A stretch of 64,000 nt of DNA from Arabidopsis thaliana (Eukaryota > Streptophyta > Magnoliopsida > Brassicales > Brassicaceae): contig NC_003075.7 of NCBI RefSeq assembly GCF_000001735.4, positions 16,989,001-17,053,000 of the forward strand, given 5' to 3'. A program made the translations under genes and the position numbers. Under the pieces are notes generated by a model. The model was given only the letters and a program-made list of their open reading frames with translations. It did not search any database and was not told where the DNA came from. How positions within the stretch are numbered: position 1 is the first letter of the stretch; each line of letters begins with the position of its first letter. Positions 1 to 64,000 of this stretch are shown here, piece by piece.

Positions 1-1331
1 TCTTTTATAATCTTTTTACTTAATTACTAAAATTAAAGGGATCTAATGACGAATTATCTGAATAATTGTTTTTCTTTTGTATCCTTAAGTTTCAACAGTA
101 AATAAAAATCCACACAAAATACTCTATAGTATAATTTATTAATTATTATAGTCGTTTTAGTTAATTATTTAAAAACAGAGGGACCAGATGAAAAATATCT
201 GGGAAACAAATTAAAGCTTAAAATCCATCTCTGCCTTTGGCTCCGTCCACTCTGACTCGACTAGTGCATCATCCATTGTTGGGCATTTGATAGTTTAAAG
301 TGGGCTTTTTTATTTTTTTATAATGTGGGCTTTTTTCTTTGATGTTGAATGGCTTGGTTAGTGGATTTCGAGACCAGCATAAGTTTCTTTTTTCTATTCA
401 TCTGAAGCATGGCGCAGTCCATAATCGCTAAATTGATGATACAAAAGAACTTGCACATCAAAACTGTGAACTTACCAGAAATTTGCATTAGCAAAAGCTT
501 CTTTTATTATATGATGGGGAATACACACGTACCTTGATACAAGGCTACTAATATCAATTGTGTCCGGATTATCACGGTAGTATGCTCTGTTTCATATCTC
601 TTATGGAAATTACATAACTGTGTTTAAGATGAATGTTCTAGTGGGAAGATAAGAAGAACTCAAATCCTACATTAGAGATGAGTTCCTTACAAATGCTTAT
701 AGTCTACAATGGCAAATTCGAGAAGCAAATTCGAAACAGAGTTCCATCCATTAGAGAACAGGGGATGTTATTTCATCCCAAACTCAAACCGATCTTAGTT
801 ATGTTATTTCGTATTTTTTTGGGTATTTTACCTTCAAATTATTTGATTAATTTCATGCTTTAAGGAGAATTTGATTAAAATGAATATACAAGAGTTATGA
901 ATTTGATTATATTCTCTTATTCTACTAATCACGAAATATTTAGAGAATATGTAATTATCGTTTAAAGAACTATCGTTTTATTCATAAAAACTCTGTAAAT
1001 TACCAATTTGATATACTTCTATCAAATTATTTATATTTTTTAGTTGTGTTAATTCGTTTTTTTTGGGTGTATTTATCTTAAAAAGATGGGATTAAATTTC
1101 ATGATTTAAGGAGAAGAATCTTTTGAGAGATTCGAAACCGCGATAGCATTCCTTGTTCCTCCTTTTCTATTTACCTTTCTACTTTTGCCATCATCTTCGT
1201 CGATCTACTTCCCCCAAAGTCTAACCCTAAAGCCCCCAAATTTCTCCTGATCAAAACCTTGTTGTATAAATCCTGAATCTCTGAAGAAACTTCGAAGATT
1301 TGGGTTTCTCAATTTGGTTGAGAAATTCGCG
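1..1331. other. AT-rich intergenic DNA and upstream region of the OSCA-like gene
   Basis: I see no supportable coding region. The stretch holds two imperfect direct copies of a segment of about 60 bp (about 813-871 and 1056-1116). Both copies contain TTTTTTTGGGT near the start and end in TTTAAGGAGAA. The presumed leader of the next gene (about 1140-1331) is CT-rich. The 61-codon open frame at 678-863 has no recognisable content. Confidence 0.6.
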
Positions 1332-3785
1332 ATGAATCGCAATTTTTCACCAGCTGCGATGCCACCGATTTCATCAATGACAATAGATAATTCATTCTCT
1401 CCTCCTCCATCTTCCGGCGACTTACCTGAAATCCCAGATGCTTGGTACGGCAACATTCAGTATCTGCTTAATATCTCGGTCATTGGTCTCTTATGCTGCG
1501 TCTCCATCTTTCTCTTCGTTAAGCTACGCAGCGACCACCGTCGTATGCCTGGTCCTTCTGCTCTCTTCTCTAAGCTCCTCGCCGTTTGGAAAGCCACGTG
1601 TCGCGAGATCGCTCGTCACTGTGGTGCTGATGCTGCTCAGTTTCTTTTAATTGAAGGTGGAAGCTTTGTGCTTCTTTTCTCCATTGCTGTTTTAGCTGTT
1701 TCGGTTATGCTTCCGTTGAATTTATATGCTGGGACTGCTTTGTTGAGTGATGAGCTTTCGAAAACGATGATTACGCATATTCAGAAAGGTTCAGCTTTGC
1801 TTTGGCTGCATTTTGTGTTTGTTGTTATTGTTGTTGTTATCTCGCATTTTGGAATCGCTGCTATTGAAGCTAGGTTGAAGTTTACTAGGTTTAGAGATGG
1901 GAATGGGAATATCAGTGACCCGAACGCGAATTCTACTGCTGTGTTTACTATAATGGTGCAGGGTTTGCCTAAGAATTTAGGGTCTGATAGAGTTGAGTTT
2001 GAAGATTGCTTTAGGCTGAAGTACCCTGGGAAAGTTTATAAGTTTATTGTTCCCATGGATTTGTGTGCTTTGGATGATCTTGCTACAGAGTTGGTTCGTG
2101 TTCGAGATGAGATTACTTGGTTAGTTGCCAAGATGGACTCTAGGCTTCTACCGGATGAGTATGAGAATGTTGGAGATAACGGACTAGTGTTCTGTGTGTG
2201 TTCTTTGTGGGTTAGGGTGAAGGTTTTGTGGTCTCAGATTACAGAGAGGTTTGGATTTACAGATGATGAAAAACTGAGGAAGCTGCAAGAACTGAGAGCT
2301 GATTTGGAGTCTCAGTTAGCAGCTTATAAAGAAGGACGAGCACAAGGCGCTGGGGTTGCTTTTGTGATGTTTAAGGATGTGTACACAGCTAATAAGGCTG
2401 TTCAGGATTTTCGAAACGAGAGATCAAGGCGTACTGGAAAGTTCTTCTCTGTCACAGAGCTGCGATTACAGAGAAACCAGTGGAAAGTGGACAGAGCACC
2501 CTTGGCTACTGATATTTATTGGAATCATCTGGGATTGACAAAAGTTGCTCTTATTGTGCGAAGAGTGATTGTTAATACTATTCTACTGTTGATTCTTGTG
2601 TTTTTCAGCTCCCCATTGGCCTTGATCAGTGCATTGGTAAGTGCCGGGAGAATCTTCAATGCTGAAGCATTGGATAGTGCTCAGTATTGGCTCACTTGGG
2701 TGCAAACTTCTGGCTGGATTGGATCTCTGATTTTTCAGTTCCTGCCCAACGTCTTCATATTTGTTAGTATGTACATTGTAATCCCTTCTGCGCTCTCGTA
2801 TCTTTCCAAGTTTGAGCGGCATCTAACAGTGTCTGGGGAACAAAGAGCAGCTCTCTTGAAGATGGTTTGCTTCTTCCTTGTGAACCTCATCATTCTCAAG
2901 GCTCTTGTGGAGTCGTCACTGGAAAGTGCACTCCTGAAAATGAGCCGTTGCTATTTAGATGGTGAGGATTGCAAGAGGATTGAAGAATACATGAGCCCTT
3001 CCTTCTTATCAAGGTCATGCGTTTCAGCTCTAGCTTTTCTCATCACAAGCACGTTCCTAGGAATCTCCTTCGATCTACTCGCTCCAATCCCGTGGATCAA
3101 GAAGAAAATTCAAAAGTTCAGGAAGAATGACATGCTTCAGCTTGTCCCCGAGCAAAATGAAGAGTACGCTTTGGAAAATCAAGAGCCAAGCAGTAACCTT
3201 GAGACACCACTTCTCCCTGAAAACATGTTTGAGTCTCCAAGATTCGGGGACATAGAACCTATGAGCCAAGACCTCTCTGAATACCCAATCAGCCGAACCT
3301 CACCAATCCCTAAACAGAAATTCGACTTTGCCCAATACTACGCCTTCAATCTCACCATCTTTGCCTTAACAATGATATACTCTTCATTCGCTCCACTCGT
3401 GGTCCCTGTAGGCGCAGTTTACTTTGGTTACAGATACATTGTCGACAAATACAACTTCCTTTACGTGTACAGAGTCCGTGGCTTCCCTGCAGGGAATGAA
3501 GGAAAGCTAATGGACACGGTTTTGTGTATCATGAGATTCTGTGTCGACCTGTACCTCGTCTCAATGCTGCTCTTCTTCTCAGTTAAAGGAGATTCCACAA
3601 AGCTTCAAGCCATATTCACACTTGGAGTGCTTGTGATGTACAAGCTTTTGCCTTCGGATACAGACCGGTATCACCCAGCTTTACTAAGAAGTATTCAGAC
3701 CGTCGATAGCATCATCGACGGACCTGTGGATTACGAAGCTTATTCTCACCCAAACTTCGATTGGGACACTTACAACAACAGATGA
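1332..3785 (+). CDS. OSCA4.1: OSCA/CSC1-like (DUF221) membrane channel, single exon
   Basis: This encodes an 817-residue integral membrane protein of the OSCA/TMEM63 (CSC1-like, ERD4) family. Several family members are hyperosmolality- or mechanically gated cation channels; the role of this clade-4 member is less certain. The gene is intronless. Hydrophobic segments lie at about residues 44-65, 110-132 and 154-178. A long cytosolic PHM7-type domain (about 185-385) follows, and then the 7TM DUF221 block begins near the [14 protein letters not shown] segment and runs to about 790. A hydrophilic acidic loop (about 600-670) interrupts the last helices. I chose the ATG at 1332 over the in-frame ATG at 1314, because it gives the family-like MNRNFSP start and the 817-residue length I recall. 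No truncation is seen. The assignment to At4g35870 is by recognition. Confidence 0.93.
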
Positions 3786-4338
3786 TTCTACGACCTTTTA
3801 AGTCTTACAAATTTTGCTCTTTGACCAAATACAACTGGAATCTATTTGTATATCTCTTCTTTGTGTATATTCCATCTTTTGTGCAATTATTTTTTGTTCA
3901 CGGGTTAAGTTTGCAAGATTTATCAGTTGAGTCCCTTTAATCATTAATTTTGGGGTTGTAATAGCTTCATTCTTAAAATATGGGGTATGAAATCGGAAGA
4001 AAGAGAATTATAAAAATAGTAGGTGGGACCCAGTGTTCTCTGAAGTGAGTATATCAGAGTTCTCTTTTCAACACATGGACTGTTACACTCACCTAACGAC
4101 GACGAAGAAGAACCAACATAGATCTCTTCTCTTCCTCTCAAACTCACTAAGCTTCATTGTTACCCCAAATAAACCCTAATTTTGCTCTCACTATTCGAAG
4201 ATCTAAAATCATCTCGCATTTTGATTTCCGAATACTTTCCTGAGTTTTGCTGGTCATGATTTCTCATTTGCTCTTTGTTTTCCCGAGAAAAATCTTCAGG
4301 AGAGTAGGATAATCTCTCGAGTTTCGAAATCGTTTCCA
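3786..4338. other. Intergenic: 3' UTR of OSCA-like gene and promoter/leader of aspartyl protease
   Basis: The first ~150 bases are T-rich 3' UTR-like sequence. The last ~200 bases (about 4130-4338) are CT-rich and look like the 5' leader of the aspartyl protease. No coding region is supported. Confidence 0.6.
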
Positions 4339-6721
4339 ATGTCGTGCTGTTTCTTCAAGACTACTCTGTTCTTGATCCCGATTTTGATGTTACTGAGCTT
4401 CGGGAGCTGCAATGGTCGAATCTTCACCTTCGAGATGCACCATAGATTCTCCGACGAAGTCAAGCAATGGTCCGATTCCACCGGGAGATTTGCTAAGTTT
4501 CCCCCTAAAGGAAGCTTCGAATACTTCAACGCTCTCGTCCTCCGTGATTGGCTAATCCGTGGCCGTCGTCTCTCCGAGTCGGAATCGGAATCGGAGTCGT
4601 CGCTTACTTTCTCCGACGGCAATTCCACTTCTCGTATCAGCTCTCTCGGATTGTTAGTTTCCTTTTGCTCACAATTTTTGATAAAACTTCTCTGTTTTAG
4701 GATAAGTCTGATTTTATTTTATTTTCTGTTTCAATTTTTCTGATATCAGTTTGCATTACACGACGGTGAAATTGGGTACTCCGGGAATGAGATTCATGGT
4801 GGCGCTTGATACAGGAAGCGACCTCTTTTGGGTCCCTTGTGATTGCGGCAAATGCGCACCAACCGAAGGAGCCACTTATGCTTCTGTAAGTTTAACACTT
4901 TAAGCAACTACACAGTTGTTGAGTTTACTCATCTTACCAATTGAATTATATAAGTTTCCATCTTGATTTTGGGTTTCGATTTGCTGTGTTTAGGAGTTTG
5001 AACTCAGCATTTACAATCCTAAAGTTTCAACTACAAATAAGAAGGTCACCTGCAACAACAGTCTATGTGCACAGCGTAATCAGTGCCTTGGAACATTCAG
5101 CACTTGCCCTTATATGGTGTCTTATGTCTCTGCTCAGACTTCGACATCTGGTATTCTTATGGAAGATGTTATGCACTTAACAACAGAAGATAAGAATCCA
5201 GAGCGTGTTGAGGCATATGTCACATTTGGGTTAGTAGCTGTTAGCATCTTAGCAATGGCTTCTTGTGTTTCAGTTCAATGCAGCAAGTTCCTGAAAATGT
5301 GAATTATGTGCAGATGTGGACAGGTTCAAAGTGGTTCTTTTCTTGACATTGCAGCACCAAATGGTTTATTTGGTCTTGGCATGGAAAAGATATCGGTTCC
5401 AAGTGTTTTGGCGAGGGAAGGTCTGGTTGCTGATTCTTTCTCCATGTGTTTCGGTCATGATGGAGTTGGAAGGATCAGTTTTGGGGACAAGGGTAGTTCT
5501 GATCAGGAAGAGACACCGTTTAATCTCAATCCTTCACAGTAAGTGGTGATTCACTTATGCGCTAAATTGGAAATTCTGTTCCTTTGTGGATGGCACCTTT
5601 AAGCCGTGGTTAAATTCATTGTTGCAGTCCAAACTACAACATCACGGTGACTCGGGTACGTGTGGGGACTACTTTAATAGATGATGAGTTCACAGCTCTC
5701 TTTGACACCGGTACATCATTTACTTATTTGGTTGATCCAATGTATACGACAGTCTCTGAGAGTGTAAGCATCTAAACACCATCATATTCGTGTTTCTTCC
5801 GCATGATGCTGAGTTTTGATAACTCTATGATTCACATTATCTTCTTCAGTTCCATTCTCAGGCCCAAGATAAGCGCCATTCACCGGATTCAAGGATTCCA
5901 TTTGAGTATTGTTATGACATGAGGTATGAGTTTGTATCTATCCACGCTCAATGTCTATTTTTCATTGTCACTCAAATCTTAACATTTTTCTTGTAAACGG
6001 TGTGATTAGCAATGACGCGAATGCCAGTTTGATACCGAGTTTAAGCTTAACAATGAAAGGAAACAGTCACTTCACCATCAACGATCCTATAATCGTCATC
6101 TCTACTGAGGTTATACTCTCTGTCTACTTCTTTCTCTATTGCTCCGTCTCTTCTTCAACCAAATCTGTTATCTGTGTGCTGATACTATTAGAATCTCTGC
6201 ATTTCCTCAGGGCGAACTTGTATATTGCCTGGCCATTGTCAAAAGCTCTGAACTCAACATTATTGGGCGTAAGATCAGTTTTTCTTCCTATCAATCATGG
6301 AACATCCGCTAAATAATGACATTGTTTACTCTTAATGAAACAGAAAACTACATGACCGGGTATCGTGTAGTATTCGACAGGGAGAAACTCGTCTTAGCTT
6401 GGAAAAAGTTTGACTGTAAGTTTCCTCTTACGTGTGTTATATATCACTAAAACCCTCTGTTTCCTAACTTATGATCTGTGAATATCTCTTAACGCAGGTT
6501 ATGATATCGAAGAGACAAACACAACTGTTGCCGGAACAAACAAAACAGCAGCGGTAGCTCCAGCAATGGCAGCTGGAATAAAGACTCATAACAATTCCTC
6601 AGAGCTACACAAAACAAACCAAACCATCTCCAAAAGTAACTCCTCCCCAAACCAAATATCCAAAACAGTAGATGTATGGTCTTTTTTCAGATTTGTGTTC
6701 ATATTACTTCCACTTGTGTAG
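4339..6721 (+). CDS. A1-family aspartyl protease with signal peptide and GPI-like tail
   Basis: This is a pepsin-like (A1) aspartyl protease of 524 residues, recognised as At4g35880. Exons: 4339-4652, 4750-4885, 4994-5229, 5314-5538, 5628-5763, 5850-5923, 6010-6109, 6211-6268, 6344-6415 and 6498-6721. All introns are GT-AG and every junction keeps frame. A signal peptide (residues 1-26, hydrophobic LFLIPILMLLSF core) leads the chain. The two catalytic motifs are ALDTGSDLFWVPCDC (Asp about 125) and LFDTGTSF (Asp about 330). The C-terminus is Ser/Thr/Asn-rich and ends in a hydrophobic stretch (SFFRFVFILLPLV) with no basic tail, the pattern of a GPI-anchor signal. It is therefore probably secreted and anchored at the outer plasma-membrane face. 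Substrate unknown. Confidence 0.9.
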
Positions 6722-8432
6722 ATTTGTAAGCCCCATCCAAAACACATGCCAATAGTATTTTTTTTGTATCATAACGACACTATAGGGATTTTTTCAGGAA
6801 ATATATGCTCTTCATACGCATCTTACTATCTTTGCAAATTCTCGTCTTTTTTCTCTTCAATAATGAGGTAGTTAAACCGAGATAAACCGAACCAAAAGGG
6901 AATTTGGCTGTAATGTTGAACGCCGAATATTCTAAAGGAAATTAAATGGGTTCCACATTGATAACCTGCCTCGGCAAGTGGCCAACGCTCGACACTTTTA
7001 CACGACCGAGACAATGAATCTTTCATTTTTTCGTCATTTTATTCTAAAATTCCAATATTGGTTCGAGTCTTAGATATAATTTTTAGTATTGGATTTGAAA
7101 ATACACTCATTAATCATTGTTAAATATACTAAAATCACTCTGATAGCATTGTTTAGTATATCATCATATGATAATGCATCGTTTGTCCATAGTTAAAAGT
7201 TAAAACTGTATTCTATAAACTGTAAATCGTGTGATAATGTTAACATTTACAGACTATGTATCAATTTGATTATTAAAAAGCAACCAACGACTATTATGAA
7301 TATACAGTAGTTTTTGGTGAGTATGAATATACAGTAGTTTGTTAAGATAGTTTTGAACAAATCCACATTTTTACGATCATATCTCATAATAACCATAAAG
7401 CCATATATACATTGCTATTTATCATATCCAATGACTAAAGTGAATATTGTTAAATATGCTAGTAGTATTTGTTAACAAATTTATCTTATGCATATATTAA
7501 TATTATATATTAGCCTTAACAACAAAAAAATCTATGACTTGATTTTTTCCCATATATACTAATTAGAAGATTATGTAAGAAATAAGAAAAAATGGATACT
7601 GTATCCCTGATTTGGAAAACAGAGATTTTAATCCTTCTATAAATATTTTCATTTATTTGCAATCTTACAATTACATATGTTTTATATAATGGTATATCTA
7701 TTATAGTATAATATAAATTCAAAATTAAGTCGAAAGTTGACCACATAACTTAGCGTTTTTCTCTCTTCGGAACTTTTTTTTTTGTGTAATTTAATTTATA
7801 CAGGAAAATTAATTTAGGGGAAATAAATGATTTAATTGTTTGACCTATTTTAAGAGAATTAAAAAAAGAAAGATTTTTTTATTTTTGTGAAAAGATTAGA
7901 TCAAATCTTACATGGTAATTTTCTAATGTCAACGTCAACAATCCTGCCATTAGCTTTTTGGCCAATCAGATTCATCCAACCAAAGAAAAACAAAAGTGTG
8001 TTTTTTTCCTTGTGTTTACTTCAAGGGTAATTTAGTAACTTCTAATATCCGCGGTAGCCAAGTAAAACCAAAACCAAACGAAAAAAAAACAAATGGAAAG
8101 AACATATAAAATCGAATAAAAAATAAAGGAGAGAGAGAGAGAGAGAAGAGAAGAGAAGAGGAGACTACACTGCTCCATCATCTTCTCCTTCTGGGGATTT
8201 TTTTTTGGAAAAATCGTTCTGTTACCTTTTTTTTGCCCATTACTCAAACCCTAACCCTAATTTTCTGAAATCGCAGAGAGAGAGAGAGAGAGGTTTCTTC
8301 GAATTCTTTCATCATCAATTCGCTAACTTTGTTTTTTTGGGGTTAAATCGATTAATCGTTATTTTATTAGATACTGTCGATCGGAGCTAATCGACTCTCT
8401 CTTAACAAACCCTAATTTTTTGGTCCTCTCTC
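6722..8432. other. Intergenic: protease 3' UTR, AT-rich spacer, LARP1c promoter and leader
   Basis: The DNA is AT-rich with no supported gene. A 19-base direct repeat (TATGAATATACAGTAGTTT) occurs at 7295-7313 and again at 7322-7340. From about 8050 the sequence becomes the LARP1c promoter and 5' leader. That part carries two GA dinucleotide tracts (about 8130-8146 and 8274-8292) and two telobox motifs. Confidence 0.6.
8246..8415 (+). promoter_or_regulatory. Telobox motifs in the LARP1c 5' region
   Basis: AAACCCTAACCCTAA lies at 8246-8260 and AAACCCTAA at 8407-8415, just before the start codon at 8433. Teloboxes are enriched at promoters and leaders of plant translation-related genes, which fits an RNA-binding LARP protein. 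Function here is inferred. Confidence 0.55.
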
Positions 8433-11410
8433 ATGGCTTCCGCCACTTCCAATAACCCTGCTTCTTCTTCTATGTCTCCTCGTCGTATCAGCGGGAATCA
8501 CGGCAGCCCCACCGCTTCCGTAGCACAATCACCTCGCCGTCCTTCTCGGCAGGTTTCTTCTCCGTGGACTCAAATCGTCCGCGGCGAATCAGAGCCGATC
8601 GCCGCCGCCGCCGCTGTAGCCGGTCCTTCCTCTCCTCAATCCAGGGCTCCGATCGAGCCGATTGCTTCTGTATCCGTTGCTGCTCCAACTGCTGCTGTTT
8701 TGACGGTGGAGGCGGCGGCTGGTGATGAGAAATCGGAAGCATCTGGTGGTCAGGACAATGCTGGAAAGAAACCAGTTTGGAAAAGGCCGTCTAATGGGGC
8801 TTCTGAGGTTGGACCTGTCATGGGAGCTTCTTCGTGGCCTGCTCTTTCTGAGACCACCAAAGCTCCTTCCAACAAGTCTTCTTCTGATTCGTTAAAAAGT
8901 CTCGGTGATGTACCATCATCATCGTCAGCATCATCATCTGTCCCCGTTACTCAGGTACGAAACGATTATTATGACCTTATTGATTATGTGGTTACTGAAA
9001 TGCTTCATGGAAGTATAGAAAAGTTTGAGCTTTTGCATATTGACTATTTGTGTCGTATTGACTATAACTGTTTATCATAGAGAATAATGTAAATTCTTGG
9101 TTTGTGAATGAATCTTAGCTTAAGCTTTTTTTGTTGGATTTTGTATACTGCAACTTCGTTATCTGAATGTTTGTTGACTAACTAGGATAAAGGCAGATGC
9201 GTCTTAATACCTTCCTGTCGGATTGTGATGCATATTGAGCATCAATGTATAAAAGTCTTTGAGTAGTTTCTGTTCAAAGTTCTCTCTTTTTATTTACTGA
9301 ATTTGTAATGTCGATACTTAAATGCTTATTTTGATGTACGCCTTCATTTATCAGTGTGTTATCCAACTCTCAGTAATTCTATTTATCCTGATTCAATAGT
9401 AAAGATGCTTCTTTGTCTTTAATTTAGGGAATTGCAAATGCTTCTGTTCCTGCACCAAAGCAAGCTGGCCGTGCAAACCCTAATCCAACTCCAAATCACT
9501 CGCGCCAGAGATCATTTAAACAACGCAATGGCGCCTCTGGATCAGCTAATGGTACTGTTTCTCAACCATCAGCGCAGGGTTCATTTACCGAATTGCCTTC
9601 GCACAACCCTTCTCCTAGAGGCCAAAACCAGAAGAATGGCTTTGCGTCACAAAACCATGGTGGTACTGAAAACCCATCTCAACGAGACTCCTACAGGAAC
9701 CAAAACGGTAATCATCACCAAAGTCACGGTGGCAGGCGCAATCAGGAGCACGGGAATCAAAATTGGACTTTTCAAAGAAGTTTTAACGGGAGAGAAGGAA
9801 ATGCGCAATCGCAAAGAGGTACTCCAGCTTTTGTAAGACATCCATCACCAACTGTGCAGCCAATTCCTCAGTTTATGGCAGCTCAGCCTTTTCCCAGTCA
9901 TATACCCTTCCCTACTGGTGAGACACATTGAAAATCACGTCTTTGAATTTCATTTATGATTTGCTAATGCGTCTTCTCCGTTTCAGAATTGGCACAGTCG
10001 TCGTATTATCCCCGTATGCCTTACATGACACCTATTCCGCATGGTCCGCAGTTCTTCTACCATTATCAAGATCCTCCGTTACACATGAAACTGCATAAGC
10101 AAATACAATATTATTTTAGGTAGTACCCTCGTATTTAATTTCTCTTATTCTTCTCGACGATGAAATTCCCACTGATCAATTCACTATAGGGAAATACTAA
10201 TTTAGATGCAAATGTGTCTTTTGTTACAGTGATGAAAATTTGATTACAGACATATACCTTCGAGGGTTCATGAATAATGAGGGTTTTGTTCCGCTACGTG
10301 TGGTAGCTGGTTTCAAAAAGGTAAACTAGATGTATTGTCTTTCATACTGGCCCAGTTCACTTCTCTCCGTTTATATTATAAACAGTAGAATTAAGAGTTT
10401 CATTTCTGTATAATTCAACAAATGTTTTTTTTACTGATTAGGATTAAGGCGAATTTGTACTTACTACTTAGTCCAATAGGATCTTTGATTCTTTTGTGAC
10501 TATTTATATAAAGATGTGGCATGCATGTACAAACTTTCAGCAAATGGATATGCTCTTAAGATAGTTGAAATATGTTAACAGTGGGCATGTATTGAGAAAT
10601 TCGATTGTGAATCCTTCGTTTGTTCTTATATACTGTGTTGCATAATGTTGAACCTGAACAAGTAGGACTTATTAGCTAGCTGCACAGTAGGCTCTACACC
10701 AATTTTTTTTTGCTTTTCTTTTTCCTTATCCTAGTTACTATAACATTTTGTTGCTTTGTACTCGTCAAGAGTTCTGTTATTATTCTCTGTGAATTTTATC
10801 TATGTTTTGTTTTTTCTCTCTCCTACTTCAGGTTGCAGAACTTACAGATAATATCCAGCAGATAGTGGAGGCTCTTCAAAATTCACCTCATGTTGAAGTG
10901 CAGGTATTTTTTGTATTATGTGTCCTTTAATGTGTAAACTATTGAATTCCATCGTCTTTCCTTGCTAGTAGTATGGTAGTGTGTGATTGAACTTAAACCT
11001 TTCTATTAGGTATTTGATTTTGATTATTCTGAGAGATAGCTTATCAAAACTGGTGGAACTGAAAAAATAATCTTCGTGTTACCTCTTTGTGTGCTTGGAA
11101 AACTTTTACCTTTATTTAATTGGACATACTTTTTTCTTCTTCTCAGGGTGACTTCATAAGGAAGCGCGATAATTGGCAAAATTGGGTGCTAAGGAGGAAC
11201 CCTACAGGTTCCGGCCCCCAATCTGTTGATAGGGCAGATGCAGTGGCAAAACGACTTGGAAACTTGTCAGTTGATCAGAGTTCGGCTGATCCCATTGGTG
11301 GTTCGAGCAGTCAGTTGCAACCTACAGAAGCTCTTTCAGATGATCAGCAACAGTCTTCTAGTACTGCTCCAGTGAGCAACCACAACGCCCCAGATGGTGC
11401 AAACCGTTGA
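8433..11410 (+). CDS. LARP1C: La-related protein 1c (La-motif RNA-binding protein)
   Basis: This encodes a 523-residue cytoplasmic RNA-binding protein of the LARP1 family (recognised as At4g35890). Exons: 8433-8954, 9428-9917, 9987-10119, 10230-10320, 10832-10903 and 11147-11410. All introns are GT-AG and in frame. The first two-thirds is low-complexity: Ser/Pro/Ala-rich, then Gln/Asn/Gly-rich, and probably disordered. The La motif (winged helix, about residues 369-450) is clear: KLHKQIQYYFSDENL, DIYLRGFMNNEGFVPL and a VEVQGDFIRKRDNWQNWV end. The C-terminal DM15 repeats of LARP1a-type proteins are absent, as expected for the short plant LARP1b/c form. LARP1c has been linked to leaf senescence. 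The upstream TTG/GA-rich open frame is leader, not coding. Confidence 0.92.
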
Positions 11411-14400
11411 ACCATCAAGTTTGGGGGCTGTTGGTTAGTGTTGGACATGAATATATTATTTTGTCTTGCCCAAAATGAGGAAAACAATAATGAAGGGGAA
11501 TCAAAAAAGAAAGAAAAGAGATAAAAGCATAAAGAGAAGAGACGCATATGAAAAAAAAAAAAAAAGGATCAAACATTTGTGATTCTTCTAGCTAGCGGAA
11601 ACTTTGGCATATTTATGGGTTCTTTTTTTTTTTGGTTATTTTTGGATGCTAATAACTTTTTTTTATGTTTATGCTACATATGCTATGATCATTATTATGG
11701 TTGCTTGTAGCCATTGTTATGGTCTGGGATTTATTGGTTTTGCTTGCTAATACTCTCTTATAACCCCTGTTACTGTTTTTTTGTTCTGTTCTGGATTTCA
11801 ATATTTCGATTGTTTTTATGGGTTTGAGAGAGTTAAAATAAGAGGAGTAGACTCGTGAATCTCTTCTAATTCTTCAAGCAAAAAGAAACTTTACTTGAGA
11901 GAAAGACTTGTGAGTCTCTTATACCTTAGCAACTTCGTCGGTGTGAGAAAAAAACAAAGTGTACCTTTATTTGAATTTCTATACCTAACATTGTAAGACG
12001 AACAAGTAACACGCCAAAAACATGTACAAAAACGGCAGCGTCTTGTGGTTTGCTTTGCTGTGAACATGAAGCAAACACGTGCTTTAACGCTCTACTGGCT
12101 GGCATTGTACTGCTGTGTTATGTTGTGTATGATTTTGAATGGAACAGTAAACCATTTAAAAAAATACAAAAATTGGAGAGTCGCTATGTAATTAAGAATT
12201 TAAAAGTAATAACATTAAATAACTGTTCTTGTATTTTTCAGTTCGATCAAGAAATAACTGTATTTTTATTTTTATTTGCAAAATCAGCCTAAGGCATTTC
12301 GTATGTTACAAGATTATTTAAACACTAACTTACCAAAACAGCAAAAAGGTTAATGTGTCTTATAAGGCATTTCGTAAGTATGATAGTTTATAAATAGCAT
12401 GGATTCTATGTTTTATAAAAATAAAATAACACAACTTCATACATAAGTTTAAATACAATGTAGCAAAAAGGTTAATGTGTCTATTCAAAAGTTATAAATA
12501 ATTCATAGTGTGTATAGCGTTTTAACCGTGAAATTTTCCCTTTGTTATCATCAGTTTTCACATGTGTGTTAATTCATATTGAAATTATTTGGTTCACTTT
12601 TTGACTAGTTAGGTACTTACTTATTTCTCATAAATGTTTTACATTATTGCAGCGAATTAAGCTTAACGTAATAACAGTATAATGTAGATCTCTCGTAATA
12701 ATGAAAGCTGACTTTTCTACACCTAAAAGTCTAAGACGATCTAGTTATCCAAGGCCCTCTCTACTTGATTTAGTCATAATTATATCTAATTAAACACTCA
12801 CATAATATCAGAATATTCTATATGTTCACCCAAATGTGGAAAATAATCAGAAACGGCCCAAGAATAGGTTCAATGTCACAATCCATGCGAAACAAAAAAT
12901 CAGAACTATTCTTGATAGACTAAGAAAATAGTAAACCCTAATTCACAAAACACACCAAAAATATAGAAAGTTGTCTCAATTATTCTTACCATTTTGGAGA
13001 TGTCAAGTACACAATCCCACCCATCTTGACTATCCAACGGTTAGCATTCTTTTGGCTCTTTCAACTCCAAGTTTTTTCCTTTATTTATTTTTATTGCTAA
13101 TTTTAGCAGTAAATTATTACGTCTACTTTGCTTCCGTACGGTCTAGAGACAACCTACGGACAGATGATGATTGTACATACCAGTAGACTTACAGAATCCA
13201 ACGGTTATTGAACTCACGGGTCATTCATATTGTTCGTTGGATTATAAATTTGAATGTAAACGAACATGAATAATTAAAAACAAGTTGAGATTTGTCTCTT
13301 CATCAAATCAAATCACTTGTCCACCGAGTTCGAGTCTTTTTTCAAGCCAACGAGTCTATCTTAAACCCTTTTACGTCTCTAAATATATAGAGATGTAATT
13401 AGTATTTTATTTCTTCACCACCAAACAATGTTTTATAATTGTAGGAAATCGAGATATATAAAACAATGAATTATTTTGCACTTACTACTTTTGGTAGGCA
13501 TATTTCATGTTGTATGATAGTCCGGAAAATTTTATATAACTTGCTAAAACAGAATTTGTTTCCATTTATATGCATTGTTTAAAAGTAAACTAAAGAGGAT
13601 ATTAAAAGACAGAGAAATAGATTTGATGGAGTTTGGGACAGAGCAATATAGTGCTGACACCTGTCCAATCCCCTGAGACGTGACATGTCACACTCCTTTC
13701 TTATACAACTTACAAGTTCTCTGCACAATTTTATGATACAATGGACATTTGAATTCACTCGTTACAGACTATACCCCAACTTTATTTTGAGTTTATTTTG
13801 CAAAAATGATTTGAGACTGGGAAAATTTGTTTTATTTTCGTCAATGAATATGCGTAGTGACGTCGATACTAACAAAAGTACTACTCTTTACATTCGAATT
13901 TTTGGTGGTTGCGAAACGACAACAAAGATCTATGAAATTTGTGTTTCACATTAAAAACTCAAAATGTATTTTGAAACCCAATGTTTGGAAACATGTAAAC
14001 AAATTAAAGTCTTTGTACTTTTCACCAACAAATGGAAAATATATATCTTCTAACAAATATGAGTATTTGAGGAGCTTGCATTTTCGATAAACAGCTCCTA
14101 ATGTAGTACTCTTTGCATGTTCAAAAGATGGGACGTTTCCTTGAGGGCTGATTTCAACATTCAGAGAAAAAAAATTATATACATGTACGGAAATGAATAG
14201 TTAATCTTGTTGAATAGAATAAGAGAAGAGGAAAGAAAAACAAATATCGTATGTTATTATAGTTTATATATAATCAACTTGCAATAAAGGAAAAATTTGA
14301 AAAGCGTGACTAGATATGCACTTGGAGACTGACTTACATAGTAGATACGATAATCGAATATCTAGATATCTGGATGGTACTCATATTATTTGTTTATTAC

Positions 14401-15745
14401 GTATGATCAAAGATTTATTAATATGTATCATCTTCTACTTGGCTTAATTATTAACTAGTTTAGTATTCGTCTCTAATCTTCAAAACAATCAACATAAATA
14501 TCTAAACTATATTGGTCATATAAAATCTAATACTTTACTATCCACTTGTAATGTTTGTTTTGTTCAGAGTTGGAGACCCACATAAATTGATTTCCCTATC
14601 CGTATTGTAAAACAGACTATTGACACTTTGATCAAATCTCGTTGGATGACATGAACACCAATGATTTGAAGTGGGGAACAATTCAATAGTTAACAATATT
14701 TTTGTTATTTAAATGCATTTCAACTATACGGTCGATATTATTTGAAATGTTTGCAACTACATATTTAAGAAAACGTTAAGTGCAAATGACCCGTTCTTAA
14801 ACACTCCGAATCTCATATAAAATAAAGTTTTTTTGTACTAATCAAACATATAATTTTCAGACTTTTAGTTTTGATAGAAACAAATTACATATACGAACAC
14901 CCAAGTACTACTTTTTATATTCGATAATATTATTCTATCTTCGTTTAAAATATATTAACCACATCAAGAAAAGAGGAATGAAATATTCTAACGGAATTAA
15001 TGTTTGCTGCCAAAAACAAAAAAAAAACAGAAGAAATTTTTACATTTGAGTTTATTGGTATAGTAGTTAGGATTTTGTGTTTTATTATATATTTAAACGA
15101 ATTTATTTAATTATTTCTAATACAGAAAGATGTATATATTCTTATCTACTTTCATTTTGTTTTTAATGTTTTATTTCGTCAATACCCTTAGGGGAAAAAA
15201 GTGTATTTTGGCAAATTTTCCTTAAATCTAAGAGCAAGAACAAAAATTAAAGTCACACATGAAAGTTGAAAGTGATCCAAAGGGATTTGATATTAGAAAA
15301 TAGAAAGTGAGATAAAACCAAAAATAATTTTATATATTTGCCTGGCTTTTTACAAGCATCTCACCCCCACTCACTCTTTACATTTAAGGATGATGAAAAA
15401 TACTTCACTTTTGAAATAATCAAACACCATTTTTAATCTTTATAATAACTCTGACGTTGAAGACATCAACAAACACCTTTAATTACATATAATAGTTTAT
15501 GGAATTTCTCTTCTTCTTCTTGAAATATATTATTTAATTGGAAATAGTTCAATCCCTCTGTCTCTTCTTCTGGAGTCTTGGACCCAACCCCATCATTCCA
15601 GAAATGACCGGCTAAAGTCAAGAACCTCTCTCTGAGCTCTCACCACTTTCTCTCTCTACTCCCTCTCTGCGTGTAGGATACTACTAGACAATTGACAACC
15701 AAAGACTAAAGCTGTGTTGTTGGTTCACTTCTGTTCTCTTTTCCA
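11411..15745. other. 4.3-kb gene-poor region: LARP1c 3' UTR and FD upstream region
   Basis: The first ~450 bases look like the LARP1c 3' UTR (A-rich tract at 11551-11565, then T-rich). The rest is AT-rich with only short spurious frames. A 21-base direct repeat containing GCAAAAAGGTTAATGTG lies at 12340-12360 and 12462-12482, and AAGGCATTTCGTA occurs near 12291 and 12364. CT-rich sequence from about 15540 marks the FD leader. I recognise no transposon or RNA gene. Confidence 0.55.
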
Positions 15746-16952
15746 ATGTTGTCATCAGCTAAGCATCAGAGAAACCATAGACTCTCTGCTACAAACAAGA
15801 ACCAGACTCTCACCAAAGTTTCTTCCATTTCATCCTCATCACCATCGTCTTCTTCTTCATCATCATCAACCTCATCATCATCTCCTTTACCTTCTCAAGA
15901 CTCTCAAGCCCAGAAGAGATCTCTTGTCACCATGGAAGAAGTTTGGAATGACATCAACCTTGCTTCCATCCACCACCTAAACCGACACAGCCCTCATCCA
16001 CAACACAACCACGAGCCAAGGTTCAGGGGCCAAAACCACCACAACCAAAACCCTAACTCAATCTTCCAAGATTTTCTCAAAGGATCTTTGAACCAGGAAC
16101 CAGCACCCACAAGCCAGACCACGGGTTCTGCGCCTAATGGCGATTCCACCACGGTCACTGTTCTTTACAGCTCTCCTTTTCCACCTCCTGCAACTGTTCT
16201 GAGCTTGAATTCCGGCGCTGGCTTCGAGTTTCTCGATAACCAAGATCCTCTTGTTACCTCAAACTCTAATCTTCATACCCACCATCACCTCTCAAACGCT
16301 CATGCCTTCAACACCTCTTTCGAGGCTCTGGTTCCATCCAGTTCTTTTGGTAAGAAAAGAGGCCAAGATTCCAATGAAGGTTCAGGGAATAGAAGACATA
16401 AGCGTATGATCAAGAACAGAGAATCTGCAGCTCGTTCCCGCGCTAGGAAACAGGAATGTGCCTCTCCTCTTCCCTCCTAATCTTCTTCTACTCATGTGTA
16501 TCAAAAAGGGAAGAAAAGAAATGTGGTTTTGCCATCAAATTGCTTTTGATCTAAAAAAAGGTCTCTTGGTTTTGATTCTCATTTGCAGGCTTATACAAAC
16601 GAGTTAGAACTTGAAGTTGCTCACTTGCAGGCAGAAAATGCAAGACTCAAGAGACAACAAGATCAGGTAAACAAGCAGAGCCAAGTTCTTAATGTTTTAC
16701 CCTTTTGTAGCACTCATGTCATTAGATCAATTCCTTGTAGTTTAACCAACTTATAAAAAGAGACAGACAGACAGCCTCTGGAGTATATTTGTTTTACACA
16801 CTTTTTTGTCCAATGACATTTTGGGTGGTTAGATTCTGATACTTCAGTTGTGTGTTTATTATGTGTGTGTGTGTGTGCAGTTAAAAATGGCTGCAGCAAT
16901 TCAGCAACCCAAAAAGAACACACTTCAACGGTCTTCCACAGCTCCATTTTGA
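15746..16952 (+). CDS. FD: bZIP transcription factor FD (flowering, partner of FT)
   Basis: This is a group A bZIP factor of 285 residues, recognised as FD (At4g35900). FD acts at the shoot apex with the florigen FT and 14-3-3 proteins to activate floral identity genes. Exons: 15746-16453, 16589-16666 and 16881-16952. Visible parts are a Ser-rich N-terminus, a TMEEVWNDINLASI conserved box, and the basic region KRMIKNRESAARSRARKQ with the N-x7-R signature at residues 224-232. The leucine zipper AYTNELELEVAHLQAENARL follows, and the C-terminal SAP motif RSSTAPF carries the phospho-acceptor Thr282 used for 14-3-3 binding. The first intron begins GAATGT rather than GTATGT, so it is GA-AG. No GT donor nearby preserves the bZIP frame. 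Unspliced, the frame would stop after eight extra residues, truncating the zipper. The second intron is GT-AG and ends in a TG tract. Confidence 0.95.
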
Positions 16953-18283
16953 GAAATCTACAAGTCCTTGTTTCTCTTTTGGGGATTGAGATTGTCTCAT
17001 GAAGAAGTGAAAAAATGGCAAAAGTTTGTACCCTTTTTTATTAGCTATAAGTATAACTAAGCCTAAAATTGTAGAACTAAGATATTGTAGGGGAAAAAAG
17101 AAGATGTAAAACAAAAGACCCGGAAAGAGAAAAGGATCTTTCAATTTCCTAAGGCACAGGAACACCTGTCCTGGGTCCTCTCTTAATGTTCTGTCGTTTT
17201 CCTATGCAAACCCTTTTTTCACTTCTGTACTAACTTCTACTTGTATTCTTGTTGTAGTAATGTTCTACTTCCTCTTCTAATACTAGTAAGAAAAAAAACC
17301 TTATGTTTTACTGTTTAACCAATTTGGTTCTTAAAAGAAGCAAAGGATCAAATGACCAATAGACAAAACAGTGCTCCACTTAAATGATGACAATACCAGA
17401 GAAAAGTGAGAAGGGGACCTATCACTGAACATTTAATTTTCTCCCTATCACATTATCACATAAATATCCAATCCTTTGGCTGTCTACCATACAAGCCAAC
17501 AACTTGCAATATGATTTTGAAACCTCCAAGCCAATGGGAATTAAGTTCACCACTTTTCGGGTTGGTCAAGAGAGAACATGATAAGTTTCTTATTCAGCAT
17601 GGTCACTCCCCACGTTTTATTTATATTCATAGTACATAGTATTGTAGCTTTTGCTCTAACTGGTCACCATCAAAAACACTAGGTGTGTTTGTATTCATTT
17701 GGTTTATCAAGAGAATAGTTTTTATCTTCTTTTGGCCCAATTTCATTTACCTGACAGTGATAAGTCTTGTTGATCCACTTTTGGTTGTTGATATATTGCT
17801 GTGTATTCTTTTAAGCAACCAAAAGTGGACATCAAGAGCTAATATGGTGTAAATATAGTGGACATTAAGATAAAGAAGAATAGTTACCAAAAGTGGGACT
17901 ATGACTAGAATCTATCCTCACATTATATGGTTACACTTAGAGCCCCTCAAATAGGCATCCAATACTTTAAATCATGCTTCTACTTTCATTCCAGTCAATA
18001 AGAATCCTAGACTTCAAGAAACTTTAAACGAAAAAGTTGGTTTATTCACCTGAAACTACACACCTATAATGTTTTTCAATTGGTTACATCAATGTTTCCC
18101 ATCAAACATTCATACTTAAAAATGCTACCAGAACTTGGCCACAAGCCTAAAAGAGAGTTTAGAAGAGATGATCAGGTAACTAGTACAGAGGACAGAACGA
18201 ACCATTGATAAGTTGCTGCAGATACAAGCTGATACCTTCACTCTGACCATTTTATTTCTTTTTGGGTGCAAAAGCAAAAGTCA
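16953..18283. other. Intergenic between convergent FD and PREY-like genes
   Basis: This holds the FD 3' UTR (to about 17290) and spacer. One hairpin-capable inverted repeat is visible at 17774-17829. A further partial copy of its arm (ACCAAAAGTGG) lies near 17886. No coding region is supported. Confidence 0.55.
17774..17829. repeat. Short inverted repeat (14-bp arms, 28-bp loop)
   Basis: TCCACTTTTGGTTG at 17774-17787 is matched by its exact reverse complement at 17816-17829. It could fold as a hairpin or be a relic of a small inverted-repeat element. No target-site duplication is evident. Confidence 0.5.
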
Positions 18284-19067
18284 TTAAGCTTTTGATGCAT
18301 CACCTTCCTCCTCAAGTATTTTTCCATCCTTTGGAACCAAGCATGGAATCCCATCTTTGATCTAGCGTGTTAAGAGAAGCAAAATCAAGTCTTAAACATT
18401 GAATCGTGAACATGAAGTGAAATCTAAAAAGAACAAGAAGAATATCATTAAGAAGAAAACAGCCGACCAATCACTTTAGCATATGATTATTCCATCAGTG
18501 AATCCCAAATCAACACCAAGAATAAATTCATTTTAAACATTATTTAGTATGAAGCAAATGAAGAATAATGAAAGAATCAAAGTCTATATATATATACACA
18601 TCTCAATCTTTGATTAGACAATTCCTAAAAGATCAAAGTTGGGTTGAGAACATGTTCACTGAATAAGAGAGCATGATTCTGAAAGCAGATATGATAGTGA
18701 TTTCGTACAATTTCACTGTTTGGAGAGTTAATAAGCGCCATAAATCTAACTTTCATGGAGCTCAACAGCTCACAAGCATCTGAATCGAAAAAATCAAAAA
18801 GCTTTGGATAGAAGCTTACAGGAAAAGAGACACCAATAGTATCGCTGACAAGTGATTTCGTCTTCTCGCAAAACCTATCAGCAATCAATTCACCAAATTG
18901 CTTAAACAAGTTCTTCGGGACCAATCGAATTTAAGCTATGTACATTTTGAAGGAGAGAAATCGAACCTCAGAGGTTGCTTAGAGAGAGGGCACACCAGAA
19001 TCTCGGAGAGGGTCTTGTCAATTACATTGCCGGCGTCTTTTAGCAGCACTCTGTTTAGTCTCACCAT
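18284..19067 (-). CDS. PREY/Trm112-like mini-protein (77 aa)
   Basis: This small three-exon gene has CDS exons on the minus strand at 19067-18967, 18874-18820 and 18361-18284, with GT-AG introns and a continuous frame. The 77-residue product reads LSEILVCPLSKQPLRFCEK, then SLVSDTIGVSFPIKDG and IPCLVPKDGKILEEE. That is the pattern of the Trm112p-like/UPF0434 family, closest in layout to mammalian PREY (PYURF). PREY is a mitochondrial methyltransferase partner in ubiquinone and complex I assembly. The insertion that lengthens true Trm112 (about 120-130 aa) is absent, so I favour PREY-like over the Trm112 tRNA/rRNA methyltransferase activator. Localisation is inferred; the first 20 residues are basic/hydrophobic but short for a classical presequence. 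I recall the locus as At4g35905. Confidence 0.8.
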
Positions 19068-19816
19068 TCTAAAGCTTTGATCTTTAGCTCTCTCCGGACT
19101 TTTTCCTTTTTTCCGATCTCCGGTAGAATCGACCGGCGTTGAGCGATAGTTTTGGACTTTTTGAGTAAAAACGCAAAACGCCCCTATAAATTTAAAAGTT
19201 TCCAACCATGCCCCTCAATTTTTATGTTTCACAAACGGTCCCTTCAATGTGTATATATTATTCTAGCTAGGGGAGAAAATTTTCAAATATAAGCCTCTAT
19301 ATTTTATAGTTCTTGTTTGATGCCCTCAATTCTAATTTGTTGACCATTCGTCCGTCGGACTTTATAAATTGATCAAACATTAAGCGCTTCGTGTTATAAT
19401 GTCTATGGGACATTGGTTAGAATTTACACAGATTTCTTATCCAGCTATTGGAAGATGTTGATCACTTGCACTCTAGATTAATGCTCCTGAATCTCTGATT
19501 CTGCGCATAGAAATATTACAAAACTTGATTCTCGCATCACCCCTAACAAGTTTACTACTTGTGTTACAAATTGTAAACTTCCCATGATTCTTGTATTATA
19601 TGTGTAAAACTGTAGATGCTTCATTCAATTGCTCAGTGATTTTGCTTCACATTGAGACAATCATTGTAACGAATGAGTAAAAACACTTTTAACATCTACG
19701 ATGATATCAGATCGACATTAAACTAAGATGATCTTAGGTTTCTAGGAATAATCCTTGATAAGCATGACAGGATTTAAACTTCCTCTCATACCTTGTGCAA
19801 GCATCCGAATGCAGAT
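19068..19816. other. Intergenic between PREY-like and CTU2 genes (both minus)
   Basis: This contains the presumed PREY-like promoter (about 19070-19160) and the CTU2 3' UTR. A segment at about 19165-19420 has a run of CCCCTATAAATTT, CCCCTCAATTTTT and TCCCTTCAATG-like phrases, which suggests old repeat-derived intergenic DNA. No gene is supported. Confidence 0.5.
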
Positions 19817-22014
19817 TTAGACAACCTCTTCATCGTCCAAGAGCAGACAGTCTTTAATTTTCTCCCTGAAATAAATGGAAACCAATGTTAGGAATCTCAA
19901 ATAGTGTTTCACTCAGTCTTGATCTTGGTTGTTTTAAATCTGATGCTTCCTAGAGACATGAACTACCAATAATGTAGGTAAAACGAATGGAAAAGGAATC
20001 CAAGTTTGAGATCAGAGTTAATGCATACTACTCACCTCAGATAAGCTTGACTATCAACTTTTTGATGTTTCACTTGGGAAATCATGTGATCTGGTAGAAA
20101 TGAACTGAATTGCTCAAGAGATGATCCATCCTGTGGAAGTATTTGAAACCGGCAACTTGAACAGCAAGCAGCATAGAGGACATCAGATTCCTGGCCTTCT
20201 TCAAAAGTATCCAACTCTGATGAGTCTGATCTATTTAGCGGGCCATTGCAGATAGGACAGAAAGCTTCAGTAGTCATTGATCCATCATATTTGAGATTGA
20301 ATCTCTTTAGGCGCCTCTGAGTGGCCATAGGTACATTAGAGTCGTCTGTTTCCGGAATTTTATTGAAGTAAAATGGAGTCAGCTTCGCAGCTGTCCGTAC
20401 AATTGTGCATTCCCGGGAAGGATTTTCTTCCTGCACAACAGAACCCAGAGACAAATGAATCAGTAAAAACAAAGTAACAGGTAACCATGCATGCACTTAA
20501 ACATATGCAGAAGATGAACATTATCTGAACCTGCAACAGAGCGACAAATGAAGACACCAAATCATTGATTCCGCATTGAGAACGACAAGCCAACTCCACA
20601 GTCTTAAGTCTGCCCTGCCCAGAATATGTGACGTCACTCAATAGTTGGATTATGCAAGAATAAGGTTCACTATAACAATACAATGTAGACTAGGCAGCCA
20701 ATAAACGAACCCATCCAAAAGGCAGAGTCTAGTTATTTCCAGTCGAACACAATCTCGAAGTGGAAGTACAATGGGAACCTTCCATCTAGCATCAACATGC
20801 TGAATATCTGCTGATAGTGAATAACCTCGTCCCTGTTTCAAGAAAAAGCAATTCAACTCACAATTCTGATAGAACATAGTCTAAAGGGAATGTCCAAATA
20901 AAGTACACAAAACATTGTGTACTGAAATAAAATCTTTACACCAAAACTTCAATTTTTAGAGATGTAATTGGTTAAGTCCAAAATATCTACATTCTTTAAG
21001 GTAGCCATTGATTGCTTTCTGGCATGAAGTTCTCACTCTAAGATGCAATCTATAGAATAACTAAGCCAGAGGAAACACGAGTCAAGTCAGGGCACTAAGC
21101 AACACACCTTGACAGTAGCCGTAAGAACATGGGAAGCAATTCTCGACGTGCATGATCCCAACACTAATCTATTGTACCCATTTTCAGCGGCAACCTAAAA
21201 AGGTTTATCAAACAACATTAAACAAAAGATATTTCCAAATCTGAATTTCTTTCCCAGACAGAAACAAAAGCAATATAATGTCCAAACCTTTTGCAAAGAT
21301 AACATTTTCAGATGCAGCAGAAGGTCTTCTTTTCCAGTATCGTCAGGAACAGAATCTAATAGCTTCAGAAGTCTATCCCGTGCGTCAAGAGAGTCTGAAC
21401 CAAATATGCTTTCGACTGGAACAACATGGAGATCCTTAGCAGGTGGAGACAAACACGAGACAGTATATCGAACCCACTCAATTGCATCAATCATTTCAGT
21501 GGAAAGAGCAGGAAAAGCTGCAGTTTCATCCACAAAAGCAACACCAACACCAAACACAGGTAAAGATCTATCTCGACTCGCCTCGTAATTCTTCAAAGCC
21601 TTGATTTGCAACTCGTGCACAAATTGAAGAGAAACCCTAACATCATACTTGCTACGTTTAGACACCAATCAATAACATATCAAAAAACAGAAACTAAAGG
21701 AAAAAAAGAGAGCAAAACCTGGAAGATGATCCGCCAGAGAAAGCAACAAGGACGTTATCTGAAGGAGTGATCATAGCATGAGAAGTAACAGCAAGACGGA
21801 ATTTCCCAAAGACATTGTTCCTAAAACAATCTGCGCAGAATCTTCCATCGTCGAAGCCACCGTCACCAAATGTCATAGGCGCATTGCATTTACACTTGAC
21901 GCAGACACTCTCATGATTACCGCCACCAGATACTGCATCATCCACTATCTTACTTCCATTATCTTTCTCACGGTCATAGCAACCTGACTCACAGCCTGAG
22001 GAATTACAAGCCAT
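19817..22014 (-). CDS. CTU2: Cytoplasmic tRNA 2-thiolation protein 2 (NCS2 homologue)
   Basis: This encodes 458 residues, the length I recall for Arabidopsis CTU2 (At4g35910). CTU2 works with CTU1 (ROL5) in the cytosol to make the 2-thio group of wobble uridine 34 in tRNA-Lys, -Glu and -Gln, with sulfur delivered by URM1. CDS exons (minus): 22014-21719, 21636-21288, 21194-21108, 20832-20711, 20609-20531, 20430-20036 and 19865-19817. All introns are GT-AG and all phases agree. N-terminal cysteines (CVKCKCNAP, then CADC) look zinc-binding. VAFSGGSSSR resembles a degenerate PP-loop; the catalytic SGGxDS form belongs to CTU1. C-terminal CPICNGPL and CCSSC pairs and an acidic DCLLLDDEE tail match the NCS2 family. 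I chose ATG 22014 because the codon further upstream is TTG. Confidence 0.93.
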
Positions 22015-23105
22015 TTCCAATTCGCAAGCAGCTGAAACTGTGGAAAATTTAGATTAGGAATTACAACACAAAGGAGTAGACAATGCTATCAACATCTAAT
22101 TCACGAGACTTAACTACTTTCCGCCATTAACGAGATAATTAAGAGATTGTTACTCTAAACGAAATCATTAGTCTTTTTTACTCAATCAGTATATAATCAA
22201 TCCTATTACACTGTATATTGCTAAGTCTTGCTATAAAGCGAATATATTGAATAGATAGCGATGTGTGCACATTCAAAATCGAAACAAGCAAATAAGTGAT
22301 TAGTTACCAGTTTGAGAGAGAAAGAGAGTCGTCGCGATAAAATCTTTAGCAGCCCCAGGTCAGCCTCAGGCGGCGCCAAAACGTTATGCGGTGGTTGACT
22401 ACGGCGATATTGGTTTAATTGTTAGAAAAATGTCACTACTTTGTCTGAAACTAGGGTTTAGAGAAAGCAAGAAAAATTGGGGAAGAAGATGAAAGTGGTT
22501 ATTTACGAGTCTACCCATACCGGTGAGACGATTAGTAAAGAAATTATGGTTTGATAAGTATTTAAAAGATGCTAAACCGTAAACATGTAACCATCCATTA
22601 AAAGGAACCGACAAGTTTTGTCCAATTTGGGAGCAATAGAAGAGAATCATCATCAGTCATATCAATTTTGTCAATGTTTTAGGCTTTTTAGTCATGGTAA
22701 TGATACCTCACATGCATTTCTTCATCTCTTTTCTTCTTCAAAGAATTTTCCTTAATTTGCTATTGTAATATTAATATTCACCCACCAGCAAATTGTATAT
22801 GTTCTCCTTGATTCATAAAAGAAAACTACTATTTTGACCCAAAACACAAGTTTGGTTCAATTGGCCATCCGGTAAACCTAATACCCTATCTTGTGATAAA
22901 AGGTTGAAATAAGAATTAGTTAGTCTATATGTGATACACACAACACAAATTGCTGAAATTAAGATGAGAATCCCAAACTAATTTACATACGACTCCACGA
23001 TTTAACACAATAATATTAAGTGAGTAGTACGAAGAAGAATCTCGTCTCGTATCCAGAGTTACAACAAATCGTTGTTTTTGTTCACCTTTTGTATAATAGA
23101 AGATT
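22015..23105. other. Intergenic: CTU2 promoter and MCA1 3' UTR
   Basis: I see no gene. CTU2 leader sequence probably extends to about 22340. The MCA1 3' end lies at about 23000-23105. Confidence 0.55.
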
Positions 23106-25192
23106 TCAATGTTCCATGAACTGCGACGAAGGCGGGCTTATTTTCGTCTTCTCCGTACCTGCAAAGATATGAGAGACAGATCTTTGTTAGTGCTTCAAGA
23201 TTGAAACAAATATTGATAATATGTTTGTATGTAAATCATACCATATGCCCCACGAATCTCAACTTCTCTCAGTTCTTGTACAAGGGCACAGCAACAACAC
23301 ATTACATGAGATAGAAAATCGTCAATGAATCCTCCCTGCGAAATCAGAAAACATTAAGCATTCATTCCGACTCTACATTGAGTGGCATAAACATAGCCAT
23401 TTCAATCTCAACCATGATAGTTACTACTGAATTTTTTTGCAGGTGTCTACTTAATCTTTAACCGAAATTTCATTTGTTGTTTATGGTATGCAAATGATAG
23501 AAATTTTCTCGGAAGCATATAGATTTTTGGGATCAAATGGGATTAATGGTAAGGATTCAAGCGAGTGGAAGAGAATGAGAATGTAATACCGTGATGTTCA
23601 GTGTCTTCCGGAGTTTCCTCCTCACGCAACAAGTATAGCAGCAACAAGAAAGTATCAAAGAATACGCCATTAGCTCATTACATGCTTCAGCTGAAGCTGG
23701 GAGAGCGAAAATTAAAAAAAATCCAGTTGACTTATTAGCTTTCACATGTATTACTAAAAGATTGAAAATTAATAAAGTCACGGTATTCAATAATATCCCT
23801 TACAGATGTGCCTGTTGGATGCTGCAGTGGCAATCTTTGCCAAAGTACCACACGGGAAAAAGAATGTCTTGAAGCCTGCGGTTCCATCATTGAATCTTTG
23901 AGAACTTTGCAGATAACAAGGAAGTATAGAATGTGAAACGCTAATCATCTATGTAACAGAGAAAACAAAGTGGAGCCACATTGTAAACAAATAGTGTGGT
24001 CTTACAAAGAGAAGGTTCCGAGCAACAAGCTAGTAAGTCGGTATGCCATTCTTCATGGTGTTGTGCCTGTGATGCTCTTCGTGAAAGCAGATCATGCCCA
24101 GATGAAACATTAGAAGTGGATCTGCATGGAACAATTGTGTAACCGATGTTATAGAACATTGTACCAAATCTTAGCCTTCAAACATGAAAACAGACCTAAA
24201 AGCATTACAGTCACAGCAAAGAATTGAAGATTATACTTTCTTAAACTTGTAAGGAAATTTGGATCTTTAGAACAAACATGAGATTCTAACCTCGAAGCTG
24301 CACGAGTACTGCTTTTCTTGGGAGAATCTTCGTCATACGAATATTCCGTCTTCATGCTTGAGCTACGTTCAGATTTTTTGGAAGCTTTCTTTGTCAGCTC
24401 CTTCTCAGAGTCAGGTTCAACAGCAGCAGCAGCTTGTGTAACACCAATTAAACGCTGAATGACTTCACACTGAGCCACATCATAATGCTCCTGCGACCGC
24501 TGAAGTTCGATCTGCAGTTTCTCGTTTTCTGTTTTGAGAGCTTCACAGAAACGCAAGTTAGGGTATGAGCAAGAGAGAGTCTTCTTCAGTACTGATGCTG
24601 CTTCTCTGGTGGATTCTTGTTTCAAAATAACATCTTGCACATGTCTATCCTCTTCATCCAGAGTGTACTCACGCTGATCACGGTCAATATACTCAAACCT
24701 CTCCTGTATAACAATCAAAATTTCAATATACCATAACATCAAGCAGAGAAACTTGTTAGACCAAAATGCAGGTAAAATTACCCGAATGCGAGCGTTATCG
24801 ACCAAAGTGATGAGAGGTATGATCTTAAGAAAACGATCAATCTCATCCTGATGTTTCCTGAACTGGTAAACAATGTTCCAACCCATAGCCAACAAGTAAA
24901 GATAGCTCCGGTCTCTACAGCTATTGACCAGAAGGTAAGACCTTCTCAAAGCATCCTCAAGCCCTTCGAGAGGCTCTCGAGTCTCAGGATACTTCTTCAT
25001 CTCAGAGATCTTCAGCTGTTCAAGCAAATTCCCAATGAGTTTGAGATGTTGAGCGAATTGACGACAATTCTTCTTATGCATCCAAGCAGTATTCGCAGCT
25101 TTGACTATGAGACCAATCAACTTGACCGCATCTAAACCAGTCAGCTGAGCCACTGACGCAATCTCCCCAAGACCATCCCATGAATGTGACAT
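23106..25192 (-). CDS. MCA1: MCA1 mechanosensitive Ca2+ channel (MID1-complementing)
   Basis: This encodes a plasma-membrane Ca2+-permeable, stretch-responsive protein, recognised as MCA1 (At4g35920). CDS exons (minus): 25192-24782, 24703-24291, 24121-24006, 23875-23804, 23696-23590, 23335-23242 and 23158-23106, giving 421 residues. The single N-terminal membrane segment contains Asp21 (QLTGLDAVKLIGLIV), reported as essential for activity. An EF-hand-like/ARPK region follows (to about 137). A coiled coil (ALKTENEKLQIELQRSQEHYD) and a Ser/Lys-rich linker come next. The Cys-rich PLAC8/DUF614 domain then has the hallmarks LLACCSEPSLC, FFFPCGTLAKIA, LSCCCYTCCVRRKLR and HVMCCCCALVQELREVE. Exon 5 has two possible acceptors six bases apart. 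The outer one gives 421 aa and the inner one 419 aa, lacking two residues. Confidence 0.94.
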
Positions 25193-26976
25193 TATCTTCT
25201 TCTACTCAAAGTTCCTGGTCGATAGAAACCGAATCATCATTATGCACAGGAAACATAACTTGAAGATCCAAAAACATGGAATTATCGAGATTGTTGGAAA
25301 TTTTACCTTCGCTGAGCTGATATTAATGGAAATTGACGGAATCAGAGAGTTGGATCCAAAGTTCTACAAGGACGGCATTGTTGATAGAGATCGAGTAGGA
25401 GTTCAGTTCCTGGCGATATATCAGAGGTAACCACCGAGAGATTCAGATATTCCGGTTGAGAAATCGCATTATATTGAGGGAGTGAAGCGAGAATTGACTA
25501 AAAGAGGGAGCAGTTTCTTCGACTGCGACAACAAAAGCAACAAAGAGAAAAAGAGAGTCCATAAGATACCAATCAAAGAGATTCTCCAGGTCTATAGGCT
25601 TTCTACGTCAAAGATCTTCAACACCAATAAAGCAAACAAATTTTTTTTAAGAAAATCCCTAAAGATGATTTGTCTTTGAAAGACTTGAAGCTGACGAAAG
25701 CGAAAGAGTAAAATTCAAAGACCAGAAAGTAAAAGTAGCACAAATATGAACAGTTTCAACCTCCGACGATTTGAACAATTCGCCGGCGACAAACTCCTCC
25801 GCCGAGAGTCAAGTCAAGTGGAAGAAAAAAGACATTGAAAATCACAGAAAACTTTTAAGTAAATTAAAAAAATGGAGAGAGAGAGAGGAAACAATATTGG
25901 AATGCTCACATGATGGCAATGAAGAAGACAACCGATATACTTTTTCTCTTCACGGATTTCTATATACTATAACAAAATTACCCAAAAAAAAAATGGAAAA
26001 TGCTTGAAGAAGAAGAAGAACACTACTCAAGTCTAGGAATTACAGAGATACGTTTCCAGGAAAATGCAAAACCACCTGGAGATTTCTTCAAAATATGAGC
26101 AGAGAAGAAGATTCTATGCAACTGTGAAGGGAGAGTTAAATCCAGAGGCAGAGATGAGAAGACGGTTTGTTTTTGTCGATTTATGTATTTCTCTCATTAG
26201 CTTTCTTTCTCCCACACCTTCTTCACTTGCCACTCGTCGGAGCTCAAGAGCCCCCCCATCCTGCTTTTTTCTCCATGTATTTTTACCCATAGGCCCAGCA
26301 AAACTCTCTCTAATTACCAATGTGCCCCTGGTGACTTTTCTGTTTTTATTTATTAACCATAAAGTTTCATAAATTCTAGCTACAAGTAGTTAATGTAGTT
26401 TGTTACACGTTGATGGGTATACGTGACATTGCTAAATAAATAACCTTTGTGTAGGACTAATGATACCTTAATAATATATTGGAGTTTGAGATTATAAAAA
26501 GCCGTTGAGATTATCACTTTCCTGTTAAGTATTGTCTTACAAAAATTTTAAAAATGTGACTTTGTTGTCTTTTTATTGGTTGTCGGCATAAAATGACTTC
26601 GTTTGAAACGAATAATGTAATTTTTTCGTCGTAATATAAGGCGCAACGACGTCAAATATTGATATTTGTTTTAAGTTGTATATGTATATATGAACAATTC
26701 CAATGGCTAAAATCTAAAGTTTATGTATATCCGTGTGACCACTGAGAATTTTGAAACTCCTGATCGGGAAAACTTGCAGGTGGCGTATTGGCGTTCGTAA
26801 TGTTGAGAGTAAAGCTAACTTAGCTTGATAGGTCATATACTTGTTATTAGACTATAATTGTGATTCCATGTTAATGTAAGACGGATTATGAAGAAAGCAT
26901 AGTATGGAAATGTTGCATGTTTAAAATAATTAAACAGAGAAACATAATGGGATAAAAAAAAATGAGATGTGATCGC

Positions 26977-27097
26977 TTGAAATTGATTTGTCTTTGAATT
27001 GCAGTAACTATAATGATAATGGTTAAAGAAATAAAGCGTCACAAATTCACCTTTAGGCCCTTTTTCGGTTGAAATTGATTTGTCTTTGAATTGCAGT
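26977..27097. repeat. Pair of 29-bp direct repeats, 92 bp apart
   Basis: The same 29-base sequence, beginning TTGAAATTGATTTG and ending GAATTGCAGT, occurs at 26977-27005 and 27069-27097. It is an exact local duplication in intergenic DNA. The TTGCAG end resembles a 3' splice site, but no exon is evident. Confidence 0.7.
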
Positions 27098-29979
27098 TAT
27101 GGTGTAATTATGCTCTTTTTTGTTCAATATACATATGCTTTAGTTTAATTAGTTTCACACCCATATTATTCTTGCTGCACGTGGATTACCATGATTGTTT
27201 TTCTATACAGCTGGCGAAACGGACGGTAAACTAATAGTGTTCTTTCATAAGTATGAGACCAAAAGATAACAATACAAACAAACAAAGAAACCCTCAAAAA
27301 TATAATTTATCTTTACATATCTTGGTTGACAAAAAAAAAACAAAAAATTAAGATATGAAAAATGCACAAAACTTAATAGTATTACTATTTTTCTATACAT
27401 TTCAAGCGATAAGTTTTACTAATTCTTAAAATTTTGTTTTATGATTATCCAGATTACAACTTAGAAGGGTTTTGGCAAGTCTCCATACATATGCATACGT
27501 GGGAAGGGTAGACATTGGTAGTGGTGGTGGTGGTCCTGGTGGACTATGACTACTACGCCCTCTATCTTTTCGAGAGTGCCTATATACCATGCGTTTTACT
27601 CTATATATGTAACCATTTCTTTTTTCCAAAAGTATATTACTGATTTTAACATTTAAATACTAGTTTTTATAAAGTGTTTTATACTGTTATAGTTGCTCCA
27701 TGACGGAAATGATCAAAATGTTTACTTATATAAACCTTGTAAATGTCCATTCGATTCTTCTTTTAAAACAACTCACACATTACACACACAAAACTGCAAA
27801 TTAAACTCCGATGCTAATCAAGTCCAAACAATAACATAACCTTTTTTTTGTATGTACTCTAGTAGTTTGTATTAATATTTGTTGCTTTATATGGATTAGT
27901 GAATTGTATACGATATAAATCAATAACATAACAAAAAGTATCAGGAATACATTACACTAAAGTTGATGTCAACTACCCATTTGCACTATAGATCGTTTGT
28001 CTAGTGCTGTAATGTATTTTAAAAGAGCAAGTAGATCACATCAAATTTGTTCTTTAAACGTAGTGGGAATGTATCATATACACGCCTATAAACGGTTTTG
28101 GTATATATGAGTGTGTTTTACTATGCAACAAACAAACTAAGTTAACCTAATTTTTGTAAGCAAAATTTCAAACGAACTAACACAACATGATCTATGTAAC
28201 ATGTCATAATTGTAAAAGTAAGAGAGGAGACGTCTTATTATTGGAGGTAAAGAAGATAGACAAACTGTTGTTTTAGTCGTTAGGTGAATTGTCTCCATGT
28301 GATTTAGTTGGGAATAATCGTGCTTCTTACTTTATGTTAAAAAATATGTCTCGAAATGTCCTTATCTGTAACAATAAATGGGACAGCTAAATTTTCCATA
28401 CACATTTAAAAAACAAAATATCACTACTAAAACCTAAGTATTTATACAGTACTTTTAACTAATTTTTGTTTGGGGTTATCGAATGTCTAACACTTTGTCG
28501 GAATCACATCTAAAAAAAAATAGTTTAACGAAGAAAGTACTTCTCAGAATCTGCATTGCTTCTGAGCACATAAAATAAATAACTAAACTATAAGCATCAA
28601 CACACTTTGTACCTATCTTTTTCATTTTTCAATGCTTTTACCAATACCGTTTATTTTTCCCTTTCTCAGTTAGTTTCCAATACAAATTAAGTTAAACCTA
28701 GACTAATATACAAATTATATGTGTCGATCAACATTACTATTGTTTATAATTTGATAAAACGACTGTATATTATTACAATCATATATTCATATGCATTTAC
28801 AAACACTTATTATATACTAAATACAATATAACTTCATAAAATAAATAAAAAGTTATGTGCTAATCAACTAACCTGTAACATATACTAATAATAGCTTTAA
28901 ATAAACACATTTAATATATGCTAAAATACGAATAAATTATACCCAATAGTAATTATTTCTGTAATTTAATAGCAGCTATTAAGTTCCAGTTTTTTTAAAA
29001 AAAATTTAAATCCAAAATTGTTTAAGGTTGTGTTTGCACAAATGGATTGTTACTTTAAAACTTTAAACAAGAACATAAACCCATCATTATACAAATGGGC
29101 TGAACTAATTGATTAGTAAGCCCATTCTATTTCTCACGTAACTCAGTTATTGCGTTATTGGCCCAAACCGAAATGGACTTTTCATAGACAACTGGTACTC
29201 TCGTCGTCTAGCTGTGCAATTAAAGATACCAGACCAAAATACCCTTCACGTGATACAAACAACGAGAAAAGGAAATTAATACCAACACGAGAAAAAATGG
29301 AAATTCAGATTTCGTTTTGTGATATATCGAAAAGCTTTTAGTTATATAGTTTCCAAAATTTTGAATCTATTCACTCAATTAATAATCCAGTACGTTATTA
29401 ATATCCTATAGAGATTAAAAAAAAAACTCACAAGAAAAGCCACTCTCGTAATTAATAAGGCGTGATTTAGGTTAATAGTGTCCTTTTCTAACATTCAATT
29501 TAATCATGCTAAGTACCCCAACATTGGACCCGCACTTCATAGCTCATACTGGAAATTCCTAATTACCCTTCATTCCCAAAGCGTAAAAGCCCACAAGGAT
29601 AAGGATACAAACGTCATTACACGAAATGATTAAAGAATAAAGTAAAAAAGAAAAGTCGTACTACTACTTAAACCATCTTTTAAAATAAAATAAAAATCTA
29701 AAAGTAAGAGGTCGAATCTATCTGAACGCGCAATCTCCGCCGTCAAATTTGGTAGAGCTAGTGAAAAGTGGTCCCACGTCTCCGATAATCTATGCTTAAC
29801 CAATCGTAACGTACCACGTATAGCGATTACTTTGGTAATTGTAGCGTTTAGTGAAATCGTTTTGGCGGGCGTAATTAATAAATTCAAAATCAGAGCCCAA
29901 ATTAAAAACAAATCAAAACCCTAGCGCCTCTTTTTTTGTTCCATTTCTCTCTCTCTCACTCCCTCTTTGCTCAAATCGA

Positions 29980-30417
29980 TTCTCCCTCGCTTATCGCCAT
30001 TTCTCCCTCGCTTATCGCCATTTCTCCCTCCATTTTCGCTCTCTCGATATCGAGCTTCCTCTTTCCGCCTATCGAATCTCTAATCTGAAGCTGTCTTTCT
30101 CGATCTGGATGTTTATCGAAGAAGGAGGTCTCTGTTAATTTAGGTAATAATCATTCTCCGTGACTTTTTTTTCCTTTTCGATTTCTAGGGTTTAAATTTG
30201 CTCGAGATTCTCCAACTTCTTTGATTTGATAGTTTATTCAAGTGTAATCGATTGAATGATTTGGCTGAGGTTTAACTTTTCAATTTCGTTATCCATCAGT
30301 TAATCGTTTTTTACCCAGCTAGAGCAAAGTCTGAAGAATCTGGACTTTTCGATATCTAATTTATCATAATTTATTGATTCAATTCTGGATTGATGATTTT
30401 CATACTGCTTTCACTAG
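29980..30417 (+). other. FBS4 5' UTR: tandem 21-bp repeat and leader intron
   Basis: The leader holds two exact tandem copies of a 21-base unit (29980-30000 and 30001-30021, beginning TTCTCCCTCGC) plus a partial third copy. Next comes a probable GT-AG intron at 30144-30417, with donor TAG/GTAATA and acceptor TTTCACTAG. Leader introns of this size often raise expression in Arabidopsis. Confidence 0.6.
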
Positions 30418-30481
30418 GTGTATAGGGAAATTAATCTATTGGGAAGTGTTGTAGTAGCTGTTAGGAGGATAAAGAAGGCAT

Positions 30482-31744
30482 ATGGGGAAGGTATCTCCAA
30501 AGGATTTGGATTCAAAAACCTCGGTGAGGAAAAAGAAGTTGAAAAGTTCAAGTAACAAGTATTTAAAGCCAGGGGCTTTGGTTCAGCTTTGTTACAGCAA
30601 AGCATCGGCTGCTAAGTCATGTAATGAATTAGGGAAGAAACGAGTACCTGTGTTTGATACTAAGTCCTGCAATGATTTGGGGAAGAAACGAGTACCTGTA
30701 TTTGATATTAAGCATGCGAGGAACAATAAAATGGCAGTGGAACAGTTGAATTCTCCAAAAAGCCCTCTTATGTTGTCCCCTGTCAACGTTGTTAAGCGGA
30801 GTACTCTGGTGAGGCCAATGAAGTTTGATGATCTGCAGGTGGAGAGTAATAATACTTGTAAGAAAAGCCCTTTAATGTTATCCCCAATGGGTATTGTTAT
30901 GCAAAACACTCTGTTGAGGACACCAAAAACTCCCCAAGCTGATCCTTGCGTTTCAGAATCACAGCTTGAGTCTCTTCCCATGGATTTACTGGTAAGTTTT
31001 TCGTTTACATTTAAGTTAATAGGTTCTTTTTGGTAGTCATCTGAATGTATGAAGTTAGTTCTTATAAAGATCACACTTTCTGTAACTTCCAGGTTAAAAT
31101 AGTTTGTCATCTGCACCATGACCAGCTGAAGGCTGTTTTCCATGTTTCTCAAAGAATAAGAATGGCCGTATGTTCTTCTTTCCCCTGTTTAAGTTTGCAT
31201 CCATAAAAGCTCAATTTTTTGCAGTTTTACTTGATGTGTATTAATCTGTTTTGACTTTTCTTTGAAACAGACCATACTTGCAAGACAATATCATTTCAAT
31301 TATACAACACCAGACCGCTCAAGACAGGAAATGTTGAGGGTCATGACCCCAGTTCCAATAAATCGTTGGCCATTTCGTAGGTACATGTTTTACTTCAACT
31401 TTTACCCTTTTGAAAAGAGCATCAAACAACTCGTTTGGCTCATAACAAAACCTTCTTTGATCTAAATTAGCAGAGGAGATGGAAACCCAACAATGGTGTC
31501 AAGCCCACATACCCCCAAAGCACCAAAACATGCTCCTAGACCACCCTCTCGAACCAAACTCGCGGAGATGAAGCAAATCACTGCTGTTCTTTTCCAAGAC
31601 CAGACACCATTTCCTTCAAGATGCATCGTTCCTTCTGTTCTCCAGAGGCCGACTTTGTTCAAACCAATGGCTCCAAAGCACCCTCGAGTGCTCTTCTATG
31701 AGGATGAACTATGTCAAGCTGTTGCTCAAAACAACCTCACCTGA
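30482..31744 (+). CDS. FBS4: F-box protein, F-BOX STRESS INDUCED 4-like
   Basis: This encodes a 321-residue F-box protein (recognised as At4g35930, FBS4) and a presumed substrate adaptor of an SCF ubiquitin ligase. Exons: 30482-30991, 31093-31167, 31271-31380 and 31474-31744, all GT-AG. The N-terminal half is basic and carries a 15-residue near-perfect repeat (KSCNELGKKRVPVFD, then KSCNDLGKKRVPVFD) and two SPLMLSP motifs. The F-box spans about residues 158-205 (LESLPMDLLVKIVCHLHHDQL, AVFHVSQRIRMATILARQ). The C-terminus has conserved WPFRRGDG, TPKAPKHAPRPPSRTK and HPRVLFYEDELC stretches seen across the FBS family. No Kelch or LRR domain is present. FBS proteins have been reported to bind 14-3-3 proteins. 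Confidence 0.9.
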
Positions 31745-32671
31745 TTACACTTAGCTGCAGTCATATCGGTTTCCTCTCTCTGTTGATAGTAGGTTTTGTC
31801 TTCATTGCATAATTGATCATTGCTCTTGATGATCATCATTACCTATAGTAAGAAGCATGCAAGTTTTGTAGCAGTGCTAGTTCAGGGTTTTAGGTTTACA
31901 TGGGAATCTCCTAGTATCATTTAAGGGGTTTTCAAGTTTTTACTCTCTTGAGTTTGTCATAATAAGCGTCTTTGATTTGGTCAGTTGAGTCTTGTGTATA
32001 TTTTCTGCATATCTTATCTGGATCAGTTGCTTTTTTTTTTTTAATATAATTTGATTGCTTATCCTTGCTTTCATCTTATTGGTTATTGAGTTCTCCAATT
32101 TATCGTACCGCGATTCAAACCGTACTTAAATGTTAAACCGGATATTATTAAATCGATTGAACTGAATAAGATTCGGTTCAAGTTTGGTTATATTTTTCTT
32201 AAGGCCTCTGATTTAGTTGGGCCTATTTACGATCTTACAAGCCCAAACTTATTGCCGAAGATCCATTATTGAAAAGTCTCGACGCGTGTAAGCTTACTAT
32301 ATCCCTGTTGCCAAACAAGGCTTTTGTCCCTTGTAGGGCCAATCCTTTATTTGGCTATAAATAAAGGATGTATGTCTTCTAAACAAACACTTTTTCTAAT
32401 CGGAGAGCTTCGAAGGGTTCTGAGATCTCGCGGCTCCTTCGATCTTCTCCGCTCAACTATTACCTCCGATCGTTGGCTTATGTCTACTGTAACCTCTTAG
32501 ATTTGATTTTGGCGCGTTATTAGAAACCCCTAACATCTTTAAACTCACTCGAGGTCTCTCGTGATCGATCTAGGGTTTCGCGAGATCTGAGATTTCATAT
32601 TTTCCGATTCACCTTCGCAATCCAATTTTTTTTGTTGCTTGGATTTTGTTTGTGTGTAATCGTGTGGTAAG
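31745..32671. other. Intergenic: FBS4 3' UTR and promoter of the Lys-rich gene
   Basis: A T-rich 3' UTR runs to about 32100. A GGGCC motif (32336-32340) and a TATA box inside a hairpin (32342-32369) lie upstream of the next start codon at 32672. A CT/GA-rich leader follows. Confidence 0.55.
32342..32369 (+). promoter_or_regulatory. TATA box embedded in an 11-bp perfect inverted repeat
   Basis: ATCCTTTATTT (32342-32352) and its exact complement AAATAAAGGAT (32359-32369) flank six bases (GGCTAT). The core promoter TATAAATAAAG lies across the loop and right arm. It sits about 300 bp upstream of the start codon at 32672, a plausible TATA position for this gene. Confidence 0.5.
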
Positions 32672-34593
32672 ATGTCTCGGTGTTTTCCGTTCCCGCCACC
32701 TGGTTATGTACTAAACGGAATCCGCGATGAGGCTGTGATCGTATCATCGATCAAGGTTTGTTTGAGCATTTAAATCTCGGTTTTGGGTTTCGGGTTCATG
32801 AGATTTCGAATGCTCAGCTTCCTTGTGTTTCCAGTTTCTGGTATCATCTGTGTTCTAAGGTTTACTAAAAATTGTTGGCTTGAAAGATGGGGGATAGAGA
32901 ATGTTGCGAGATTTTAATTGAAAAAGATGATCTTAAGTTGTACTTAAGTAAACAAAAAGCACGCATTCGAATCAATGTCTCAATATTAATCGTTCGCTTA
33001 AGGTGGCAATTTTAATCAAAAAGATGCGAGTCAAGCACATTCATTGTCTACTCTAATCAAAATGTGTAATTTGACTAAATGTGCGAACACCACTTGTTTG
33101 GAGTTTAAGGGCTGGTCTATCTGAGGGCTTGTTTCTGTTTTTTTGTATTGAATTTGGCAAGTTCTGTGAACTAATTGATGTTGATTGCTTGTGTAAATTC
33201 AGGGGGTGGAGGAGAAAGCTAAGAAAGAACAAAGGAGGAAGGATAGAAGAAGTGATAAGAAGGATAAAAAAGATAAGAAGGAGAGGAAGGAGAAGAAGGA
33301 GAAGAAGGAGAAAAAGAGGAAGGAGAGGGAAGGAAAGGAAGTTGGAAGCGAAAAGCGCAGTCATAAGAGACGGCGTAAAGAAGACGGTGCTAAAGTTGAT
33401 CTTTTTCACAAACTAAAAGAAAGTGAAGTCAATTGTTTGGAGAAGAGCAGCCTTACTGTAGAACGTGAGCTGCTTCAGTCGACGTCCCAAAACTCTTGTG
33501 ATAGCACTCTTAACAGCAATGAGATGTTACCGAAGCAGAAGGAGGTCCAGCAGCCTCTCGATGGTAGACATAACAACAACAACAACGAGAAGCGTGTGGA
33601 GAAGCAGCAGCCTCTCGATGGTAGACATAACAACAACAACGAGAAGCGTGTGGAGAAGCAGCAGCCTCTCGATGGTAGACATAACAACAACAACGAGAAG
33701 CGGATTGAGAAGCAGCAGCCTCTCAATGGTAGACATAACAACAACAACGAAAAGCTGATGGAGAAGCAGCAGCCTCTCAATGGTAGACATAACAACAACA
33801 ACGAGAAGCGGATTGAGAAGCAGCAGCCTCTCAATGGTAGACATAACAACAAGGAGAAGCAGAAAGAGAAACAGCAGCCTCTCGATGTTAGACATAACAA
33901 CAACGACTCTGGTGAGTTTGTTTGTGTTTCTTCCTTCCCCGGGGAAGGATCTTGTATTCTTGTTGGGTCTAATTACCTTATCAGGACATTGATGACATTC
34001 TTTCTTCAAATTGTTGATATGAATTTGAAGAAAGCATCATTCGGATTCGATTGCCTATTCGAAGGCAGAAAGATCCCGAGGTGATGATGACCAATAAGGA
34101 TCAAGAAAAACCAGGTCCTTCTCGGGGAATAAAGTTAGACTCGTCCCAACTTCCTACTAGAGAGCCGGTTAATCAACATCCTTGTTCCACTTCTGCAGCA
34201 GAACATGCTTCGAAGCCACGAGAAGAGAAAAGGAAAGATCCCATTTTTAGAGGGAAACACGGTAAAGAGAAGATATCCTCATCCTCTACTCGAGAAACTT
34301 ATCAACCTCCTAAAAGCCTATGCAATTGCCCTCCATCCATGGTGTTGCAATTCTTGGACGTAGTTGAGAATTGGGTCCCTAACACGATCGAGAGAAGAGT
34401 AGACCTCATTAACTCTGAAGATGAAGAATGTTGGTGGTCCATGAAGAAGCCGCCAAGTAGCACCACAGAAATATGCAAACAACTTAATAGAGAGAATGAG
34501 ATCAAGCAAGTAGGCAATACAATGGGGTGGCCATGTGCTCGCCTTTTACCAGAAGCTGATGTCTACGCCTTACCTTACACAGTCCCGTTCTGA
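32672..34593 (+). CDS. Lys-rich unknown protein with 18-residue tandem repeats
   Basis: I recall this as the uncharacterised locus At4g35940 and know no function for it. Exons: 32672-32755, 33203-33911 and 34031-34593, giving 451 residues. The first two junctions are GT-AG with good context. The last acceptor (TTTGAAG at 34030) is weaker but is the one that keeps frame. The N-terminus (MSRCFPFPPPGY) is conserved-looking. A very Lys/Glu-rich block (about 30-80) resembles nuclear, charged disordered proteins. Seven tandem copies of QQPLDGRHNNNNEKRVEK-like units follow. The C-terminal third has a compact motif set (CNCPPSMVLQFLDVVENWVP, DEECWWSMKK) likely to be the folded part. Possibly nuclear. 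Confidence 0.75.
33548..33907 (+). repeat. 54-bp coding minisatellite (7 units)
   Basis: Units begin at 33548 (57 bp), 33605, 33659, 33713 and 33767 (54 bp each), 33821 (51 bp) and 33872 (partial). Every length difference is a multiple of three, so frame is kept. Units encode QQPL(D/N)GRHNNNNEK with variation mainly at D/N, Asn number and the last three residues. The repeats also make long spurious antisense frames. Confidence 0.9.
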
Positions 34594-35050
34594 TAACATC
34601 AAAGAGCAGGAAGTTTTTAACAAGGAATCTGGTCGAGACATCCATGTTCTGGACCAGACAGTTTTTTGGTTTAGCCTTAAAATTCCAAGGTTGTATAAGA
34701 AGAACACACTGTTTGTTATTCTTTGCGGTTGGTAACCAATATAGTAATATCAGTATTTCGTCTCAATCTCTCTTGTTCTTATAATAATAGAATGAGAAAT
34801 CGAAATGGAATTTTCATGTGAAGTGGATTAGTAACATTATCACAATTGATAAAACATTTGTAAATAACTAGACAAGCTTTCTCGGCTATCAGTTAAAATA
34901 GAAGTTGAATTAACCTCACAATTCGTTTTGTACGGAACTAAGAGATCACAAATGAAAACGGAAAACAACAACAAAAATGAAAAAGCGATACTTTTTTAAA
35001 CCACCCTGTCATCCTCATCTCAAAGAGCTTCTTGACTTCCATGAGTGCTA
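34594..35050. other. Intergenic between convergent Lys-rich gene and ROP gene
   Basis: The stretch is the 3' UTRs of both genes. I see no further gene. Confidence 0.6.
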
Positions 35051-36514
35051 TTACAAGATGGAGCAGGCCTTTTGTGCTTTGTTCTTCTTTTTCTTCTGCT
35101 TTGGAGGTTGAAGGACCACTCTGATCGCTGCATCAAACACGCCCTTCACGTTCTGCAGTTATAGTCACATTGTTTTCATCAAAAGATGAAGAATCCAACA
35201 CCGAAAAGATGATTCATGAGATGTCTTTTATTCGTTTACCTCTTGTGATTTTGAACTGCACTCGATGTAAGCTGGCGCTCCAATTAGCTTCTTCAGCTCC
35301 TCTCCCTTCCATGCAGAGAGGGAAAATGCTTAACGGTGGTAAAGCTGATAAAATTGCACTGAGGAAATAACTGTATTCTTACCTGAACAGTGGTAATAGG
35401 GACAGCACCAGGATGGTCGATGAAAAACTGTTTGTCATCTCGAAGATCTGACAACAACCAAGGTTAGACAATCAAAAAGGCCAGGATCATGAGTTGACTG
35501 AAGATCTTGCAAGTGTCTTTTATAAAGGTATACACTTGCTATACAGTAGCTATTTCATTGGAGGATGCTTAAAGGCGTGTGTTATAGGATATGGTTGCTT
35601 TATCACAAGAAGTGCAAGATACAAGAAGAAGCCTGTTGACCAATGATATTCTCTGAAAACTACCCTCAGTTTCACCTAACGAATACATCTTGAACATGTA
35701 CAAGTTTTAACCACAATCAAGAGAAGGTGAAGTTTTATGTCCACTAATGTCATGATATATTATACCAGAGCAGCTTAATAAAGTGAAAAGGAAAATGGCA
35801 GTGTAAGCATGGGAATCAGACATATATATAAATAAATGCATAAACAAGGACAAATGTGAGAGGAGGAAGTAACCTAGTTTGGTTCCAACAAGGACAATTG
35901 GGACACCAGGAGCATAGTGCTTCAACTCAGGAATCCACTGTAAAAGAAAAGAAGCATCAAAATTTGGAACTCTCAATTGTTAAATAGTCGACCAGTTCGG
36001 ACGAAACTGACCTTCTTGGAAACATTCTCATAACTAGCCTTACTAATGAGAGAGAAGGCAAGAATGAAAACATCAGCACCACGGTAACTCAAAGGTCTTA
36101 ATCTGTTATAGTCCTCTTGCCCTGCATAAACCAAAAACATAATTTCGACCGATTCATCAAGGAAAGCTCTCTCACCAAGGATTATGAATTGGATCATCAT
36201 TCATTACCTGCAGTATCCCACAATCCAAGATTCACCGTGGCTCCATTAACAACCACATTTGCACTAAAGTTATCGAAAACAGTCGGAACATAATCCTGTT
36301 CCAATGGAAATGTATACAACATTTTTAGTATGTATGGATCCCAATTCATATATGGCACAATCAGAATCAAATGAATCAGATATCAAAAAAAGGAGGGAGA
36401 ATGATTGATGAATACCGTGGGAAAGGTGTTGCTGGTATAAGAAATCAGCAAACAGGTTTTACCAACAGCTCCATCACCAACGGTGACGCACTTTATGAAC
36501 CTTGATGCGCTCAT
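35051..36514 (-). CDS. ROP5: ROP/RAC small GTPase
   Basis: This is a plant Rho GTPase of 197 residues, recognised as ROP5/ARAC6 (At4g35950), a plasma-membrane switch for polar growth and the cytoskeleton. CDS exons (minus): 36514-36416, 36295-36208, 36121-36012, 35937-35874, 35447-35383, 35305-35240 and 35152-35051, all GT-AG. Nucleotide-binding motifs are intact: GDGAVGKT (13-20), the switch I region with [17 protein letters not shown] (59-65) and TKLD (118-121). The polybasic KQKKKKNK stretch precedes the C-terminal CSIL prenylation box (geranylgeranyl type), so this is a type I ROP. The family name is certain. The exact paralogue (ROP5 versus ROP1/3) is from recognition and genomic neighbours. 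Confidence 0.92.
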
Positions 36515-37518
36515 TGCCTCTTCTTCTTCTTCTTCGAGCCAAAATATGTCACAATTTACCAAAAAACAAAAGAGATCAACCTCAGATTTAAACCTGAGGA
36601 AGCCAGAAACACCCACAATGTGAAGCCAATTCCTCCGAAACTTCGACCATTATCTTTCAATTAACCATCTCAAAACCCTAGATATGTATAATGTGGAAAC
36701 AAACCCCCCAAATAGAGAAAATCAGAAATGTGAAGAAGGAAGGAAGATGAATAAACAAAAGGGAACGTGAGGACGATGAATTGGAGGATGCGAGAGAGAG
36801 AGAGAACAACAACTAGAGAGAGAAAGAAAGAAGTAGAGAAGAAAGTGATGGCCGGAAATAATTGCCATTGAAGCGTTCGATTAATCTCAGCCATTCAACC
36901 TTCCGACTGTTTTGCAATCTTTTTACTTTTTTTACTTCTTCTGTTGTCTTTTAAATAATTACTATTTTACTTCTTCTTCTTTTTTCTGTTTGATTTTTTA
37001 GTGTATATTCAAATTAATTTATTTATCTTGTATACAAAAAAGTAAAATAAAGGAGTTGCACATAATGTATTTTGTCTTTGTTGTTTAAAATGCAAATAAG
37101 AAAAATTAACACTGGCTAAAATTATACGTGTTTTTAACTGTCTGTAAAATTTCTAGTACGATTTGTTTTACTATTCTAATTCATTTTTTTACTAGTTTTT
37201 CCGGATGCTCACCAAATGTGAAAAAATCTCTAAGTTATGATTCAATATTTATGAAACCAATCAGCCAATTGCGGTACAATAAAGTTGTAATGCACTAGTT
37301 CTTCCGCATACTCGCCAAATTTATGTTAAAATTTCAAGGATGTTTGATGATATTGAATGTGGTTAGTTGAATTTGCATGTTGGCTAGTGAGAATGTGGTG
37401 TATGGACCAAACCTGAACTTATTTGTATGTCAACAAAGTGTGGTAATATTTTCTGCCAAAAATTGCAATAATCTCAACTAACAAATATTTTACCGAGTAT
37501 GTAAAATGTCAACATTGG
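36515..37518. other. Intergenic: ROP promoter and AT-rich spacer
   Basis: A purine-rich leader with GA repeats (36789-36803) is read as CT-rich on the gene strand. The leader and promoter are followed by AT-rich spacer. No gene is supported. Confidence 0.55.
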
Positions 37519-38840
37519 TCATATTTGCCTTTCGTGAGGAAAGATGTCTATGCTAATGAACTTATTCGGGTCAACGTAACCTTCCTTGATAAGAAAACCT
37601 GCGACAGCGAGAACAAAAACGTTAAGAGTTGGGAATCTTTCACAAACCATGTAATTAATTTGTCGGAAAAAGTTAGCATTTGAAAATGTTCAAAGTAAAA
37701 GTTTTTATTTGATGTGTGTACGATGATACAATCACAGTTTTGATAAACCAGGATTCGTGGAGTTGGAATCAGTTTTATCAAATCAACATTCCAAAATTAC
37801 TAACAAGTTTGAAAATATGCAATGACAAAAAATCATAAAAATCATAAATACACGAGCTACATATGGATGAATGAGAGAGTTAATCTATAAAATCCGACCA
37901 AATAACTCACCAAGTCTACGATTTATTATATGGCTTTTAACAGAGTAACGACTGAGAGAGACATATAAGAAGAGCATTGATGAAACTAACCCTGAACATC
38001 ACGGCGAGTAGTCAACTGGAAGTCCAAGATGATACCCCGGCGCAACAAGCCCGCTATCACCGCCAAAGGTTGCCGTGGATCGTTTGTCGTGACTGTGACG
38101 GATCATTTATCTCTTCTCTCTCTCACCTGTAATTGTCAGAAACAGTTTAGATGGCAGAAATTTCTCAAAGATAAATTACACTATAATAACTCTCTTTAAC
38201 ATTATGACTACAATTCCCAAAATCAAGATGTTTCAGAAAATACACGGCTCAATTCGTCAAACAAAAAGGAGAAACATCAGATTCTTACCAAACCCTAAAG
38301 CAGAGTCTCAAAGCAGAGTTCTTGATTACGATGATAGTATATAATGAAATCACGGGGAAATTGGGTGAACGCTCTCTGTTTTTCTTTCTTTGCGTTGGTT
38401 GTAGTGAAGCTTGATGAGCCTTCCATTTCTAGCTATTTGCTTGGAGAGAAACCTGCAAGAACACTCGAAAAAGAAAACAGAGGAAGATGTGAGTTTAGAC
38501 AAAGTGAAAATAGTATGATGCGTAAAACTGAAACTGACGAAACTTTAGTGAGAAGAATAGACCATGAAAGTGTTTCGATCAACAACATAAGTCGTAGAAA
38601 AGTAAGGAAACATCTAAGAATTCTTACCAATCTTAAAAGCAGAGTTCGGCTAGTGACTACGAGAAACCTTGGACGAACTTTGTTGAGAGGAATGAAACTT
38701 GCTCTCGATTAACTTTGGATGAACTTTGAGCTCTCTGACTCTCTCTCTCTTTGGTTTTTCAACTAGAAAAAAGACTTTTGCTTTCTGAAACTACGAGAAT
38801 AGTAAGCGATTATACAGAAGAAGAAATGATTGTGGGAAGT
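37519..38840 (-). other. Putative small minus-strand transcription unit of unknown function
   Basis: I do not recognise this. A TATA box (TATATAA, 38868-38862 minus) is followed by CT-rich leader-like DNA. Two similar first-exon/donor segments then follow (near 38664-38600 and 38330-38262 on the minus strand). Both contain GAACTCTGCTTT and end in TTGGTAAGAAT. A probable exon at 38126-37991 follows acceptor AATTACAG and ends in donor AGG/GTTAG. Another follows acceptor GTCGCAG at 37598. The middle exon holds a complete 35-residue frame, ATG 38106 to stop 37999, starting MIRHSHDKRSTATFGG. A different frame of that exon runs across the junction into the last exon and stops at 37519. This could be a peptide gene, a gene remnant or a noncoding RNA. 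Confidence 0.35.
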
Positions 38841-38861
38841 AAGTGAGTGAGCACGAGCCAC

Positions 38862-38868
38862 TTATATA
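38862..38868 (-). promoter_or_regulatory. TATA box of the putative small minus-strand gene
   Basis: GCCTATATAAGTGG is read on the minus strand, a strong plant TATA context. It lies about 30 bp upstream of the proposed transcript start near 38840. Confidence 0.5.
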
Positions 38869-39650
38869 GGCAGCTTCGGATTTCTTCTTTCAACGGCTAC
38901 TTTTCTAACGTCTATATTTTCTTACCGTTGTAAATTTTGCGTCTCAAATAAGTTACCGTTTGTGCATGAGGTGACAATTGACTTGACAGGTTGACACCGA
39001 GATGAAAATTACACAACAACAAAAACTAGAAGCATTCATAATAAGCCCAATGGGCCAATAGAGACCCAACCAAAACCCCAAACCAACAAAAAATTAAGGA
39101 CACTGTTCGTCATTAGTGGATAATTAATATTTTAGTGTAACACCTTCACAACGATCGTCTCTCAAGGTCAAATAGTAACTTAGTAAGTAGCCCTCTTGAT
39201 ACGAAGTAGGAACCAAAACGCTTGTCTTTATGGATTAGAATGTTTGTCATATCTTGTTCAAAACTAAAAATGTCTAAAAGTTATCTTGTTTTTATTTGTT
39301 ATTACAATAACGAAATCATTTCAATCAAATTGATCTCAAACAACCAATGTAGTTTAGTGTTAGGTAGAATCTTCTTCCGAGATAGTTATGCCCCAGCTCT
39401 GCTTGCGACGGGATGGTAACTAAAACTTTTGAATAAACTATAGTTGCATAGATGAAAAATTGAATATATGCGAAGATTAGCAAAAGGGTTCTCCCATAAC
39501 TATATTTAATACTTTGCTTTCTCCATATGACAAAACATTCTTCTCCCCTAAACTCTTCTTCAATCCTATTTATATATTCATCCTTCTGAGTCATTCTTCA
39601 ATCTTATTCATCGGTCTGAGTTATTTTGCTTGCTCTTTGAAATTCTGACA
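38869..39650. other. Intergenic upstream of APX5
   Basis: This is shared spacer between the putative minus-strand unit and APX5. A TATA-like TATTTATATAT at 39567-39577 lies 74 bp before the APX5 start codon. No gene is supported. Confidence 0.5.
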
Positions 39651-41205
39651 ATGGCAGTGAACGTTGATGCAGAGTACCTCAAAGAGATAGAGAAAACTCG
39701 TAGAGACCTTCGAGCTCTCATCTCTTCCAGAAACTGTGCTCCCATTATGCTCCGTCTTGCGTAAGATCTTTGCTCTCAGAATCATTCTCCGTTTTTCTTT
39801 CTTGTCTTGATGTTTCCAAATGCCAACTCTTCTGTGCATATAGATGGCATGATGCAGGAACCTATGATGCCAAGAAGAAAACCGGAGGTGCCAATGGATC
39901 TATCAGATTCAAGGAAGAGCTAAACCGTCCACACAACAAAGGTTTGGAGAAGGCAGTCGCCTTCTGCGGTGAGTTTTATGATTAAACCTTCTAATCCGTT
40001 ACTACTACTCTTCAGGACCTGCAAGCGGTTGCTGTCTCCTTTGATGTCTAAATTTTGGTTTCTAATTTCAGAGGAAGTAAAGGCTAAGCATCCCAGAGTC
40101 TCTTACGCAGACCTTTATCAGGTAAATCAACATTGGTATACAGCATCTCGAAGCCATTAAACTCATAAATACTCTCTTCCCCCTTGATGGTTAGCGTGAC
40201 AGATTCTTTCATTTCATTTCAGCTCGCTGGAGTTGTTGCAGTGGAGGTTACTGGCGGCCCTGCAATCCCATTTACACCAGGCCGTAAGGTAGTTACACTT
40301 ACCGCTAAAGCGTATGCGTTAAATCATCGTTGCTAAGTGAGTTTACTAATGTTGAGAAATATGATACCAGGATGCTGATTCCGCGGACGATGGAGAACTT
40401 CCAAATCCAAATGAAGGTTACTCCTGCAGCTTGTAGCTCCTGCAACGGAATTCTATTTCACAAACTGACTAAGCCCTCCTTTTGGATTATTGCAGGTGCC
40501 TCACATTTAAGAACTCTCTTCTCTCGTATGGGTCTATTGGATAGAGACATTGTAGCTCTCTCTGGAGGTCACACTTTGGTACTTATTACTAACTATCCTT
40601 CAAAATATCCGCCAGTCACTAAACATGCTCCAATGAACCAACTTGGTTGCTACTTTGTATATAGGGACGTGCACATAAGGAGAGATCAGATTTTGAAGGT
40701 CCTTGGACACAGGACCCTCTCAAGTTTGATAACTCGTATTTCGTGTAAGCCAACGATAAAGTCACACAAGAGTTAAAGCGAGAGAGAGTGAGAGTTCTGA
40801 AACTTACATTTTTTGCTGATTGGTTTTTCAGAGAGCTTCTAAAAGGGGAGACTCCGGGATTGCTACAACTTAAAACCGACAAGGCTCTACTTGATGATCC
40901 CAAGTTCCACCCTTTTGTTAAGCTGTATGCAAAGGTAGATTAGATTTCACTACGATTATAAGAAACTTTTACTTTGGATGATTCTCTGGTTTCATCAACA
41001 ACAAAAATGATTTTGATGTGTATGTCAGGACGAGGATATGTTCTTCAAAGCCTATGCAATTTCACACAAGAAACTCTCAGAACTAGGATTTAATCCGCCA
41101 AGAAGAATTCCTTCAGCAGTGACGCAGCAGACGCTTGGAATCGCTGTTGCTGCAGCTGTGGTGATCTTTACAATATGCTATGAAGCAAGCAGAAGAGGCA
41201 AGTGA
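39651..41205 (+). CDS. APX5: Ascorbate peroxidase 5, peroxisomal membrane type
   Basis: This is a class I haem peroxidase reducing H2O2 with ascorbate, recognised as APX5 (At4g35970), 279 residues. Exons: 39651-39760, 39844-39968, 40072-40121, 40223-40288, 40371-40416, 40496-40578, 40665-40744, 40832-40934 and 41029-41205, all GT-AG with continuous frame. The distal site [12 protein letters not shown] supplies Arg35, Trp38 and His39. The proximal haem ligand is His158 in LSGGHTLGRAH, with the conserved [15 protein letters not shown] after it. A C-terminal membrane segment ([16 protein letters not shown]) followed by EASRRGK is a tail anchor with basic tail, as in peroxisome-targeted APX3. Exons are short, and the two reading frames at 40330 and 40619 are shadows. 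Confidence 0.94.
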
Positions 41206-41815
41206 GGAAGTTTCGCAGATGCAATAAGGGACGAGAGAAAAATGTTAATTGAATGTATGCAATAAATACAAAGATTCATGCAATGTTACCTCCATGCTCC
41301 TTTTCAAGCTTCAGTGCTTTGGACAAAATTATGGATGTTACATCGCAGTATGTGAACTCTCCTCAAAAACAATTACTACTGTTACCAAATTAAAGATACA
41401 GAGTCTAACTGAGAAACGAACTGTGGATGAGAAGACTAAATTTCTTTTGGAACAACCAGGAATATCAATAGCTGATTAGGTTGCTATAACCTTCCAACTT
41501 TTGATGACTCATGGTTTCCATAACGAACAATCTGACTCAAGAAACCATGTTCTGTGCTCGGGAATAACATAGAAATACACGATAAGTAAATACTCTATTC
41601 AAGAAATGGGAGATATATTTATCTCGAAGTAGCAGCATAGCATTTATTTTTTCAGAAACACACATCTGAGAATACAGCATTAATAACATTTGACACTATC
41701 ATGGGCGAAATCAAAAGTTAAAACTTGATAAGTAGGTTCCTCGGCCACAGATACTTATCCTGTAATCCACTAGCATATATCTTATGAGACCCTGACAAGT
41801 GGAGAAAAACTAAAA
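41206..41815. other. Intergenic between convergent APX5 and small unknown gene
   Basis: The stretch is 3' UTRs of both genes. I see no further gene. Confidence 0.55.
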
Positions 41816-42586
41816 TCAAAGTGCCCTGAAACTATCCGTTTTATCTAGCCTGGCAGTACCGGAGCTTGATGATTCGCCAAGTGGATCAGGAGAAGCTGCT
41901 CTAGAAGAGTCTCTTCCTTTCAGAGAAGTTGGCATTCCAGAGATCTCCTATAAAAAAAGTAGCTAGAGTCATCATCCTAAAAGTGGTCATACTCAAATCA
42001 CACTAGATGGCTGAAACAATTCAATAACTTACCTTCATCAAATGCAACCTCATGTCAGTAGGACGAGTATGGTTACCAATGCAGGCCATTGCAAACTTGG
42101 AATAACTAAACAACACATCAGCAGCAGCTTGCTTCTGCTCATCAACCTATAAGATATCATCAGCTCAACTCTTCAATAACAATTACACAACAAACTCCAA
42201 AAGTCATGAACTTTGGTTAAGAATCAGAAACAGAGAACAACGAAGCTACACAGGATTCCGATTTAAGATAAAAGCCAAAGGACTCATCTAAGACTAATCA
42301 TGATTCTTATTGATCAAAAAGGAAGTGATACCATTCACTAATAATCCTAAAGCTCAGATTTTTATAAATTGGTTTTCCCCATTCCAGTAACATTGAAGAA
42401 ACCATAATTTGAATACTTGTTCCTTTAAACAATGATTCAACATCTTGATTTCATGGCGCAGATTAAAAATGACACAGCTTTTACATCCGATTTGATCCCT
42501 AATAATCTGAATTTCAAAACATAGAAAAAATTCAATAAAGCTGAAGAATTAGAAATCAGAAGTCGCACCTCGTATTCTTCTGTCAT
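41816..42586 (-). CDS. Small conserved plant protein of unknown function (87 aa)
   Basis: I recall this as an uncharacterised locus (At4g35980). CDS exons (minus): 42586-42569, 42146-42033 and 41947-41816, all GT-AG and in frame. The first coding exon encodes only MTEEYE. The middle part (VDEQKQAAADVLFSYSKFAMACIGNHTRPTD) looks like a short amphipathic helix and carries one cysteine. The C-terminal half is Ser-rich (SSRAASPDPLGESSSSGTAR) and likely disordered and phosphorylated. No signal peptide or membrane span is visible. The exon structure and codon quality argue for a real gene. I offer no function. Confidence 0.75.
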
Positions 42587-43267
42587 TGTGGAGAAGCGTA
42601 TTCCTCTGTTTGGCTCTCTTCTGGTCTTGTGTAGAAGACAGCTACCACAAAGTGACCTACTTTACCTAATTTGGATCTCAGCTTCGAATTCGAGAAACAC
42701 CAAGCTCGCTGGTTCGAATTCTATTTTGTAGGACTATTCAGATACTACTAGGGTTTGATTGATAATTTCTCTTAAATTGTGGGGCTGAAAGTGAAATAAA
42801 CACTATTTTACTTACTGTAAAACGCCGTGTATTTTATTCCGGTCGCATAAAAAAACGACAAAGCTTGTGACATCATCACACAATTACTTGTCCTATCATG
42901 TTTTTGATCAAAGGTTTTTCTTTTTGGTTTTAAGATTTGATTTTGTTCTTATTAAATCGGATCAGTCAGTATATACAAATACAGATGACTTATTGGAAAG
43001 GTTTGTTCAATTTTATTGGAAACTTGCGAGATCAGGGACAAATTATACTCACTTTATATGCTATTTAGCGGTTACCAATTCAAACACATTATCTAAAATT
43101 GTATAAATATTTGTATAAATCTCATGATTCTTGAAGAAGCAAAACACTTTTGCATCAACAACAACACAACACAACAAAATCTAATATTTTCAAACCTCTA
43201 TGGTCTGTTTAATGCTTATGTACCAAGGCAATGATATTGATATACAAACAACACAACGTCCATTAGC
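42587..43267. other. Intergenic: promoter of the 87-aa gene and 3' UTR of the senescence-domain gene
   Basis: I see nothing beyond UTR-like and AT-rich DNA. The plus-strand frame at 42867-43106 has no recognisable content. Confidence 0.55.
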
Positions 43268-44862
43268 CTACTTAGAACTTTTTTTCCCCTTCTTTCTCTC
43301 TTTAGCTGCCGTTTTAACTACGGTTTTAGCGAGTGATGATGGCTTCATGGCACTCTTGGGGTTAAGAGCTTGTCTAATCTTGAAAACAGTCCACGCCGTT
43401 CCAAAAGCATGCCCTGCTGCGCTAAGCCCTTCGTTTGTCGCTTGTGCTGTCTTTGCTCCATACCTACAAGTAACATCCAAACATTAACTATCTTTTTGGC
43501 ATGGTATGAGCACATTCTCTTGTAAACTTTTTCAGTTACTTACTTGTGATCGACGATTTCAGTAGTTACATCTGAAGTTGTTTTCATAACGTGTCTTCCT
43601 GCTACTTCGACAGCATCACAAACCTTGTCTGTCACAAATGGGTAAACAAATCTTTATTAGTTTCAATCATCAGAAGCCTAATAAAGATAGATAAGAGATA
43701 TACGATATAGTCAACTTACTGAATCCATCAAGTGTTGCAAGAACCATTTCTCCAGGAAGAAGCCCAAAGAGTTTCTGCCCAGCTTTGCTATTTATCACTG
43801 AACTCGAGAAGAATCCAGAAACTTTAACAACACCAGAGAGCACACCATTCGCCACTTTCTCTGTCATTTTTGTCATCTTCTTTACTCTGTTACATATATA
43901 ACTCAAAACCTCGATAAAAAGTTTAAAACACAAATATCAAAGATAAGCAAATAAAGGTCGTACCTTTTGAGACGTTTCAAAGTTCCAGGACTAACTTGTC
44001 TCTCCTTCTCTGCTTTGGACAACTTCTTCTTCATGAAATCATTTCCCCACATGAGTCTATCCATTGTGAGATCCCCACACCATAAGATCCCTTTAATCAA
44101 TTGACCAGAACCAGCAGCGATCAGTTTCGCTGCAACGCCACTGTAATCCTCAACATTCGGAGCCAGAGTCGTCCAATAAGCCGTACACTGCTTCTCCACC
44201 ATCTTTTTCCTCTTTCCCTTCAGCTCCTCCGGTGAAGTCTCCTTCGCCGCCGTCAAATCCAAAACGTTCTCTTCTTTCTGTTTCTCCTCCGCTGTGAAAC
44301 TACTGTAATCAGCTAAGATCTTGTCTAGCTTCTCAAGCATCGGTTCTTGACCTTTCGAAGCCATTGTTAATCCGTAGTTCAACATCTCGTTCTCTGTTTC
44401 GTTGACTGAATGATCCGATGACTCGGATTCTTTAACGGGTCGGAGCGAGAAGAAGTAATGAGACTCATCGACTTTAACGGCGGGTTCGTCTTTAGTCAAC
44501 GGCCATTGGATCTCGTCACCGACGCGAGCGAAAACCGCGACGGTGATATCTCCTTGAACAAGACGGAGAATCTCGAGATCGCCGCAAGCGAGCTCTACGC
44601 TGTAGGATTTGTCAATGAGGTGGACCATCGCGCCGTGGATTGTGAGAATCACTTCCTCCGTCGCGAGAGGAGGCGCTGAAGCTGAGTCAGAGGCGGTGGG
44701 ATCGGGGAAGATATTGTTGACAAGATCATTGACATTGATTGAAGGATAGAGATTATTATTATTAGTAGAAGAGGAGGAGGAAGAGGACTTAGGGAGAGGA
44801 GCAACGGTGGTTGAAGTGTCGACGGTTGGATAAAGCTTGGGAGGAGTTGCAGAGCATTCCAT
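43268..44862 (-). CDS. Senescence/dehydration-associated (ERD7-like) protein
   Basis: This encodes a 448-residue protein with a C-terminal senescence domain (PF06911), related to ERD7 and to the spartin C-terminus; recognised as At4g35985. CDS exons (minus): 44862-43964, 43886-43720, 43628-43544 and 43463-43268. The N-terminus (about 1-60) is low-complexity Ser/Asn-rich. A beta-rich spartin-like region follows (EVILTIHGAMVHLIDKSYSVELACGDLEILRLVQGDITVAVFARVGDEIQWPL). The senescence domain starts near residue 240 (YSGVAAKLIAAGSGQLIKGILWCGDLTMDRL) and continues through GVLSGVVKVSGFFSSSV and EVAGRHVMKTTSDVTT. ERD7-family proteins bind membrane lipids and respond to drought and cold. A TATA box (forward 44924-44931) lies about 65 bp upstream of the start. 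Confidence 0.92.
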
Positions 44863-46120
44863 TATCGCCGGTGATTTAGGAGGAGGAAGACGAAGGGGGA
44901 ATGAAGAAGAACAAGTGTTTGGTTATTTATATGAATTTGAAAAAGATTTGGGGCAGAAATAGAAAAAGTCAGAAGATTAGTGATGGAAGAAAGCGAATCT
45001 AGTTTGATTAACTGTTAAGTAACCTTGCTGTCGGAGTCTCGGAGATAGGAAGACGTGGGCGTTGCGTGTTTCAAGAGGAGCATACTTTTTGACTATGAAC
45101 CGGGCCGGTTTAACCTTTTTTTTAACTATTTTAGGAGATTTTCCCGCGCTTTATCCAAATATTAAATTTGTTTATATCCAAAATTTCTTTTTGTTGAGTG
45201 TATATTGTACATTTGTTTATTGTTTTGCCACCTTTTTTAGTGTCACACTAAACAAGAATTATTCAAGTAATTAAGATGTGTAATTGACTATGATAATGGT
45301 AATCTGTATTGACTTTGTTTTGCCAAATGAAATTCTATTTAACAGTAGGATCTTACCTAAACCATGGAGGAAAACTTTGGTTTTTTTTTCTATTAGAAAA
45401 CATAAAAGGCAAAAAAAATGATTAAAAGGTATAATCAATTATGATGATGAAAATTTTTTCTTGTATAAAAATAAGAATAAGATTTAAAGGGATATAACAC
45501 TTATACTATTTTTTGTATAAAAATATATGTCTACTAAAAACATAATATTCTGTCACATGTTATTTTCTATTTTGTTTAAGAAGAAATCAATTGCATAATC
45601 TCATATCACTCTATGAAGTACAATTATTTGAAAATTAAATAATAGAGTTTTAGATGTCAAAAAAAAAATCAATAGAGTTTTTAGAGTAATTAAAACTGTA
45701 TAAATAAGTAAGATTAAGAAAATCTATAGATTTTAAAAAAAATTGTGCACCAAATCTAAAGAGTGAATAAGATTTATTTCTAACATACAGCTTTTATCCC
45801 TTGACAATTGTCATTTGACTTTTGAGTTATAGCAGTTGTGTTGTCATCTTGTGTCACTTTTAATATTAAATTACAAAACAAGTCCTCAATTTTAAAATAA
45901 TTAACATCAGTGAGATCAGAATCTAAATGTTACTGTACTTTACAGTTGACAATTTAATTTTCACTGTACTTTGTTTGACCCCCAAAAAGTACTGTGTTAA
46001 AAAGGCAAAAAAACCAAACTAAAGTTCGCCGGGAAGCGAAATCGTCATCTTCCCTGTTTTGCTGTTTAGTCTGCAAGAGAAATTTCAGATTCCGGCGGAG
46101 AAAGCTATAACGATTCTTCA
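44863..46120. other. Divergent intergenic region: ERD7-like and CaM KMT promoters
   Basis: TATAAATA on the minus strand (44931-44924) serves the ERD7-like gene. The rest is AT-rich, and the CaM KMT leader begins around 46020. No gene is supported. Confidence 0.55.
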
Positions 46121-47823
46121 ATGGATCCCACTTCTTCTTCTTCCTCTGCTCTTAGATGGAAAATTCTTCGCCAAGCGCTTCTCCGTAGATCTGGTTGATA
46201 CTCCCCTACTCCTTCTCCTTCCTGCATCCACTTTTCGATTTCACACATTCGCATAGCTAATGGATCATCTTTCAATTTTCCTCAGATTCTCAATCTCAAA
46301 CTGAGACCAAACGGATTTCAAGGAAAGCAACTCAAGGATTCAACTTGATTCCTTGTCAAGTGGTGGACTCTTCTCCTCAATCGGATAAGTCTCGTGAAGC
46401 ATCCGTTTGCTACACACTTCCCATCACTGGCTCTCCCAAACTCTATCTAACGTTAGGATTTTGATCTGAAGTTTTCATCAAATGAAACAATGTTATGTTT
46501 TGTTCGATAGATTTGCCACTCCTAAGAGCTTCTTTAAAATATATGCAGACAAAGAGTGGATAATTGTAGTGATCTCAATGACTTCGAGATATCTAATCGA
46601 TACAACATTGATAATACTGGACTTGTCTGTAAGTTCTCAATCTCACTGTATCTCTCTACTTGTCACATAAATTAGTGTCTTTGTTGGTTTTGAAACTTAG
46701 TAGTACAATGTTGCTGCTCTGCTCTGTGTATTTGGCTTGTTTGCGGCTGATACAATCGCTAACCAAACTATATCTGCTTAAACTTTTAGTCTGTCAATAT
46801 ACAACGTGGCATTAACCATGATTCAAACAAGTTAAGAATAAAAAAGATTTAGTTGCTTAGGGAACTCTAATGCTATCTAAATTGTGATTCTCTGAATTCA
46901 TACTGTCGTTGTTTTCCAGGTCAGTGGCCCTCTGAAGAAGTACTAGCCTACTTTTGCAAGTCTCAGCCAGAACGTTTCAGGTTTAAGACTGATTTGCATC
47001 TGTGTTCTTTGTTCTTTTATAACTTCGTCTACTTAATTTTACTCGGCTCATTGGGATGTTGCAGAGGTAAAAGAGTAATTGAGCTTGGATCAGGGTATGG
47101 ATTAGCCGGTTTAGTTATTGCAGCTGCAACCGAGGCATCAGAAGTGGTAATCTCCGATGGAAACCCCCAAGTAGTCAATTGTATCCTTCATGTTTTGTTT
47201 TTGTGTTGTGCATATACTGTTTCATTAGAATTGTCTTCTTCTATGGCTGAAACCCTTGAGATATGGAATCTCGGTACTCAAAACGTTTTGGATTCATTGA
47301 TGTACTTAACATCCAGATATTAAACGTAACATAGAAACCAACTCCATGGCATTTGGTGGCACAAGCGTAAAAGCCATGGAGTTGCACTGGAATCAGCATC
47401 AACTTTCAGAGTTAACCAACACTTTCGACATCATAGTTGCAAGCGATTGGTACCTTGCTCTCCATTTTAGTCTTCCGCTTTTTCGATATGTTTTTTTCTC
47501 ATCCCTTATCATGACACATATTTTTATGATTCAACAGTACATTTTTCAAGGAATTTCATAAGGACCTTGCGAGAACCATCAAGATGCTGCTTAAAGCCAA
47601 AAAAGCCTCCGAAGCATTATTTTTCAGTCCTAAGAGAGGTGACTCCTTGGAAAAGTTCATGAAGGAGATTAAGGACATTGGTTTACACTACATTTTAACT
47701 GAAAACTACGATGCACAAGTTTGGAAGCGCCATGAGACGCTTGTGAAAGGAGACGAAGCTTGGCCTAACTATGACAAGAATCATTGCTACCCTTTACTTA
47801 TTCAAATTACTAATCAGATTTAG
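46121..47823 (+). CDS. CaM KMT: Calmodulin-lysine N-methyltransferase
   Basis: This encodes a 304-residue class I SAM-dependent methyltransferase, recognised as Arabidopsis CaM KMT (At4g35987), which trimethylates Lys115 of calmodulin. Exons: 46121-46193, 46286-46451, 46549-46628, 46920-46980, 47065-47180, 47317-47449 and 47538-47823. All are GT-AG and every phase closes. The short N-terminus (MDPTSSSSSALRWKILRQALL) is followed by the family block GLVCQWPSEEVLAYFC. SAM motif I is VIELGSGYGLAGL (about 131-143), the acidic post-I strand is VVISDGNPQVV, and IIVASDCTFF is the METTL21-like motif. A C-terminal KRHETL...NHCYPLLIQI stretch completes the fold. No break is seen. The larger plus-strand frames at 46994 and 47346 run past exon ends into introns. 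Confidence 0.92.
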
Positions 47824-48582
47824 TCAAGACTCTCATATTTGCGGCTATGGATGGGGAATAAACGCAGAGGTACACCTAATCTCTCAAGCTTTTTTTTTAA
47901 CATATTGAGTTGTATGGATATCATATCAAGTGGGTGGACTTGAAAGTTGAAACCTTTTGACTCTCTGCAAGATGCTCCTATCTTCCTTTATTAGTATAGA
48001 GAGGTCCACACCACACATACACGAGTTAGGCAAAGCCGTTCAATTAAAGAGAAGATATAGAACAATATTAATAAGAAAAGCTTTAAAGATTCTAGATCAA
48101 GTGTACTGCCATTGATGAACTACATCAAACTTTTCTTCATTCTAAATCCGGCTTTTTTAATCTAACTTCTAGTAGTCTTTTCTTGTTTTCTTAGTGCTGA
48201 AAATAAACTTTCTGTACTATTAAGGGAATTAATAATAACCGTTTGGGAATGGTAGAGATGAACCAAGGAATCATTTGAGATGGAATCAGCCATCTTTTTA
48301 TCTAGAAGAATCTTTGTTTTTGTGTGTGTGAGCCTATATGTGATCTCAATATAATTGGAGTCATTATGAACTTAAGTACTTTTAATTTCTTGAATTATGC
48401 CGCTCATGATATGAAAATGATACAAGGTGACGAATCAAATATTTCAATTGAAGGTTTCCCTCAAAAGTGACAAGCTTTGCCTTCACTATTGAGGAAATTA
48501 ACAGTTCCACGTCAATTTTGCACCTTCTCTGTTTCTACTTCTCTCTTAGTTTTTTGTCATTTTCTTGTTGCGATAACCAAAG
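47824..48582. other. Intergenic between convergent CaM KMT and thaumatin-like pseudogene
   Basis: This is 3' UTR and AT-rich spacer with no supported gene. Confidence 0.55.
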
Positions 48583-49713
48583 CTACAAGCTGATCCAACC
48601 GAAAATCAAAAGGAGAAGAAAAGAAGCGGTATTTCTAGTCGATTCTCCGATAGCCATAGCCGCGTAATAAGAATTCGCTAATGACGCTTCTTCTATCGGT
48701 TGTTGTATCTCTGTACTCGAGTCAGTTCCAGAACCAGATTCACCTCCTGTCTCTTCAGGAGGTGGTTCTTTCGAAGACTTCAAACTGTTTCACACAATAC
48801 AAATACATAATCAAAGCTTTGATCTTTATAAACCAAACTCTGTCTTTCTTTAACTGTTTTAACTAAATCTACCTTGACAATTTGGGACAAAAAGTGATGG
48901 TGTAATCAGCACCACTACAAGTGAAAGTACTTGTGGCATCATCATACGCGTAACTGTACGATTTAGGACAAGCTGACTTAAAAACTTGTGAGTACATCGA
49001 CGGCTTGCAGCTATCTGGTGAACCGTATGCGCCACTGCAGCAATATTCCGGTCTTCCAAACGCCTCACACGCACTTCTACAAGCCAAACTCCTCTTGGCT
49101 TTGAGCTCCGTTGGGCAATTCTGGTTTAAGTCCGTGACACACCCTGTGGTGGGGCACAAACCAGAACCCTCCACGATCATGGGGAGGTTATAGCCATCAA
49201 CAAGGCTGACATCATAAAAGTCTAGAGACCCGGAAATACCGAGAGTGAACTCGGCTAGTGTGGCTGGCGGTTCAGCTCCGGATCCATTACATTCCATCTC
49301 CCCTGAGCCGCAATCTCCGGTGGATCAGCTCGTGGTACTACTAGAACCATCAAAGTTGCAGCCAGTACGGCCCCAAAAGCGACCAGACCAACCTGCAGGT
49401 GCTCGGAAAGTGCGAGAGGTATCTTTGGAGAGCTCGAATCCAGTGGAATCGAGTTTGGGACTACCTGAACCGGATAAAATCCCTGGCCACACTGGGAAAT
49501 CGCATTTGTTAACTAGCGTGAACGTTGTACACTTAACACCTTTAGGGAAAACAAAAACAGAGGAAAAAACAAAACGAGCTTCAGTAGAATTTGAGGAAGA
49601 GTGAAAAACTGAGATGAAGAAAACGTAAAAAATCGCTGACCATCACGGAGCAGCAAGAGGATAAATCCAAGAACAGAGGCGTAACGTGGGAGATGGAGAC
49701 TGAACAGAGCCAT
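48583..49713 (-). pseudogene. Thaumatin-like (PR-5) gene interrupted by an in-frame stop
   Basis: This is the left member of a tandem thaumatin-like pair (recognised as At4g36000). The inferred ancestral exons (minus) are 49713-49641 (start MALFSLHL, signal peptide), 49539-48873 and 48784-48583. Splice sites and frame are good throughout, and the first half reads as a normal thaumatin fold (TFTLVNKCDFPVWPGILSG, AGWSGRFWGRTGC). At 49327-49325 a TGA sits in the position where relatives have a Cys codon before STGDCGSG. After it the frame continues intact through the REDDD/disulfide core to a Ser/Glu-rich tail and a hydrophobic GPI-like end (SFLLLLIFGWISL). Only the 208-residue piece from ATG 49297 stays open, without signal peptide or the first strand. 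I therefore call it a pseudogene or truncated gene, unless the stop is a sequencing or accession difference. Confidence 0.8.
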
Positions 49714-50471
49714 GAGAAGGAGACAAGAAGACTGAGAAATCACAGAATCTCAAAGGGAATTGGTTGTGAGTGAGAGAGAATCTCTAATCATAAGGTCCAA
49801 GTATGTTTTTCCTCTGCAACTGATACTTGCTTTGTGTTATTTTTATATGTCAATGGGAATTCGATTGTGAAAGATGTATGAATAAACAAATATAGCAACT
49901 TTTTGAAAGAAAATGTTCGCCGCCACACTATGAATATAGCAACTTTTTTTTATGTGTTTTATTGTATAACCTAAACACTGTGATTACCCGCCAAGTTTAA
50001 CAGATATCCTTGAAGTTTAACATTAATTAAGATAAGTTGATTTTGATACCTAATGATAAGTCTCTTATCTCTTTGCAAGCATCAATATACTTGGCTAGAT
50101 TATTATATGGCTTTATAATCAGATTTCAAAATTGTAAAGTTTATTTGTTTAAGTTCTTCCATTTATTTATTTATCATTTTATGTTATTTTAAAATTTTAA
50201 AACGCATTACCAATCAATTAGTTGTGCAAGCAAAACTGTTATATATCTTACAGAGACACCATAAAGACTGAACATTTGTCTAAAAAATTACGTAGAAACT
50301 AATAGTAATACTAGAACTAATCCAATCTAAAATAAGTTGTTCTTCTACAAATTATCACCTAGAATAAATCACTCCTCGACTAACTAAAATCTTCTCTTCA
50401 ATGATCTTTTCTTTCTCGTCGAATGATTGAGATTGATGTTATTAAAAACTTCAAACGCAGCCGTACATGAA
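49714..50471. other. Intergenic between the tandem thaumatin-like genes
   Basis: AT-rich DNA forms the promoter of the interrupted gene and the 3' UTR of its neighbour. No gene is supported. Confidence 0.55.
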
Positions 50472-51976
50472 TCACAAAACGCGTTGCATCACCCAAGACG
50501 CGACAGCCAAAACGCCAATCGAAAACACGGCAGAAAGAGTTGGCGACGCGTTTGGAGATGCCTTAGAGTAGCTAACAGCTACGGGTTGGACTCCCTTCGT
50601 TGCACTCTTCACACTGAAAGACAAATTACACAAGAAAACAAATTTTAGTATCACCAATTTATTAAAGTAACGTTTTCTATAAAATATATTTGAACTATTT
50701 TGCAATGTGAACAAAAGAGCCGTGTTGGACCACGGTTCACCGACGTTTGAATGAATAAAAATCTAAATGCATACAACAGAGAACATTAGATATTTTTTCT
50801 ATTTTCATTTATTTTGGTTGATATAATTATGCCAACGGGTGAAAATGTGAATGTCGTCTTGTCATATGATTTCACAAATTGACAAAAGAACACGGACCAT
50901 TATGAAAAAGTATGTTCCATGATTTTTATTCGGTGATTGACCTCAAATTCAAAACGTTACACAAACAAAACAAAAAGGTGAATAATTCATCTCCAACCAA
51001 CATTATCAAACTTTTGAATGTGATAAAAAAATCGAAACCGGACTTCTTCTAAAGGAATCAGAACCAAACTTTTTTCCTTTTTCAATATGATTTGATCAGA
51101 TCATCGGAACCAACCTTTTCTAATTAGCAAAAAATATACCAATTTTTTTGAAAAAAATTCTAACTCGATTTTTGTACTTTTTGGTGAATAATGGAAATAG
51201 AAATTTTTTTACCTTGGGTTAGGAGAAGGACAGAAAGTGATGACGTAATCAGCTCCGCCACAAGTGAAGGTACTAGTTCCGTCGTCGTAAGCGTAACTAT
51301 AAGCTCTCGGGCACGCGTTTTTGAAAAACTGTGAGTACTCGCTTGGCTTACACGTGTCCGGCGTTCCAAACGCGCCGCTACAGCAGTACTCCGGCGTTCC
51401 AAACGCTTCACACGCGCTTTTGCAAGCTACTCCTTCAGCTCCCGTCGTCGCCACTTTCAGCTGAGCAGGACATGGACCGTTGAGCTCCGCAACGCAGCCG
51501 GTTGTCGTACAGTTTCCGGCGACGCCTCCGGCATCTCCTCCACCCTGAGGGACGATGGTCATCGGGATGTTGTAACCGTCGACGAGACTGACGTCGTAGA
51601 AATCGAGACCATTAGCTCCGTTTAAGGTGAATTCAGCGAGTGTAGCCGGAGGTGCAGCACCGGATCCGGAGCATTCTACGGTGGAAGAACCACAGTCCCC
51701 GGTGATGCAAGTGAATCTTCCGGTGGTTGCGTCTTGTGTGCAGAGAGTACGACCCCAAATACGACCGGACCAAGCTGCGGGGATCGGGATAACTCGTGTC
51801 TCGGTAGGGTTTAAGGAGAATCCGGTTGTAGGTAAAGGAGAGGTTCCGGCGCCGGAGAGAAGTCCAGGCCAGACGGTGTAGCTACACTGGTTAACGATGG
51901 TGAAAGTGGTGGAGGAAACTCCATAGATGAAAACAAGAATTAGAAGAAGAAAGAGAGAAACTTGAGATTGACCCAT
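50472..51976 (-). CDS. Thaumatin-like pathogenesis-related protein, GPI-anchor type
   Basis: This is the intact thaumatin-like (PR-5) protein, recognised as At4g36010, 301 residues. CDS exons (minus): 51976-51213 and 50613-50472, joined by a GT-AG intron. A signal peptide (MGQSQVSLFLLLILVFIYGVSS) targets the apoplast. The family pattern is complete: FTIVNQCSYTVWPGLL, the signature region with WSGRIWGRTLC, GDCGSSTVECSG, LAEFTL, DFYDVSLVDGYN, CKSACEAFGTPEYCCSGAF, and a C-terminal YAYDDGTSTFTCGGADYVITFCP, with the usual cysteines. The second exon adds a Ser-rich linker and a hydrophobic end (SAVFSIGVLAVASWVMQRVL), suggesting GPI anchoring. PR-5 proteins are defence-linked and can act on fungal walls or membranes; this member's activity is not shown here. 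The neighbour at 48.6-49.7 kb is its tandem copy. Confidence 0.92.
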
Positions 51977-54442
51977 TAGAGCAGAGAGTCACCAGAATCT
52001 AAATATATGAACTTTTGTGTTTTTATGTCGCCGGAGATGAGTTTACCGGTGACTCTGTTTCTGCTCTCGAGAGAAATGTATAAAGAGTGCAAATGTGAAG
52101 GCGTTGTATTTATATGGTAATGAAAGAAATTGGAGTGAGAGAGAGAGGTTTAGGGGATGGTTGAATCTTTTAAAGGGCTTGGAGATTTTTTAGAAAGGTC
52201 GGCTTCACGTGAGCCCATGCCGCCTTTGTCTAAGTTAGTCGGCCAATGTGTCGTTCATGTTCACGTTATTATTATTTTTAATGAGCATTTATATGTAGAA
52301 ACATTTCTTTTGAATCATAGAAATATTATTATATCATGTTCTTAATTGTTTATTTTGTATGATTCGTGCAATATGACAATATGGGTTGCATATGGATATT
52401 GATCAGTCTTGATGTCGGTGATCTAAAATAGAACTTGTCTCCTCCTTTGGCTTAAATAATATATTAGACGATCCATTACTTCGTTTGTAGTTTTCTTTTT
52501 CTTTAAGTAAAAGAGCAGAGCGAGAAAAAATTGGTTAGTGGTTTATCGATCACTAACGCAGACTAATCACCATAAAATGGAAATGTATTGAAGGAAATAA
52601 GGTGAACAACAAAAAAGGCTGACAAAGAAAACGTATTGTGTGATGCCATCCTTAGATTCTGCCCTCTTCTTTCTTCCAAGGGACACGGTCTTACAAAGTA
52701 TCTATAGCTACTATCCACCCAAGTTGTGTTGTGTCACTGTTAATTAATTATTACAATAAGTACAAGATGACAAAACTAAATATGATGATGTTTGATATTT
52801 CGTGAGACTCTCAAACATCTATCTCTCTCTATTTAGAATTCAAGCAGGAACATACAATACAGAAGTTCAGGAGAGGAATACAATTTTTTTTTTTTTTTTT
52901 TTTTGAGTTATTATTGGAAAGAGATACAGTGGCTAACGTTGGATGAGAATTTCCGTAAAGATTGTTTTATAAAGAAAGGGTGTTGGGTCAACGACATTCC
53001 AAGGTTTAGTTGTGTGATGTAGAGATATTAACTTTGTTGGTTCATGCTTCTTCCATTGTTACAAGTTATTTATGTTTTGACTAAGACATGTGACCGGTTC
53101 TTATGTTCAAATAGGAAAAACAAATACTACAAGTGGGGTAGGTCTCATGTATGTTTCTACTATGCAAATTTATTGAATTTGATCTTCTTTCCAAACATCC
53201 AAGCAAAATTGGTATGACTGATTAGAGATTTGGCTATATAGTTGCGTTTATGTTTAGTGCATATTTCTATAAAATGAAGTATAACCTTTAAATCCATGTG
53301 TGGTTGAAGATCCGAGTTTTTGGATGTAAAACTAGTAGAAGTTGCAGGTTCGATTGCACTTGGAATAAAAAAAAACTGACCAAATATCAAAAGAAATTGA
53401 TCCATAACCTTAAAATTGCTCATTAAGCTACCATTTCAAGAGACATCTATATGACAATGGAACTTAATACCATGAAAAATATTAGTGATTAATGCGATCT
53501 GAGGTGATTAGCAAGGTTTTCGTTGATTGGATCCAAGTGATGATATAAACAAGGAGATGTGGATGATGTTTAACCTAATCAGGTTTTTATATGTGGTTTA
53601 TTACTATAATCTTCTAACCAATGATCATATGATTTTGTGGCTTTGTTTGGACATGAAAAGGTGAACACCAAACTTTGGTTTCCAGTTTCTTCTATCAGGA
53701 AGATTCGTCATCAGTCTTGGATTTAGTTAATAGTGAATTAGGTTCAAACTTTTAACCCTTTAAAACGACTGTGACATTCCCTAAATGACTGTACAAAGCA
53801 GGGATTAATCAGGTAAGACTGAGGTCATCACTTGAACTTTGTCCACAAGATTTGTATCCAGTCCTTTATTGGTAAAGAAGGATGAAACTGCAAAATCATA
53901 TCCATCAATTCACAGGTTACTAATTAAGTCACAATTGATAATTGGGATGTCACTCATATCAGATAAAGCTAAAAAGTCTATAACAATTACCAACAACAAA
54001 AGAACCAGTGGATTGGATTCATCTTGTGTCAAAGGGTTAAAAAGTACTATTGAACTTGAGACGTCATACCTGTGCTGCTAATAGTCAAAACATCCAAGTA
54101 CAAAAGCAATGAACTGAAACTAGCAGCACTTTAATAAAAAGGACAAAACTCAAACTTTGGATGACATAAGTAATATGATGAGGTCAAAATTTCCAGAAAC
54201 AGATAGAAGAAAAGGAGAGAGCATCCATATCAAATAAAGCTAAAAACTTGTAATAGTTATAACAAAAAGGGATCACTCTGTATAATAATAAAAGCTCAAA
54301 AACACACCAAAAGGACCAGGCAATTTCATTCCCATCAACAACAAAAAAAAAGATAAATGAAAACGAAGAGTAATATATACCAAACTATATAACTCGATTC
54401 AATTTCATTCTTGTTTTTTTGTTTTGTTGATTAGGAAATCGA
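51977..54442. other. 2.5-kb intergenic: thaumatin-like promoter, spacer, CSP1 3' UTR
   Basis: A TATA box on the minus strand (TATAAATA, 52114-52107) precedes the thaumatin-like gene. A 21-base T run lies at 52884-52904. The CSP1 3' UTR lies just left of 54442. No coding region is supported; frames at 53160 and 53839 have no recognisable content. Confidence 0.55.
52107..52114 (-). promoter_or_regulatory. TATA box of the intact thaumatin-like gene
   Basis: CCATATAAATAC is read on the minus strand, about 135 bp upstream of the start codon. It fits a transcript start near 52080. Confidence 0.55.
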
Positions 54443-55342
54443 TTAAGCTACAGAAGAACATTCCCTTGCAAAGTGACCTTCCTTACCACACTTGTAGCAC
54501 GCATTATCATTACCTCCTCCACCGCTTCCTCTCTGGTCACAATCACGAGCCAAGTGACCAGAACCACCACACTGGTAACACCCACGAGAAGGCTGTCTCT
54601 TAGTCGCACAATCTCTTGCAATGTGACCAACTCCACCGCATGAATAACAAGTTCCACTACCACCACCACCGCTTCTGACGTTTCCGGCAGCAACCTTCTG
54701 AGTACAATCCCTAGCAAAGTGACCAACATCACCACAAGTGTAGCAACCATCGTTTCCACCTTTGACCGCTCCACGTTGGTCTCCGTTTCCAACTGATTTC
54801 TGAGTACAATCCCTAGCCACGTGACCAACATCACCGCAAGTGTAGCAACCATCGTTTCCACCTTTGGTGGCTCCACGTTGGTCACCGTTTCCAGCTGAAG
54901 TACAATCCCTAGCGAAGTGACCAGTATCACCACAATTGTAACAACCTTCTCCTCCTCTAGATCTACGTTCACCACCTCCGCCGCCGCCACCAATACCACA
55001 ATCTTTAGAGATATGACCTAACTCACCGCAATTGTAGCAACCGCTTCCACCGCCGCCGCGCCTAGCACCGTTACCACGAGAGTTATTCTCCTTCTTGAGA
55101 GAACCACCACCAGGAGCAGTAACATTGACGGCTTTAGTCTTACCGTCGCTTCCCTGAGTAATAGCGAACTCAACCGCATCGCCGACGGTTAAACTCCGGT
55201 AACCTTCGGAGACAATTGAAGATTGATGAACGAAAAGCTCTACGCTGCCATCGTCAGGAGTAATGAAACCATAGCCTTTAGAAGCGTTGAACCAGTTCAC
55301 CTTCCCGGTAGATCTCGCCGCCGATTGATCCTCTGAAGCCAT
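54443..55342 (-). CDS. CSP1: Cold shock domain protein with seven CCHC zinc knuckles
   Basis: This encodes a single-exon 299-residue RNA chaperone, recognised as CSP1/CSDP1 (At4g36020), which melts RNA secondary structure and supports translation and growth in the cold. The N-terminal cold shock domain (about 12-78) has RNP1 (KGYGFI) and RNP2 (LFVHQS). Seven CCHC knuckles of the form CYxCGxxGHxxxDC follow, separated by Gly/Arg-rich spacers. The last is [14 protein letters not shown] before the terminal SSVA. Knuckles 3 and 4 with their spacers are a recent 102-bp tandem duplication (54696 versus 54798). The long antisense and shifted frames over this gene come from its Gly-rich composition. 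Confidence 0.95.
54696..54899. repeat. 102-bp tandem duplication inside CSP1
   Basis: Two near-identical 102-base units, starting TTCTGAGTACAATCCCTAG at 54696 and 54798, encode consecutive 34-residue zinc-knuckle modules. They differ at a handful of positions. This is the youngest step in the zinc-knuckle expansion. Confidence 0.8.
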
Positions 55343-56083
55343 CGTTAAAAAAAAAAGTTGAAGAAGAGATTGAGAAATTAGGGTTTTTTAAGTTGGGAAA
55401 TCCTTAGGCGTGTGTGTGTATATATATATAGAGGTAGAGTGGGATTAAATCTGTAATTAAGAGGAAATTAATGAGAAAACCCTAATTTTAGTGGGGAATG
55501 TAATTAAACCCTAATTTGACTATGCCGCCTAATTAAAAATTTTGGTGGAATATTCTTTGGGACTGGAGAAATTTAGGAAACTTGCTATTTCACTTTTTTT
55601 TTATCCACGTCCGTTTATCAGCTGTGCACGCGTCCACGCTTGAATTTTAATCGTGGTCGTACGTTATGATTTTCTTACAGTGAATCGCGATAAGATTGGG
55701 ATCTTAGTCCAATTTTTACATTGGGCCAATTGTTTGTGGTCCAAGATTTTTACTCTGATGGGCTTAAGCTGGACTTGGTATGGCCTTTTTTATATTTTAT
55801 TTCCCGATTCGGCTGGTTACTACTAAATCAATATCCATCAAATAAATTGTACTTTTAGCTTCAGGCTATGGTATTGCAGCTTTTGCTTATGCTTTTCAAA
55901 ACTACAAAATGTTGGTGATCAGTGATCTCTCATTGTCAATACACAAAATTAGGTATTGAAAAATAAAACTTTATACAACTTTTTGATAGTGGTTAAAAAA
56001 CAGAGTCACCTACATAAAAAATCATTGGAACACACGTGGAAATCAAATCCTAGTATTTTCTAATAATTCATTCAATGGGAAAA
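55343..56083. other. Intergenic: CSP1 promoter and ARO3 3' UTR
   Basis: Telobox and TATA elements lie in the first 170 bp. The remainder is AT-rich without a gene. Confidence 0.55.
55378..55514 (-). promoter_or_regulatory. Three telobox motifs upstream of CSP1
   Basis: The telobox AAACCCTAA or its complement occurs at 55378-55386, 55477-55485 and 55506-55514. These sit close to the presumed TATA (TATATATATATA, about 55420-55430) and the start codon at 55342. The clustering fits a translation-associated gene expressed in dividing cells. Function is inferred. Confidence 0.5.
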
Positions 56084-58096
56084 TTACAAGTGAAAGCCTC
56101 TAGATCCTCTTGATTGGTAAAGCTCGAGTCTGCTCTTAGCTTCATACAACAAAGCTTCCATATCTTCATCTTCAAGTACATTAGCTTGCTTCGATGACCA
56201 TTCCAATACCGTTAACACTTCGTCTTTCGCTAACTGTTCACTGTCTGGAACATTCATCGCCACGTAGCTCAGCAAAACCATCGCCGGAATCTGTGCTCCG
56301 TTCTCTCCGAAATACGCTAACTGAACCAGAAGCTTTGATCCTCCAGCTTCGATGATTGTCCTCGAGTGTTCTTTCCCTAAAAAGTTATCCTCCGTCGCGA
56401 ATTTCGCTAACGCGATCGCTACCTCCGCCGCTAAATCTGGTTCTCCGTCGTCGAGGAGTTTTACCAGAGGCACGATCATATGCGTTTCCGCTGATTTGAA
56501 CGTTCTCGCTAGGTTTCCGATGGATCTTACACAGGGGATGAGTAAATCGGATCCGGCGTCGGCGTTTTCAACGATTCGGAATAACTGGTCAACCACCGCT
56601 TTGCACGCCGGTGAAGTGCGTCTGAACGCGGATCTTCTCAGATCTGCGTTTTCCTCAGCCACGGCGGTTATCTCCATGATAGCCATAGCTGTGTTATACT
56701 TAGTCTCTTCGTCTCCTTTGTCTAGTAAAACCGCAAAACAGAGTAAAGCTCGTGACTCGGTGATGACTCGGCAGATCGATGAGTTTCCTACAGCGAGTTT
56801 CCATAACGCTCTCGCCGCCATCGCTTTCATATAAGTCTTCGTCACCGGATCTTCAAGCTCTCTCCCTCTCGTCACCGACGCGTTTCGCGATTGATGTGCG
56901 ATACTACCGTAAGCCTTGATCTGTGAACTCATACTATAACTCTTCTCCGGTATCTTTTCCGGGGGTTTATCGTCGTCGCCGGTAACAAATCGGCTAGAAA
57001 GATTCGATTTCGATCCTGATCCAACCGCTTTCATCGCCATTGTTGTTGCAACGATGCTATGCATCTGATTCGTCATCGGACTCGAGACTCCGATATGATT
57101 ATCGTCGTCCTCCTCCTCGTTCAACGCCGGTAAATTCTCTTTACTACTACTGATTTTACTCGCCATTACGACGGCGTGATGCATCGACGTTGCTCTACCC
57201 GCAACAACCGCGTATTTGCTATGTTCTTGAACCGTTTCAAACGCTAAATGACTCACAAGAAGCCTAATCACGTTGTTTTGCGCAAACAGTTCTTGACATT
57301 TGGCGTGATTACCAGAAACAAGCTCTGAAACAGCCCAAGCCACAACGGCTTGAACCTTCATCGAACCTTCTTTAAGAATACTTGAAAGCACTGAACAAAC
57401 ACCAAGCTGAATCATATGCTCAACACTTTCCGGGTCACGACCCAGTAACCCGATTGTTCTCGCTGCGTTTTCTTGACCGTCGATTTTACCTTCTTTTACA
57501 AGTTTCAACAAAGGGTTGACTCCGCCTTCTTCAACTATCAGTTTCACGTATCTATCGTTATCTCTTGCTAAAGAAGCCAACGACGCGGCGGCGTCTGATT
57601 TATCTTCCGGCGAACCGGTCATCAGAACCGCGATTTGTTCCCAAATTAAGCACAAGATTGGTTCGTTGGCTGCGATTGGCGGGAGACCTAAGTAACCAAA
57701 CCCTTCGTCGTCATCGTTACCGGCTGGAGTTGAGACACGGAGGAGCCAAGAGACGTCGCCGACGGAGTTTTCTAGTTGAGAAATCATTTTACGGAATGCT
57801 GCGGCGGGGATTATGTTGAAAAGTCGCATTATGTAGCCATCGTCACGGCATCTTTGGACCATCGTCAATGCTTTTTCAAGAACGTTTTCAGTGTCGTCGA
57901 GGATACGGCGCGTGGGACGTTCGTAGAGGTCGGAGCTTGCACGGGCCGCTTGACGGAGAAGAGCAGCGAGCTTTTCCGTTTTGGACTTGATATCGGCACA
58001 TTCTTGTTTGTTGATTGTGGCTTCATCTCCGGCTTTCACCACTTGGTCTGCAAGTTGAATCGGGCGAGACAATATCTGCTTGGCTAGATCACCCAT
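56084..58096 (-). CDS. ARO3: Armadillo repeat only protein 3
   Basis: This encodes a single-exon 670-residue protein, recognised as ARO3 (At4g36030). ARO proteins are plant-specific ARM-repeat scaffolds; ARO1 and relatives guide polarised tip growth and actin through ROP signalling. The N-terminal helical region (LSRPIQLADQVVKAGDEATINKQ) is typical of the family. ARM-like repeats start near residue 160 (DAAASLASLARDNDRYVKLIVEEGGVNPLLKLV, AARTIGLLGRDPESVEHMIQLG, VVAWAVSELVSGNHAKCQ). A disordered Ser/Lys linker (about 300-410) interrupts the repeats. They resume with KAMAARALWKLAVGN and run to the end (GSKLLVQLAYFGENGAQIPAMVLLSYVAMNV). No U-box is present, hence ARM only. The neighbouring ROP gene is 20 kb away. 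Confidence 0.94.
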   Translation of the reverse strand: MGDLAKQILSRPIQLADQVVKAGDEATINKQECADIKSKTEKLAALLRQAARASSDLYERPTRRILDDTENVLEKALTMVQRCRDDGYIMRLFNIIPAAAFRKMISQLENSVGDVSWLLRVSTPAGNDDDEGFGYLGLPPIAANEPILCLIWEQIAVLMTGSPEDKSDAAASLASLARDNDRYVKLIVEEGGVNPLLKLVKEGKIDGQENAARTIGLLGRDPESVEHMIQLGVCSVLSSILKEGSMKVQAVVAWAVSELVSGNHAKCQELFAQNNVIRLLVSHLAFETVQEHSKYAVVAGRATSMHHAVVMASKISSSKENLPALNEEEDDDNHIGVSSPMTNQMHSIVATTMAMKAVGSGSKSNLSSRFVTGDDDKPPEKIPEKSYSMSSQIKAYGSIAHQSRNASVTRGRELEDPVTKTYMKAMAARALWKLAVGNSSICRVITESRALLCFAVLLDKGDEETKYNTAMAIMEITAVAEENADLRRSAFRRTSPACKAVVDQLFRIVENADAGSDLLIPCVRSIGNLARTFKSAETHMIVPLVKLLDDGEPDLAAEVAIALAKFATEDNFLGKEHSRTIIEAGGSKLLVQLAYFGENGAQIPAMVLLSYVAMNVPDSEQLAKDEVLTVLEWSSKQANVLEDEDMEALLYEAKSRLELYQSRGSRGFHL

Positions 58097-60707
58097 GGAT
58101 AACGAAACTGGTTACGATCAAGAAAATCAAAAACGGGTTGATCTTAATTTTAAAGAAAATGAAGAAACATTTTGTTGGGGTTTGGTTTGGTTTGGTCTTT
58201 GAAACACGGTTTCTGTCATTTCTAATGTATTTCTTACAGAACACGCCGGTCGTCGCCGGCTTTCGTTGTCGGAGTAAATTACTTATTAGTACATTTACCA
58301 AGTCGTCTTAGCCCTTATCGTTCTTTTTTTAATATTAAGCATATTCCATATTTTAAACTTTAAAGTATGCTAGCTAGGAATATAGGATTTCAGAAGTTTA
58401 TCAAGAAAAATGCTCAAAAGCGATTACAAAAATGGTTCAAATCTTCAATATTACGTTTATTGATTCCCAACTGTGTTTTGGGATTCTCATGGTTTAAATC
58501 CCGAATTCATTAGAAGATAACAAAAATAGTATAATATAAAACTTCATGAGTTTTATGTATAAATTGAGCCGTCGAAATAGAAAATTGTTGGAGATGTGAT
58601 TGGATAACTTAAGTTGGGCCCCAAGACATGTTGGCCAAGGGTAGTTGGGTTTTTCTTGAAGTCGTGTGTGGCTACATCGAATGTTAGAACTAACCATATT
58701 TATTTCTGGGCCATGTTTTACAGCTATATTTTGAGATTCTAAAGAAATAAGAAGATAACTAGAGAATTATTCAAAGAATCTCTTATTTTTTTCTTGCCTT
58801 AAAGGCACATTCAGCAGCTCGCATGGACACACCCCAGAATTATTCAGACAATTCAATAACAAAAGACTTAATCACTTCACTAGACTTCATAATTTGAATG
58901 GGTAAAGTTCATGTCAATTATTTCTCAACACTATTTTGAAGTAGTACGACAGATATTACAACACAAGTGGATCTATATTTTTTTATATTTAATTATTTTT
59001 ATACACACATGCAAGCAAAATAATAGGACAAATTACTCTATAGATATTTGTCCCAAACAAGAAATAAAGTAAATACCTAACTAAATGATTAAAAATCTTT
59101 TTGTTTACGAATTTAGAGTGTTATGCGGTTTCTGCCTCGTTCGTTTTATGTTAACTGAACAAGCTAAATAAGTTTTTTTCATTAAGTGTGAATAAATGGG
59201 TTCGATATCATACAACTCTTTTTTTTTCTCCAAACGAAGACAACGTGGTTACAATGAATCCTATATATATAAAATCAACTGGAGCACGTCTTTCAGTTAA
59301 ACGTCGAAAATGTTTTGCGCAAAAAGTCGTTGAATCACATTTTATTTAGTAGCAACAAAGTAAAAATCTAATCACAAAAACAACAAGGAAAAAAAAATAG
59401 AGAGGAAGAGGAGCTACGAGTTTGAGGGATATTTGTTGCCTTCTTTTGCGTTCTATTTGTCTTAGATAAAGAAAAAAAGGACACACTATCTATCTTTTAG
59501 CTTCTAGAAGGACATTACTGGTTGAAATTTAAATAAATAAAAGTATTTATGACAGAATAAATAAATAAAAGTATCTAATATATAAAAATAAGTCCCGACA
59601 AATTAAGATAAAATACATCAAAAAATCATAGCCAAGAAGATCTAACGGACCTCTTATCAGTTTACTTTCCAGTTTCCACAAACTCGCGGCGCGGGCCCGT
59701 ACTTTTGTCGCCTCTAGGGTTCATTATTAAAACATGAGACCTAAAAGATGACGTGGAAGTTACTATGGTTAAATGAATAGTCGTGCAAAATTTTCAACTT
59801 AGAACGAAATGAATAGTCGTTCTCATTGATAAATCAGTTGAGGCTGTTCAGCCTCCAAATTTGTTAATCAAAAATCTAACTTAGCGCTTGGAAGACGTTG
59901 AAAAGTGATGGATTTGTTTGGCTCACACGGAAAAATCTTGTTTCATTGGCCATGTTCACGTGCTCTAGTGGGCCAGAATATCATAATCACTTATGGCTGC
60001 ATCCCTAATTGTTACTTTCTTTTTTGGTCAGTTGGATGCATTATATCACAATTGTAGAGATTCGTATATTAGACGTATCATAATAATATTGCTTCGGAAT
60101 TTTACTTTTGTTTCACAATATTATCAAGTAGTTTAACTTATTAATCACAGAGTTAATAGTGTAGTCTTGCTTGGAAAACAAAATTGTAGCATAACTTTAA
60201 AAATGTTATTAGTAGTAACACATGACTAAAACGGAGGAAACACAGAATACCCGCGTTTTAGCATTAACTTGGCTATAAACCTAAACGTAATTGATTGCAA
60301 CTAAAATAAAACCATACTATTAGATTTGTTTATTTATTACACTCGGTTATTTTGAACAAGTAATATCAACAACAATAAAGAAGTGCTCAAAATCAGTGCT
60401 TAGTGAGCTTACCTTAGGGAAAGAAACCAAACCATAATCAAAAGAAAATATCTTTTTATATGATTTTCATTGATTATTTAAACTAATAGGATTCACAAGG
60501 TAAAAAAAACGCGTAGATCCTACGTAAACACGGATACAAACGGCACCGATCGCTCGTGGGGGAGGGAGCGTACGGTAAGCACATGGCGTATGTTAGCACA
60601 CTAGTTCCCGTCCATGTTAGCTTACTATGATTAAATTACAAGGATTTTATGGCTTCGTATTTACACTAATTAACTCGTTCTACTAACTCGGTCACCGAGT
60701 TAACTCA
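58097..60707. other. 2.6-kb intergenic between ARO3 and the J-protein gene
   Basis: The ARO3 promoter is at the left and AT-rich spacer fills the rest, with the J-protein 3' UTR at the right. A GC-rich patch at about 59686-59700 (GCGGCGCGGGCCCGT) stands out in otherwise AT-rich DNA. No gene is supported. Confidence 0.5.
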
Positions 60708-61193
60708 CTACCAACACTGATCGGTTTCCCAGTTCCGTCCGACGTAGCTTCCCAACCCGGAGGTTCCGACGGTCAAAGGACGGCTCCGTCGCAACATCCT
60801 CCGATCATAAACGGAGCGTTTCTCAGGATCAGAAAGCGTACAGTAAGCGGCATGGATCTTCATGAATTCATCCGCCGATGAAGAAGAAGTCCGATCAGTT
60901 CCCGCCACGTCTGGATGGCAGATCCTGGCTAATCTCCGGTAAGCCGATTTGATATCCTGACTCGTCGCGCCTAAAGGAACCTCAAGAACATCGTAAAGCG
61001 AAGCTGGCACCGTCGTCAATCGCCGCGGGATCTGATGCAGTCTCGGCGAATCTTCCGTGTAGGTGTATGAGCAAGAGGCGGAGACGAGAGGTGGAGAGAT
61101 CCGAGCCGTGCGAGACGGCGGAGATATCGGAGATAGAGGCGGAGAAGAAGAGAGAAATGGATGAGTAAAGGAAGTTGGAGATGAAGAAAGCAT
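60708..61193 (-). CDS. DJC23: Chloroplast DnaJ (J-domain) protein, J11/DJC23 type
   Basis: This encodes a single-exon, 161-residue type III J-protein, recognised as J11/DJC23 (At4g36040). The N-terminal ~60 residues are Ser/Pro-rich and lack acidic residues at first, as in a stromal transit peptide. The J domain spans about 65-130: SLYDVLEVPLGATSQDIKSAYRRLAR, the catalytic HPD (93-95) that stimulates Hsp70 ATPase, then FMKIHAAYCTLSDPEKRSVYDRRM. A short C-terminal tail follows. No Gly/Phe or zinc-finger region is present. A minus-strand TATA (TATAAAT, 61305-61299) lies about 110 bp upstream. The overlapping frame at 60982-61326 is a shadow. Confidence 0.93.
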   Translation of the reverse strand: MLSSSPTSFTHPFLSSSPPLSPISPPSRTARISPPLVSASCSYTYTEDSPRLHQIPRRLTTVPASLYDVLEVPLGATSQDIKSAYRRLARICHPDVAGTDRTSSSSADEFMKIHAAYCTLSDPEKRSVYDRRMLRRSRPLTVGTSGLGSYVGRNWETDQCW

Positions 61194-63344
61194 CGTTGCT
61201 ATATGAAACGTTTTCGAGTTTTGAGTTTCTCTGCGTTTGTTGTTTTTGTTCGAGGAGGAGAGGGAAAGATTGAAGAAGAAAGGTAATGGAGGGGTTTAAT
61301 TTATAGGCGAAGAGGCGATTAGTCATTAATTGGTTAATTAAGATTTTGAATAGTTTATTAATTACATACTAAAACGGATATAGGGGATTAAGTTACGGGT
61401 CGGGTAAAAGTCGGGTCGGATCCTGTGATCTGAGTCAGATAAAAAAGGCTTATCCAGTTGGGGAAATAATTGCAGAAGAGATAAGAATGTAGTACGTAAG
61501 ATATTATTCATAGTGGCCAAATTGTTCTGTGGCTGTAATTGTCATTTTAACATATTCTTACAAAAATATATTAATGCCAAAGGAATCCAATATTTAATTT
61601 GCACAGAAATACTAATCACGTTTTGGTTTTTAGTTATTTATCATTTTTTTTTTTTTTTAATTTTCTTTAGCAGAAGAGTATTTTAAGGTGGAAATTCGAA
61701 ATTAGAATCTTCTTATTACGAGTAGATTTTTTTTTCTTTTATTTATAAAAAATATAATTGGTGTATGGAGACGTAATTTGGACCATGTATTGTTTGTTGG
61801 ATATTGAGAAGACAGAAATAGATTTTTAGAAGATTGAGAAAAGTCTCTACTGTATTTAAAGATTGCCTCCACCATACAAACATTTTTTTTAATATTTATG
61901 TGCTTTATTATTTTCTTACTATAGGAATGGAAATATAAAAAGCCAATGGTAATCTGCAAATTTGATTCGTGAGAAATTGTTTTCTTAGCTCACAGAATTT
62001 CATGATACCAACTAACGGTGTTTGTACGAGATTACGATAAAATACAAATGATCAAGTAATATAAATGTTTTCAAATGTATCTTATTATAATAGATTACTA
62101 ATGGTTGTCAATGTTATAATCAAGGAAAGTCGGTTTATTTTTTCTTTTGCTAAACATTCAAATAGAAGAAAAGTCGACTGAATTATTTTTAAATTTTTGT
62201 ATTCTTCTGCGGGAGGTGGTAATTCAAAAGAACCGGAATCACGGATGGAGATTAAATTAAACTCATTTTTTATAAGTATGGGTCATTAGTTTTTTGACTA
62301 AACTGACCTTTGAAGTTTTATGGATACCCTATATGAGTAATAATTTTAGAATGAACAAAAGATAATCACAACTCACAAGCTTTTTAAGCTTGTGATCAAA
62401 CAATTACGTTGAAAAGTCTTAAACGGGACCAACTATGAAAATGAAAAGAGCTCGTGCCTATTACAATCAAAATTCGACTCTCCTTAATTCTTAAACAAGA
62501 TGATCACGTAGAAACCAATAGACCATAATTCCGGTTCTAGAAGATTGTGATTGTTGTAAGCAAACTATTGTAATCATATAATCTCTACTTCTTCTCCAAC
62601 CACGTGTTTGGTCGACATCCCAAAATCCAATTGGTGTGGTAACTAGTGCCCATCGATTCACTTGTTCCTAGATAAATAAACTTGTAGTACTCTTCATCAA
62701 CCAAATTTATTCATACTAATCCTTTTTTTTTTTACCTTTTTTTTGTGTGAATGATGACAAACATCTTGTATTTTAAAAAGACAGAACTTACTATCTTCAA
62801 GTCTTTTGACATCTTCAAAAGCCAAGTAAACATAACATTTTTACATGTATAAATCGAATAAAACAATCGTAAGTGACGTCCAAGATTGACACCACCAAAT
62901 TCGTGGGTGACACATTCCCTTCCATCAGCATTTTGAGCTTTCATGTCATCTTCCATAAAATATAAAGGGAAATAAAATAATACATAATTCCATACACACA
63001 GATTACGTATACGTATACGTATCCATGTGAATTAACATAACCTTATATAATCAAATTTCTCTGCAACTTGTAACATTAGTATATTAGCTGCTATAAAGCT
63101 AAAAGTTAATCACATTTGAAGAAACAATACATTATAAAACAAAGAGGGATAAACTGATAGAGACGTTGGAACGTGGAAAGAACCTTGATCCAGCAACTTT
63201 ACACATTGCCATTGGTCAAGTCTCTTAGAGATTAAGACAACATTAACTACATACCGACATTGTCGAGTTTCTACGGTGTACCTGAGCTCACTAGATTAAA
63301 ATCCTTCGTTCCTCAATACTTATCATTTTGATCTCATCACTCTT
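61194..63344. other. 2.2-kb intergenic: J-protein promoter and APE2 3' flank
   Basis: AT-rich spacer with poly-T runs (about 61648-61660). A short alternating TACGTA tract lies near 63005-63020. A 74-codon frame at 62732-62956 (minus) starts MEDDMKAQNADGRECV and has a TATA-like CCCTTTATATTTTATGG just before it, but no homology is recognised and codon support is weak. Confidence 0.5.
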
Positions 63345-64000
63345 TTACTTGTCTCTGAATTTTGATGAAGCCCATTTGAAATAACCACAGTTTGCTTCTG
63401 GATTAGAGGAAGGTCCCTGCAAGAGTTGTAGATATACTTAGCATGTAGTTACAACGGTTAAAAAGACTTGGTTAAAATCTTTTTACCTCAGCTCGAGAGC
63501 AGACGTAGAATCTGCGTCCGAATGTGGGACCTGGTTTCTTGACGACCCTAGCAACACAAGCTTCTTTATGTCCTTTGCAGAGAGGTATGCTGTTTTGCAT
63601 TAGGTTCTGTATTCTTTGCCACTCCATTAAAGCTGCATCGTTTTTTTGTTTAGCTGAAGAACCTGTTTGATCCTGTTCCTGTGTTGAAGTAGTCGGTTCA
63701 CTGTCTTCTTTGCCTGAAACATTCGGTTCTGTGATGCTTTCTACTTGGGAGCTGGGACTGGAGGAAACATAGGAAGAAGAACTATCCTCGACATTGTTTA
63801 CTTTTGAGTTTGTAGTGAAAAAGGACTTGAGAGAAAGCTGAGATGATTGGATTTTCCTTGCTTTTTTCCTGTCTCCATCTCTAGAGATATTCAAAGCTCT
63901 AACTGATGATGCACGTATTCCATCACTAAGGTTATCAATGGAACCTGTTGCTGCCACCGTTTCTGCTTCTGTAACGCCGGAAGTGGATTTGTTCTCAAAA
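63345..64000 (-). CDS. APE2: C-terminal part of APE2-type AP endonuclease with GRF zinc finger (partial)
   Basis: This is the 3' end of an exonuclease III/APE2-like DNA repair enzyme, recognised as At4g36050; its 5' part lies beyond the right edge. CDS exons (minus): an open exon from the edge to 63487, then 63416-63345 ending in TAA, joined by a GT-AG intron. The visible part has a Ser-rich linker, a possible PCNA-binding-like [12 protein letters not shown] (QxxLxxFF), and the zinc finger: [31 protein letters not shown], then, across the junction, [14 protein letters not shown] fingers bind single-stranded DNA and aid 3'-5' resection by APE2. The frame stays open to base 64000. The first ATG-like GTG at 63957 is not a start. 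Confidence 0.88.

Follow-up and report, generated by a model that had tools for sequence, protein, structure and literature searches.

A GA-AG first intron in the bZIP domain of Arabidopsis FD, shared with its duplicate FDP

We conclude with high confidence that FD intron 1 is genuine, of U2 type, bounded by GA and AG, and routinely removed to yield the 285-aa FD protein, that an A occupies position +2 of its otherwise ordinary CAG/GNAUGU donor, and that this GA was already present in the FD/FDP ancestor before the segmental duplication and was kept by both copies. The analysis shows the sequence, the frame, the paralogue, the collinearity, and the agreement with published residue numbers and with working genomic constructs; routine splicing, the snRNA steps, and the age of the site are our inference. 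GA-AG introns are already known as a class; the GA donor shared by both duplicates is the new addition. Such introns are easily mistaken for sporadic events or annotation noise, and finding GA at one and the same codon in a duplicated pair of genes important for development indicates that such a site can last for as long as the duplication has existed. Coordinates of the FD features are collected in Table 1 and refer to the window, by which we mean the whole stretch of 64,000 nucleotides analyzed.

Table 1. Features of the FD gene, in positions of the window (a slash marks the exon–intron boundary).
Feature	Position	Strand	Remarks
FD exon 1, coding part	15746..16453	+	236 codons, the last being Gln236 (RKQ) of the bZIP basic region
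FD intron 1	16454..16588	+	135 nt, GA-AG
FD donor region, CAG/GAATGTGCCTCTCCTC	16451..16469	+	15/16 first intron bases as in FDP
Rival dinucleotides GT 16458 (+5) and GC 16460 (+7; GT in FDP)	16458..16461	+	neither gives normal bZIP spacing
TAA met on retention of intron 1	16478..16480	+	product 244 aa, without zipper
Candidate branch point CTAAAA, A at 16554	16551..16556	+	34 nt from intron end; consensus match only
Acceptor TTTGCAG of FD intron 1	16582..16588	+	
FD exon 2, leucine zipper	16589..16666	+	first residues Ala237, Tyr238
FD intron 2	16667..16880	+	214 nt, GT-AG
FD exon 3, coding part	16881..16952	+	C-terminal RSSTAPF (Thr282), stop

The reading frame of FD exon 1 ends in AGG AAA CAG at 16453 and resumes with GCT TAT ACA from 16589; the intervening intron opens with GAATGTGCC at 16454, with A at 16455, and closes with TTTGCAG at 16588, so that both the boundaries and the CAG/GAATGT donor (A at +2) are as the original prediction described them. 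Removal of 16454–16588 and 16667–16880 leaves a coding sequence of 858 nt that translates into 285 residues and a stop, a length which had been matched to FD from the outset and at which the published FD numbering indeed ends (in the text of PMC12711580). On this joined protein, the Pfam bZIP_1 profile aligns without a gap (residues 216–265 with profile positions 5–54, 51.5 bits), and on the unspliced read-through it scores 28.6 bits with the match ending at profile position 28. Frame, gap-free domain, and the identical donor of FDP (see below) thus lend strong support to a GA-AG intron within the FD bZIP domain. The boundary is formally ambiguous, as had been pointed out, because CAGG stands at both intron ends; the five equivalent placements nevertheless yield one mRNA and the same product, and only the GA-AG placement keeps an AG acceptor.

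The context of the FD donor is U2-like (AG upstream and A after the GA in CAG/GAATGT). U12-type introns have the donor consensus RTATCCTT, which the FD donor GAATGTGC does not match when the two are compared by eye. The candidate branch-point motif CTAAAA of Table 1 is one of four loose branch-point matches within FD intron 1, and the FDP intron carries CTAAAA 22 nt from its end, likewise one of four loose matches and a consensus match only. No solved structure matched FD at E 0.001.

The joined protein also fits exactly the residue numbering in the texts of two published studies, one a 2025 Nature paper dealing with FD amino acids 215–285, T282, and the mutations Y238A, E243A, L242A, and L263A (PMC12711580), the other with T276, L277, T282, and the region 265–285 (PMC4321167): its residues 238, 242, 243, 263, 276, 277, 282, and 285 are Y, L, E, L, T, L, T, and F, respectively. 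Tyr238 is the second residue past the junction, so an extra codon at this point would not fit the published Y238. We infer the join from frame, paralogue, and this protein numbering, which the authors may have taken from annotation. The text of PMC12711580 further describes FD fusions in fd-3 that were made from Col-0 genomic DNA and comprise the promoter, the entire coding region, and the 3′ UTR. One gFD line is termed functional there, and mass spectrometry of a gFD fusion is reported to have detected phospho-T282; the introns are not named, and we take the gFD fusions to be intron-bearing genomic sequence.

A search of the whole genome (119.66 Mb) gave a single long second match to FD, on contig 2 (C2:7723041-7723730 and, beyond it, 7723877-7723952), which we take to be FDP. 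Intron 1 of this gene (C2:7723541-7723647, equivalent to L039:742-848; 107 nt) is likewise GA-AG and falls at the same codon as in FD, with the donor CAG/GAATGTGTCTCTCCTC common to both genes and the acceptor TTTCAG/GCA; the joined FDP frame encodes 234 aa and ends in SSTAPF. At +7, FDP has a canonical GT where FD has GC. The first 16 intron bases of FD and FDP are identical at 15 positions (the next best among 55 pairs of 11 donors agreeing at 10/16), and the two genes agree at 47 of 76 4-fold sites. At this 4-fold rate, P is about 0.005 for at least 15/16 matches and 0.059 for positions 7–16 alone (9/10), so that the evidence for any functional element extending beyond the donor hexamer is weak. 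The exact pattern AGGAATGTGNCTCTCCTC occurs genome-wide in FD and FDP only, and the donor region with any base permitted at +2 had no match in the genome-contig collection and none in the viral-contig collection.

The collinear flanks of FD and FDP suggest that the two genes arose by segmental duplication. Between the window and C2 around FDP, on the + strand, position 5310 corresponds to 7714858, 12958 to 7718949, 23254–25193 to 7725292–7726953, and 32646–34446 to 7731350–7732724, followed by an inverted part that pairs window 35050–36952 with C2:7741943-7739824. Collinear matches made up 2/3, 2/2, and 8/37 of the matches listed in the three comparisons, the rest of the 37 being mostly copies elsewhere of the family behind the inverted part. 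Given that FD and FDP lie in collinear segments, the GA is most simply older than the duplication, which is presumably the Brassicaceae alpha genome duplication. One T-to-A change before the duplication is the simplest history; two independent changes, or gene conversion, would be less simple. The duplicated chromosome block around FD spans window 5310–36952 and C2:7714858-7741943, with its last part inverted. Contig 2 has 19,696,942 bases, 1,347 fewer than TAIR10 chromosome 2.

In plants, GA-AG introns form an established class that is, as originally claimed, very rare: among the 161,774 introns of the A. thaliana gene models, 14 belong to it (PMC10668435 Table 2). This rarity gives a GA donor in FD a low prior. 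FD intron 1 may be among those 14, and may well be annotated already in the TAIR/Araport models. Neither FD nor FDP is named as a GA-AG example in the text searched of PMC5716242, PMC10668435, PMC7072748, PMC6310983, PMC2492810, PMC12711580, PMC4321167, PMC4176328, PMC11641677, and PMC9878124, and the term “GA-AG” is absent from the main text of PMC6310983. The context of AG upstream and A after the GA is described in the text of PMC7072748 for GA-AG introns of two animals. Two A. thaliana introns share the GA-AG ends with FD, AGY1 (At4g01800) intron 4 and PPI1 (At4g27500) intron 6, both known from Sanger-sequenced cDNA amplicons of accession Nd-1; these lie in other genes, however, and the text of PMC5716242, which reports them, describes no duplicate sharing the GA. 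In the AGY1 region, we find ACG/GAAAGT...ACAG/AGT in the SecA frame, likewise an otherwise normal donor with A in place of T at +2, and presumably the published intron. Comparison of PPI1 with a paralogue (L052, L079), at provisional and possibly wrong coordinates, gave no match to the published PPI1 intron.

Further afield, intron 12 of Trema orientalis SYMRK resembles FD in placing a plant GA donor inside a functional gene, and its splicing (about 95%; PMC10668435) is the only efficiency figure we found for a plant GA-AG intron in the texts searched; the Trema GA, however, arose from a GC donor and is present in some accessions only, whereas that of FD/FDP is common to two duplicates. The GA-AG introns of vertebrate FGFR genes are conserved and U2-like, as is that of FD, but according to the texts of PMC4176328 and PMC7072748 their GA site depends on a GT lying 6 nt before it. 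The 12 nt that precede the GA contain no GT in either FD or FDP, so a dependence of this type does not apply to them. FD and FDP form a natural pair for asking what makes up for the U that both lack at +2. Where FD orthologues share the GA donor, misannotation is likely by gene finders that accept only GT or GC.

Recognition of the FD donor would most likely involve pairing of U1 with CAGG and then, over a small internal loop, with positions +5 to +7, after which U6, which also pairs at the donor, would engage about +4 to +6. The computed FD donor/U1 duplex comprises CAGG and positions +5 to +7 around a 3-nt internal loop at −5.5 kcal/mol (−5.2 kcal/mol for the FDP GA donor), and the FD value lies inside the range of nine paralogous GT donors (−3.0 to −11.6 kcal/mol), all of these energies leaving out pseudouridine and proteins. 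The GT at +5 of FD is part of the donor itself.

Retention of FD intron 1 adds eight residues (ECASPLPS) before TAA at 16478–16480, as predicted, and the 244-aa product lacks not only the zipper, also foreseen, but the 14-3-3 motif as well. In FDP, the retained frame runs through ECVSPHSSTF to a stop. The FD stop precedes the last exon junction by 186 nt, so a retained RNA would more probably be degraded or nuclear than act as a regulator. A conserved retained peptide was considered and rejected: FD and FDP differ once within the conserved stretch, by a base that is non-synonymous in the retained frame (Ala/Val), and the tails are unlike, leaving no sign of selection on such a peptide.

One might suppose, nonetheless, that the GA donor was kept for its effect on splicing, which it would render weak or regulated; a zipper-less transcript arising by retention would then throttle both FD and FDP. 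This agrees with the retention of GA in both duplicates, with the stop that retention meets in each, and with the similarity of the first intron bases (15/16 against 47/76 at 4-fold sites, P about 0.005, falling to 0.059 for positions 7–16 alone); we judge it unlikely all the same, as the sole difference in the conserved stretch is the non-synonymous Ala/Val one, the tails diverge thereafter, and the absence of a back mutation also explains the persistence of GA. For the inefficient or regulated splicing suggested in the original prediction the analysis gave no support: U1 pairing falls among the values of the paralogous GT donors, the GA-AG intron of the functional Trema SYMRK gene is spliced at about 95% (PMC10668435), and the gFD fusions are called functional, one of them having given the phospho-Thr282 peptide (text of PMC12711580). 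A fuller proposal, in which selection has kept the GA donor and its conserved 16-nt start since the duplication in order to throttle splicing of FD and FDP, the partners of florigen, with a trans factor on the CTCTCCTC tract setting splicing, seems to us distinctly improbable; if true, full-length FD output would depend on the splicing state of the shoot apex.

Routine use of the GA donor was also weighed against other splice sites. Rival joins were enumerated from GT/GC donors between 60 nt before and 69 nt after the boundary and AG acceptors up to 60 nt from the acceptor, counting those in frame and free of stops and assessing bZIP spacing as N-x7-R-x9-L. When joined at GA-AG, both FD and FDP keep this spacing, as do two intronless paralogues; none of the in-frame GT/GC-AG rivals does (0/16 in FD, 0/11 in FDP). 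The original prediction held that no nearby GT restores the frame, citing one at 16457; that GT is in fact at 16458 (+5), and the claim is not quite correct, since this GT is in frame when paired with an acceptor located 28 nt inside exon 2; the resulting join breaks the bZIP spacing. An option absent from the prediction is the GC at +7 (16460), also in frame, which adds Glu-Cys and breaks the spacing. Were the true donor to lie these 6 nt further on, it would be GC-AG in FD (GAATGT/GCCTCT) and GT-AG in FDP (GAATGT/GTCTCT), with Glu-Cys inserted between basic region and zipper in a frame kept by both genes and from a canonical GT in FDP; the broken spacing, the very weak pairing with U1 (−0.4 and −1.3 kcal/mol vs −5.5 and −5.2 at the GA donors), and an FD of 287 aa with Tyr240 and Thr284 instead of the published Y238 and T282 (text of PMC12711580) make this highly unlikely, though the +7 join could occur as a minor isoform.

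We likewise give very little credence to recognition of the GA donors by a variant U1 snRNA changed opposite +2, a solution proposed for animals rich in GA-AG introns (text of PMC7072748): the canonical ACTTACCTG is found in 14 of the 15 U1 matches listed, the fifteenth being a weak match without the U1 start, and no variant matching A at +2 is among them, although a diverged copy could be missed since 41 of 1,492 first-look candidates were scored.

Comparison with other group A bZIP genes places the intron in its family setting. Eleven of the 13 genes examined (their names and some coordinates being our assumption) have an intron at RKQ/AYT, the same codon position as in FD and FDP, while two lack it; the donor is GT in nine, for two of which (L045, L047) the donor alone was seen and the acceptor was not found by the script, and GA in FD and FDP only. 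The prediction of a usually GT intron at this position in group A is thus borne out, and the text of PMC2492810 reports intron positions common to all group A genes except two. A sequencing or assembly error at 16455, with T as the true base, can be set aside almost entirely: GT is the expected donor (9/11 intron-bearing paralogues examined), but the same base recurs in FDP, on another chromosome and within conserved flanks, which suggests a rare splice site that is both old and in working order. At the other intron of FD, a TG microsatellite (TATGTGTGTGTGTGTGTGCAG, 16860–16880) abuts the intron 2 acceptor and replaces the usual pyrimidine tract.
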